Source of the DNA: a virus
Reading direction: 5' to 3' (one strand)
DNA length: 38,725 bases
Virus record (IMG/VR): IMGVR_UViG_3300031566_000161
Location: 1 to 38,725 of that record
Part shown: positions 1 to 38,725 of the stretch, one piece after another
Layout of the letters: every line of letters begins with the position of its first letter
Numbering within the stretch: position 1 is the first letter of the stretch
Notes under the pieces: model-generated
Databases searched by the model: none
What the model saw: the letters and a program-made list of their open reading frames with translations, nothing else
What the model was told of the DNA's origin: nothing
Translations under genes and position numbers: made by a program

Positions 1-1
1 C

Positions 2-358
2 AAGTACGGTGTGGAGCGTTGGACGTTCGCCACGGACAAGGTCGAAGGGTTTGCGACGGTGCGTTTCGAGATGGAGCCGGGCCGTTGGGTGCGGGTGACC
101 TTACGGGTCAGGGCTGATGAAGGGGCCAAAGAGAAGGAACTGGAGCAGGGACAGCGCATCGTGTGGAGGGCGTTATACAACTGGCTCAAGACGCAGTTTG
201 AGGCTATTGAGTATGGCGTATTCAGCCCACGAGAGGCCTTCCTGAGCTGGATAGAACTGCCTACGCCACAAGGTACAATCACTGTGGCCGAGGCCCTGTT
301 GCCGCGTTTGGAGGAGATGCCGAGGTTACTGACAGGAGGGATGGGACGTGGAGATTGA
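2..358 (+). CDS. Hypothetical phage protein, 5' end probably outside window
   Basis: The frame is open from the first bases of the window (KYGVERWTF), so the gene probably begins upstream. An internal GTG at 11 would give 115 residues. The visible part is charged, with an amphipathic helical stretch around residues 36-65 (numbering from the GTG) and a C-terminal segment around FLSWIELPTPQG followed by an ALLPRLEEMP helix. I do not recognise a domain. It overlaps the next gene by 11 bases, so it belongs to the same transcript. The annotation as a real gene rests on the overlap and the lack of a competing frame. Confidence 0.55.
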   Translation, partial: KYGVERWTFATDKVEGFATVRFEMEPGRWVRVTLRVRADEGAKEKELEQGQRIVWRALYNWLKTQFEAIEYGVFSPREAFLSWIELPTPQGTITVAEALLPRLEEMPRLLTGGMGRGD

Positions 359-542
359 GGTCAAGGGCGGCAAGTCTGGTTACGTGATCCGAAGCGCGTG
401 GGACGCCCTGGAGTGTGTGGCCATAGTAGAAACCTTCGTGGATTCCGATGCGGCGTACAATACTGATTATGGCGCAGCGGCCAATGGCCTGGACCGCTGG
501 CTGAAGCGGATGATAGCCGAGGAGGAAAATCATGATGGATGA
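348..542 (+). CDS. Small hypothetical protein
   Basis: A GTG start at 348 lies downstream of a strong GGAGGG ribosome site at about 335-340. The product is 64 residues, acidic, with no recognisable motif and one Cys. It overlaps both neighbours (11 bases each side), which supports a coupled operon of small early or middle phage genes. Function unknown. Confidence 0.55.
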   Translation: MEIEVKGGKSGYVIRSAWDALECVAIVETFVDSDAAYNTDYGAAANGLDRWLKRMIAEEENHDG

Positions 543-777
543 GTTCTGTGTAAAGTGCCGCCGCAAGATGCGCGTGGCGAAGGCGGGGCAGGAGGTCATC
601 GAGCTTACCGCCAGGGGTGGTAAGCCGTACAAGCAGATGAGTGGTGATGTGTTGGAATGCTCTCAGTGTCACTACCAGGTCGTGACCCGGTTTGGCAAGG
701 TGACAGCCCAGCATGATGAGGGATTCATGGATCGGGTCATATCGGCGAGGAGCATAGGCTGTCTGGAGGTAGTCTAA
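532..777 (+). CDS. Small zinc-ribbon-like protein
   Basis: The 81-residue product has two CxxC pairs, CVKC at residues 6-9 and CSQC at about 43-46, spaced as in a zinc ribbon. Between them is a basic stretch (RRKMRVAK) and a KPYKQMSGD loop. Zinc-ribbon microproteins of this size are common in phage early regions and may bind nucleic acid or partner proteins, but the target cannot be read here. The ATG at 532 follows GAGGAAAAT, a usable ribosome site, and overlaps the previous stop. The next gene starts one base after its stop. Confidence 0.65.
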   Translation: MMDEFCVKCRRKMRVAKAGQEVIELTARGGKPYKQMSGDVLECSQCHYQVVTRFGKVTAQHDEGFMDRVISARSIGCLEVV

Positions 778-778
778 T

Positions 779-1150
779 ATGTACGAAAACTACGATGACA
801 TCAAGTCGCGCATCACCGAGGAGCCGACCTGGTATGACCAGAATGGCACCCCGCGCTATGGCAGGTTTACTCCCAGTCAGTGCCCGAACATTTATGCTAA
901 TGTGGTGATGCTGGTCCGGATCGTTTGCCAAGATTGCAAGGCGGAGTTCCTGGTGGAGATGCATGCGGGCATCTTTGAGCACCGTCAAGAGGCCCCGCCT
1001 TTCCGGTGGCACTATGGTGATCCGCCCGTTCACGGCTGTATAGGTGATACCATGAACTGTGAGGACCTGGAGGTCATGGAGGCATGGACTAGGGAGGGCG
1101 TGATAGATTGGGCGCGCAGGCCAGAGTTTGAGGGCTTGATAGATGCCTGA
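779..1150 (+). CDS. Hypothetical phage protein with Cys pairs
   Basis: The 123-residue product has a CQDC pair at about residues 51-54 and single Cys residues at about 86 and 93, a possible metal site. It is otherwise acidic with many aromatic residues (for example YENYDD, WHYGD). I do not recognise the family. It begins one base after the previous stop, and the following small ORF starts inside its last codons, so it looks like a normal member of the operon. Confidence 0.6.
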   Translation: MYENYDDIKSRITEEPTWYDQNGTPRYGRFTPSQCPNIYANVVMLVRIVCQDCKAEFLVEMHAGIFEHRQEAPPFRWHYGDPPVHGCIGDTMNCEDLEVMEAWTREGVIDWARRPEFEGLIDA

Positions 1151-1274
1151 TGAGGCGTGCAAGGTGCTGTGCCTGGGGTGTACCAGGATAGCCCTTGAGG
1201 CGGATCCTATGCCTGAGTTCGGCATCACCTACGCAGAGGCGTTCCGGTTGCTTATTTGGGAGGCTGATGACTAG
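1143..1274 (+). CDS. 43-residue Cys-rich microprotein
   Basis: This ORF starts with ATG at 1143, overlapping the stop of the preceding gene by 8 bases, and ends with TAG at 1272-1274. The product starts MPDEACKVLCLGCTRIALEA, carrying CxxxCxxC within the first 13 residues, which resembles half of a zinc site. The rest (FGITYAEAFRLLIWEA) is predicted helical. The next gene starts inside its last codons (ATG at 1267). The coupled overlaps on both sides and the Cys pattern argue that it is real. Confidence 0.5.
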   Translation: MPDEACKVLCLGCTRIALEADPMPEFGITYAEAFRLLIWEADD

Positions 1275-1989
1275 CAAGTGCATGATAACCATTGACTGGC
1301 GCGCACCGGACAATGGGATACGTTTGGGCAAGAATCAGATTGCCATCCGTCCCGTCCCGGCTCGCCGGCTTCATCACCGCTGCGGGTCCTGCCGGTTCAT
1401 GGACCGCAGGATAGATGGTTGGGAGTGTGCTAGCTGGCTGCGGTACTTAATGACCTGGTTTCCGACGGCGGTTATGAAGCCCATTACGCCACAGACGCGC
1501 CTGGCGGCTGTTAGGAGTGCAGCGGTTCGCGTATCCGCCGCTAACCCTGGTTGGTTTGCCTGCCCGCTGTGGCTCTCCGGCGAGTCTGTGTCTACACGGG
1601 CCTGGCGTAGTGGGCATTATAGTGAGTTCCTGACCTTGCGGGCATTGGCCGGTGAGTTGAAAGACGGAGAAAGCGGCCTGGAGTTCCGGACCCATGACGC
1701 CTCGCGGGCACAGGGCGACTTGGCGGAGCTGGAACGGGCCGGTGCCGATATGAGGCGGAAGACCGAATGGTGGAAACTCCTGGGTCCATGGAATCTTCCG
1801 GATTCGATAGGTTTGGCATACAGCCTCGGAAGTGCCCTGTCCGCCAAGGCTGCGAGTTCCTTTGAGGGGCTGTTATCATTTGTCAGCACGGGCTATCTCA
1901 CGCAGAGCGAAGGGGCTTCTGTGGAGGTGTCCAGTCATGCCAATTGTAAGTGTGCAATTGTTGACGATGTGGATGATGAACTGGAGTAG
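1267..1989 (+). CDS. Doubtful ORF with N-terminal Cys motif
   Basis: The open frame gives 240 residues from ATG 1267, chosen because GGGAGG lies just upstream and the start overlaps the previous stop. The first 60 residues look coding: an HHRCGSC pair followed by GWECASW is like a small zinc module. After about residue 60 the composition becomes Ser/Ala/Arg-rich and less protein-like. In the other two forward frames of 1434-1990 there are short stretches that read at least as naturally, for example Cys-containing segments near 1790-1860 and 1865-1940. It may be one hypothetical gene, a frameshifted gene, or a short gene followed by non-coding or overlapping micro-ORFs. Confidence 0.35.
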   Translation: MTSKCMITIDWRAPDNGIRLGKNQIAIRPVPARRLHHRCGSCRFMDRRIDGWECASWLRYLMTWFPTAVMKPITPQTRLAAVRSAAVRVSAANPGWFACPLWLSGESVSTRAWRSGHYSEFLTLRALAGELKDGESGLEFRTHDASRAQGDLAELERAGADMRRKTEWWKLLGPWNLPDSIGLAYSLGSALSAKAASSFEGLLSFVSTGYLTQSEGASVEVSSHANCKCAIVDDVDDELE

Positions 1990-2003
1990 TCTTTGACCCC
2001 TAC

Positions 2004-2032
2004 TTGACAAGCTGCAAACTATGCTGTACAAT
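2004..2032 (+). promoter_or_regulatory. Sigma70-type promoter, near consensus
   Basis: TTGACA at 2004-2009 and TACAAT at 2027-2032 are separated by exactly 17 bases. This is the clearest promoter in the window and is placed to drive the ParB/PAPS-reductase/transporter operon starting at 2105. The transcript would begin near 2039 and run at once into the hairpin at 2051-2083. Confidence 0.75.
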
Positions 2033-2050
2033 GTGACGGAGCATCAAATT

Positions 2051-2087
2051 GCCCCGTCTACCCGGACGATGGGTGGGCGGGGCTTTT
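2051..2087 (+). terminator. Terminator-like hairpin in the operon leader (attenuator candidate)
   Basis: Arms at 2051-2063 (GCCCCGTCTACCC) and 2071-2083 (GGGTGGGCGGGGC) pair over 13 positions, two of them G-T, with a 7-base loop. Four T follow at 2084-2087 and an A-rich stretch precedes. It lies between the promoter and the first gene, so it could end upstream transcription, attenuate the operon, or require antitermination. The T tract is short, so efficiency may be partial. Confidence 0.6.
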
Positions 2088-2104
2088 GCTATTGTAGGAG
2101 CATA

Positions 2105-2776
2105 ATGACTAAAGGCATCAAGGGCGTTGAAGATCTCAAACTAGATGAAGCGAACCCGCGAAGGCACAACCCCCGCAACGTAGGGCTGATCGTGGACGCG
2201 CTGCATGAGGTGGGTGCAGCCCGGAGCATCGTCATCGATGAGGACGGTAACGTGCTGGCCGGGAACGCCACCGTGGAGGCTGCCATGGAAGCGGGTATCC
2301 TCAAGGTGCGTGTGGTGGAGGCCAACGGTGAGGAGCTGGTGGCCGTGCGGCGCACGGGGTTGACGGGGGAACAGAAGAAGCGTTTGGCTTACTATGATAA
2401 CCGTACTGCAGAGTTGGCAGAGTGGGATGTGATCCGTATCGTTCAAGACCTGGATGAGGGCTTGAGTCTAACCGGTTTGTTCTATGAGGAGGAGTTACAA
2501 GACCTCCTGAAGGAAGAGGGCAAGAAGATCGGGGAGCTGGTGCGGCCAGACTTCCCTGACCTTGAAAAACAACCTGATGTCAAAGATGTCAAAGATATCA
2601 AGGATGAGAATTGGTTCTATGTGGAGTTCTATGGTGATGATGAGCGAATGAGGGAGATGACTGAACTGTTGAGCCCTCACTTGACAGGTCAAAGTAAGCA
2701 TGAGCTAGATCGTGATTTCTTCTACGCTATGATGAAACGGTGCGCAAGTGAGGTCGAGGGGACTGATGGCGAGTGA
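2105..2776 (+). CDS. ParB/sulfiredoxin-fold protein (IbrB-like), first copy
   Basis: ATG 2105 is chosen because AGGAG at 2096-2100 precedes it; the frame extends further upstream but through the leader hairpin. The 223-residue product has an N-terminal ParB-like domain: NPRRHNPRN around residues 17-25 and the IDEDGNVLAGN strand-turn around 44-54, equivalent to the nucleotide-binding box of ParB/Srx proteins. It is followed by a helical part with LTGEQKKRLAYYDNR (about 86-100), a pattern I associate with phage ParB-domain proteins. No ParB DNA-binding helix-turn-helix or partner ParA is present, so chromosome or plasmid partition is unlikely. Residues around 158-166 are a three-fold DVK repeat. 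The gene overlaps the PAPS-reductase gene by 11 bases, the same pairing as IbrB/IbrA. Biochemical role unknown. Confidence 0.75.
   Translation: MTKGIKGVEDLKLDEANPRRHNPRNVGLIVDALHEVGAARSIVIDEDGNVLAGNATVEAAMEAGILKVRVVEANGEELVAVRRTGLTGEQKKRLAYYDNRTAELAEWDVIRIVQDLDEGLSLTGLFYEEELQDLLKEEGKKIGELVRPDFPDLEKQPDVKDVKDIKDENWFYVEFYGDDERMREMTELLSPHLTGQSKHELDRDFFYAMMKRCASEVEGTDGE
2576..2602 (+). repeat. Three tandem 9-base repeats in the ParB-like gene
   Basis: GATGTCAAA occurs twice and then as GATATCAAG, encoding DVK-DVK-DIK. It forms a charged linker between the ParB-like core and the C-terminal segment and could vary in copy number by slippage without breaking the frame. Confidence 0.7.
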
Positions 2777-3923
2777 GGCGGCGGAGATAGCGAAGAAGGG
2801 CTGGCTGTCACATACTGGTTTCACGGTCATGCCCATCCACGGCGAGGATGTTTTCACTGCGGCGTTGCGGAGAGCAAGGGAGCTATTTGAGATGGATCAA
2901 CCCATAACGGTGGGGTTCAGTGGCGGTAAGGACAGCACATGCGTCTTGATGATTATGTTGATGGTGGCCCGAGAATTAGGGCGGCTCCCATTGGAAGTAG
3001 CGATGGTGGATGAGGAAGTTCTTGACCCGGACACCATCGCTTATTCGTTTGAAGTAGCCAAATGGCCTGACATCAATTTTCGCTGGTTATGTATCCCGAT
3101 CAAGCATACCCTCCGCTCACAGCTTCGCACTCATTGGTATACTTGGGATCCCGCTGAACGGGATAAGTGGGCCAGGGAGATACCGGAGGGGGCGATCACC
3201 CTGGATGACCTGCAGGGGTATGACAAGGAAGATACCGGCTATGGAGATGCGATAGCAGCGTACTACAGGCAGTACCACGATTGGCCCGTGAGAGTTCACG
3301 TCACTGGTATTCGAGTGGAGGAAAGTTTAAACAGGCGTAGAACTATCATGAACAGTGGATCGTGGTTGCACAAGCATTCCCATGAATGGTTAACGAAGCC
3401 TATTTATGATTGGAAGTGGCAAGATGTGTGGAAGTCCATCATTCAGAATGGTTGGCCACACTCAGTGTATTATGACAAGGTGTGGATGAAGGGTGTCTCC
3501 ATGAAAGATCAACGCATAGGTCCATGGGGCAACGTGGCCAGCAGCCGTGAGACCAGGTTTTACCCAGAGTTTTATCCTGATTTCTGGGCGAAGGCGATAG
3601 TGCGCCTGCCTGAGTTGAGGGCCATGGCCCGTTATGGAAGCACCAAGATGTATCGAGCAAGGGCGAATAAACCGGAGGGTATAACCTGGCGAGAGTTCTG
3701 TATGCAGATCCTTCAATCATTGGATGATGAGTCAAGGGTGTTTTGGCTTAATCAAATCGAAGGCTATTTACGTAGATGGAAGAATCGTACTACATTACCT
3801 TTCCCTGACGAACCAGTTAAAGTTGAAGGAGAAAAGACCTGGCAATCATCCTGGCGAACCCTTGCTGTTATTATTGATAAAAATGATAGATTCAAAGGTA
3901 GAATATCGAGGGACGTGTGGTGA
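2766..3923 (+). CDS. PAPS reductase-family protein (IbrA/DUF3440-like), first copy
   Basis: ATG 2766 overlaps the ParB-like stop and has GAGG upstream. The 385-residue product carries the N-type ATP-pyrophosphatase loop SGGKDS at residues 52-57, followed by the helix LMIMLMVARE and the acidic strand MVDEEVLDP. A later VTGIRVEESLNRRR segment matches the substrate or partner-binding arginine region of the family, and KPIYDWKWQDVW is the usual downstream motif. The C-terminal extension is long and aromatic/basic. There is no C-terminal ECGLH-type catalytic Cys motif, so canonical reduction of PAPS is unlikely. An ATP-dependent adenylation or sulfur/amine transfer role is more consistent with the family fold. 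It pairs with the upstream ParB-like gene as IbrA does with IbrB. The last 200 bases are visibly more A+T rich. Confidence 0.8.
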   Translation: MASEAAEIAKKGWLSHTGFTVMPIHGEDVFTAALRRARELFEMDQPITVGFSGGKDSTCVLMIMLMVARELGRLPLEVAMVDEEVLDPDTIAYSFEVAKWPDINFRWLCIPIKHTLRSQLRTHWYTWDPAERDKWAREIPEGAITLDDLQGYDKEDTGYGDAIAAYYRQYHDWPVRVHVTGIRVEESLNRRRTIMNSGSWLHKHSHEWLTKPIYDWKWQDVWKSIIQNGWPHSVYYDKVWMKGVSMKDQRIGPWGNVASSRETRFYPEFYPDFWAKAIVRLPELRAMARYGSTKMYRARANKPEGITWREFCMQILQSLDDESRVFWLNQIEGYLRRWKNRTTLPFPDEPVKVEGEKTWQSSWRTLAVIIDKNDRFKGRISRDVW

Positions 3924-4987
3924 TGGTTATGGAAGATCAGGCTGTCTCACAAATACAGCTTAATCAGTTGACAATTGAGTGGGTCCCATTGAAACAGGTG
4001 AGGCCCAATTCATACAACCCTAACAAAATGACCTTTCATGACAGGATGCTGTTGAGGCAATCGCTCCTGGAGGATGGTTGGACGCAGCCGATAGTGACCC
4101 TCAAGGACGGCGCGGTTATCGTGGATGGAGAGCAACGCTGGGCCGTCGCCGGGTTGGGGTTACACCCGTCTGATATTCAGGAAGTGATTGACAAGATGGA
4201 GTCACGCAAGGCTCAGGGTCACCCTGAGTCTAACAGCATCCTTGAGCGCCTGCATGACGCCAAGGCTAGATTAGAAGAAGCTATAACCGGGGGAGAGGAG
4301 TCAAACCTGGCCGCCATCACGGGGGGGCTGGTCCCTATCACCAGGTTGGACCTGGGGGATGAGGCCCACAAGGTCATCTCCACCATCAGGCACAACCGGG
4401 CGAGGGGCATACATCAGATAGACGCGATGGCGGGTTTGACACGTGACCTGGTAGAGTTGGGCCTTGACCTGGATGACCTGGAGATGCGCCTGGGGATGGA
4501 TGATGAGGAGATACGGCGCTTCCTCCAGCAGACAGAGGGGCAGATAGGTGATTTGATGGATGACCTTGAGGGTACAGATTATTCACAGGCTTGGGGTCCA
4601 GTCAAGGTAACGACGCTCACTGATAATGAGGTGCTGGCGAAGGAGATTGAGAGGTCACAGCAAGCGGCGGTGGAGGCAAAGGATTATCAACTCAAGCTGA
4701 AAGCGCGGAGGGATCAAATCAACGCTCAGGCTGCGCAGATCGTAACACAGCGAGAGGAGCATGGAGAGGTCTTAACACAGTCGGACAAGGATGATGTTGC
4801 TGCTCAAGTGGAGAAGTCTATTGACGCCCCAGAGCCGCCGCCGCCTATACAGGCGCGGAAGCTCGCGATTGTCATTGCCCCGGAGGAGCATGACATGATC
4901 ATGAGGCTCGTAGAGATCATGGGGGAGGGCGTGGCGACGACGGTGGTTGAGGCGTGCAAGGCAGAGTTGGAGCGGAGGGGCGGATGA
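3923..4987 (+). CDS. ParB-like nuclease-domain protein, second copy
   Basis: ATG 3923 shares its A with the preceding TGA, and GAGGGA at 3908-3913 is a good ribosome site. The 354-residue product has a ParB N-terminal domain: VPLKQVRPNSYNPNKM (about 21-36), SLLEDGWTQPIVTL, and the box DGAVIVDGEQRW (about 62-73), with a later RHNRARGIH segment (about 157-165) typical of ParB/Srx proteins. Residues 170-320 are acidic and helical, probably a coiled coil. A final segment (ARKLAIVIAPEEHD onward) looks like a small alpha/beta C-terminal domain. It is clearly different from the first ParB-like protein (longer, different box), so this is not a simple recent duplication. It overlaps the second PAPS-reductase gene by 4 bases (ATGA). 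Confidence 0.78.
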   Translation: MVMEDQAVSQIQLNQLTIEWVPLKQVRPNSYNPNKMTFHDRMLLRQSLLEDGWTQPIVTLKDGAVIVDGEQRWAVAGLGLHPSDIQEVIDKMESRKAQGHPESNSILERLHDAKARLEEAITGGEESNLAAITGGLVPITRLDLGDEAHKVISTIRHNRARGIHQIDAMAGLTRDLVELGLDLDDLEMRLGMDDEEIRRFLQQTEGQIGDLMDDLEGTDYSQAWGPVKVTTLTDNEVLAKEIERSQQAAVEAKDYQLKLKARRDQINAQAAQIVTQREEHGEVLTQSDKDDVAAQVEKSIDAPEPPPPIQARKLAIVIAPEEHDMIMRLVEIMGEGVATTVVEACKAELERRGG

Positions 4988-5754
4988 TTCCCAAGAAGCA
5001 AGTCAAGGACAATGAAGCGTTCAAGAGCGCCTGGCAGGGCATCGGTGACCTCATCCCGAGGGAGCGCGTTGATGCCTTGGTGGAGCAGACCGTTGAGGAG
5101 ATCAAGGCTTTCTCAATGGGCAAGACCGTTGGTTACGGGTGGAGCGGGGGCAAGGATAGTCAAGCCCTCCGGGGGGTGATGGAGGCGGCTGGAGTTAATC
5201 AGTGCGTGCTCGTGAGGACTGATCTTGAGTTCCCGGCTTTCATTCAGTGGATGAAGGAGAACACACCCACGGGGCTGCAGGTCATCAATACAGGGCAGGA
5301 CCTCCCCTGGCTGGTGAAGAATCTCGCCATGTTGTTTCCTCGTGATGCAAAGTTGGTAGCCAAGTGGTATAGGGTGGTGCAGCACAGGGGGCAGGAGCGA
5401 TTCTTTAAGGAGCAGGGTCTGGACCTGCTTGCCCTTGGCCGCCGTCACGCTGACGGCAACTATACAGGCAAGGATGGGGTCTATATCAACGCGCGCGGCA
5501 TCACTCGCTGGTCACCGATCCGGCACTGGACCCATGAGGAGGTACTGGCCTTTTGTCACTATCAAGACATGCCGCTACCGCCTATTTATGATTGGCCGCG
5601 GGGGTGGATTGTGGGCACCGGCCCTTGGGCAGCGAGGACGTATACCGAGGATGATGAGCAGGGCTGGAGTGAGACGTACATCATAGACCCCTCAGTCGTT
5701 GAGGGGGCTGCAGAGCATATCCCTTCCGCCAGGGAGTTCTTAGACAATCTATGA
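4984..5754 (+). CDS. PAPS reductase-family protein, second copy
   Basis: ATG 4984 is chosen for the ATGA overlap and the AGCGGAGGGG ribosome site just upstream; the frame itself opens earlier. The 256-residue product has SGGKDS at residues 54-59, then an acidic strand RTDLEFP, a GLDLLALGRRHADGN segment and the paired motifs SPIRHWTHEEVLAF and PLPPIYDWPRGW, all standard for the PAPS reductase/FAD synthetase superfamily. No ECG-type catalytic Cys is present at the C-terminus. It is much shorter than the first copy and close in length to the core family. Its stop overlaps the permease start by 4 bases, so the reductase-like and transport genes are translated as one unit. Confidence 0.8.
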   Translation: MIPKKQVKDNEAFKSAWQGIGDLIPRERVDALVEQTVEEIKAFSMGKTVGYGWSGGKDSQALRGVMEAAGVNQCVLVRTDLEFPAFIQWMKENTPTGLQVINTGQDLPWLVKNLAMLFPRDAKLVAKWYRVVQHRGQERFFKEQGLDLLALGRRHADGNYTGKDGVYINARGITRWSPIRHWTHEEVLAFCHYQDMPLPPIYDWPRGWIVGTGPWAARTYTEDDEQGWSETYIIDPSVVEGAAEHIPSAREFLDNL

Positions 5755-6581
5755 AGCGGGTATTGGGATTTGTTGGTCTAATTGTGGCGTGGGAGTTTGC
5801 GGTATGGAGTACGGATTCTGCTTTCTTGCCGTCAAGCGTAGAGGTCCTGAAAGCCTTAATAGAGCTGTTTGTCACGGGGGAGATATACAGGCACATCACG
5901 GCTTCCCTGCAGCACATCATGATAGGGTTCATGGTGGCTGCGGTGCTCGGTGGCTTCCTGGGCATACTGATCACGGAAAGCAAGGCCATGGACACGATCT
6001 TGACGCCGGTGATAGACGCGATGCGCCCGGTGGCGGCGCTGACGATCTTCCCCTTATTGATCGTGGTATTGGGGCTGGGTATGAAGAGCAAGGTATTCGT
6101 TATCTGCTGGACTGCGTGGCCAGCAATCTTGCTCAATACAGCTCATGCCATCAGAACGGTGGACCAGTCAGTGATCGAAGCCGCTATGCTGGATGGGGCC
6201 GGACGGTTGAGCCTCTTGCGTCACGTCAAGTTACCGCTGGGACTTCCGACGATTATGACGGGGCTGAGGATAGGGATGAGCGGGGGCTGGATCAGCCTAG
6301 TATCAGCGGAGATGTTAGGGGCAAGCGCCGGGTTAGGTTACAGTATCTTGGCGTACTCTCAGACCTTTCGCTTTGCGAAGATGTATAGCATAATAGTCAT
6401 CATTGCGCTTTTAGGCTTGATGATGAATGTGGCGCTGGCCTGGCTGCAGTCACGGTTGGATTATGACATGATAAGGGAGAAGAAAGATGAAGAGAGCAAG
6501 TTTCTACGTTTTCATGATCGGGCTGCTAGTTATGCTCTTGACAGTTTCAAGTGGCTGCGCAGCCCCAGAGCCCGAGGGTGA
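5751..6581 (+). CDS. ABC transporter permease, nitrate/sulfonate/taurine type
   Basis: The 276-residue product is a binding-protein-dependent inner-membrane permease (SsuC/TauC/ThiX-like). Hydrophobic segments are visible at about 3-19, 55-74, 94-110, 113-133, 178-200 and 212-232. The cytoplasmic EAA loop is intact: EAAMLDGAG at 143-151 followed by LPLGLP at 161-166, the site that docks the ATPase. The start overlaps the upstream stop (ATGA). The C-terminal 30 residues run in another frame through the signal peptide of the next gene, an overlap of 95 bases that is far longer than elsewhere in the window. No ATP-binding cassette gene lies nearby, so a host ATPase would be needed. The substrate cannot be read from the permease: sulfonates, taurine, nitrate, thiamine precursor and riboflavin systems all share this fold. 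Confidence 0.88.
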   Translation: MKRVLGFVGLIVAWEFAVWSTDSAFLPSSVEVLKALIELFVTGEIYRHITASLQHIMIGFMVAAVLGGFLGILITESKAMDTILTPVIDAMRPVAALTIFPLLIVVLGLGMKSKVFVICWTAWPAILLNTAHAIRTVDQSVIEAAMLDGAGRLSLLRHVKLPLGLPTIMTGLRIGMSGGWISLVSAEMLGASAGLGYSILAYSQTFRFAKMYSIIVIIALLGLMMNVALAWLQSRLDYDMIREKKDEESKFLRFHDRAASYALDSFKWLRSPRARG

Positions 6582-7476
6582 ATCAGCAGCACTCCCGGTG
6601 GTCAAGTACGTCAACTTCAAGGTGTATGACCCGGTCTATGTGGCCATAGAGAACGGCTACTTTGAGGACCATGGGATCGAGGTAAAGATCATTGGTGACG
6701 TGCTTGCGGGGCCTACAGGCATACAGGCGGTGGCCGGGGGCAGCGCTCACGCAGGGTTGTCTTCACTCCCGGCGATCATCAACGCCAATGCCAGTGGGTT
6801 ACCCATCATAGCCACCAGTGACATACAGTCTGCTATCGGTGATCAGCCGTTGGAGGTCTATTATGTCCGGTCTGACAGCGGCATCCGCTCAATTGAGGAC
6901 TTGCGGGGGAAGGTCGTACAGGTGAATCTGTGGCGGTCCAGCTTTCATTACACCATCTTGATGGCCCTGGATCAGCACGGGATGAGTGACAGTGAAATGA
7001 CGTTTGTCCTCATCAGCTTTGACCTTGCCTCTGAAACCCTCAAGAACGGTGAAGTGGACATGATCGGGCTGATGGAGCCTTATGCCAGCTACGCGGCTGA
7101 GACGTATGGTGATGAGTTTACGGTCCTGTTTGACGCCCTAGATATCTTCGGCGAGGCGCAGATATGCACTCACTTCATGAACAGGGTATGGGCTGAGGAT
7201 CACCCTGAGCAGGCGACGGCTTTTACTGATGGGATCGTTGACGCTATCCTGTGGATTCATGGTCACCAGGACGAGGCAAAGGTTATCATCGCCAAGTATA
7301 CCGGCATCCCTGAGCAGTACGTCCCTGAGTATTGGTTTCAAGAGAACGGGGTCGTGATCATGGAGGACGTGCAGATGTGGATGGACTTCATGCGTGAGCG
7401 GGGAGACCTGACGGCTGATTGGGTGACTGTTGACATGATAGCCACGAATGAGTACAACACCAGGGCAGCAGAATAG
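6487..7476 (+). CDS. Lipoprotein substrate-binding protein, NitT/TauT (NMT1/THI5-like) family
   Basis: The 329-residue product begins with a lipoprotein signal peptide: a basic start, a hydrophobic core at 6-20 and Cys24 in SSGC, followed by an Ala/Pro/Glu-rich linker. The mature part has the family pattern: DPVYVAIENGYFEDHGIEV near the N-terminus, an AVAGGSAHAGLSS pocket strand, SIEDLRGKVVQVN, and a DMIGLMEPYA hinge. It therefore captures a small molecule outside the membrane and hands it to the permease encoded just upstream. AAGAAAG-like purines (GGGAGAAGAAAG at 6475-6486) provide a ribosome site. Possible ligands are sulfonates or taurine, hydroxymethylpyrimidine or riboflavin. The neighbouring PAPS-reductase genes favour sulfur, but this is only context. 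Length and both lobes look complete. Confidence 0.87.
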   Translation: MKRASFYVFMIGLLVMLLTVSSGCAAPEPEGESAALPVVKYVNFKVYDPVYVAIENGYFEDHGIEVKIIGDVLAGPTGIQAVAGGSAHAGLSSLPAIINANASGLPIIATSDIQSAIGDQPLEVYYVRSDSGIRSIEDLRGKVVQVNLWRSSFHYTILMALDQHGMSDSEMTFVLISFDLASETLKNGEVDMIGLMEPYASYAAETYGDEFTVLFDALDIFGEAQICTHFMNRVWAEDHPEQATAFTDGIVDAILWIHGHQDEAKVIIAKYTGIPEQYVPEYWFQENGVVIMEDVQMWMDFMRERGDLTADWVTVDMIATNEYNTRAAE

Positions 7477-7527
7477 TCGGATGTGGCCAGGTCAGCCTAC
7501 TAAGGGTTTAAGGGTAGCATAAACATC

Positions 7528-8001
7528 ATGGCTCTAAACACGAGTAAGTCTGCGATTTTAGATAAGCGCCGTAGGCGTGTGGCTGCCCTGCGTCTGCGGG
7601 GATTGACGCAGCGTGAGATCGTGAACGGCCTGAGTGAAGCGGATATGCTTAACCCTAAGACGGGGAGGCCTTATTCTGTAGCCACCGTGAATCATGATCT
7701 CAAGGTTATACAAGAGGGCTGGCGGGAAGAGGCTACGCAGGACATCGCAGAGCATGTAGCTCGAATCTTGGCGGAGCTTCATGAGGTCAAGAGGGCGGCA
7801 TGGTCTGAGAAGGCGTTTGGGGACATCCTGAGGGCCATCGAGAAGGAATGCAAGATACTCGGGATAGACAGCCCCGACAAGCAAATCATCATTGAGGGAG
7901 ATCTAGAGACGTTCCTGTCCAGGTTGCCGGAGGAGTACCAGGATGCAGTCCGGAAGCTCATTATCTCCGACTTTGTCGGAAGCGGCCCTGCGAGGGCTTG
8001 A
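7528..8001 (+). CDS. Probable small terminase subunit (HTH protein)
   Basis: The 157-residue product begins basic (LDKRRRRVAALRLRGLTQREIV), a helix-turn-helix-type sequence at about 13-60 that continues through YSVATVNHDLKVI. The middle is a helical, amphipathic segment suited to oligomer formation. The C-terminus (ETFLSRLPEEYQDAVRKLI) is a further helix. Position directly before the large terminase, a 59-base overlap with it and DNA-binding character fit the packaging-recognition subunit. Sequence identity to known TerS proteins cannot be shown by eye; a generic HTH regulator is the alternative. The gap before it (7477-7527) has no clear promoter or terminator. Confidence 0.65.
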   Translation: MALNTSKSAILDKRRRRVAALRLRGLTQREIVNGLSEADMLNPKTGRPYSVATVNHDLKVIQEGWREEATQDIAEHVARILAELHEVKRAAWSEKAFGDILRAIEKECKILGIDSPDKQIIIEGDLETFLSRLPEEYQDAVRKLIISDFVGSGPARA

Positions 8002-9550
8002 CCCCCAGGACTTTGCGCAGACCTTCATCAAGTCCATGGGTGACCCGTCTAAGGGCAGGCTCAAGGAGTGGGCCTTGCGCGGTACCCGGATCTCCGCGGG
8101 GGATTGGGGGGAACGGTATTTCTATATCGAGGACCCCTGCGAGGTAGAGACGGGGCGACTACTCACGCCGGGGCCGATAAGGCTGTTCCCCCTACAAAAG
8201 GCGCTACTCGAGTCTGCCCTGGAGATGGTGCCTGAGCTGGGGTTCCGTTGGCAGAGCATCGTCTACAGCGCCACCAAGAAGTCGGGCAAGTCCCGTATTG
8301 CGGCCATGGTGGATGCGTGGGTGGCGGATCAGATGGGGCCGTTTGCGGAAGTCTATCTGGCGGCCAACGATGGGAAGCAGTCGGGGGATAGGCTGCTGAA
8401 CTGCATTGCTCGGAGCATCGAGCTGAATCAGAAATTGGGGACCGGCCTCGTGATGACCCGGTGGAAGGACCGCAAGACCGCAATATCCTTGCCCAACGGC
8501 TCGGTCATCGAGGCCATCCCCGTAGACCCCACAGGGCAGGCAGGTGGTAACCCCGCCTGTGTTACGTTCTCGGAGCTTTGGGGATACCGGCTGGAGGACA
8601 AGCAGCGGCTCTGGGCGGCCCTCACGCTATCGCCCACGAAGCGGGGCATGTCCTTCCGGTGGGTGGACACCTATGCAGGTTATGAGGGTGAGAGCGAGAC
8701 CCTGGAGAACCTGTACGAGCAGGGCGTGAACCAGGGTCGCTACTGGGTGGACTGGGCAGATGAGAACCACATTGAGTATGACCCCCTTCTACGTGAGCTA
8801 GAGATACCCCTGTTCGTCAATGAGGCCTCGCGTCTGTGGTGTTACTGGGAGACCGAACCCCGGTTCCCTTGGCAGACCGAGGCATACTATCAGGAGCAGG
8901 CCGCGGCCCTCACGGACATGGAGTACCGCCGGGTGCACAAGAACGAGTGGGTCACTTCGGAGGATGTGTTCGTGCCTATCGAATGGTGGAAGGGGTGCGA
9001 GGCTGGCGAGTTCCCGCCCTTGCAGCCGGGCGAGCAGGTGGTCCTGGGTGTGGACGCGGCGGTAAGTGGTGACTCATTTGCGGTGGTGGGCGTTACGAGG
9101 CACCCTGCGGCCCCTAAGACCCACGTGGCGGTGCGTTACAGCCGGGTATGGTACCCGCCCAAGGGTGGCAAGCTGGACTTTGAGCCTATCGATCAGGAGA
9201 TAAGGCGCTTCTGTGCGGAGCATAATGTGGTGGAGGTAGCCTTTGACCACTGGCAGATGCATAAGATGGCCACGGACCAGGTCAAAGATTACGTGGCCCA
9301 CTGGCGCGAGTTCAGCCAGCAGGGGGAGCGCCTGGAGGCCGATGTGCAGTTGTACCAACTCATCCGGGCAAAAGAGGTGGTCCACGATGGGACCCACCAT
9401 GAGCTGACTCAGCACATCGCCAATGCCAACAGCAAGATGAGCAAGGAGGAGGAAACCAGGCTGCGGATCGTTAAGAGTAAGCGGGGCAAAATTGACGCCT
9501 GCGTAGCCCTCTCTATGGCGGCGCACCGGTGCTTGTACCTGAACCTGTGA
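7943..9550 (+). CDS. terL: Large terminase subunit
   Basis: ATG 7943 follows a strong GGAGGAG site at 7929-7935 inside the upstream gene. The 535-residue product has the ATPase Walker A-like SATKKSGKS at about 109-117, a coupling stretch with EVYLAANDGKQSGD, and a Walker B region ACVTFSELWGY at about 205-215. The C-terminal nuclease has LGVDAAVSGDS (first catalytic Asp near 370), VAFDHW (second, near 435) and KIDACVALSMA (third, near 517). This is the motor that cuts and pumps concatemeric phage DNA into proheads through the portal encoded at 12777. Length is normal for the family. Confidence 0.93.
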   Translation: MQSGSSLSPTLSEAALRGLDPQDFAQTFIKSMGDPSKGRLKEWALRGTRISAGDWGERYFYIEDPCEVETGRLLTPGPIRLFPLQKALLESALEMVPELGFRWQSIVYSATKKSGKSRIAAMVDAWVADQMGPFAEVYLAANDGKQSGDRLLNCIARSIELNQKLGTGLVMTRWKDRKTAISLPNGSVIEAIPVDPTGQAGGNPACVTFSELWGYRLEDKQRLWAALTLSPTKRGMSFRWVDTYAGYEGESETLENLYEQGVNQGRYWVDWADENHIEYDPLLRELEIPLFVNEASRLWCYWETEPRFPWQTEAYYQEQAAALTDMEYRRVHKNEWVTSEDVFVPIEWWKGCEAGEFPPLQPGEQVVLGVDAAVSGDSFAVVGVTRHPAAPKTHVAVRYSRVWYPPKGGKLDFEPIDQEIRRFCAEHNVVEVAFDHWQMHKMATDQVKDYVAHWREFSQQGERLEADVQLYQLIRAKEVVHDGTHHELTQHIANANSKMSKEEETRLRIVKSKRGKIDACVALSMAAHRCLYLNL

Positions 9551-9561
9551 GGGGTAGAGAA

Positions 9562-9741
9562 ATGGAGCAAGGGCTGTGCCCGGTATGCCGGGGTAAGAAG
9601 ATAATCGTGTCCACTCACGTCCTCGGGGGCATCTTCCGGAAGAAGTGCTACGCCTGCGATGGCACAGGTATCATCAAACCAAAGCCAAAGACCTGCGGCA
9701 TGCCTCCAGGATCGTGTGGGGGCTGCCCAGGGCGGTTCTAA
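9562..9741 (+). CDS. Small zinc-finger protein (DnaJ-type CxxCxG pairs)
   Basis: ATG 9562 has GGGGTAGAG upstream and gives 59 residues. CPVCRGKK near residue 6 and CYACDGTG near 33 match the CxxCxGxG repeats of DnaJ-like zinc domains; CGMPPGSCGGC at the end adds three further Cys. It may be a redox or zinc-binding accessory to packaging or assembly, but nothing specific is known to me. It lies between terminase and structural genes on the same transcript. Confidence 0.6.
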   Translation: MEQGLCPVCRGKKIIVSTHVLGGIFRKKCYACDGTGIIKPKPKTCGMPPGSCGGCPGRF

Positions 9742-9767
9742 GGCGCTTAAAGCTGAGATGAGGGGTA

Positions 9768-10325
9768 ATGCCTAACACGGTAATCATTGCGGGCAGGAAC
9801 TACACTGACCCAGACAGGCCAGCACAGGCTCCGCACATTGACGCGGACGGTACTGCGTATATCAGGACTCTGGGTCAGAGCGATGTGGTGATGCTGTCCG
9901 AACCAGCACTGGCTGCCGCCAGGGCGGGAACGGCATTCTGCCGCAAGGTGAACAGTAAAGTGGGCATCAATGGTGCGCCAACGGTGCTGACGGATGCGGG
10001 CCTGCTCAGGGCAACGACGGCGGGCTACAGGGACGTTATCACTTGCCTCTATGCCTATCTGAGCACATTCAGCGATTCATGTGAGTTTGAGATAGGTTAC
10101 ACGGTAAACGCGGATGGCACCGGGGCATTTACGGCGATGACGATGATGTTTGGCCTTGATACTGGCGCTGCCTCTTCGGTGCCTTCACCAAGCCTTACGA
10201 TGCTTAGTCCACCCATCGTCATCACGCCAGCCATGGGCGGGGCATGGACCATCAGGGCACAGACCAATGATGTAGGTGCAACGGTGACGTTCGGCATGAA
10301 CGGGTGGCGCGAGCCTATCACCTAA
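9768..10325 (+). CDS. Probable virion structural or decoration protein
   Basis: The 185-residue product is Ala/Thr/Gly-rich, beta-prone and low in Lys, like many phage surface proteins. It opens with TVIIAGRNYTDPDRPAQAPHI, a motif that recurs in similar form at the start of the genes at 10389 and 10795 (hydrophobic-AGRG/K-x-D). AGGGG precedes the ATG. No known domain is recognised. Position between terminase and portal is unusual for a structural gene. Role as decoration or fibre component is inference. Confidence 0.5.
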   Translation: MPNTVIIAGRNYTDPDRPAQAPHIDADGTAYIRTLGQSDVVMLSEPALAAARAGTAFCRKVNSKVGINGAPTVLTDAGLLRATTAGYRDVITCLYAYLSTFSDSCEFEIGYTVNADGTGAFTAMTMMFGLDTGAASSVPSPSLTMLSPPIVITPAMGGAWTIRAQTNDVGATVTFGMNGWREPIT

Positions 10326-10365
10326 GAGGACTAATCCTTTGTCAGCAAAAGAAGCTGGCTAGAAT

Positions 10366-10381
10366 CCTTTTGCGCAAAAGG
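10366..10381. promoter_or_regulatory. Perfect 16-base palindrome CCTTTTGCGCAAAAGG
   Basis: The palindrome sits in the 63-base gap 10326-10388, overlapping the region just before the GGGGGAG ribosome site of the gene at 10389. A degenerate half-copy, CCTTTGTCAGCAAAAG, lies at 10336-10351. The core TTTTGCGCAAAA recurs in the gap before the Dit-like gene near 30269. It could be an operator for a dimeric regulator or an RNA hairpin that masks the ribosome site. Confidence 0.6.
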
Positions 10382-10388
10382 GGGAGTA

Positions 10389-10784
10389 ATGGCAAGGGTG
10401 GAGATAGCGGGAAGGGGCCAGGACAGTCATACGCCCATCGGCGCGGTGTTTAGTGAGCAGGGTATCATCATGCCGCCTTATGATGACCTGGTCAGTTACG
10501 GGCTGACCGATGTGCCCGCCGTCAATAAGGCGATATACACGCCCAGTGCCAGCTTCCGGTTCATCCCTCAGTTGGTCGTGATGTCCTGTGAGGGGGCGCA
10601 AATCTTTACTTTCACCTGTGGGGGGTGGCACATGACCATCTATATCTCTGGGCAGTCAGGGGGCACGGAGGTCGTTCCCTTCGTCGGTGGGGGCCTGCGG
10701 CTGGCTCGGCTGCCGTTGCTGTTGACCACGCCCAACGCGGTGAATCACTACGTGGGCTTTATGGGTAGGCAGGTGGCGGAATAG
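10389..10784 (+). CDS. Probable structural protein, AGRG N-terminus
   Basis: The 131-residue product begins ARVEIAGRGQDSHTP, similar to the N-termini of the adjacent genes at 9768 and 10795, then is beta-rich with aromatic residues (for example WHMTIYISGQ). GGGGGAG gives the ribosome site and the upstream palindrome overlaps it. No domain recognised. The shared opening suggests a common virion docking segment with different distal parts, but this is a reading of short similarity. Confidence 0.5.
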   Translation: MARVEIAGRGQDSHTPIGAVFSEQGIIMPPYDDLVSYGLTDVPAVNKAIYTPSASFRFIPQLVVMSCEGAQIFTFTCGGWHMTIYISGQSGGTEVVPFVGGGLRLARLPLLLTTPNAVNHYVGFMGRQVAE

Positions 10785-10794
10785 GAGGCGCATA

Positions 10795-11193
10795 ATGGGC
10801 ATAGCACAAACGGTACTGGTGGCGGGCAAGGGGGCTGACGGCACGCCCCACGTCGTTGAGATCACCGTTGATGGTGCGGTCAAGGTCAGTGCCTCCGCGG
10901 CGGACAACCCTACCTATCCTCTGGTGCGGAACCTGACCCTGACCCTGGCCGATACGGAGTACGCGCAGGCCCTCCCTGCCAACTGCCGGGCCTTCGAGTT
11001 CCATTGCCGCACGGCCAACGATATCCGGTTTGCATTCGAGCCGGGGCGTGTCGGGCCGCCGGTGGCGCCATATATGACCTTGCCCTCTGGCTTGTGGTAC
11101 TACTCTGAGGAGGTCTACCTGCAACCAGTGTGGACCCTCTATTTCGCCAGCGCGGTAGCTGCCGTGGTGGTGGAACTCATAGGGTGGACGTAA
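10795..11193 (+). CDS. Probable structural protein, AGKG N-terminus
   Basis: ATG 10795 follows GGAGG. The 132-residue product opens IAQTVLVAGKGADGTPHVVEI, resembling the two preceding genes, and is otherwise beta-prone with a final hydrophobic strand VVVELIGW. The composition (Ala, Val, Thr, Tyr) fits a capsid-surface or fibre subunit. Function unknown. The next gene starts 3 bases after its stop. Confidence 0.5.
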   Translation: MGIAQTVLVAGKGADGTPHVVEITVDGAVKVSASAADNPTYPLVRNLTLTLADTEYAQALPANCRAFEFHCRTANDIRFAFEPGRVGPPVAPYMTLPSGLWYYSEEVYLQPVWTLYFASAVAAVVVELIGWT

Positions 11194-11196
11194 GAG

Positions 11197-12258
11197 ATGC
11201 CGGTAAGGGGTGGTGCGGGCCTTCTAGCGGCCCTGCTGGAGACGGGGCAGAGAACCGCCTACAGCTTCTTCGGTGATGGGAGCTATGAGGCGGGCGTAGG
11301 CAAGGCGTACACGGTGAACGCCCTGGCGGGCAACAGCGATATTGAGGTTGCCCACTATGCGGCGGCGACGCTCAGCTTTACCGCGCCTGGCACCATAGCG
11401 GATGCTGCGAACGGTTTGGCAGGTTGGGCCGTGAACGATCGCATGGTCATCAAGGGTTCGGCCAGCAATGACGGTGAGGTTACAGTCACGGGTATCGGTG
11501 GGGCACCGGCAAACTTGACTATCTCTGCGGCGGTGAATGAACTAGCGGGGGCTATGATCTCACTTTACAAGGTGGCCGCTCATTCAAACAACGTCGTCAC
11601 AGACACCAACACGGGGTTGATGTTGAGCCGCAACACCTCCACAGGTGAGGCCGTAGGGCCAACGAGTAACGGTTTGTTGAACTGGTACGACGTGGCGACT
11701 AGGTTCGCCATTTACGCGGGGGCCAATACTATATCGGTCATTATGCCGGACAGCATCTTCCGCGTCATTGGAGGGGCTGCATTGACTCAGTTCCATGTTG
11801 GGGACTGCATCATGGCGGCGGGGTTCGTCAACGGAGTCAACAACCTCCCTAACGCCTATGTGGTCTCAGCAACGCCCAACGGTCCCGATTTGGACATCGT
11901 TATAGACCCTGGGCCTGAGACCTTGATAGCGGAGGGCGCCGTTGGCGATACGCTCTACCTGAATTGCCAGAGCATCTACAACTACGCTGCGGGGGCGCGG
12001 TTGGGCGGCGGGTTGTCGGGATACACGGATTGGAGGCCGCCCAATGCGACGGAATTATGGAGTATCACGGACAATGAGGCTCCGAATGGTCTGCCGGATG
12101 CCATAGCCTTCCCTGGCTGGCCGGCGGGGGGCTGGTCATCTACTACCCAGTCCAGCAACACGGCGGCAGCATTACGGCCACTCCATTCTACGTCTAATAT
12201 GCCGGGTGCAGTAAAGACGGGTGTGAGTTATGCCATACTCGTGAGGCTAGGAATATGA
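11197..12258 (+). CDS. Fibre-like protein with DUF1566 (Lcl-type) C-terminus
   Basis: The 353-residue product has a Gly/Ala/Thr/Asn-rich N-terminal two-thirds typical of phage surface proteins, and a C-terminal domain with YTDWRPPNATELWSI near 275-290 and WSSTTQSS near 311-318. These are the two hallmark strands of DUF1566/Lcl C-terminal domains, which occur in cell-surface and phage adhesins and are often diversified. No reverse transcriptase or template repeat is visible, so there is no sign of a diversity-generating element. It is likely a receptor-facing or decoration protein. The gene ends in an ATGA overlap with the next. Confidence 0.6.
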   Translation: MPVRGGAGLLAALLETGQRTAYSFFGDGSYEAGVGKAYTVNALAGNSDIEVAHYAAATLSFTAPGTIADAANGLAGWAVNDRMVIKGSASNDGEVTVTGIGGAPANLTISAAVNELAGAMISLYKVAAHSNNVVTDTNTGLMLSRNTSTGEAVGPTSNGLLNWYDVATRFAIYAGANTISVIMPDSIFRVIGGAALTQFHVGDCIMAAGFVNGVNNLPNAYVVSATPNGPDLDIVIDPGPETLIAEGAVGDTLYLNCQSIYNYAAGARLGGGLSGYTDWRPPNATELWSITDNEAPNGLPDAIAFPGWPAGGWSSTTQSSNTAAALRPLHSTSNMPGAVKTGVSYAILVRLGI

Positions 12259-12767
12259 TAGACCTGCAATCTAAGACGCTGGACGAACTCAGAGCGATGG
12301 ACAAAGAGGATATTATCAAGGCCATCTTTGAGGGCGAGACCTACAGCGACCCCAGACTGGTCAAGGACCAGTACGGCAACAACGTAGAGCTGGTCGAGGC
12401 AACCTACCGGAAGTACGACGGCAACCTGGTGGGGCGGCGCGTTGTCAGGTGGACCTACCATGATGCCAAAGAGGGCACGGTCAAGGACATCATCACTGAG
12501 GACGGCAAGGAGCGAGCGACAGTCACCCACTCGCTAGACGGCAGGCAGCCCACACTCAAGCGGGTGCCCATTGCGGAGCCGATACCGTTGGAGGAGCTGG
12601 GCGGCATAGATGTCAAGCAGATGCCGGAGCCGGTTGTTGTAGAGCAACCTGTCATGGCTGTGGAGGTCATACAGGAGCCGATCATCATTGAGGCGCCACT
12701 GACCAGGTGGCAGCGGTTCAAGAAGCGGGCGGAAAAGGTATTCTTCCTGCTACCGGACGACGTATAA
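12255..12767 (+). CDS. Hypothetical phage protein
   Basis: The 170-residue product has a helical start (SKTLDELRAMDKEDIIKAIFEG), a beta-prone middle with DQYGNNVELVEATYRKYDGNLVGRR split around conserved-looking turns, then a Pro/Val/Glu-rich linker (about 105-150) and a basic end (RWQRFKKRAEKVFF). It overlaps the DUF1566 gene and lies 9 bases before the portal gene. It could be an adaptor or chaperone for the fibre gene upstream; this is context only. Confidence 0.5.
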   Translation: MIDLQSKTLDELRAMDKEDIIKAIFEGETYSDPRLVKDQYGNNVELVEATYRKYDGNLVGRRVVRWTYHDAKEGTVKDIITEDGKERATVTHSLDGRQPTLKRVPIAEPIPLEELGGIDVKQMPEPVVVEQPVMAVEVIQEPIIIEAPLTRWQRFKKRAEKVFFLLPDDV

Positions 12768-12776
12768 GGGGAAGGC

Positions 12777-15041
12777 ATGGCTAAGAAGCACAAAGCGGCC
12801 ACAAGGGCCAAGGACAAGGAACTGGCACTCCTGGATGGGGACGCTAAGGCGCTCCTGGAGTCTGAGAAGAAGCGCGGGGTTCCTGAGGACGTGGCGGCTG
12901 CGGCCAAGGCGTCTGTGAAGGAGCCTGCCCCTACAGGCTGGGGCGGCAGCCAGGTGTTCCTGTTCCAGATGGCCCTCAGGGCGGATGAGGCCCCCATGTG
13001 GTGGACTGTAGAACGCGATGCGTGGCTGCGGTCATTCTGGAGCACTGCGCCATTCCTGCCGGGGGTCATCTATTCCATCGCCACCCGCAACGCGGCCTTC
13101 CGCTTCGAGTTCACCGGACCCGACGCACAGGTGCAGTATGCCAAGGACCTCACGGCGCAGGCAGACCTTGGGGCGGGCTGGCAATCGTTCATCATGAAGC
13201 TCACACAGGACCTCTTGACACAGGACAATGGAGCCTTCATCGAGGTTATCCGCCCTGCCAGGGTGCGCACTGAGAAGGGGCTGCTCCAGGCGGTCAAGGC
13301 CCTGGACAAGGACGGAGAGATGTCCTGGCACAAGGTGTGGCGGAACCAGTTGCTTCCCATCGACCTGGAGGAGTACAAGATTGAGGACTCGCAGCAGGAC
13401 CCGCCATTGGGCATAGCGCACCTGGACGCGGGCCGCTGCCAGAGGACGGGTGACATCGACTATCCTGTGATCTACAGGGACCGCAAGAATAAGAAGCACA
13501 AACTAGCATGGTGGCAGGTCATCACCCTGGAGGATATGCCTAGCCCCATTGAGGACATGAACGACGTGGGCTTCTGCGCGGTGTCCCGGATACTGAGGGC
13601 GGCGCAGATCCTGCGGGACGTTTCGGTCTACAAGCAGGAGAAAATCAGTGGCCGCTTTGCGGGTTCCGTGTGGCTCACCAACGTGGATGCGACACGCATC
13701 ACGGACGCAGTGAAGCAGGCCAAAACTAACGCGGACCAGTTGGGGCTATCACGGTACATGCCGCCCATCATCGCATCGGTCCTGGACCCGAAGGCTGACC
13801 CGAAGGCGCTAGAGATCGCCCTGGCCTCACTACCTGACGGCTTCGATGAGGAGATCGCCCTGCGCTGGTACATCACGGAGGTGGCCTTGGGTACGGGGGT
13901 GGACTATACCTACCTGGCTCCGTTACCGGGACAGGGGCTGGGCACGGCGAGCCAGGTGGAGACCATGGCCAGGCAGACCAAGGGCAAGTCGTCCCGGCTG
14001 TTCATGGCCATGCTGGAGTTCAAGTTCAGGTATCATGGGCTGCTGCCGGGCGACGTGAGCATGGAGTTCGTAGAGGTGGACGCGGAGGAGGAGGAAACCC
14101 GTGACGCAGCGGCGGAACGCAGGGCCAAGACACGCAGCACGCGCATCCTGAGTGGTGAGATCAACCCTCAGATCGCCCGGCAGATCGCGGTGGATGATGG
14201 GGACCTGAACCCGGACTACCTGGAGCAGATATCCGAGGAGGATGTTACCCCGGAGCTTACAGAGTCACCGGAGGAAGAGGCCACGGACGTGGGGGACATA
14301 ACCGAGGAGTCTCAGGAGAAGAGCGTCTGGACGCGCATCAAGGCCCTAGGGGACCGGTTGCAGCTAAGGCGCAAGGGTTCCGGCTATGAGGACGCGGTGA
14401 ACGCCTACGCGGAGCGCCTGGTTGCCGCGTACGATGAGTGGGCCGAGAAGTGGGCTGGGCTCATCGCCAAGGCGGACCTGCTGAACCGGGACCTGCTCAT
14501 CAGGCAGGCGGCCAACGAGATAGACGACATCATGCAGGGGATAGCCAAGGAGGGTCTGTCCGAGGCATATATGCTGGGCCTGTTTGAAGGGGACTGGGAG
14601 TTTGAGGACGAATTGAGTTATGCGGGCTACGTTCAGGTCCAAAACTATACGGACCGCAACCTGCGCTTCCTGGAGTTCAGCCTGAATCCCGACGTGCAGA
14701 CCAAGCTCAAGGGGCTGGGTGACGAAGGGCTAAAGGACGCGGGGGCCGTGCTGGGTGTCCTGGGCACCTTTAGAGGCCGTGTAGCGACGTATGCGGGTCC
14801 GTACTGGGTGATGATATGGAAAGGTACGGAAGAGCGGGTCAAGACGCAGGGGCAGGCTCAGGGGCGTGTGATTAAGGTGACGCGGCACTCAGACAGCCGG
14901 GCAGAGCACTGTGATACCTGCCCGCCCAAGGCTGGTGCGTACAAGTCCTGGGATGAGATGATCGCAGAGTGCGGCGGGGTCCCGGCGGATGGGTCGGACG
15001 ATTGCGGTTGTAATTGCAGGTGCTGGATCGCGCTAGGATAG
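12777..15041 (+). CDS. Portal protein fused to MuF-like head-morphogenesis domain
   Basis: The 754-residue product has a portal-type core over about residues 40-450: WTVERDAWLRSFW, a FRFEFTGP strand, LLTQDNGAFIEVIRP, and the helical segment with LGTASQVETMARQTKG before the crown. An acidic linker (about 480-520) leads to a second helical domain, ending in a Cys cluster HCDTCPP near 705 and CGCNCRCW near 743-748. That cluster is the signature of the C-terminus of MuF/SPP1 gp7-type minor head proteins. The usual separate genes are therefore fused. The portal ring is the DNA channel; the MuF part would place a minor head protein on every subunit. GGGGAAGG precedes the start. Confidence 0.82.
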   Translation: MAKKHKAATRAKDKELALLDGDAKALLESEKKRGVPEDVAAAAKASVKEPAPTGWGGSQVFLFQMALRADEAPMWWTVERDAWLRSFWSTAPFLPGVIYSIATRNAAFRFEFTGPDAQVQYAKDLTAQADLGAGWQSFIMKLTQDLLTQDNGAFIEVIRPARVRTEKGLLQAVKALDKDGEMSWHKVWRNQLLPIDLEEYKIEDSQQDPPLGIAHLDAGRCQRTGDIDYPVIYRDRKNKKHKLAWWQVITLEDMPSPIEDMNDVGFCAVSRILRAAQILRDVSVYKQEKISGRFAGSVWLTNVDATRITDAVKQAKTNADQLGLSRYMPPIIASVLDPKADPKALEIALASLPDGFDEEIALRWYITEVALGTGVDYTYLAPLPGQGLGTASQVETMARQTKGKSSRLFMAMLEFKFRYHGLLPGDVSMEFVEVDAEEEETRDAAAERRAKTRSTRILSGEINPQIARQIAVDDGDLNPDYLEQISEEDVTPELTESPEEEATDVGDITEESQEKSVWTRIKALGDRLQLRRKGSGYEDAVNAYAERLVAAYDEWAEKWAGLIAKADLLNRDLLIRQAANEIDDIMQGIAKEGLSEAYMLGLFEGDWEFEDELSYAGYVQVQNYTDRNLRFLEFSLNPDVQTKLKGLGDEGLKDAGAVLGVLGTFRGRVATYAGPYWVMIWKGTEERVKTQGQAQGRVIKVTRHSDSRAEHCDTCPPKAGAYKSWDEMIAECGGVPADGSDDCGCNCRCWIALG

Positions 15042-15054
15042 ATTGGAGGGCACA

Positions 15055-15390
15055 ATGGTTGCCGACAGCGTGAGGAGAAATGTGAGGAGAAAGAGATATG
15101 CGGTAGCAGCGCGTGTGATTGTGTACCATACTATAGCCTATGGGTTGCTGCTGCCCCTAGCGGTGCTGACAGGCATTCAGAAGATCTGGATACGGATCGC
15201 TGAGTGGGTATTCGGGTTGGTCGTCAGCCGGGAATATGCCGAGGACACATATCTGAGCTGGGTTCTTGATTGGCTGCGGGTAACGGGTTTCCGGGAGAAC
15301 AAGCCTAGCATCCTTGGTTACATGCCACCAGGTCATGGTGTGTGGGACGTGTTGGATCAGTTTAAAGATCAGTTTGGAGGGGTAACATGA
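15055..15390 (+). CDS. Hypothetical protein with one membrane segment
   Basis: ATG 15055 is chosen over the TTG 12 bases upstream because GGAGGG lies at the right distance. The 111-residue product has a very basic start (SVRRNVRRKRY) and a hydrophobic stretch from about 20 to 40 (VIVYHTIAYGLLLPLAVL), then an amphipathic remainder. It could be membrane-associated. No family recognised. Overlaps the next gene by 4 bases. Confidence 0.5.
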   Translation: MVADSVRRNVRRKRYAVAARVIVYHTIAYGLLLPLAVLTGIQKIWIRIAEWVFGLVVSREYAEDTYLSWVLDWLRVTGFRENKPSILGYMPPGHGVWDVLDQFKDQFGGVT

Positions 15391-15587
15391 CAGACGCCCA
15401 AGGGCACAGCATAGAGATTCCTATGGCAAGCGTCACTAAGGACGTCACGGTCAATGTGAACCTCACGGGCTTCCGCCAGTGGCACATGCGGCTGCGGATT
15501 GGCCTGGTGCTGATGCGGCTCGCCATCTGGATATCGGGCATGGGATGCAAAGTGGAGGAGCCAGGTGAAACAAGCGCTTCGGATTAA
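15387..15587 (+). CDS. Small phage protein with amphipathic hydrophobic helix
   Basis: The 66-residue product has a beta-like start (SIEIPMASVTKDVTVNVN) and then FRQWHMRLRIGLVLMRLAIWIS, a basic-hydrophobic helix, followed by GMGCKVEE. Small proteins of this shape are frequent next to portal/connector genes in siphovirus genomes; I know of no proven function. ATGA overlap with the upstream gene. Confidence 0.55.
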   Translation: MTDAQGHSIEIPMASVTKDVTVNVNLTGFRQWHMRLRIGLVLMRLAIWISGMGCKVEEPGETSASD

Positions 15588-15861
15588 GTTCAATGCCTTG
15601 GGGAGATGGGAAGAAGAACCTATTCATCCTAAAGAAGACTGGACGGGTCTAGGAGAACACAGTTTCTCGTACGGCGACTCCGGTGTTTTCTTCATTTGTT
15701 CATCATACTGCATGATGTGTGGAGAGAAGAAAGACGTTGCAGCCTTTGACGTATCCACCGGTGAGTATGCACCGTGCTTTATCTGTCGGGATTGTATAAA
15801 TGCCGCCTTCGACCGCTACGCAGCAGGGGAACGTTCGGAGAGGCCAGAAGATGCCCCCTAG
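15565..15861 (+). CDS. Small Cys-rich (zinc-binding) protein
   Basis: GTG 15565 has GGAGGAG upstream and lies inside the preceding gene. The 98-residue product has CSSYCMMC at about residues 45-52 and CFICRDC at about 71-77, giving enough Cys for one or two zinc sites. The base composition is visibly richer in A+T than its neighbours, which suggests a later insertion. The next gene starts inside its last codons. Function unknown. Confidence 0.55.
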   Translation: MKQALRIKFNALGRWEEEPIHPKEDWTGLGEHSFSYGDSGVFFICSSYCMMCGEKKDVAAFDVSTGEYAPCFICRDCINAAFDRYAAGERSERPEDAP

Positions 15862-16357
15862 AATCCGCCTTGAGCGCATCGGGTCTGACAAGCCCATCGT
15901 GGATACCGCCAAACTCCTGCGGGGCCTGGAGCGGGCCGTAGATGACACCACAGCCATAGTGGAGTCCAACTTCAAGGCCACGACCAAGACCTGGAAGCAC
16001 GAGGTCCGGTTCAAGCGGCGCAAGGCAGCAAGGCGTGGCAACGTGATTGAGGGCGACGTGACCACGGATGACGAGATATACGGCTATGTCACAGGTGGCA
16101 CTAGGCGTCACCTCATACCGAAACGGCCCTTGCCACAGGGTAGGTCTCTCCGCTTCCGCGGTGGCAAGTATGGGGCCAAGACGAGGCCCAGGGTGCTCGG
16201 CTCGCACAAGGGCGGGGCGGGTGGTGCCTTTGTGTTCCGGAAGCAAGTCATGCACCCCGGCACGAAGGCCAGGGAGTTTGAGCAGGAGATAGCCTTGCGG
16301 CGTCAGAGGAACCTCCACAACTTCGTCATCAGGGCGTATGCGGAGGCCAGGAAGTGA
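15851..16357 (+). CDS. Head-tail connector / tail completion protein (HK97 gp10-like)
   Basis: ATG 15851 is preferred over an upstream in-frame ATG that lies within the previous gene. The 168-residue product has a helical start (AKLLRGLERAVDDTTAIVES), a basic middle, and the motif VMHPGTKAREFEQEI near 134-148. The HPGTKA motif followed by a final helix is characteristic of HK97 gp10-type neck or tail-completion proteins. Here it lies upstream of the capsid gene rather than after it, a rearranged order. GTGA overlap with the next gene. Confidence 0.7.
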   Translation: MPPRIRLERIGSDKPIVDTAKLLRGLERAVDDTTAIVESNFKATTKTWKHEVRFKRRKAARRGNVIEGDVTTDDEIYGYVTGGTRRHLIPKRPLPQGRSLRFRGGKYGAKTRPRVLGSHKGGAGGAFVFRKQVMHPGTKAREFEQEIALRRQRNLHNFVIRAYAEARK

Positions 16358-16599
16358 GCGGCCAAGCATGGTCAGATTCTTACATTGTGACCGATGAGCC
16401 GGGCATATTCAGACAAGGCAGCCGGTTCTTCACCCTAGCCCAGGTCATCAATGGGTTGTGCAACCTTCTGGTGGCGATATACTGGAAGGATTTGCGCCTG
16501 GGGCAGAACGAGTGGCTGCAAGTAACCTTCATGCCGGAAACTAAACGATGGAACTTCTGCGTCAAGGCAGAATGGACGGTAGGAGAGGCCAGGAAGTGA
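16354..16599 (+). CDS. Small hypothetical protein
   Basis: A GTG at 16354 overlaps the previous stop. The 81-residue product is beta-prone with Trp and Phe (for example SDSYIVTDEPGIF and WKDLRLGQNEWLQ). No motif recognised. It is coupled on both sides by GTGA overlaps. Confidence 0.5.
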   Translation: MSGQAWSDSYIVTDEPGIFRQGSRFFTLAQVINGLCNLLVAIYWKDLRLGQNEWLQVTFMPETKRWNFCVKAEWTVGEARK

Positions 16600-16784
16600 C
16601 GACAAAGGTTTGGAGTCCGGAGCTGGCTAAAGAGCTTGAGGAGAGTGATAGGCAGTTCCTAATGGAATGGCGGCGTACCTTGCTAGCTCAGGTAGACGCC
16701 ATTGAGCGCAGGCTGAAACTCCAGACCACGACAGCAGACTTGCGCAAGCAAGCAAAGTGTGATAAAATAGCTGCCAAAGGGTAA
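16596..16784 (+). CDS. Small coiled-coil protein
   Basis: The GTG at 16596 overlaps the previous TGA, and AGGAGAGG upstream is a good ribosome site; an earlier in-frame ATG at 16548 lacks one. The 62-residue product is almost wholly helical with a heptad-like pattern (ELAKELEESDRQFLMEWRR, then AIERRLKLQ). Its final codons contain the promoter at 16740-16768. Function unknown. Confidence 0.5.
   Translation: MTTKVWSPELAKELEESDRQFLMEWRRTLLAQVDAIERRLKLQTTTADLRKQAKCDKIAAKG
16740..16768 (+). promoter_or_regulatory. Sigma70-type promoter with extended -10
   Basis: TTGCGC at 16740-16745 and TAAAAT at 16763-16768 are 17 bases apart, and TGA directly before the -10 hexamer makes an extended -10 element. 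A start near 16775 would give a leader of about 15 bases carrying AAAGGG before the ATG at 16790. Confidence 0.5.
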
Positions 16785-16789
16785 AGAGC

Positions 16790-17002
16790 ATGCAACAACT
16801 TCTAGTAGCCGTTACAAGCTGGTTGGGCTATCAAATAAGTATTGTTTGGGAAGATTGGTGGATAATCCACCTCAGTCAATACGATGGACATAGCCATTGG
16901 TGTGAGAGCACGCGGCGACTTCATGCTTTCTATTTTGGCAAGGGACATTCAGGTTTTACCTTGAAGTTGGGACCGTATCGTCTCACGGGTTATCAGATAT
17001 AG
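16790..17002 (+). CDS. Small moron-like hypothetical protein
   Basis: The 70-residue product (Trp/His/Tyr-rich, for example SIVWEDWWIIHLSQY) has its own promoter just upstream, AAAGGG at 16776-16781 as ribosome site, and a strong terminator 58 bases after its stop. The base composition is visibly less G+C rich than flanking genes. A promoter-gene-terminator unit inserted among late genes is the definition of a moron, which may be expressed from a prophage. No homology recognised; membrane or phage-exclusion function would be guesswork. Confidence 0.5.
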   Translation: MQQLLVAVTSWLGYQISIVWEDWWIIHLSQYDGHSHWCESTRRLHAFYFGKGHSGFTLKLGPYRLTGYQI

Positions 17003-17059
17003 AATAGTCAAGGCTTCCCGTAATGGTACGCCGTCTATCAGGTGGCCGTCCGCAAGGAG

Positions 17060-17084
17060 CGCCGCCAAGGGGCGGCGTTTTCTT
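17060..17084 (+). terminator. Rho-independent terminator
   Basis: CGCCGCC at 17060-17066 pairs perfectly with GGCGGCG at 17071-17077 around the loop AAGG, followed by TTTTCTT. It directly abuts the ATG at 17085 of the next gene. Confidence 0.8.
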
Positions 17085-19586
17085 ATGGAGCAGGGACCGC
17101 AGGGGTTGTACCTCAAGCCGCCACATGGGGAGCTATCCCACAGCGGCGTTAAGACCGCATTGGCCAAGGCGAGGGAGTTTGGCTTCGAGGGCCAGCCCTT
17201 TGCGTTGTGTTCGGGACTGTACGGTTACGGTGATCTGGTCCTGGGAGACCCGGAGGCGGTGGGCGTCGATGAGTTCGATGCGCGGTTCAGTGAGCACCGG
17301 GTATCCGTCAAGGAGCGGTTGAAGTGGTGGCCTGATGCCACCGAGTTGTTCCTGTACGCCTACAAGGAATGGGTGCCCTATGGGAAGCCAAGGCGGGTCG
17401 AAGTACCCGCACAGGTGCAGACGCTGATGGGGCCGATACGGTTTCTGGACGAGGAGGCAGGCATGGGAGAGGGCGTGGTAATCAACGTCAACACGGCGGG
17501 CGCGGCCCCGAAGGTTACGGAGGACGTGGCCCTGATGAAGGCTATGGCTGGTAACGGTGAGGCTATCAAGACACTGGAAGAGGCTGGGGACAGTACCGAG
17601 GGGGCGAAGGAGACGAAGGTATGGAAGCCTTCAGACGCGCCATCGCACACAGAGGCAGCGGATACCCCGAAGAAGCGGAACCAGTGGGCCGGGACGGCCA
17701 ACGGTTATCGGGAGACCTGTCTGGGCAAGATAGATGGTACGCCTACAGAGGCGCAGGTCAAGGCGTGTGAGGCCAGTGCCATCAGGATAGCCAACGCGGC
17801 GGTCAAGAGCGCGGAGATTCAGGATTCCCGCAGCGAGAAGGGTGGGCTGAGCCTGTCAGACATTCAGAGCATGATGTGGACAGCCTTGTCTCCTAGTGAA
17901 GAAGTGGATAAGCCATACGTCCGGGACATAGACATCTACGACAATTATGTCACGTACAAGCTGGAGGGCATGGACTACCTGCGCGTCTACACGATCGTGG
18001 ACGGGAAGCTCCAGTTGGGTGAGGCTACTGAGATTGAGTACGTGATACGGCCTAAGGATGGAATGTTGGGTAAGGGCTACAAGGCTGAGCTGGTTCAGGA
18101 GTTTGACGCCCTGGAATTGGGCGACAAGGTCTTGGATGATGATGAGAAGGCTGCATTGACTTCTGCACAGCGCCGGGCTTTGCCGAATAGCGCTTATGCC
18201 TGGGTAGAGACCGGTGAGGGCTGCGAGAAGGTAGACGGCAAGACGCCGGAGAAGTGCCGCCACCTCCCCTACAAGAAGGCCGACGGGAGCCTTGATTGCG
18301 CCCGTGTGCGCAATGCGAGGTCGGTTCTAGCGGGGGGAAGGACTGGCAAGCCTATGACCGGCGTGCCTCAGGCTGCCAAGGACAAGATCGAGAAGGCCCA
18401 GACGGAATGCACCAAGAGCACGACTACAGGCGGCAAGGGCCTGGAGGGGCTACGTGCCCAGGCAAACAAGGCACTGGAGGGTGTTACGGGCTTGTGGAAG
18501 GCCATAACCGCTGGAGGGGATGAGGCATTCCTAAAGGGCGACACGGGCTTCAAGACCTTTAAGGCAGAGGATGGTAAGACGTGGATCATCACATGGACAA
18601 CCAACGCCTTCCTGGACCGGGATGGGGAGATATTCACCACCAAGTCCATCGAGGAGTATGCGGACCGGGCCTGGAAGCAAATTAAGGAGACTGGCAGCAA
18701 GGGACAATACGACTTCTATCACGCGCCGCGTAGCGAGTTCGCCGACATCAAGTTTGCTGGGGCTGTGGGCAGGTTTTTGGTGGAGATGGGCACCTTCCAT
18801 GACGACGGGGTGGGGAAGGTGTTCGAGAAGTTCTTCACAGAGTGCCCGGAGGCGCAGAAGGAAATCGCCCCCGACGGTTGGGGGACTTCACACCGGTTCC
18901 AGTTTAAGCCAGGGGACCGGGACGATGGTGTCTTTGACTGGTTTGATAAGGACCGTACTTCGGTCCTGGCGGTCCACAGGGCCGCTAACGCATATACGGC
19001 GATGGGGGTACTGCAAATGTCACTGAACGAAGAGCAACAGGATGTACTCAAGAAGGTTGGTGAGGCCACGGGTGTGGACCTGCTGAACATGATGCAGTCT
19101 ACCGAGGATACAACCAAGACTCTTGAGGGGGCTGGCGTAGCCTATAAGGGTGCCAAGGACGGCGACAACAAGGAAGAGGTAACGGCAACGGCGGCGGCTG
19201 CGGAAACTGAGGAAGATGCTGAGGTCACCGATGTTGCGCATATCGATGTCGAAGGCGTGGCGCAGCGTGTGGCCCAAATCATGGGCTTGAAGGAGCTGAG
19301 CGAGATGCTCCAGGATATCAACGGACGCCTGATCGAAGTGGAGAAGGGCGACGAAGAGAAGGGGAAGCGCCTGATCGAAGTAGAGAAGGGCGACGATACG
19401 AGGTTGAAGGAAAAGAAAGCCTGGCAGCCAAATGTGGCGTGGCTCCGTCCCTCCACGGCTGACGGTACCCTCCTTGACGAGAGCAAGGACAAGGGTTTGA
19501 CCGACAAGAAGCCGGGGGTCCCCAATGCCATTCAGCAAGTTTCCAAGACGATATTGGGGAACCCAGTAGCGGGAGGTAGGACATAA
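17085..19586 (+). CDS. Prohead protease / scaffold-like protein (XkdF-type region)
   Basis: The 833-residue product is far longer than usual single-domain proteases. In order: an N-terminal alpha/beta region (1-120), a linker with Ala/Thr/Glu, a segment LPNSAYAWVETGEGCEK and CRHLPYKKADGSLDCARVRNA (about 365-410) followed by AKDKIEKAQTEC, which I know from phage protease/scaffold fusions, then a domain TWIITWTTNAFLDRDGEIF to FYHAPRSEFADI (about 505-560) that resembles XkdF-type putative proteases, and an acidic, coiled C-terminal scaffold-like tail (about 660-780). The catalytic residues cannot be fixed by eye; His in FYHAP is a candidate. The ATG at 17085 directly follows a terminator and lacks a Shine-Dalgarno site, so the true start may be a later in-frame codon. 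The capsid gene follows with a 1-base overlap. Confidence 0.65.
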   Translation: MEQGPQGLYLKPPHGELSHSGVKTALAKAREFGFEGQPFALCSGLYGYGDLVLGDPEAVGVDEFDARFSEHRVSVKERLKWWPDATELFLYAYKEWVPYGKPRRVEVPAQVQTLMGPIRFLDEEAGMGEGVVINVNTAGAAPKVTEDVALMKAMAGNGEAIKTLEEAGDSTEGAKETKVWKPSDAPSHTEAADTPKKRNQWAGTANGYRETCLGKIDGTPTEAQVKACEASAIRIANAAVKSAEIQDSRSEKGGLSLSDIQSMMWTALSPSEEVDKPYVRDIDIYDNYVTYKLEGMDYLRVYTIVDGKLQLGEATEIEYVIRPKDGMLGKGYKAELVQEFDALELGDKVLDDDEKAALTSAQRRALPNSAYAWVETGEGCEKVDGKTPEKCRHLPYKKADGSLDCARVRNARSVLAGGRTGKPMTGVPQAAKDKIEKAQTECTKSTTTGGKGLEGLRAQANKALEGVTGLWKAITAGGDEAFLKGDTGFKTFKAEDGKTWIITWTTNAFLDRDGEIFTTKSIEEYADRAWKQIKETGSKGQYDFYHAPRSEFADIKFAGAVGRFLVEMGTFHDDGVGKVFEKFFTECPEAQKEIAPDGWGTSHRFQFKPGDRDDGVFDWFDKDRTSVLAVHRAANAYTAMGVLQMSLNEEQQDVLKKVGEATGVDLLNMMQSTEDTTKTLEGAGVAYKGAKDGDNKEEVTATAAAAETEEDAEVTDVAHIDVEGVAQRVAQIMGLKELSEMLQDINGRLIEVEKGDEEKGKRLIEVEKGDDTRLKEKKAWQPNVAWLRPSTADGTLLDESKDKGLTDKKPGVPNAIQQVSKTILGNPVAGGRT
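19326..19397 (+). repeat. Imperfect 42-base tandem repeat in scaffold-like gene
   Basis: The segment starting CGCCTGATCGAAG at 19326 recurs at 19368 with one difference over about 29 bases. It encodes RLIEVEKGDEEKGK then RLIEVEKGDD, a charged 14-residue coiled-coil unit. Confidence 0.75.
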
Positions 19587-21085
19587 TGAGCGGTCAATTG
19601 GACCAGAGCCAAATGGTAGCCCTGGGGCAGGCCATCGCCCAGGGAATGATGCAGAGCGGCCTGGTGCAGGGCCAGAAGTACGCCACCGGGACGCCGACGA
19701 CCAACTGGATCCACGGTCCGGGCGGCATTTTGGGTTCGTCTGCTCTGGACCAGCAGATCATCAGCGCACGCATCACGCCGATGGGCCTCAGCTCGGTGCT
19801 CCCGGTGAATATGAGCCGGGATACCAACCCCGAGTACGGGTTCATCACGGGCATGTCGTCTAGCGGTGAGGCGGAGCCAAGCGGGGTTTGCGCGGACTGC
19901 CCTAGTGGTATCACGCAGTCCTGCATCCAGACCACGCAGTTTGGGCGCGTCTGCCGCGAGACCAAGGAGCTGGACATCGACCGGACCATCGAACGCATCA
20001 ATCGTGGCGAGATCGACTACCAGCTCATCAATGACATCCTGGGCCTCCAGCCCGCAGACGTCTTCCGAGCCATCACCCAGCCGGACTACCGGACCGTGCT
20101 CAATGTCGCTACGGCCTGGGGCATGGTGGAGGTCGGAGGCCAATTTCAGCAGGTGCTGGTGCCCATGACCTTCCAGGGCAACCCGGTAAACAACACAGCC
20201 GGGGGAGGGTACAAGGAGTTCGCGGGGCTGGATCTGCTCATCAGCACCAACTACGTTGACGCCTACACGGGAGCCAATTGCGCGGCCTTGGACGCGGATG
20301 TCAAGACATTCAATTGGGCGGACGTGAACTCCGTGGACGCCAACGGGAACTTCACCATCGTGTCTCAACTGTCCTGGATGGAGGAGTACGTTCACCGCAA
20401 CGCCAGGCGCATGGGACTCATGCCCGCTTCTTGGGTATGGGTGATGCGTGAGGAGTTGTGGTATATGCTCACGGAGATTTGGCCTACGGCATACTACACC
20501 AGCCGTGGCCTGACGGCGGTGCCGCCGGGGGTTTCCGTGAACGTGGACGGGGTAGACCTGACCCAGTTGCGCGATACCATGCGCGCCGGGATGTTCCTTG
20601 AGATCAATGGGCGCAGGCACCCCGTGGTCATAGATGACGGGATCGTGGAGTACAATGAGGCCACCGGCCAGGGCAACCTTGTGGCCGGCGACTTCGCCAG
20701 CACCATTTACCTGGTGCCCGTTACCGTTGCAGGTGGCACGCAGGCCACCTTCTACGAGACCAAGGATTATCGGTTCACGGCGGCGGAGATGGCCGCTGCG
20801 CCGGGCGGACTGCTCCAGGACCAGTTCTGGACGGACGATGGCCGGTTCCTGTGGACCCTGGACCGCCAGTTGTGGTGCTACATCCTGGCGGGCAAGATCG
20901 AGCCGCGGATCATACTGCGGACTCCCATGCTGTCGGGCAAGCTAGAATACGTGAAGTACACGCCTGTGCAGCACTTCAGGGATTTCGATGAGGACAGCGA
21001 CTACTTCCTCAAGGGTGGTGTACCTTCCAGGCCAGCCCCGAGTTTCTGGGGTACTTGGAACCTGCCTGCGACCTATAGTCGCTAG
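19586..21085 (+). CDS. Major capsid protein
   Basis: The 499-residue product follows the protease/scaffold gene, with GGGAGGTAGG before the ATG. It has a helical N-terminus (MVALGQAIAQGMMQSG), a segment with four Cys in the pattern CX2CX7CX9C at about 102-122 ending GRVCRETKELD, and a long alpha/beta core with SWMEEYVHRNARRMGLMPASW and MREELWYMLTEIW. This matches a family of HK97-fold capsid proteins that I know from siphovirus clusters with this gene order. It would form the icosahedral shell. A G+C-rich hairpin follows the stop. The call rests on context plus overall pattern. Confidence 0.78.
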   Translation: MSGQLDQSQMVALGQAIAQGMMQSGLVQGQKYATGTPTTNWIHGPGGILGSSALDQQIISARITPMGLSSVLPVNMSRDTNPEYGFITGMSSSGEAEPSGVCADCPSGITQSCIQTTQFGRVCRETKELDIDRTIERINRGEIDYQLINDILGLQPADVFRAITQPDYRTVLNVATAWGMVEVGGQFQQVLVPMTFQGNPVNNTAGGGYKEFAGLDLLISTNYVDAYTGANCAALDADVKTFNWADVNSVDANGNFTIVSQLSWMEEYVHRNARRMGLMPASWVWVMREELWYMLTEIWPTAYYTSRGLTAVPPGVSVNVDGVDLTQLRDTMRAGMFLEINGRRHPVVIDDGIVEYNEATGQGNLVAGDFASTIYLVPVTVAGGTQATFYETKDYRFTAAEMAAAPGGLLQDQFWTDDGRFLWTLDRQLWCYILAGKIEPRIILRTPMLSGKLEYVKYTPVQHFRDFDEDSDYFLKGGVPSRPAPSFWGTWNLPATYSR

Positions 21086-21101
21086 TGACGGTTGACAAAG
21101 A

Positions 21102-21124
21102 TGGGGGCGGTTCTTCCGCCCCCA
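21102..21124 (+). terminator. Hairpin after capsid gene
   Basis: TGGGGGCGG at 21102-21110 pairs perfectly over 9 bases with CCGCCCCCA at 21116-21124 around TTCTT. No T tract follows, so it is more likely an mRNA-stabilising or partial terminator element lowering expression of the genes after the abundant capsid protein. Confidence 0.55.
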
Positions 21125-21146
21125 CATACCCAAAGGAGCGGGTCTG

Positions 21147-23786
21147 ATGCGTGTCCAGATGGTGCCGGGGGAACGGTTTTTCCGTTCGCATGAAAGCGGC
21201 ATAAAAAGGGTCGTGGAGGCGTACTGCAAGCACCTGCCGGAATTCGGCATAGAGATAGTCACCGAGGACGTGAAGGACTACGATGTCAAGGCGGTGCACG
21301 CAGGGATGGCCCCGGATTGCGACGTGGCTCATCTGCATGGGCTTTACTGGACTTCTGATTACGAGGCCTCTGCTTGGGAGTGGAAGGCCAACAGCGGCGT
21401 GATCGGTAATCTCCGTGTGGCCAGGGAGGTCACGGTGCCCTCAGAGTGGGTGGCCATGACCATCAGGCGGGACATGCGCATTCAGCCCCACGTGGTGCCT
21501 CACGGCATTGAGTGGGATGAGTGGGCACATCACCACGAGAAGAGCGGCGGCTACGTGCTGTGGAATAAGAACCGGGATGCCGACGTATGTACGCCGTGGC
21601 CGATGGCGGACCTGGCCAAGACGGCGCCGGAAGTGAAGTTCATATCTACCTTTGCGCCACCCAATGCGCCCAGCAACGTGGAGGTCATCGGGTTGCAGCC
21701 CTACGAGGGCATGAAGCTGTTAGTACAGGGCGCGGGGGTCTACCTGAGCACGACCAAGGAGACATTTGGGATTGGCATCCTGGAGGCGATGGCGGCGGGG
21801 GTGCCTGTGCTGGGGTTTGCGTGGGGCAATATCGGGAACCTGGTGCACCACCAGGTCAACGGCTGGCTGTCTATGCCGGGGGACTTTGACCATCTGCGTG
21901 AGGGGTTGGAGTACTGTATACAGCACCGGGAGCGGCTGGGTGAGGCTGGCCGCGAGATGTCCAAGCATTACCGCTGGCGAGAGGTCTGCAAGCAGGTGGC
22001 GGGGGTCTATGAGCTGGCGGCGCGGGAGCATCTGGCGAACGTGGCGGTGATCATCCCCAGCCATAACTATGCGGACCGGGTGGGCCAGGCTATAGAAAGT
22101 GCCCTGGCACAGACCTACAAGGGCCTGACGAACGTAGTGGTGGTAGACGACGGGAGTGAGGACGACGGGGCCACAGGGCAGGTTGTGGCAAAGTATGAGG
22201 AGCAGGATAGCCGGGTGCGGTACATCAAGCAGCAGAATCAGGGCGTGGCTGTAGCGAGAAACAGGGGCATTGGCAGCGTCGATACGGAATATGTCTGCTG
22301 CTTGGATGCGGACGATGCCATAGCACCGGAGTTCCTGAGCAGGTGCATCAGCCCATTGGAGGAGGACCGGTCTTTGGGGCTATCATTCACGGGCCTGTGG
22401 GCGGTGACCCCGGACGGGAAGGCAGGTCAGTCCCAATGGCCTGACGGCTATGATTTCGAGCAGCAGTTGGCGCGGCGTAACCAGGTGCCCACGTGCTGCG
22501 TATTCCGCCGGGAGGCCTGGAAGCGACTGGGCGGGTACCGGAAGAGGTACTGCCCAAACGGCGCGGGTAGCGAGGATGCGGAGTTCTGGACTCGGATGGG
22601 GGCTTACGGCTGGGGTGCGGTACAGGCCACCAAGGAGCCGCTGTTCATGTACGCCTTGGGCACAGGCCACGTGACGGCGCTCCTCAAGGAAGGCAACTAT
22701 CAAGAGCCGGACTGGCTGGCCTGGCACCCCTGGGTTCAGGATAGGCAGTTTCCTCTTGCTTGTCTGGCGGAGCCGAAGCGGTTCAGTCATCCGGTGCGGG
22801 CTTATGACACGCCGTGGGTGAGCGTGATCGTGCCTGTGGGTCCGGGCCATGAGGAGATCGTGGTTGACGCCCTGGACAGCCTGGAGGCGCAAACCTTCCG
22901 GCAGTGGGAGTGCGTGCTGGTGAATGATACGGGGCAGCCCCTACCTGAGCAGCTATTGAGGGCATACCCCTACGTGACACTGGTGGAGACGCCGGGGAAC
23001 AAGGGCGCGGGTTATGCACGGAACAGGGGCGTGGAGGTAGCGAGGTCTCCCTTGCTCACCTTCCTGGATGCAGACGATTACATGCAGCCGGAGTTCCTGC
23101 GGGTATGCGTGGAGACTAGGTTGCAGACTGGCAGTTGGATCTACACTGATTTGTGGTCGGCATGGCCCAACGGTGAGGTCCACGAGTATCAGGTGGACGA
23201 CTTCGACGTGACCAGCTTGTGGCAGGACGGCTTGGGGGCGGTAACAGTGATTATTGACCAGGCCGAGTTTCAGGCCGTGGGCGGCTTCGACGAGGAGCTG
23301 GACACGCGGGAGGATTGGGATTTTCAGTTCAAGCTAGCCATGGCGGGCTTTTGCGGTGTGCGTGTGCCTCAGCCCTTGGTGACCTACCGCCTCGCTACGG
23401 GGGAGCGCAGGGAGAAACAGGCTAGTGATACCGCGGCCATGCTGAGGGAGAAATATGACCTGGAGGGCTTAAAGGTGGCGTGCAAACCATGTTCACAGAA
23501 TGCCAGGGTTATGAGTACCGTGTTGCCGCAGAGCTGGAGCACCAAGGAGGAGGAGGGGTTCGTACAGTTGAAGTACGTGGGCAAGAACCGGGCCACCTCT
23601 ACGTTCAAGGGCGTTTCAGGGCGCAATTACCGATTCGGGAACAACGACGATGCGCGGATTGCCTGGGTGCATCCAGAGGATGCTATCAACCTCGTAGACG
23701 TAAAGCATCAGCCATTTGAGCGCGTGCAAGCGTTGACCCAGACGCAGGGCCTGCCTACGGCGCTAATGGCCCCGGTTTCAGGATAA
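21147..23786 (+). CDS. Tri-modular glycosyltransferase (GT4-GT2-GT2) with C-terminal phage-type domain
   Basis: The 879-residue product has three catalytic modules. Residues 1-290 are GT4/GT-B-like: VPSEWVAM, VVPHGIEWDEW, and the ETFGIGILEAMAAG donor-site motif at about 205-218. Residues 298-545 are GT2/GT-A: VAVIIPSHNY, VVVDDGSEDD, the DXD motif in LDADDA near 386. Residues 557-790 are a second GT2: VSVIVPVGPG, NDTG, LDADDY near 640, and REDWDFQFKLAMAG. A final small beta-rich domain (about 804-852, with VQLKYVGKNRATSTF and YRFGNNDDARI) follows. It is between capsid and head-tail genes, so it may glycosylate virion proteins, or modify host glycans. AAAGGAG precedes the ATG. All three active sites look intact. 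Confidence 0.9.
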   Translation: MRVQMVPGERFFRSHESGIKRVVEAYCKHLPEFGIEIVTEDVKDYDVKAVHAGMAPDCDVAHLHGLYWTSDYEASAWEWKANSGVIGNLRVAREVTVPSEWVAMTIRRDMRIQPHVVPHGIEWDEWAHHHEKSGGYVLWNKNRDADVCTPWPMADLAKTAPEVKFISTFAPPNAPSNVEVIGLQPYEGMKLLVQGAGVYLSTTKETFGIGILEAMAAGVPVLGFAWGNIGNLVHHQVNGWLSMPGDFDHLREGLEYCIQHRERLGEAGREMSKHYRWREVCKQVAGVYELAAREHLANVAVIIPSHNYADRVGQAIESALAQTYKGLTNVVVVDDGSEDDGATGQVVAKYEEQDSRVRYIKQQNQGVAVARNRGIGSVDTEYVCCLDADDAIAPEFLSRCISPLEEDRSLGLSFTGLWAVTPDGKAGQSQWPDGYDFEQQLARRNQVPTCCVFRREAWKRLGGYRKRYCPNGAGSEDAEFWTRMGAYGWGAVQATKEPLFMYALGTGHVTALLKEGNYQEPDWLAWHPWVQDRQFPLACLAEPKRFSHPVRAYDTPWVSVIVPVGPGHEEIVVDALDSLEAQTFRQWECVLVNDTGQPLPEQLLRAYPYVTLVETPGNKGAGYARNRGVEVARSPLLTFLDADDYMQPEFLRVCVETRLQTGSWIYTDLWSAWPNGEVHEYQVDDFDVTSLWQDGLGAVTVIIDQAEFQAVGGFDEELDTREDWDFQFKLAMAGFCGVRVPQPLVTYRLATGERREKQASDTAAMLREKYDLEGLKVACKPCSQNARVMSTVLPQSWSTKEEEGFVQLKYVGKNRATSTFKGVSGRNYRFGNNDDARIAWVHPEDAINLVDVKHQPFERVQALTQTQGLPTALMAPVSG

Positions 23787-23792
23787 GGGGAG

Positions 23793-25055
23793 ATGAGTAG
23801 GGATACCAAGACCACGCTGCTATCGCTGGACAGGTACGCCAAGTGGCTGGGGCTGGACCCGCTGCACTTCGCGGGTGGCTACAGTGCACTCCGGCCTGCG
23901 GGCACCTGCAATAGCGTCTGGATGCAGTACGATTGGCAGAACGCCAGCCACGTGAGCAGGCACCAGTTGGCCGAGCTGATTGCCAAGGCCGAGGAGGACA
24001 TTGCCCTGCTCGTGAGGTACTGGCCTGCGTTAGTTTGGATCTCAGACGAGTGGCACCCGTACCCCAGGATACACCGCCGGGAGCTATACGGGACGGGATT
24101 GACACGGCGCGGCGACCACAAGCCGATGAACCTCAAATGGGGCTACGTGTGGTATGGCGGACAGAGAGCGGTGACGGCTATCGACGCGGCCAACGTGACG
24201 CGCAATGCCGATGTGGACGGCGATGGGGACGGGTTTGCGGAGTGGGCTCAGTTCACTATCACCAACGTGGCTACGGACTTCAATGTCTGCCAGCTCAGGG
24301 CGTACTTCAAGGTCTATGCCGCATTGGACGCAACCAACTGCCGGACCGACCCAGCGAGTGCGGGCGCGGACCCGGCATGGGAGGTGAAACCCATAACGGC
24401 TACGCTTTCAGGCACAACGCTAACGGTTCTGATCCCGATATGGTGCCTATTCAAGCCGCAGTTGCAGGAGTCGTTTAGCGCCACTGGCATAGACGCCGAT
24501 GTCGTGGGTAGCTACGTGGACACCTTGACCTTCTACCGAGAGTACAATGACCCATCGGAGCAGGTGCAATTCCTGTGGGGTGAGCCGGGTTGCAGGACCG
24601 CGGCCTGTGCTGTCAGCATACAGGCGGGTTGTTTTGGGGTATTGGACCCGAGGGAGGGTACTGTAGTCCCACAGCCGGGCACGTGGGACGGTGAATCCTT
24701 CGCCCTTGCGTCGTGGACTGAGGGGCGGGAACCCGATTCGGTGCGGTTCTGGTACCGGGCGGGGTATCAACCGGAGGTGGCTCCGGGGTGCGATCCTTTA
24801 AGTGACTACTGGGCCAACCTGATTGCGATACTGGCGACGTCCAGGCTGGAGCGGCCCCTGTGTGCCTGCTCACTAGCTAGGGCCAAGGCGGATGTTTGGC
24901 GTACGGACGTGACCAAGGTTAATGACTCTGGCAGCTTCCAGTTGGGCATGGATGCGCTGGATTGCACGCTGGGCTATCGCAGGGGTGAGATTCATGTATG
25001 GAAACATCTTTCAGGCCGCCCCGGTTTGACCAGGGGCCAGGCCGTAGAATGGTGA
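23793..25055 (+). CDS. Head-tail connector region protein, family of unknown function
   Basis: The 420-residue product starts LLSLDRYAKWLGLDPLHFAGGYS, has several Cys pairs (CRTAACAVSIQAGC near 269-282; CACS near 356), and a C-terminal helix region ATSRLERPLCACSLARAKADVWRTD. I associate this pattern with a conserved but unnamed protein found between capsid and tail tube genes in related siphovirus clusters. An Asp-rich loop DVDGDGDGFAEW at 140-151 looks like a calcium-binding loop. It probably works in neck assembly or as a head completion protein; this is by position. GGGGAG gives the ribosome site. Confidence 0.55.
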   Translation: MSRDTKTTLLSLDRYAKWLGLDPLHFAGGYSALRPAGTCNSVWMQYDWQNASHVSRHQLAELIAKAEEDIALLVRYWPALVWISDEWHPYPRIHRRELYGTGLTRRGDHKPMNLKWGYVWYGGQRAVTAIDAANVTRNADVDGDGDGFAEWAQFTITNVATDFNVCQLRAYFKVYAALDATNCRTDPASAGADPAWEVKPITATLSGTTLTVLIPIWCLFKPQLQESFSATGIDADVVGSYVDTLTFYREYNDPSEQVQFLWGEPGCRTAACAVSIQAGCFGVLDPREGTVVPQPGTWDGESFALASWTEGREPDSVRFWYRAGYQPEVAPGCDPLSDYWANLIAILATSRLERPLCACSLARAKADVWRTDVTKVNDSGSFQLGMDALDCTLGYRRGEIHVWKHLSGRPGLTRGQAVEW

Positions 25056-25069
25056 CGGAGGTGTAGAAG

Positions 25070-26581
25070 ATGAGTAACGGTGATTTGACGCCAGCACAAA
25101 GGGAGTTCAGCCGTGTGTTTCTCATTGAGGGCCGGGCACGCGGCGACCATACGCCGGAGTATATGGGGTGTATGAGGGCAGGACCGATAGACTGGTCCCT
25201 GGGTGCTGTGACCAAGATTGACTGTCCTTCTAGCCAACAGTACGGCAAGTTTGTGGAGAGGGGCAAGAGCAAGGCCGATGCAGACAGGCCCACGACCTCA
25301 CTGGTGGGGTTGTTCGCGGCGGACCTGGAGAGTACGCTGATCCGGTTAGCCAAGACCGGGTGCGCGGTGGACCTGCATTACCATTTTGGGCAGTGCACGG
25401 ACCCGCAGTTGTTTGACGTGTTCCAGCAGGCCATCGTCTGGGAGGACGTGGACCTGACGAACTACTCCGCGGACGACCTGGGTGCTCTGGACGGGAGTGA
25501 GACTGGCAAGGTGAACGAGACCAGTGAGCTTTCCGCTAGGGAGTTCTATCAGGTGCTGCCCCTCGCCTTTGCGGAGGTGGCGGCGACTGTTGTGACCAAC
25601 GAGGTCATCGACGTGGTGGTCTGTGACAGCATATCGTGCGGGGAGTGCATAGGCCAGTCTGGGGGGTGTGAGAGGGTCTATGCGGTTACCCTGGCTGCGG
25701 GTGGATCTCCGGGTACGCCTGCCGACGTGGTGTATACGCTGGACGGCGGGGCGAACTGGAATACCAGTGAGATTGATTCACTTGGCGCGACGGAGGACCC
25801 GACGGGCCTGGCGTGCCTGGCTGGGTACATGGTGGTGGTCTCGGCAGACTCGTGCAGCCTGCATTACGTCTTACAGGCCGATCTGGACGCAGTGGGCGGC
25901 GAGACCTGGGTGCAGAACGTCACCGGGTTTGTGGACAAGGGCACGGGCACCTGCCCGCTGGATATCTGGTCTGTGGGCAACTACGCCTTCATCTCCGCTG
26001 AGGGCGGGTACGTCTACGGCACCGCTGACCCGACGGCGGGCGTGGTCATCCTGGAGGCCGGCAACGCGGTAACTAATGCGTTGTGGGCCATTCACGCCAT
26101 GAACCGGAACGTCTGCGTGGCCGTGGGCAGTGCGGGCGCGGTGATCCGGACACTGAACGGCGGGGATACGTGGCAGCACATGAGCGCACCTGTGGGCATC
26201 GGCACGTCTCTCCAGTCGGTATGGGTCAAGACCGAGACAGAGTGGTGGGTTGGCTCCAGTGATGGGCGGCTGTTCGAGACCCTGGACGGCGGCAATACAT
26301 GGAACCTGCGGGCGGACTGGGCGGGCGGCACTGTCTACGACATCGCGTTTTCCTCGGACAACGTGATGACCGTTGCGCATACCACGGCGGCTGGGGTGGG
26401 CCGGCTACTGCGCAGCTACAATGGCGGCAACAGCTTCGTGGTATTGCCGGAGGGCGTAGGGGCCTTGCCTGCCAGTGCCAGGCTGAACGCCATCGCCCTG
26501 TGCGAGAACGATGTCAATGTGGTCGCTGCGGTTGGGTTGGACGGCGGCGCAGACGGCATCATACTCTGGGGCGAGGACTAG
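25070..26581 (+). CDS. Tail tube protein with C-terminal BNR/YCF48-like beta-propeller
   Basis: The 503-residue product has an N-terminal part of about 190 residues in the position and with the beta/alpha character expected of a major tail protein, then a Cys-rich hinge (VCDSISCGECIGQSGGC near 186-202). The C-terminal 300 residues are a repeating beta-propeller with Asp-box-like turns: YTLDGGANWN, RTLNGGDTWQ, ETLDGGNTWN and RSYNGGNSF, each closing a blade. The propeller would decorate the outside of the tail tube and may bind polysaccharide. GGAGGTG precedes the ATG. The tail-tube call rests mainly on gene order; the propeller is seen directly. Confidence 0.68.
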   Translation: MSNGDLTPAQREFSRVFLIEGRARGDHTPEYMGCMRAGPIDWSLGAVTKIDCPSSQQYGKFVERGKSKADADRPTTSLVGLFAADLESTLIRLAKTGCAVDLHYHFGQCTDPQLFDVFQQAIVWEDVDLTNYSADDLGALDGSETGKVNETSELSAREFYQVLPLAFAEVAATVVTNEVIDVVVCDSISCGECIGQSGGCERVYAVTLAAGGSPGTPADVVYTLDGGANWNTSEIDSLGATEDPTGLACLAGYMVVVSADSCSLHYVLQADLDAVGGETWVQNVTGFVDKGTGTCPLDIWSVGNYAFISAEGGYVYGTADPTAGVVILEAGNAVTNALWAIHAMNRNVCVAVGSAGAVIRTLNGGDTWQHMSAPVGIGTSLQSVWVKTETEWWVGSSDGRLFETLDGGNTWNLRADWAGGTVYDIAFSSDNVMTVAHTTAAGVGRLLRSYNGGNSFVVLPEGVGALPASARLNAIALCENDVNVVAAVGLDGGADGIILWGED

Positions 26582-26606
26582 GCAAGCGTGTCATAACTAT
26601 GTGAAA

Positions 26607-26620
26607 GGGAGGACCTTCCC
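26607..26620 (+). promoter_or_regulatory. Ribosome site within a potential hairpin before the tail chaperone gene
   Basis: GGGAGG at 26607-26612 is the Shine-Dalgarno of the gene at 26621 and can pair with CTTCCC at 26615-26620 directly before the ATG. The loop would be short, so only four or five pairs are likely to form. If formed, it would limit initiation. Confidence 0.4.
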
Positions 26621-27175
26621 ATGACAGCAGACAAGAAAGCAAAGCGCACAAAGCGTATCAAGGAGAAGAAGGGGCTGTCTCCTGCTGCAATGGCGGCTAT
26701 CGAGACCGCCAAGAAGATGCGTGAGGCGGAACAGCCCACGGAGGTGACGCTGATCGGCGGGGTCACGGCCATCCTGCATCCTGTGGCCCCGTCGCTGATT
26801 CAGGACGTGCAGTTGCGCATCGAGGACCCCCCGGTTCCACGGGTCTGGATTCAGGACAAGGATCGGGAGGAGGAGAACCCCAGCGACCCGTCATACCTGG
26901 CGGGCCTGGAGCGTGCTTCGCAGGAGCGGGAGGTGGCGGTTTTGGATGCCTTTGTCATGATGGGCGTGGAGCTGCCAAAGGGGTACGAGATACCCCCGTC
27001 CTGGATCAAGCAGCTCAAGATGCTGGGGCTGGAATTCGATGAGGACGACCCTGACGAGGTAGAGTTCGTCTTCAAGAAGTACCATACCAGCAACTCCGTC
27101 CTGATGAAGTTAACTGTGATGTCGGGCATTCGAGAGGAGGACATAGCCGGATTCCGCGACCTTTTTCGCGGTTAG
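26621..27175 (+). CDS. Tail assembly chaperone (gpG-like)
   Basis: The 184-residue product has a basic start (KKAKRTKRIKEKKG), then a beta segment EVTLIGGVTAILHPV and an acidic helical C-terminus ending AGFRDLFRG. Position between tail tube and tape measure, size and the partner ORF in another frame fit the first tail assembly chaperone, which keeps the tape measure soluble during tail formation. The end overlaps a T-rich slip sequence CTTTTTC at 27161-27167; ribosomes shifting by +1 (or -2) there would continue into the frame that encodes the downstream domain. Confidence 0.72.
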   Translation: MTADKKAKRTKRIKEKKGLSPAAMAAIETAKKMREAEQPTEVTLIGGVTAILHPVAPSLIQDVQLRIEDPPVPRVWIQDKDREEENPSDPSYLAGLERASQEREVAVLDAFVMMGVELPKGYEIPPSWIKQLKMLGLEFDEDDPDEVEFVFKKYHTSNSVLMKLTVMSGIREEDIAGFRDLFRG

Positions 27176-27443
27176 GCGGCACGGCAGACCCATCCGGGAC
27201 TATCCGCTTGCAGACGCGGTGATGACGGGTATCACGGCCTCCACGCACTTCATGCAGTGGGAGGCTGCTAACGCGGCGGGGTTGGACCTGCACCTCTGGG
27301 ATGCGGGTTTCTACCCTAAGCGGTTCATGGCCAAGGTATTGGCATGGCACGAGGGCCATGAGCTAATCGAACAGCACAAACAGTCTGCGCTGCTCAAGGA
27401 CGCAGAACGCAAGGCCAAACGGGCGAAGCAAAAAGGGCGGTAG
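27168..27443 (+). CDS. Second tail assembly chaperone domain, reached by frameshift (gpT-like)
   Basis: This frame is coding well upstream of its first GTG (27219): it reads AVRRHGRPIRDYPLADAV before MTGITASTHFMQWEAANAAG. That argues that it is translated as an extension of the 26621 protein after a +1 (or -2) shift at CTTTTTC, giving a fusion of about 275 residues. The C-terminus is a basic helix (KDAERKAKRAKQKGR). Independent initiation at GTG 27219 is possible but no good ribosome site precedes it. Such G/GT pairs are standard in siphoviruses and bind the tape measure. The tape measure ATG follows its stop directly. Confidence 0.65.
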   Translation, partial: AVRRHGRPIRDYPLADAVMTGITASTHFMQWEAANAAGLDLHLWDAGFYPKRFMAKVLAWHEGHELIEQHKQSALLKDAERKAKRAKQKGR

Positions 27444-29963
27444 ATGGCTATAGAGACCATCGGCGTCCGGGTAGTGGTCGAGGGCGCTGAGAAGGCAGTT
27501 AGTGACCTGAACAGGGTCAATAAGGCAGCGGGTTCCCTTGGCGGCGCAGCCGCAGCTACCGCTTCCCCTTTGGGCATCCTGGCGGGTGCGCTGGCCAACG
27601 TGGGCACAATTGCCGCGGGCATCATCAGCGCACAACTATTCACCAACCTAGTAGAGGGCCTCAAGAGCGTGGCTCAGGAGGCCCTTTTTGGTGCGGGTCG
27701 TGTTGAGGAGTTAGAGATAATCCTGGAGCTGCTGGGCACCAGGGCGGGGTACGGCGCGGCCCAACTCTACAAGTGGCGTGACGCTGTAGTGGATGCCGGG
27801 ATCCGCACCGACGTGGCCACAAAGCTCCTGGCCCAATTCATACGCTATCAGATTGATGCGGCTCAGGCCGTGGAGCTAGCCAATGTGGCCCAGGACGCGG
27901 CGGTGTTCGCTCAGCAGGACAGCACCGAGGCCCTGGACGGCTTGCTACATGGTATTCTCACGCAAAGGTCCATCGTCCTACGGACCTATGGCGTCATGGT
28001 CGATTTTAACCGAGCCTATGCAGAGTATGGCGACCTCATTGGCAAGGCTGCTGATGAACTGGACGCCAATGAGCGTGTACAGGCGGCCCTCAACGCAGTC
28101 CTCCAGCAGGGCGTGTCCATTACTGGATCCTATGAGGCGGCGATGGGGACCTGGTCCAAGATGTGGCGCACGCTAACGGGAAGGCTCATCCCGGAGATGA
28201 TCTGGCAGTTGGGCGGGCCGTTTCAGCAGGCCATGGGTTCGGTGGTTTTTGCCATCTCGGACTTTGTTGAGGGCCTGACCGCTGCGGTATCGGAGGGTGG
28301 GTCATTGCGCCCCATCCTCGATGGGCTGGCCAGCGCAGCTATGCGCCTCTTAGCCCCACTTATCGCCATCGTCCGTGTCATATCCTCGTACCTTGGCGCG
28401 GCCAATGCCGCCAAGGCTGTAACCAGTGACTGGGACATGAAGATGGCGGATATGAGAAGGCCTACGGAGAAGGTTACTGAGGTCATTGCTCAACTAGGTG
28501 ACCAGTGGGCCAAGGAAGGCAAGAGAATCGCTGATGTTACCAGGGATCTTACCAAGTCCATAACGCGCATGTGGGATGACCATGGGCGCCAATTGGCAAA
28601 GAGCATCTTCGACTTCAACCTGAGCCGGCTGCGGGATGAGTTGGACTGGCAGAAGCGCAGGGAGCGGGAACTCGGGGAACACAACCGCAAGATGGCGGAT
28701 ATGTACGCGGAGCTGAATGAGTTGCGCACGGGTAAGCGCCGCCAAGAGATCAAGGCCCAGATGCAGGATGAGCAGAAGAACTACGGGGCTCAGCGTGCAC
28801 AGTTTGAGCAGTTGCTTGGCGAGGCCCAGTCCGATGAGGAACGCCTGCGTATTCAGGGGTGGCTCGATGCCCTCCAGGCAGAGCACCAGGGCCAGCAGGA
28901 TGTGCTTCAGGAGGAGATAACCGCCATAGACGCAGAGCAGGCGCTATTGGAGAAGCGCATCGCTATGGAGGAGCGGGCCTTCGAGCAGCGTCGGGATTTG
29001 GAGGCTGAGGACCGGCGTGTTCGCATGGCGCGGGAAGATGAGGATTTCGCGCGGCGCACAACCAGGGACGAAGAAGAGGTACGGCGCCGGGAGGAGCTGC
29101 AACGTGAGGAGTCCAGGGAGCGGATAGCGATCATACAGGAGCAGATCGCCGATGAGAAGGCGGCCAAACTGGCATCCTATCAAGAGCAGCAGGCCATGCT
29201 CACTCAGTCCGTAGGTGACCAGCAGGGCATCCTCAAGGGGTTCACGGATGAGCAGGAGACGCTGGTGGGGGAGTGGACCAAGACCTTCGAGGGTTTCATT
29301 CCCACCATCAGGGATGAGCTGATCCCGACGCTGAACGACATGCTGGGCGCGTGGAGCGTGTTCTCCACAGAGATGTGGCCGGTGCTCAAGCCCATCCTAG
29401 AGTTCCTGGGCAGGCTTATCCTGCCCGTGATCAATGCAGAGATGGACAAGCTCACACGCATGATGGCGCAGGCAGCCATCGTCATCTGGGCCAATGAGAT
29501 AGCGCTCAAGGGTTTCAACCGTGTGACCGCGCACATGGCTGAGGTCTTACGTGATGCTTGGGAGGAGGCCCAAAAGATTGCGGGCCGTTTCTACGACGTG
29601 GGCGCAGGCATCGTTCAGGGCATCATCGACGGCGTCAATGGGATGTGGCAACATATCATAAACCGGGTGCGGAACCTGGCAGAGGCCATCATCTATGAAA
29701 TCAAATTGAGGCTGGGCATGGGGTCACCGTCCAAAGTCTTCATAGGCATGGGTCAGGAGATTTCGCGGAGTTTGGCCGAAGGTATCCGGTCTATGGGAGA
29801 CCTGCCAGCCTTGCAGATGGGTCAGGTGACGTTAGGGACGCTGGCCGCCGTGCCCGCCTCCACAACCAGCGTCAGCAACCAGTACAACCTGAATATGACC
29901 TCACTTGCGCCCACGTCCACCGTGGCTGCGGACTTCCATCTGATGCAGGTCATGGCGAAGTGA
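27444..29963 (+). CDS. Tape measure protein
   Basis: The 839-residue product is the longest tail-module helical protein. It starts AIETIGVRVVVEGAEKAVSDL, typical for tape measures, with a hydrophobic stretch (about 35-65), then a helical central part. Residues about 380-580 are a strong charged coiled coil (for example REELQREESRERIAIIQEQ). Further hydrophobic helices occur near 620-660, and a C-terminal segment RLGMGSPSKVFIGMGQEIS is shared by many phage tape measures. It sets tail length and passes into the host envelope on infection. A terminator hairpin follows. Confidence 0.88.
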   Translation: MAIETIGVRVVVEGAEKAVSDLNRVNKAAGSLGGAAAATASPLGILAGALANVGTIAAGIISAQLFTNLVEGLKSVAQEALFGAGRVEELEIILELLGTRAGYGAAQLYKWRDAVVDAGIRTDVATKLLAQFIRYQIDAAQAVELANVAQDAAVFAQQDSTEALDGLLHGILTQRSIVLRTYGVMVDFNRAYAEYGDLIGKAADELDANERVQAALNAVLQQGVSITGSYEAAMGTWSKMWRTLTGRLIPEMIWQLGGPFQQAMGSVVFAISDFVEGLTAAVSEGGSLRPILDGLASAAMRLLAPLIAIVRVISSYLGAANAAKAVTSDWDMKMADMRRPTEKVTEVIAQLGDQWAKEGKRIADVTRDLTKSITRMWDDHGRQLAKSIFDFNLSRLRDELDWQKRRERELGEHNRKMADMYAELNELRTGKRRQEIKAQMQDEQKNYGAQRAQFEQLLGEAQSDEERLRIQGWLDALQAEHQGQQDVLQEEITAIDAEQALLEKRIAMEERAFEQRRDLEAEDRRVRMAREDEDFARRTTRDEEEVRRREELQREESRERIAIIQEQIADEKAAKLASYQEQQAMLTQSVGDQQGILKGFTDEQETLVGEWTKTFEGFIPTIRDELIPTLNDMLGAWSVFSTEMWPVLKPILEFLGRLILPVINAEMDKLTRMMAQAAIVIWANEIALKGFNRVTAHMAEVLRDAWEEAQKIAGRFYDVGAGIVQGIIDGVNGMWQHIINRVRNLAEAIIYEIKLRLGMGSPSKVFIGMGQEISRSLAEGIRSMGDLPALQMGQVTLGTLAAVPASTTSVSNQYNLNMTSLAPTSTVAADFHLMQVMAK

Positions 29964-29966
29964 TAG

Positions 29967-30007
29967 AACCGCATCCTGGGGCGCTGTAGTAGCCCAGGAC
30001 GGTTTTT
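29967..30007 (+). terminator. Rho-independent terminator after tape measure
   Basis: AACCG at 29967-29971 pairs with CGGTT at 30000-30004, and CCTGGGGC pairs (one bulge) with GCCCAGG inside it, followed by TTTTT ending at 30007. It separates the tail tube/tape measure operon from the baseplate genes. Confidence 0.7.
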
Positions 30008-30035
30008 GGGGTGAAACAGGTAGCGGGGCTAGGGT

Positions 30036-30266
30036 ATGGGAGAGAAAACGGCTGGGGGGCCGCGGGCGAGGGTCTTCCGGCTCATCAGGACGGAGGACGT
30101 GAGCGGGGTCAGTGGCACCGGGATTGTGGCCGATGGCGTGGTGTTCCCTGACGGCGTGACAGTGCTGCGGTGGAGGACCGTGGGGGGCAGCACGGCCATT
30201 TATGACTCCGTGGAGAGCGTAGAACGGATACACGGCCATGACGGGAGCACGAGGCTGGTATGGTGA
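30036..30266 (+). CDS. Small conserved phage protein
   Basis: The 76-residue product has the pattern FRLIRTEDVSGVSGTGIVADG, DGVTVLRWR and a final SVESVERIHGHDGSTRLVW. I know this pattern from many siphovirus and actinophage genomes as a small conserved protein without assigned function. The ATG follows GGGGCTAGGG. Confidence 0.7.
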   Translation: MGEKTAGGPRARVFRLIRTEDVSGVSGTGIVADGVVFPDGVTVLRWRTVGGSTAIYDSVESVERIHGHDGSTRLVW

Positions 30267-30268
30267 GT

Positions 30269-30283
30269 CTTTTGCGCAAAAGG
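30269..30283. promoter_or_regulatory. Second copy of the TTTTGCGCAAAA palindrome with flanking inverted repeat
   Basis: CTTTTGCGCAAAAGG starts 3 bases after the stop of the 30036 gene. It is followed at 30293-30312 by CCTTTCTTTTGCGGGCAAAA, which holds a near-copy of the palindrome (TTTTGCGGGCAAAA) and whose CCTTT can pair with AAAGG of the first copy. A third GCAAAAGGG lies at 30336-30344 before the next gene. The same palindrome occurs at 10366-10381. Confidence 0.55.
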
Positions 30284-30359
30284 AAACCGGGGCCTTTCTT
30301 TTGCGGGCAAAACATCTCAGGGGGCAATAATATGAGCAAAAGGGTTGATGGAGGGCATC

Positions 30360-33056
30360 ATGGTCAAGAAGCGATTGGCTCTTGCGAGTGCCCTGCTACT
30401 GGCGGTGCTCATAGTCGCCGTGGTGGTGGGGGGTAGGGACATGGGCATTTGTGACATCAAGTATGAGCTGATAACGCCGGACGGCCAGACGTTTAACTTC
30501 TGGGGCGTGGGCCGTGCGCCAGGCTCAGAGGCCACCTTGCAGGCCCACGAGGGCTTTGGCCTGCCACCGGTGCGGCATGTCACCCAGGACATCTACAACG
30601 TGCCGGGCAACCTCCTGGTAGACGTGGTGGTGCAGGGCCGTACCGTGACCATCACCGAATCGGTCTATGCCACGGACGCAACGCGCAAGGGGCTACACAA
30701 GGCCCTGGCGGAGATATGGGATGCCGTGCGTTGGGACCGTGGGGCCACAAGGACCATGCCAAGCATCCTGCGGTACACAGTAGATGGTAACAGTTGGGAC
30801 CTGTACGTTGTCCTGTCGGGCGTCGTAGAGGGACGCCAGGGCCGCTATGGTCGGAACGAGATCGTGGGCCTGCGGTTCGAGGCGCACGACCCGCTGTGGT
30901 GGGATGATGAAGAGAGCCTGTTGACGTTGGACTGGGAGGATGAATCGACGGTTCTCTATTTTGCGAGTCGCGTAGACGGTCTTTGGGAGCGAGACATTGC
31001 ACAACCCGCGGCTGTAACGCCTGGTTTTGGTGGCCCGAATATTTGGGCGATTGCTGTAGACCCGGAAACAGGGGACGTAATTGTCGCTGGAAACTTCACG
31101 GACTGGGACAACCTAGGTTCACCCGCAGGTGACTACGTTGTTCGCTGGGATGTTTCAGCGGGGGCCTGGACTAGTATCGGCGGCGGTCTGAATGACTGGG
31201 TATTCACCCTATGCTTTGGGCCGGATGGTGTTCTCTATGCTGGCGGGGCATTCCTGAACGGGTCGGGCGGCGCGGGTGACCCGCTTGCGGACGGTATAGC
31301 GCAGTATGACGCCTTGACGGATACCTGGGTCAACGTAGGCGGTGGCCCTGGCGTTGGCGTTGCACTAACGAACGTTCAGGACATCGTAGTCGGCTACGAT
31401 GGGGTTTTGTATGTGACTGGCTTCTTCACCGCTTGGGGAGGCTTGGGGTCACCTGCTGGCGACTACATCGTCCAGTTGCCCATACCCTATGCTGGCGGCG
31501 TGTGGGCCACAGTAGGGAACGGTTTAAATAGTGTAGGTTACGCCCTAACCGTCCTGCCGAATGGCAATATCGCCTGCGGCGGCAATGCAACTATTTATGG
31601 CGGCGTTGTCTGTAACTATATTGGGGAATGGGATGGTACTACGTGGGCTGCATTGGGTTCTGGTACGAATGCTACAGTCCACACGATGGACGTTCACCCT
31701 AATGGAGACCTGTATATCGGTGGTCTATTTACGACCGCATCCGGAACCACTGTCAACCGGATTGCTCGCTGGAATGGCATGACTTGGTTTGATTTGGATG
31801 GGGGTGTAAGTGATAACGTCAATGCCTTGTCGATTGCACCTGACGGGATGTTATATGCAGGCGGGGTGTTTATCACGGCGGGGAGCCTAACGCTTGTTGA
31901 CAGAGTGGCCCGATGGAACGGGTTTACATGGGCACGACTAGACATTGATTTACCAGGCATCCTTGGCGTAGAAGTACTGGTCACATATATGAACAATTTC
32001 TACCTTGGATTCGACACTACTGGAGTAACTTACTATGCGGGCAATAACAGCGTTGTCACCACAGGATCGGCGGCAACGCTACCGGTCATTGAAATTAAGA
32101 ATCAAGGGCTTGTGCGGTCCATCCGCAACGAGACCACCGGGCAAGAACTACTCTTTGACATGCAGATGCTTGACGGCGAGATCGTCACCGTGGATATGAG
32201 TACGGGCCGCAAGACCGTCACGTCAAACTGGCGGGGCAACCGTTTGGGAGACCTGTTGCCAAATAGCGATCTTGGCACGTTCAAGCTGGAGTCCTACCCG
32301 CGGGCCTACTATGGGGGGACCGTGAAGGGCACAAACCTTGTAACTGCATTCATTACCACCATAGAGCCGGTAGAAATTCTTGATACTAACAACGAACTAT
32401 CAGGTTGGGTATGCATCACAGGCATCAACTACAACAATACAACCCTAGGGAACCTATATGCTGAGGTTGTTGATGCAGGTGCTCCCCCTTGGCGCGTGGA
32501 CTTTTTCAGAGATGCAGCGCGTGGTATTGGGGATTTGGTAGCTCACACTGCGAACTATGCGGCCCTAGGTGAGCAGGCTATTATCGCAGATAACCAAAGT
32601 GGCCTGGGAGGATACATCACCATTGAGGCACTAGGCCCAGCCGATGCGACCATTCATGCCAGGTATACCGTTATTAGGCCGAGAAAGTTTAACGATGCGG
32701 CTTGGCAACTGACAGGGTTTGACGGCATCATAGGAATTGCGCAAAGCAATACAAACTTGGGCAAGCTGTACGTATCGGTTGTGGACGATGGGGCGGGTGC
32801 AAATTGGCATGTTGACCTGTATGAGGACTTTGCTAGGACTGAATTAGTAGGACATACTGCCAGTTACGCGGCTGCTTTCACCGGTCTTATGGCGGTTGTT
32901 CCTGACAACGCTAGTCAGTTGGGTGGCACCATCACTATTGCCTTCCCAGCCGCTCCAGTAGCAGACGTTGACATCGAGGTCTATTTTACGATTGTCACGG
33001 CCACCTGGTACAACAAATGGTGGAGTGTGGATGAGGCCATTCTAGCCGCAGAATGA
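30360..33056 (+). CDS. Dit-like distal tail protein with inserted beta-propeller and duplicated C-terminal module
   Basis: ATG 30360 follows GGAGGG; ATG 30345 and ATG 30441 are alternatives. From 30360 the product has 898 residues. Residues 6-24 are strongly hydrophobic, odd for a tail protein; the start at 30441 removes them. The N-terminal part (about 28-205) is Dit-like: YELITPDGQTFNFWG, GFGLPPVRHV, NEIVGLRFEAHDPLWW. Residues about 221-567 hold six clear propeller repeats (for example FGPDGVLYAGGAF, HPNGDLYIGGLF, APDGMLYAGGVF) plus a degenerate seventh. The Dit C-terminus resumes with VRSIRNETTGQELLF and a GRKTVTSNW turn (about 577-657). Two homologous modules of about 95 residues end the protein (LGNLYAEVVDAG and LGKLYVSVVDDG). 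It would form the tail-tip ring, with the propeller as host-binding insert. Confidence 0.7.
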   Translation: MVKKRLALASALLLAVLIVAVVVGGRDMGICDIKYELITPDGQTFNFWGVGRAPGSEATLQAHEGFGLPPVRHVTQDIYNVPGNLLVDVVVQGRTVTITESVYATDATRKGLHKALAEIWDAVRWDRGATRTMPSILRYTVDGNSWDLYVVLSGVVEGRQGRYGRNEIVGLRFEAHDPLWWDDEESLLTLDWEDESTVLYFASRVDGLWERDIAQPAAVTPGFGGPNIWAIAVDPETGDVIVAGNFTDWDNLGSPAGDYVVRWDVSAGAWTSIGGGLNDWVFTLCFGPDGVLYAGGAFLNGSGGAGDPLADGIAQYDALTDTWVNVGGGPGVGVALTNVQDIVVGYDGVLYVTGFFTAWGGLGSPAGDYIVQLPIPYAGGVWATVGNGLNSVGYALTVLPNGNIACGGNATIYGGVVCNYIGEWDGTTWAALGSGTNATVHTMDVHPNGDLYIGGLFTTASGTTVNRIARWNGMTWFDLDGGVSDNVNALSIAPDGMLYAGGVFITAGSLTLVDRVARWNGFTWARLDIDLPGILGVEVLVTYMNNFYLGFDTTGVTYYAGNNSVVTTGSAATLPVIEIKNQGLVRSIRNETTGQELLFDMQMLDGEIVTVDMSTGRKTVTSNWRGNRLGDLLPNSDLGTFKLESYPRAYYGGTVKGTNLVTAFITTIEPVEILDTNNELSGWVCITGINYNNTTLGNLYAEVVDAGAPPWRVDFFRDAARGIGDLVAHTANYAALGEQAIIADNQSGLGGYITIEALGPADATIHARYTVIRPRKFNDAAWQLTGFDGIIGIAQSNTNLGKLYVSVVDDGAGANWHVDLYEDFARTELVGHTASYAAAFTGLMAVVPDNASQLGGTITIAFPAAPVADVDIEVYFTIVTATWYNKWWSVDEAILAAE

Positions 33057-33068
33057 TTGTGAGGGGCT

Positions 33069-34187
33069 ATGCCCGCTGAGTATGAGGTACATCTTCTGGA
33101 GGCCGCCAGGGACAACCTTCTGGATGTCGTTGATGACTTCGAGACCCTGTCCTATGCCCAGCGGGTCAATGAGGTGGGCGCGTTTGGCCTCTCGGTGTGG
33201 GCGGATAGCTTCGATATCACCTTCGCGCACCTGGACGGGCGGATCGTAGTCTGGAGAAAGCCGCAGGGCGGGCGGAGGTACATCGACTTTGCGGGCCTCA
33301 TTCGGGGCGTGACCCGCCAGTATCGAGGGGGCAAGCAGCAGGTCACGCTCTCCGGCGTGGGATACAATGACCTCTTGCGCCGCCGCGTGGTGGCGTATGC
33401 GGCCACTACCTCGGGGGCCAGGAAGGCGGACCAGGCCGACGACATGATGAAGGTTGTCGTGAGAGAAAACCTGGGCGCCTCCGCTCTTGCGGGCCGGGAC
33501 CTCTCAGGCTGGGGCTTCACAGTACAGGCCAACGTGTCAGCCGGGACCATCGTGCGGGGCGACTTTGCCTACCAGGTCGTGCTGGACACGCTACAGGGCA
33601 TCTCGGACGCCAGCCGTCAGACCCCAGCAACGCAGAGCTTCTTTGGCATCGTGCCTATCAACAGCGGATGGGAGATGCAGTTTCGTACCAACGTGCCGCA
33701 GTGGGGACAGGACCACAGCCACCCTAGCGGTGAGCATGGCCCTGTGGTGTTCTCCCAAGAGTACGAGAACATGGCCAACCCAGTTCTGGAGTGGGACCGC
33801 CATGATGAGGTAACGGTGGTCTACGGCGGGGGGCAGGGTGAGGACCTGGCCAAGCCGGTCATCGAAGTGGCCGATGCGGCACGCGAGGGCGAAAGCCCCC
33901 TCAATCGTTGTGAGGCCTATCACAGCATCACCAGCGGGGCAGGAACTACGCTGGAACTGATTGACGGGGCCAGGGCTGGGCTGGACGAAGGCCGGGGCAA
34001 GCGGCGGTTCACCTTCGACGTGGTAGAGATCCCCAGCACGTTGTACGGCCTGCACTGGGGCTTTGGGGACCTGGTGACGGCGGTATACGCAGGCGAGCAG
34101 TGGGACCTACACGTAGCAGCGGTAGAGGTCACGGTGGAGGGCAAGGTGGAGACCATCACTCCAAGGTTCGAGGAGTTTGCAGGGTGA
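33069..34187 (+). CDS. Baseplate hub / tail-associated protein (ReqiPepy6 Gp37-like)
   Basis: The 372-residue product begins YEVHLLEAARDNLLDVVDDFETLSYAQRVNEVGAFGL, the standard opening of Gp37-like siphovirus tail hub proteins, followed by VGYNDLLRRRVVAYAA and a beta-rich remainder ending with GDLVTAVYAGEQW and VEGKVETITPRFEE. It would sit below the Dit ring as the Tal-like hub. No lytic domain is visible. GAGGGG precedes the ATG; GTGA overlap with the next gene. Confidence 0.75.
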   Translation: MPAEYEVHLLEAARDNLLDVVDDFETLSYAQRVNEVGAFGLSVWADSFDITFAHLDGRIVVWRKPQGGRRYIDFAGLIRGVTRQYRGGKQQVTLSGVGYNDLLRRRVVAYAATTSGARKADQADDMMKVVVRENLGASALAGRDLSGWGFTVQANVSAGTIVRGDFAYQVVLDTLQGISDASRQTPATQSFFGIVPINSGWEMQFRTNVPQWGQDHSHPSGEHGPVVFSQEYENMANPVLEWDRHDEVTVVYGGGQGEDLAKPVIEVADAAREGESPLNRCEAYHSITSGAGTTLELIDGARAGLDEGRGKRRFTFDVVEIPSTLYGLHWGFGDLVTAVYAGEQWDLHVAAVEVTVEGKVETITPRFEEFAG

Positions 34188-34870
34188 GCACTACCGTAGA
34201 GCAACTGATAGCCGGGGTGACCGCCTTAGAACAAGGCATCAGGGCGCTTGAGGTCCGGGAACGTCCTTTGGCCTTGCGCGGCTGGCGCGATGATTTTCTG
34301 GGCACCGCCTTTCACGAGCAATACAGCACCCACGTCGGCAATGGTACTGTAACCTTCGTGCCGGGCGGCGAGCACGGCGGCGTGATTATGCTGTCTACAA
34401 ATGCGGTGCTCGGTGCCTGGGCTGATATGTTTCTAGGCACCAGGGCTGATGCCTATCTCACCCTGGATGCAGACTACGGCTGGACCATGATTTGGCGGAT
34501 GAAAGTCAGCTCCGTGGCAGGCAACCTCCGCGCGCGAGCTGGAGCGAGAGACAACGCGGCCAACAACTATATCGCCGCTGGCCTGTGGCAGGACTTTGGC
34601 AATAACTGGGTTGTAGTAACCCGATTGGGGGGAGGGGCTGTCAACTCAGTCGCCAGTACCGTAGTGGCAGACACAAATTGGCACGTTCACAGGCTGGGGG
34701 TCACATCAGGACTGGTGAACTACTTTGTGGATGGGAGTCTTCTCGTAACAACACCTGTGAGCGTGCCGATAGTCCCGTTGACGCCATGGATTAGCGCCTT
34801 CGTGTCCGCTGCTGTGGCCAGGGATGCGTATTATGATTGGTGGGACGTCATTCCTCAGGTGCTTTCATGA
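34184..34870 (+). CDS. Lectin-like tail protein, first of a tandem pair
   Basis: The GTG at 34184 overlaps the upstream stop. The 228-residue product has a short coiled-coil start (VEQLIAGVTALEQGIRALE) with ERPLALRGWRDDFLG, then a beta-sandwich that looks like a concanavalin/LamG-type jelly roll (LDADYGWTMIWRMKV, VVVTRLGGGAVN, VHRLGVTSGLVNYFVDG). The next gene is a clear paralogue. The coiled coil suggests trimer formation at the baseplate and the jelly roll points to glycan binding. Function is by fold impression, not sequence match. Confidence 0.6.
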   Translation: MSTTVEQLIAGVTALEQGIRALEVRERPLALRGWRDDFLGTAFHEQYSTHVGNGTVTFVPGGEHGGVIMLSTNAVLGAWADMFLGTRADAYLTLDADYGWTMIWRMKVSSVAGNLRARAGARDNAANNYIAAGLWQDFGNNWVVVTRLGGGAVNSVASTVVADTNWHVHRLGVTSGLVNYFVDGSLLVTTPVSVPIVPLTPWISAFVSAAVARDAYYDWWDVIPQVLS

Positions 34871-35568
34871 GCGGTACTATTGAGCAGTTGATAGCGCGTC
34901 TCGGTGCGGCACAGAAGAAACTGAACGCCCTGGAGGCCCAGGAGCGGCCCCTGGCCCTACGGGGTTGGCGTGATGACTTTTTGGGTGATAGTATTCACGA
35001 GCAGTACACCGCCGTTTCCGCTGGCGCGGGCAGCGGGGGGGCTTTACAGAACAACGCGCACGGTGGGGTCTACCGGCTAACGGCAGGTGCAGGCGTAGGA
35101 TTCTATCACTATCTCTGGTTAGGCAACGCGGCTGCTGGATACGCTACACTGGACGCCGACGAAGGTTGGGAGATGATAACCTGGATGGCCATCAGCCACA
35201 CAACGAATATGTACGGTGACTTTGGGGTCAATGTGCCTGGCGTGGATACTATCATGGCTGGCTTTGCCTCGCCGGATGTGGCAAATAACTGGAGACTGGT
35301 GACAAGAACCGCTGCTGGCCCTGTCAACATTGTGGACAGCGGCATCGCCGCAGATACGGACCCGCACGTGCACCGGCTAGTCACCTATCCCATAACGGGC
35401 GGTCTCAGGCAAGCGGATTACTTCCTGGATGGGGCACTGATAGCCACTACTTCAGTATCGGTTCCCATCACGGTCATCACGCCAATAGTTCGCGCCTACG
35501 CGATTGCTGTTGCGGCCCGATACGTTGACCTGGACTTTTGGGCCGTAATACCGAGGAACCTAGCATAA
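34867..35568 (+). CDS. Lectin-like tail protein, second of a tandem pair
   Basis: ATG 34867 (ATGA overlap) is preferred over upstream in-frame codons inside the paralogue. The 233-residue product repeats the layout of the previous gene: GTIEQLIARLGAAQKKL, ERPLALRGWRDDFLG (identical 15-residue block), HEQY, LDADEGWEMI, and a VHRL-type strand with YFLDGALIATTSVSVPI. The middle has diverged strongly. Tandem duplication followed by divergence of the binding face is the simplest reading. Confidence 0.6.
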   Translation: MSGTIEQLIARLGAAQKKLNALEAQERPLALRGWRDDFLGDSIHEQYTAVSAGAGSGGALQNNAHGGVYRLTAGAGVGFYHYLWLGNAAAGYATLDADEGWEMITWMAISHTTNMYGDFGVNVPGVDTIMAGFASPDVANNWRLVTRTAAGPVNIVDSGIAADTDPHVHRLVTYPITGGLRQADYFLDGALIATTSVSVPITVITPIVRAYAIAVAARYVDLDFWAVIPRNLA

Positions 35569-35589
35569 GGCTTTTGGGGGAGGAATATC

Positions 35590-35964
35590 GTGGAGTTTGG
35601 TTTCCTAGAATTTCTACTCAATGCCGGTGGTCCAACTGTCATAGCTGTAGTCGCCTTGTATATCGTTTTCAGGCAGAACGTCCTGCACAGTTCTGACAGG
35701 GTGACCAACCTCGAAGCCCTGACGGAATTGCAGAGGCAAACGCTGACCGTCGTGCGGGAGAATACCGCCACATTGAGCAAGGTCGGTGCCGTGATGGAAG
35801 CCCGCAATCCTACGTTCATAGCCATCGAAAAGCACACGGAGGCCAGCGTTATACTGATGTTAGATGTGCGGGAATGCCTCAAGGAGAATATCAAGGTTTG
35901 CACTGAGCTGAGGGTTCTCCTGTCAGGTATTAACGGCAAATCCACGACGCACAAGAAGCGATAG
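35590..35964 (+). CDS. Membrane-anchored coiled-coil protein, holin-like candidate
   Basis: A GTG at 35590 follows GGGGGAGG. The 124-residue product has one N-terminal membrane segment (about 12-28, TVIAVVALYIVF) and a helical remainder with heptad character (LEALTELQRQTLTVVRENTATL) and two Cys. A single-span, coiled-coil topology next to lysis and glycosidase genes suits an accessory holin or membrane anchor, but no family is recognised. Confidence 0.5.
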   Translation: MEFGFLEFLLNAGGPTVIAVVALYIVFRQNVLHSSDRVTNLEALTELQRQTLTVVRENTATLSKVGAVMEARNPTFIAIEKHTEASVILMLDVRECLKENIKVCTELRVLLSGINGKSTTHKKR

Positions 35965-35978
35965 GGCGGAGGTGCATC

Positions 35979-37697
35979 ATGACTGTCCCATGGCCCGTAC
36001 CGGTGGGTGACACCGGGATCGGTTTTCACGCTAACCCTGACGCCTATGAGAAGCCGCCTGACCATGTGGGTTTCGCACGGGATGTCAAGGCCCACGGTGG
36101 CACTTGGTGGTTGGCATGGCTCTTCGACGAGAACAAACGGGACTTCATCGGCACTATGCGGCGTGAGGGCATTGAGGTCATAGCCCGGTTCGGCCCGGCG
36201 CAGATGCCCCGGCCTGGAATACAAACCGCGCACATCGACGCCTACGTTGCGGCGGGTGTTCGCTGGTTCGTGCTCATGAACGAGCTAAACCTGCGCGAGG
36301 AATGGACCGAGGAGTGGAGCAAGTTCGAGAAGCCCGTCAGGATGTGCGCGGATCAGTTCATCCGGTACGCCGACATCATCCGGGGCAAGGGTGATGACCT
36401 GTGGGTGCTGACCCCGCCGCCTTCGTTGGGCGGGCACATGAATCATCGGGTGTGGTTTACCCGGTTCATGTACGCGCTCCAGAACATTGCAGCGGAGCGC
36501 GGGCAGACCATGGAGCAGCTTCTGTGGCACTGCGGTATTGGGTTACATTGCCGGTCGGTGGGCAACCCCTTGGAGGCTGGGCCTGACTGGTACGACTGTT
36601 CTGCAAGGGAATGGGAGTGGTTTGACGCCACAGTCAAGGCGTTTGTGGGCCACAGCCTGCCTATGGCCAATACTGAGGCCTTCGACGAGGCGCAGTGGGT
36701 ACGCCCTTATCTGGGCAGCAACTACAACTGGGACCGCTGGACATCCCGGAACCTGGAGCAGATGCGGTGGTTCAACCCTGACAATCCTGGGTACCGGTAC
36801 CCGAACAACGTCATCTGCAATACGTTCTGGGTGCACAGCGCCCATAGACTCAGTCCGTGGCCGCAGTGCGGCCTCGTGGGCAACTACATTCACTACCTAC
36901 AACGGGGCGACTACATAACGGGCCTCTGGAACGCTTTGCCGGAGGTTATCAACTGGAAGAGGAGGGACGACGTGACACCAGGACCGACGCCGGAGCCACC
37001 GGAGATCAAGCTGAGGGTCTATGACGCGGAAGGGACCAAACAGAGCCTAGAGTGGGCACAGGACAAGTACGGGGTGAAACTGGAGCAGTGCAAGGGCAAG
37101 GGCTGGCACGTGGCCCAGATGTGGGAGCGCGTGAATGCGGCTGCGGGTATGGAGATGTTCTTCTACGATGAGGCCGGCGACTCGGCTCAGGGGGTGCCTG
37201 TAGAGTTCCACTGGCCGGGCGGGTGCGACTGTGATAAGCGCACAGAGATTGATGGCAAGGTAGGGTTTGCCTACAATGCGTGGATTTGGGATCCCGCGAT
37301 TGGAGGCCCATACTGGATCGAGATCCCCGTTGACGAGCCGAGCGATAAGCTGGGTGGCCTGGGCATGAAGGCCATGACCAACCATGACCACATAGACTTT
37401 GTGTGGAAGTTCGGGGTGTTGGAAGGCACGGAGCCGGAGGACCCCCTGGAGGTCATCTTGCCCTTGGCTGAGGAGAAGCTGGGGGCCATGCCTGTGCCGG
37501 GGGACTGGGCCTATCCCTCGAAGGCCAGGGAGCAAGGGTTTGGGTACCAGGTGGGGGGCTACGCGCAGGTGGAGATTGACGGGGTGCTATGGGCGTACCA
37601 GACCTTCACCAACGATGACCAGAGCGCCTACGGCGTGGCGTATTCGCCCGAGGGTAAGTACGACAAGACGGAGTGGGCCATCATCGAGCGGAACTGA
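35979..37697 (+). CDS. Glycoside hydrolase-like TIM-barrel protein with C-terminal beta module
   Basis: The 572-residue product has a barrel-like N-terminal domain of about 325 residues. The NEL at 101-103 (Asn101-Glu102, in FVLMNELNL) is the acid/base pattern of clan-A glycosidases, and Glu233 in NTEAFDEAQW is placed as the nucleophile. After a Pro/Thr linker (about 332-345) comes a domain starting LRVYDAEGTKQSLEWAQDKYG and ending with LGGLGMKAMTNHDHIDFVWKF, a module I associate with Chloroflexota-type wall enzymes, and then a short C-terminal domain. It likely cleaves a host wall or capsule polysaccharide, as a tail-borne depolymerase or part of lysis. No signal peptide. Confidence 0.65.
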   Translation: MTVPWPVPVGDTGIGFHANPDAYEKPPDHVGFARDVKAHGGTWWLAWLFDENKRDFIGTMRREGIEVIARFGPAQMPRPGIQTAHIDAYVAAGVRWFVLMNELNLREEWTEEWSKFEKPVRMCADQFIRYADIIRGKGDDLWVLTPPPSLGGHMNHRVWFTRFMYALQNIAAERGQTMEQLLWHCGIGLHCRSVGNPLEAGPDWYDCSAREWEWFDATVKAFVGHSLPMANTEAFDEAQWVRPYLGSNYNWDRWTSRNLEQMRWFNPDNPGYRYPNNVICNTFWVHSAHRLSPWPQCGLVGNYIHYLQRGDYITGLWNALPEVINWKRRDDVTPGPTPEPPEIKLRVYDAEGTKQSLEWAQDKYGVKLEQCKGKGWHVAQMWERVNAAAGMEMFFYDEAGDSAQGVPVEFHWPGGCDCDKRTEIDGKVGFAYNAWIWDPAIGGPYWIEIPVDEPSDKLGGLGMKAMTNHDHIDFVWKFGVLEGTEPEDPLEVILPLAEEKLGAMPVPGDWAYPSKAREQGFGYQVGGYAQVEIDGVLWAYQTFTNDDQSAYGVAYSPEGKYDKTEWAIIERN

Positions 37698-37857
37698 GTT
37701 GAAATCAGCGGCCCTATGTATACTTCTTAGTTCTAAGAGTATTAACTAACTAAAGGTGTATAGTATATGACGGACTTTTCGCGCGGACGGCATGTCGCGG
37801 TTCTTTTGCTCCCAAAACATCGTGCCGGGGTATAATGAGATAAACAGGTGTGTGGAT
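37698..37857 (+). promoter_or_regulatory. A+T-rich intergenic region with possible promoter
   Basis: This 160-base gap is the longest in the structural part and is far more A+T rich than its surroundings. It holds the short inverted repeat CTTAG-TT-CTAAG at 37726-37737, a run with ACTAACTAA near 37745, and a perfect -10 hexamer TATAAT at 37831-37836. The best -35 match (TTGCTC at 37806) is 19 bases away, so the promoter is weak or needs an activator. It would drive the lysis genes. Confidence 0.45.
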
Positions 37858-38052
37858 ATGGCTCACTACTTCATAGCGGATAACCGGCTCATTTTGGCAG
37901 TAGCGCGTGACAACGGCGCGCAGGTCCTTGAGCGTGAGGGCTACGTTGAATGCACGCAAGAGGAGTATGAGCGGCTGCTGGCGGTGCTCCAGGCTAATGA
38001 GAAGGGTACCGTTGAGATAGTGGGTGAGATACGCGACATCCACGGGGATTGA
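37858..38052 (+). CDS. Small hypothetical protein before the endolysin
   Basis: ATG 37858 follows ACAGGTG; an upstream in-frame extension would run through the -10 element and is rejected. The 64-residue product is MAHYFIADNRLILAV followed by a helical segment (CTQEEYERLLAVLQANEKG). It lies 3 bases before the amidase gene. No motif recognised; it may be a lysis accessory by position. Confidence 0.55.
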   Translation: MAHYFIADNRLILAVARDNGAQVLEREGYVECTQEEYERLLAVLQANEKGTVEIVGEIRDIHGD

Positions 38053-38055
38053 CCT

Positions 38056-38601
38056 ATGGGCGCTCTGACGGACATCTTGATAGCGGGCGGAGTGCACCTG
38101 AAGGACAAGCGGGCTACGCTCCCGGTGAACCCGAAGCAGAAGTGGCCCTATCGGGAACTCCCGGATATCAAGGGTGCCATCATCCATCATACCGTCGGCA
38201 AGTCCTGGTACACATCGGAGGCTATCGCCCTGATGCACATTGGTCTTGGCTGGCCGGGCATGGCCTATACGTTCTACATTCACGAGGAAGGCCCGCAGTA
38301 CGGCTCACCTATCGTGACGGACTTCGACCACCGGTTGTGTGATTGGGGGCCGCAGGCGGGCGCAGGGCCGCATTCCGTCAATGCGGAGACCTTCGGGGTG
38401 GCGCTGGGAGGAAACTTCGTGCGGGTTGCGCCTGCGCCGGAGATGATCGTGGAGCTGGTTCACCTGATGTGCGGGTTGCAGATATTCTTCGTTCAGGAAG
38501 TCGGACATTCATTGTACGTCAAGCCGCACTTCCAGGTGGGCAAGACGCAGTGCCCAGGGTTGGCCTGGGCATCATACCTCGCGGCTATAGGCTGCGTGTA
38601 G
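38056..38601 (+). CDS. N-acetylmuramoyl-L-alanine amidase endolysin (Amidase_2/PGRP fold)
   Basis: The 181-residue product is a single catalytic domain. IIHHTVG at 42-48 gives the first zinc His, AYTFYI at 70-75 the conserved Tyr, NAETFGVALGGNF (109-121) the core strand, and His158 with Cys166 (PHFQVGKTQCPG) complete the zinc site. It cuts the bond between muramic acid and the stem peptide at lysis. No separate wall-binding domain is present and there is no signal peptide, so it would depend on a holin. The holin-like gene starts 9 bases downstream. Confidence 0.88.
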   Translation: MGALTDILIAGGVHLKDKRATLPVNPKQKWPYRELPDIKGAIIHHTVGKSWYTSEAIALMHIGLGWPGMAYTFYIHEEGPQYGSPIVTDFDHRLCDWGPQAGAGPHSVNAETFGVALGGNFVRVAPAPEMIVELVHLMCGLQIFFVQEVGHSLYVKPHFQVGKTQCPGLAWASYLAAIGCV

Positions 38602-38610
38602 GAGGTTGTC

Positions 38611-38725
38611 ATGATAGAACTTCTTCTAGGGTTGCTCAGGAACCCCGCAGTGCTGGGCGCTATCGCGGTGGCACTGGTGTGGCTCTTGCGCAAGGTTAAG
38701 TGGCCCGTGGTCGGCCCGAAGGCTA
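38611..38725 (+). CDS. Holin-like membrane protein, cut by window end
   Basis: ATG 38611 follows a strong GGAGG at 38601-38605, and the frame is open to the last base. The visible 38 residues are a short amphipathic start (MIELLLGLLRNP), a hydrophobic helix AVLGAIAVALVWLL and a basic RKVKWP. A small hydrophobic protein directly after an endolysin is most likely a holin, but only one membrane segment is seen before the window ends. Confidence 0.5.
   Translation, partial: MIELLLGLLRNPAVLGAIAVALVWLLRKVKWPVVGPKA

Follow-up and report, generated by a model that had tools for sequence, protein, structure and literature searches.

IbrA and IbrB share PP-loop, DUF3440 and ParB motifs with the locus described here, and their only known role is to co-activate the expression of prophage genes. 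Dnd/Ssp phosphorothioation also employs an ATP pyrophosphatase of the PAPS-reductase family with a ParB-superfamily partner (DndB) and, as described, contains no transporter, while in the Gat-QueC/archaeosine and phage dpd systems a class-II amidotransferase is teamed with a PP-loop enzyme whose substrate is a base. Some 7-deazaguanine phages additionally carry the precursor transporter YhhQ, whose presence does not correlate with phage group (PMC6884629). Among uptake systems, SsuABC, TauABC and RibXY contain permeases and binding proteins of the families found here, and RibXY, which consists of these two components only, is functional in E. coli (PMC4418817).

Here, we analyzed a viral sequence of 38,725 nucleotides (IMG/VR record IMGVR_UViG_3300031566_000161; hereafter, the window), which carries a phage cassette that is widespread but as yet undescribed, here in its ABC-importer form. 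Its PAPS1 and ParB2 proteins are homologous to IbrA and IbrB and are likewise encoded by adjacent genes; unlike IbrA/IbrB, however, the cassette contains two further core proteins, one PP-loop and one ParB-like, as well as a supply module. In contrast to YhhQ in the 7-deazaguanine phages, the cassette transporter is nearly obligatory, and the PP-loop proteins belong to a different family from those of Gat-QueC and dpd; no DpdA transglycosylase was among the Pfam matches of the subset of window ORFs scanned. The same subset, on a contig that is possibly a fragment, gave no Pfam match to the desulfurase DndA, DndD or DndE, and the match to the DndC model is far under the cut-off (25.7 vs 290.4 bits). 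The permease and binding protein are of the SsuABC/TauABC/RibXY families but are coupled to PP-loop/ParB genes and lack an ATPase in three contigs. Related cassettes carry a Pfam SSF symporter, as in the DUR3/PanF/PutP-like transporters, with DUR3 being the nearest solved relative by sequence; this symporter falls under all equivalog cut-offs and is absent from the window.

The cassette in the window is arranged as a six-gene operon (Table 1). As the initial annotation had proposed, the six ORFs lie in the stated order on the plus strand, all junctions overlap (by 11, 1, 4, 4 and 95 bases, in gene order), and the terminase genes follow directly, separated from the binding-protein gene by 51 bases. 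ParB1 starts with ATG, just downstream of an AGGAG sequence. The single strong promoter claimed in front of the operon does correspond to a consensus-like site, but the terminator-like hairpin between this site and the first start codon had been overlooked. Neither a tRNA gene nor a riboswitch was found in the window.

Table 1 Features of the operon, its leader and the adjoining terminase genes in the window.
Feature	Position	Strand	Assignment	Evidence
Promoter	2004..2032	+	Sigma-70-like, TTGACA-17-TACAAT	Consensus scan, 11/12; pattern match only
Hairpin	2051..2083	+	Terminator-like, 14 bp, with T tract; possible attenuator	Sequence pattern
ParB1	2105..2776	+	ParB/Srx-like; GN motif replaces xHR	phrog_620 5.8e-22; phrog_498 9.3e-22
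PAPS1	2766..3923	+	PP-loop ATP pyrophosphatase with DUF3440, IbrA-like	Pfam; phrog_2302 7e-66; residues; model; fold match
ParB2	3923..4987	+	ParB/Srx-like, IbrB-like	phrog_2159 2.8e-41; conserved columns
PAPS2	4984..5754	+	Second PP-loop ATP pyrophosphatase; cassette marker gene	Pfam PAPS_reduct
Permease	5751..6581	+	ABC importer permease (SsuC/TauC/SaoP-like); supply module	BPD_transp_1 5e-24; NCBIfam
Binding protein	6487..7476	+	Substrate-binding lipoprotein (NMT1/SsuA-like); supply module	Pfam NMT1 1.2e-26
Small-terminase-like gene	7528..8001	+	Context	Position before TerL
TerL	7943..9550	+	Terminase large subunit; context	TerL_nuclease 2.1e-11; phrog_9 4.5e-39

The SGGKDS PP-loop motif is intact in both PAPS1 and PAPS2, and PAPS1 contains the Pfam domains PAPS_reduct and DUF3440. 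The ECG(L/I)H motif, which harbors the C-terminal catalytic cysteine of PAPS reductases, is absent from both proteins, and their identity as true PAPS reductases was therefore rejected. The NCBIfam cysH model also scored far under its cut-off. The predicted structure of PAPS1 (pLDDT 83.5) best matches the PAPS-like domain of FAD synthase (Z 16.2), an adenylyltransferase, followed by ATP sulfurylase (Z 14.0), TilS (11.7) and GMP synthetase/NadE (~10.5); TilS and the tRNA thiolase NcsA are further matches of PAPS1 in profile and fold. PAPS2 is nearly confined to phages: among 398 genomes of one phylum it is present in 2, and the centre genome is one of these. ParB1 and ParB2 were detected through PHROGs only (620/498 and 2159, respectively). 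ParB2 carries the motifs DGEQR and RHNRARG, and ParB1 matches the ParB1 proteins of two further loci (L195 and L202) at 53%. PAPS1, a DUF3440 PP-loop protein, adjoins a ParB-like gene and thus forms an IbrA/IbrB-type pair.

In the permease, the EAA docking loop (EAAMLDGAGRLSLLRHVKLP) is intact, as are the EAA loops of the ABC versions as a group, and the binding protein has an SSGC lipobox; a BPD_transp_1 permease with this loop and an NMT1/SsuA-type binding lipoprotein together identify an ABC importer. NCBIfam places the two proteins in the SsuC/TauC and SsuA families, with all equivalog cut-offs missed. Their counterparts in two independent contigs, L094 and L204, match at 40% and 35% for the permease and at 45–48% for the binding protein, which falls in a phage-specific clade and whose best match among 249 genomes of one phylum is 32%. 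No ABC ATPase (PF00005) was found in the window or in the L094 and L204 records, which may be incomplete; since the EAA loop is nevertheless kept, the ABC versions probably borrow an ATPase from the host. A weak model of the binding protein (pLDDT 63) matched binders of sulfonate, nitrate, bicarbonate, pyrimidine, PQQ and thiamin about equally, and ligand assignment from this structure was dropped because of the model quality and the tied matches. Among cellular relatives of the binding protein, one (L206) is encoded beside a gene for a PLP enzyme, assigned by eye to the MetB/MetC type, and no riboswitches were detected near these relatives (L206-208).

The four-gene core, comprising two PP-loop ATP-pyrophosphatase genes and two ParB-like genes, recurs with mostly overlapping junctions in more than 100 viral or prophage loci. 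When the binding protein, permease, PAPS2 and PAPS1 of the window were used as single queries against viral contigs, no relatives were returned; alignments based on the faecal phage MT836198 did retrieve them. The exact order SSF-PAPS2-ParB1-PAPS1-ParB2 is found in 77 of the 123 non-redundant loci, and the same symporter arrangement without PAPS2 in 16. Because sequences of the symporter and window types served as search seeds, the proportions among loci, here and below, are biased. The set of genes seen in the window is also present in L094 and L204, and chance grouping, chimera or misassembly of the window was rejected on this ground. Core genes without a supply module occur in L195, L202, L183 and L172, and in other phages (L003-L005) PAPS1/ParB2-type pairs lack a transporter. 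The cassette is usually located directly upstream of the terminase, which belongs to at least three Pfam families (in 48 loci: Terminase_6N 16, GpA 8, Terminase_3 6), and it is also carried by prophages. Mycobacteriophage Giles, considered as a cultured carrier on the basis of co-occurring words (PMC5705681), was a false lead, as the words concern host proteins. The initial annotation had treated the genes as one unit that couples solute uptake to PP-loop/ParB chemistry. Both points are borne out by related phages, in which the same core is repeatedly linked to a transporter, often of another family, rather than occurring as single genes in unrelated places. The layout had also been regarded as undescribed in phages, and no prior description of the cassette was found in the open-access literature, the searchable part.

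We next compared supply modules across 106 non-redundant loci with adequate flanks. A transporter is present in 93 of them, comprising 77 SSF symporters, 13 short membrane proteins distantly related to SSF, and 3 ABC permease and binding-protein pairs (window included). In nine loci the module is instead a class-II glutamine amidotransferase, accompanied as a rule by a cupin; transporter and amidotransferase never co-occur, and four loci have neither. The exclusivity test gave p = 2e-10, a value that overstates independence because the loci are related and the tree gives only about three exchanges. On the PAPS2 tree, transporter and amidotransferase were exchanged through at least three changes, and the ABC version occupies three separate positions (three changes, two of them forced by well-supported branches). 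The replacement is most direct in isolate prophages (L190-193), where the order ParB1-PAPS1-ParB2-PAPS2-amidotransferase-cupin-terminase equals that of the window with the amidotransferase and cupin in place of the permease and binding protein; this type had no match in plasmids, and MT836198 was its only match in the phage collection. The N-terminal Cys of the amidotransferase is kept in 9 of 10 sequences, and no amidotransferase was found elsewhere in the window, L094 or L204. In L110, L153 and L176, an extra secreted protein, by eye an outer-membrane beta-barrel, is encoded between the symporter and PAPS2, which would fit the need for uptake across two membranes. These loci almost certainly represent a single conserved cassette whose supply module can be exchanged.

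The pairing of one core with an importer or with an enzyme that supplies ammonia, but never with both, suggests that a small molecule is acquired by the phage and then attached to a target, possibly the phage DNA itself; the amidotransferase alternative hints at nitrogen. We propose a mechanism in which a nucleophile, in the simplest case an amine or ammonia, comes from the importer or the amidotransferase; the ABC version would use a host ATPase. One or both PP-loop enzymes would adenylate a carbonyl, carboxyl or phosphate group with ATP, to which the imported or locally made nucleophile would then be joined, in the manner of TilS, GMP synthetase and Gat-QueC. The ParB-like partners may bind DNA or nucleotides, and may guide the modification step or provide its energy. 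The product would most likely be a modified base in phage DNA, or a nucleotide precursor, made before packaging, and such a base could protect against host nucleases. The subset of window ORFs scanned contained neither a known base-transferring enzyme nor a hydroxymethyl-pyrimidine pathway. We consider it nearly an even chance that the cassette serves nucleic-acid or nucleotide modification. More tentatively, it may represent a new kind of system, in which a phage importer scavenges the chemical group used by the core from outside the cell, local glutamine amidotransfer is the exact alternative route, and the resulting novel nucleic-acid modification depends on the environment of the host. It is similarly tentative that this importer takes the form of a symporter, an ABC importer with a host ATPase or, in Gram-negative hosts, a symporter with an outer-membrane channel.

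The initial annotation instead favored a sulfur compound and host sulfur metabolism. An auxiliary metabolic island, importing a sulfur (or nitrogen) compound for assimilation by PP-loop enzymes on behalf of an infected or lysogenic host, would account for the SsuC/TauC and SsuA families, the PAPS_reduct domains and the PHROG labels; temperate hosts exist, the L206 relative lies beside a gene read by eye as MetB/MetC-type, and phrog_424/2302 are classed as host metabolism by prophage annotators (PMC11318856). We nonetheless regard it as unlikely, because it explains neither the pairing with ParB-like proteins nor the location upstream of the terminase. Its sulfur form is not supported: the ECG motif is missing, the PAPS1 fold is FAD-synthase-like, the tied matches of the weak binding-protein model do not favor sulfonates, and replacement of the transporter by an amidotransferase is not sulfur chemistry. 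Modification of tRNA or another RNA with the supplied nucleophile is equally unlikely. PP-loop enzymes commonly modify tRNA, and PAPS1 matches TilS and NcsA in profile and fold; however, the ParB-like partners and the pre-terminase position point to DNA, and the window contains no tRNA gene.

Slightly less probable than either is defence or superinfection exclusion, in which the core would act as an effector on nucleotides or DNA to counter rival phages, and the membrane module would be a sensor or gate. Prophages do carry the genes, and ParB-superfamily NTPase/nuclease activities and DndB-like roles have been discussed for effectors (PMC10853773, PMC12839542). PADLOC, however, returned no system match, only weak DndC and methyltransferase-ParB matches; the cotranscribed operon before the terminase suggests lytic expression, and a transporter and an amidotransferase as interchangeable sensors would be strained. 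Least probable, by a small margin, is IbrA/IbrB-like control of prophage or host gene expression with the imported solute as the signal. The resemblance of PAPS1/ParB2 to the annotated co-activators and the hairpin in the leader agree with such control, yet the presence of two PP-loop enzymes, both intact, and of an amidotransferase as the substitute module argues for catalysis, and the mechanism of IbrAB is itself not established.

These findings carry a warning for virome annotation. PHROG 424 and 2302 are labeled phosphoadenosine phosphosulfate reductases and filed as auxiliary metabolic genes, whereas proteins of this type in the window lack the reductase motif and belong to a different kind of system. 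The mutual exclusion of importer and amidotransferase offers a direct chemical hint, a transferable nucleophile, and cultured lysogens, among them Agathobaculum desmolans ATCC 43058, make this hint testable. If the proposed mechanism is true, phages would couple nutrient uptake to nucleic-acid or nucleotide modification, and the modification status of a phage would depend on a compound in its environment.

The six ORFs of the operon and their order are as the initial annotation stated, as are the junction overlaps (11, 1, 4, 4 and 95 bases, with gene starts taken as longest-ORF starts), the promoter-like site in front and the terminase genes, which start 51 bases downstream of the binding-protein gene. 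Families were assigned with Pfam, PHROGs and NCBIfam, and both ParB-type genes matched ParB-like PHROGs. In codon usage, the two transporter genes resemble their ParB and PAPS2 neighbors, and PAPS1 is the most deviant gene. The strong terminator-like hairpin upstream of ParB1 may attenuate the operon. Full-text searches of open-access papers for the cassette's families in combination returned no description of the cassette, in agreement with the earlier statement that no described phage system was known with this exact layout. IbrAB pairs appear in phage annotations, and genes of phrog_424/2302, classed as host metabolism, occur in prophages of Clostridium clostridioforme (PMC11318856).

Features of the window and of related loci (L-numbers) in other viral, prophage or genome records
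Locus	Position	Feature	Remark
Window	2004-2032	Promoter-like site	
Window	2051-2083	Terminator-like hairpin, 14 pairs	Between promoter-like site and ParB1 start codon; absent from initial annotation
Window	2105-2776	ParB1	
Window	2766-3923	PAPS1	PAPS_reduct + DUF3440
Window	3923-4987	ParB2	Long extension beyond ParB-like part, exceeding gut-phage versions
Window	4984-5754	PAPS2	PAPS_reduct
Window	5751-6581	Permease	BPD_transp_1
Window	6487-7476	Binding protein	NMT1/SsuA-like
Window	21147-23786	879-residue protein, Glycos_transf_2 twice + Glycos_transf_1	Among tail-region genes
L110	7378-7989	Secreted, barrel-like protein	Between symporter and PAPS2
L153	7334-7984	Secreted, barrel-like protein	Between symporter and PAPS2
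L176	2107-2721	Secreted, barrel-like protein	Between symporter and PAPS2
L166	4270-4686, 7986-8627	PAPS2 split by ~3.3 kb inserted DNA	Eubacterium plexicaudatum prophage
L172	6181-6975	Lone PAPS2 relative without core partners	Atribacteria genome
L186	9229-12134	Two PAPS1-type ORFs, tandem	Amidotransferase-type cassette
L202	9628-10170	SET-domain-like protein (by eye) adjoining core	Locus without supply module

Single-sequence scans of IMG/VR with PAPS1, PAPS2, permease and binding protein of the window retrieved no relatives. A tblastn search of named phage records with the window PAPS2 gave one match (48%), the faecal phage contig MT836198, in which a sodium:solute symporter (SSF) gene overlaps the 5' side of PAPS2 and a ParB gene its 3' side, with PAPS1 and ParB2 next. 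Scanning with this symporter yielded 80 loci, with core genes (PAPS2, ParB1, PAPS1, ParB2) adjoining it wherever flank sufficed; a PAPS2 alignment yielded 80 viral and 17 genome loci and a window-type PAPS2 alignment 37, locus proportions being biased by the query sequences. Most hosts that genome records name are Clostridia, Agathobaculum desmolans and Eubacterium plexicaudatum among them. Collapsing loci with identical PAPS1 C-termini left 123 non-redundant ones, of which 77 have the order SSF-PAPS2-ParB1-PAPS1-ParB2 and 16 the order SSF-ParB1-PAPS1-ParB2, with PAPS2 absent; the ParB1-PAPS1 and PAPS1-ParB2 junctions overlap or lie ≤60 bases apart in 99% of cases. The core genes recur linked, and the permease and binding protein recur with them in L094 and L204. 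PAPS2 is nearly confined to phages: a search of 398 genomes from a single phylum found it in 2, including the centre genome itself. In a set of 48 diverse loci, the large ORF that follows the cassette matched Terminase_6N (16), GpA (8) or Terminase_3 (6), other large ORFs there giving only an AAA_19 match; terminases downstream of the same cassette therefore belong to at least three Pfam families.

The supply module beside the core is exchangeable. In 106 non-redundant PAPS2 loci with ≥1.7 kb flank on each side, it is an SSF symporter alone (74), a symporter with the secreted barrel-like protein (3), a membrane protein of ~330 residues that is a remote SSF relative (13; hhalign probability 92.9%, E 3.7e-7), an ABC permease with a binding protein (3: window, L094, L204), a class-II glutamine amidotransferase with transporter absent (9), or neither (4). 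Transporter and amidotransferase never occur together (0/106; Fisher's p 2e-10, from loci related to one another). On a 58-row PAPS2 tree, the five supply states require 13 changes; scored as transporter versus amidotransferase, at least three are required; and the ABC state has three origins, at least two forced by well-supported branches. Among themselves, the three phage binding proteins are 45-54% alike; the closest match in 249 genomes from one bacterial phylum reaches 32%. The ABC module thus looks like a phage-specific unit moved between cores. The secreted protein had no Pfam match above cut-off, its outer-membrane beta-barrel look being judged by eye; its three loci, with ParB2 and PAPS1 swapped in order, probably belong, by our own assignment, to phages of Gram-negative hosts.

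No ABC ATPase was found in the window, L094 or L204 contigs. All three may be incomplete genomes, with further genes, an ATPase among them, perhaps missing from the contigs. Borrowing of a host ATPase is plausible, since EAA loops are intact in these permeases and a RibXY clone with permease and binding protein alone was enough to restore riboflavin uptake in E. coli (PMC4418817).

Prophages L190-193 (ParB1-PAPS1-ParB2-PAPS2-GAT-cupin-terminase, the terminase identified by eye) share the window's gene order, with amidotransferase (GAT) and cupin replacing permease and binding protein. A cupin occurs with the amidotransferase in these loci, L157, L178 and L187 (BLAST) and in L186 (by eye); in L188, Pfam found one among the ORFs scanned. 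The N-terminal cysteine is retained in 9/10 amidotransferases and the HNG motif in most, so that release of ammonia can be expected from their sequences.

PP-loop enzymes, among them TilS, GMP synthetase and NAD synthetase, activate a carbonyl or phosphate group by adenylation and so open it to attack by a nucleophile. The predicted PAPS1 structure (pLDDT 83.5) has its closest fold match in FAD synthase (PAPS-like domain, Z 16.2), followed by APS reductase and ATP sulfurylase (14.0), TilS (11.7) and, lower, GMP synthetase/NadE (about 10.5). By residue check, PAPS1 and PAPS2 lack the PAPS-reductase ECG motif. Among cysteines common in the PAPS2 family, the window retains only C74 (65% of members), and its PAPS1 retains C109 (95%); in structural matches to the binding protein, sulfonate, nitrate, bicarbonate, pyrimidine, PQQ and thiamin binders score about equally. 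The cysteines and these matches give no positive evidence for the sulfur role initially suggested, though sulfur may still be involved.

A transporter substituting for the amidotransferase could bring in a nucleophile. The nearest described analogue is Gat-QueC, in which a base-modifying PP-loop enzyme carries a fused class-II amidotransferase, and some phages encode the precursor transporter YhhQ (PMC6884629). Given that ParB-like proteins partner the PP-loop enzymes and that the cassette lies ahead of the terminase, we infer that the PP-loop chemistry of the cassette would end in modified DNA.
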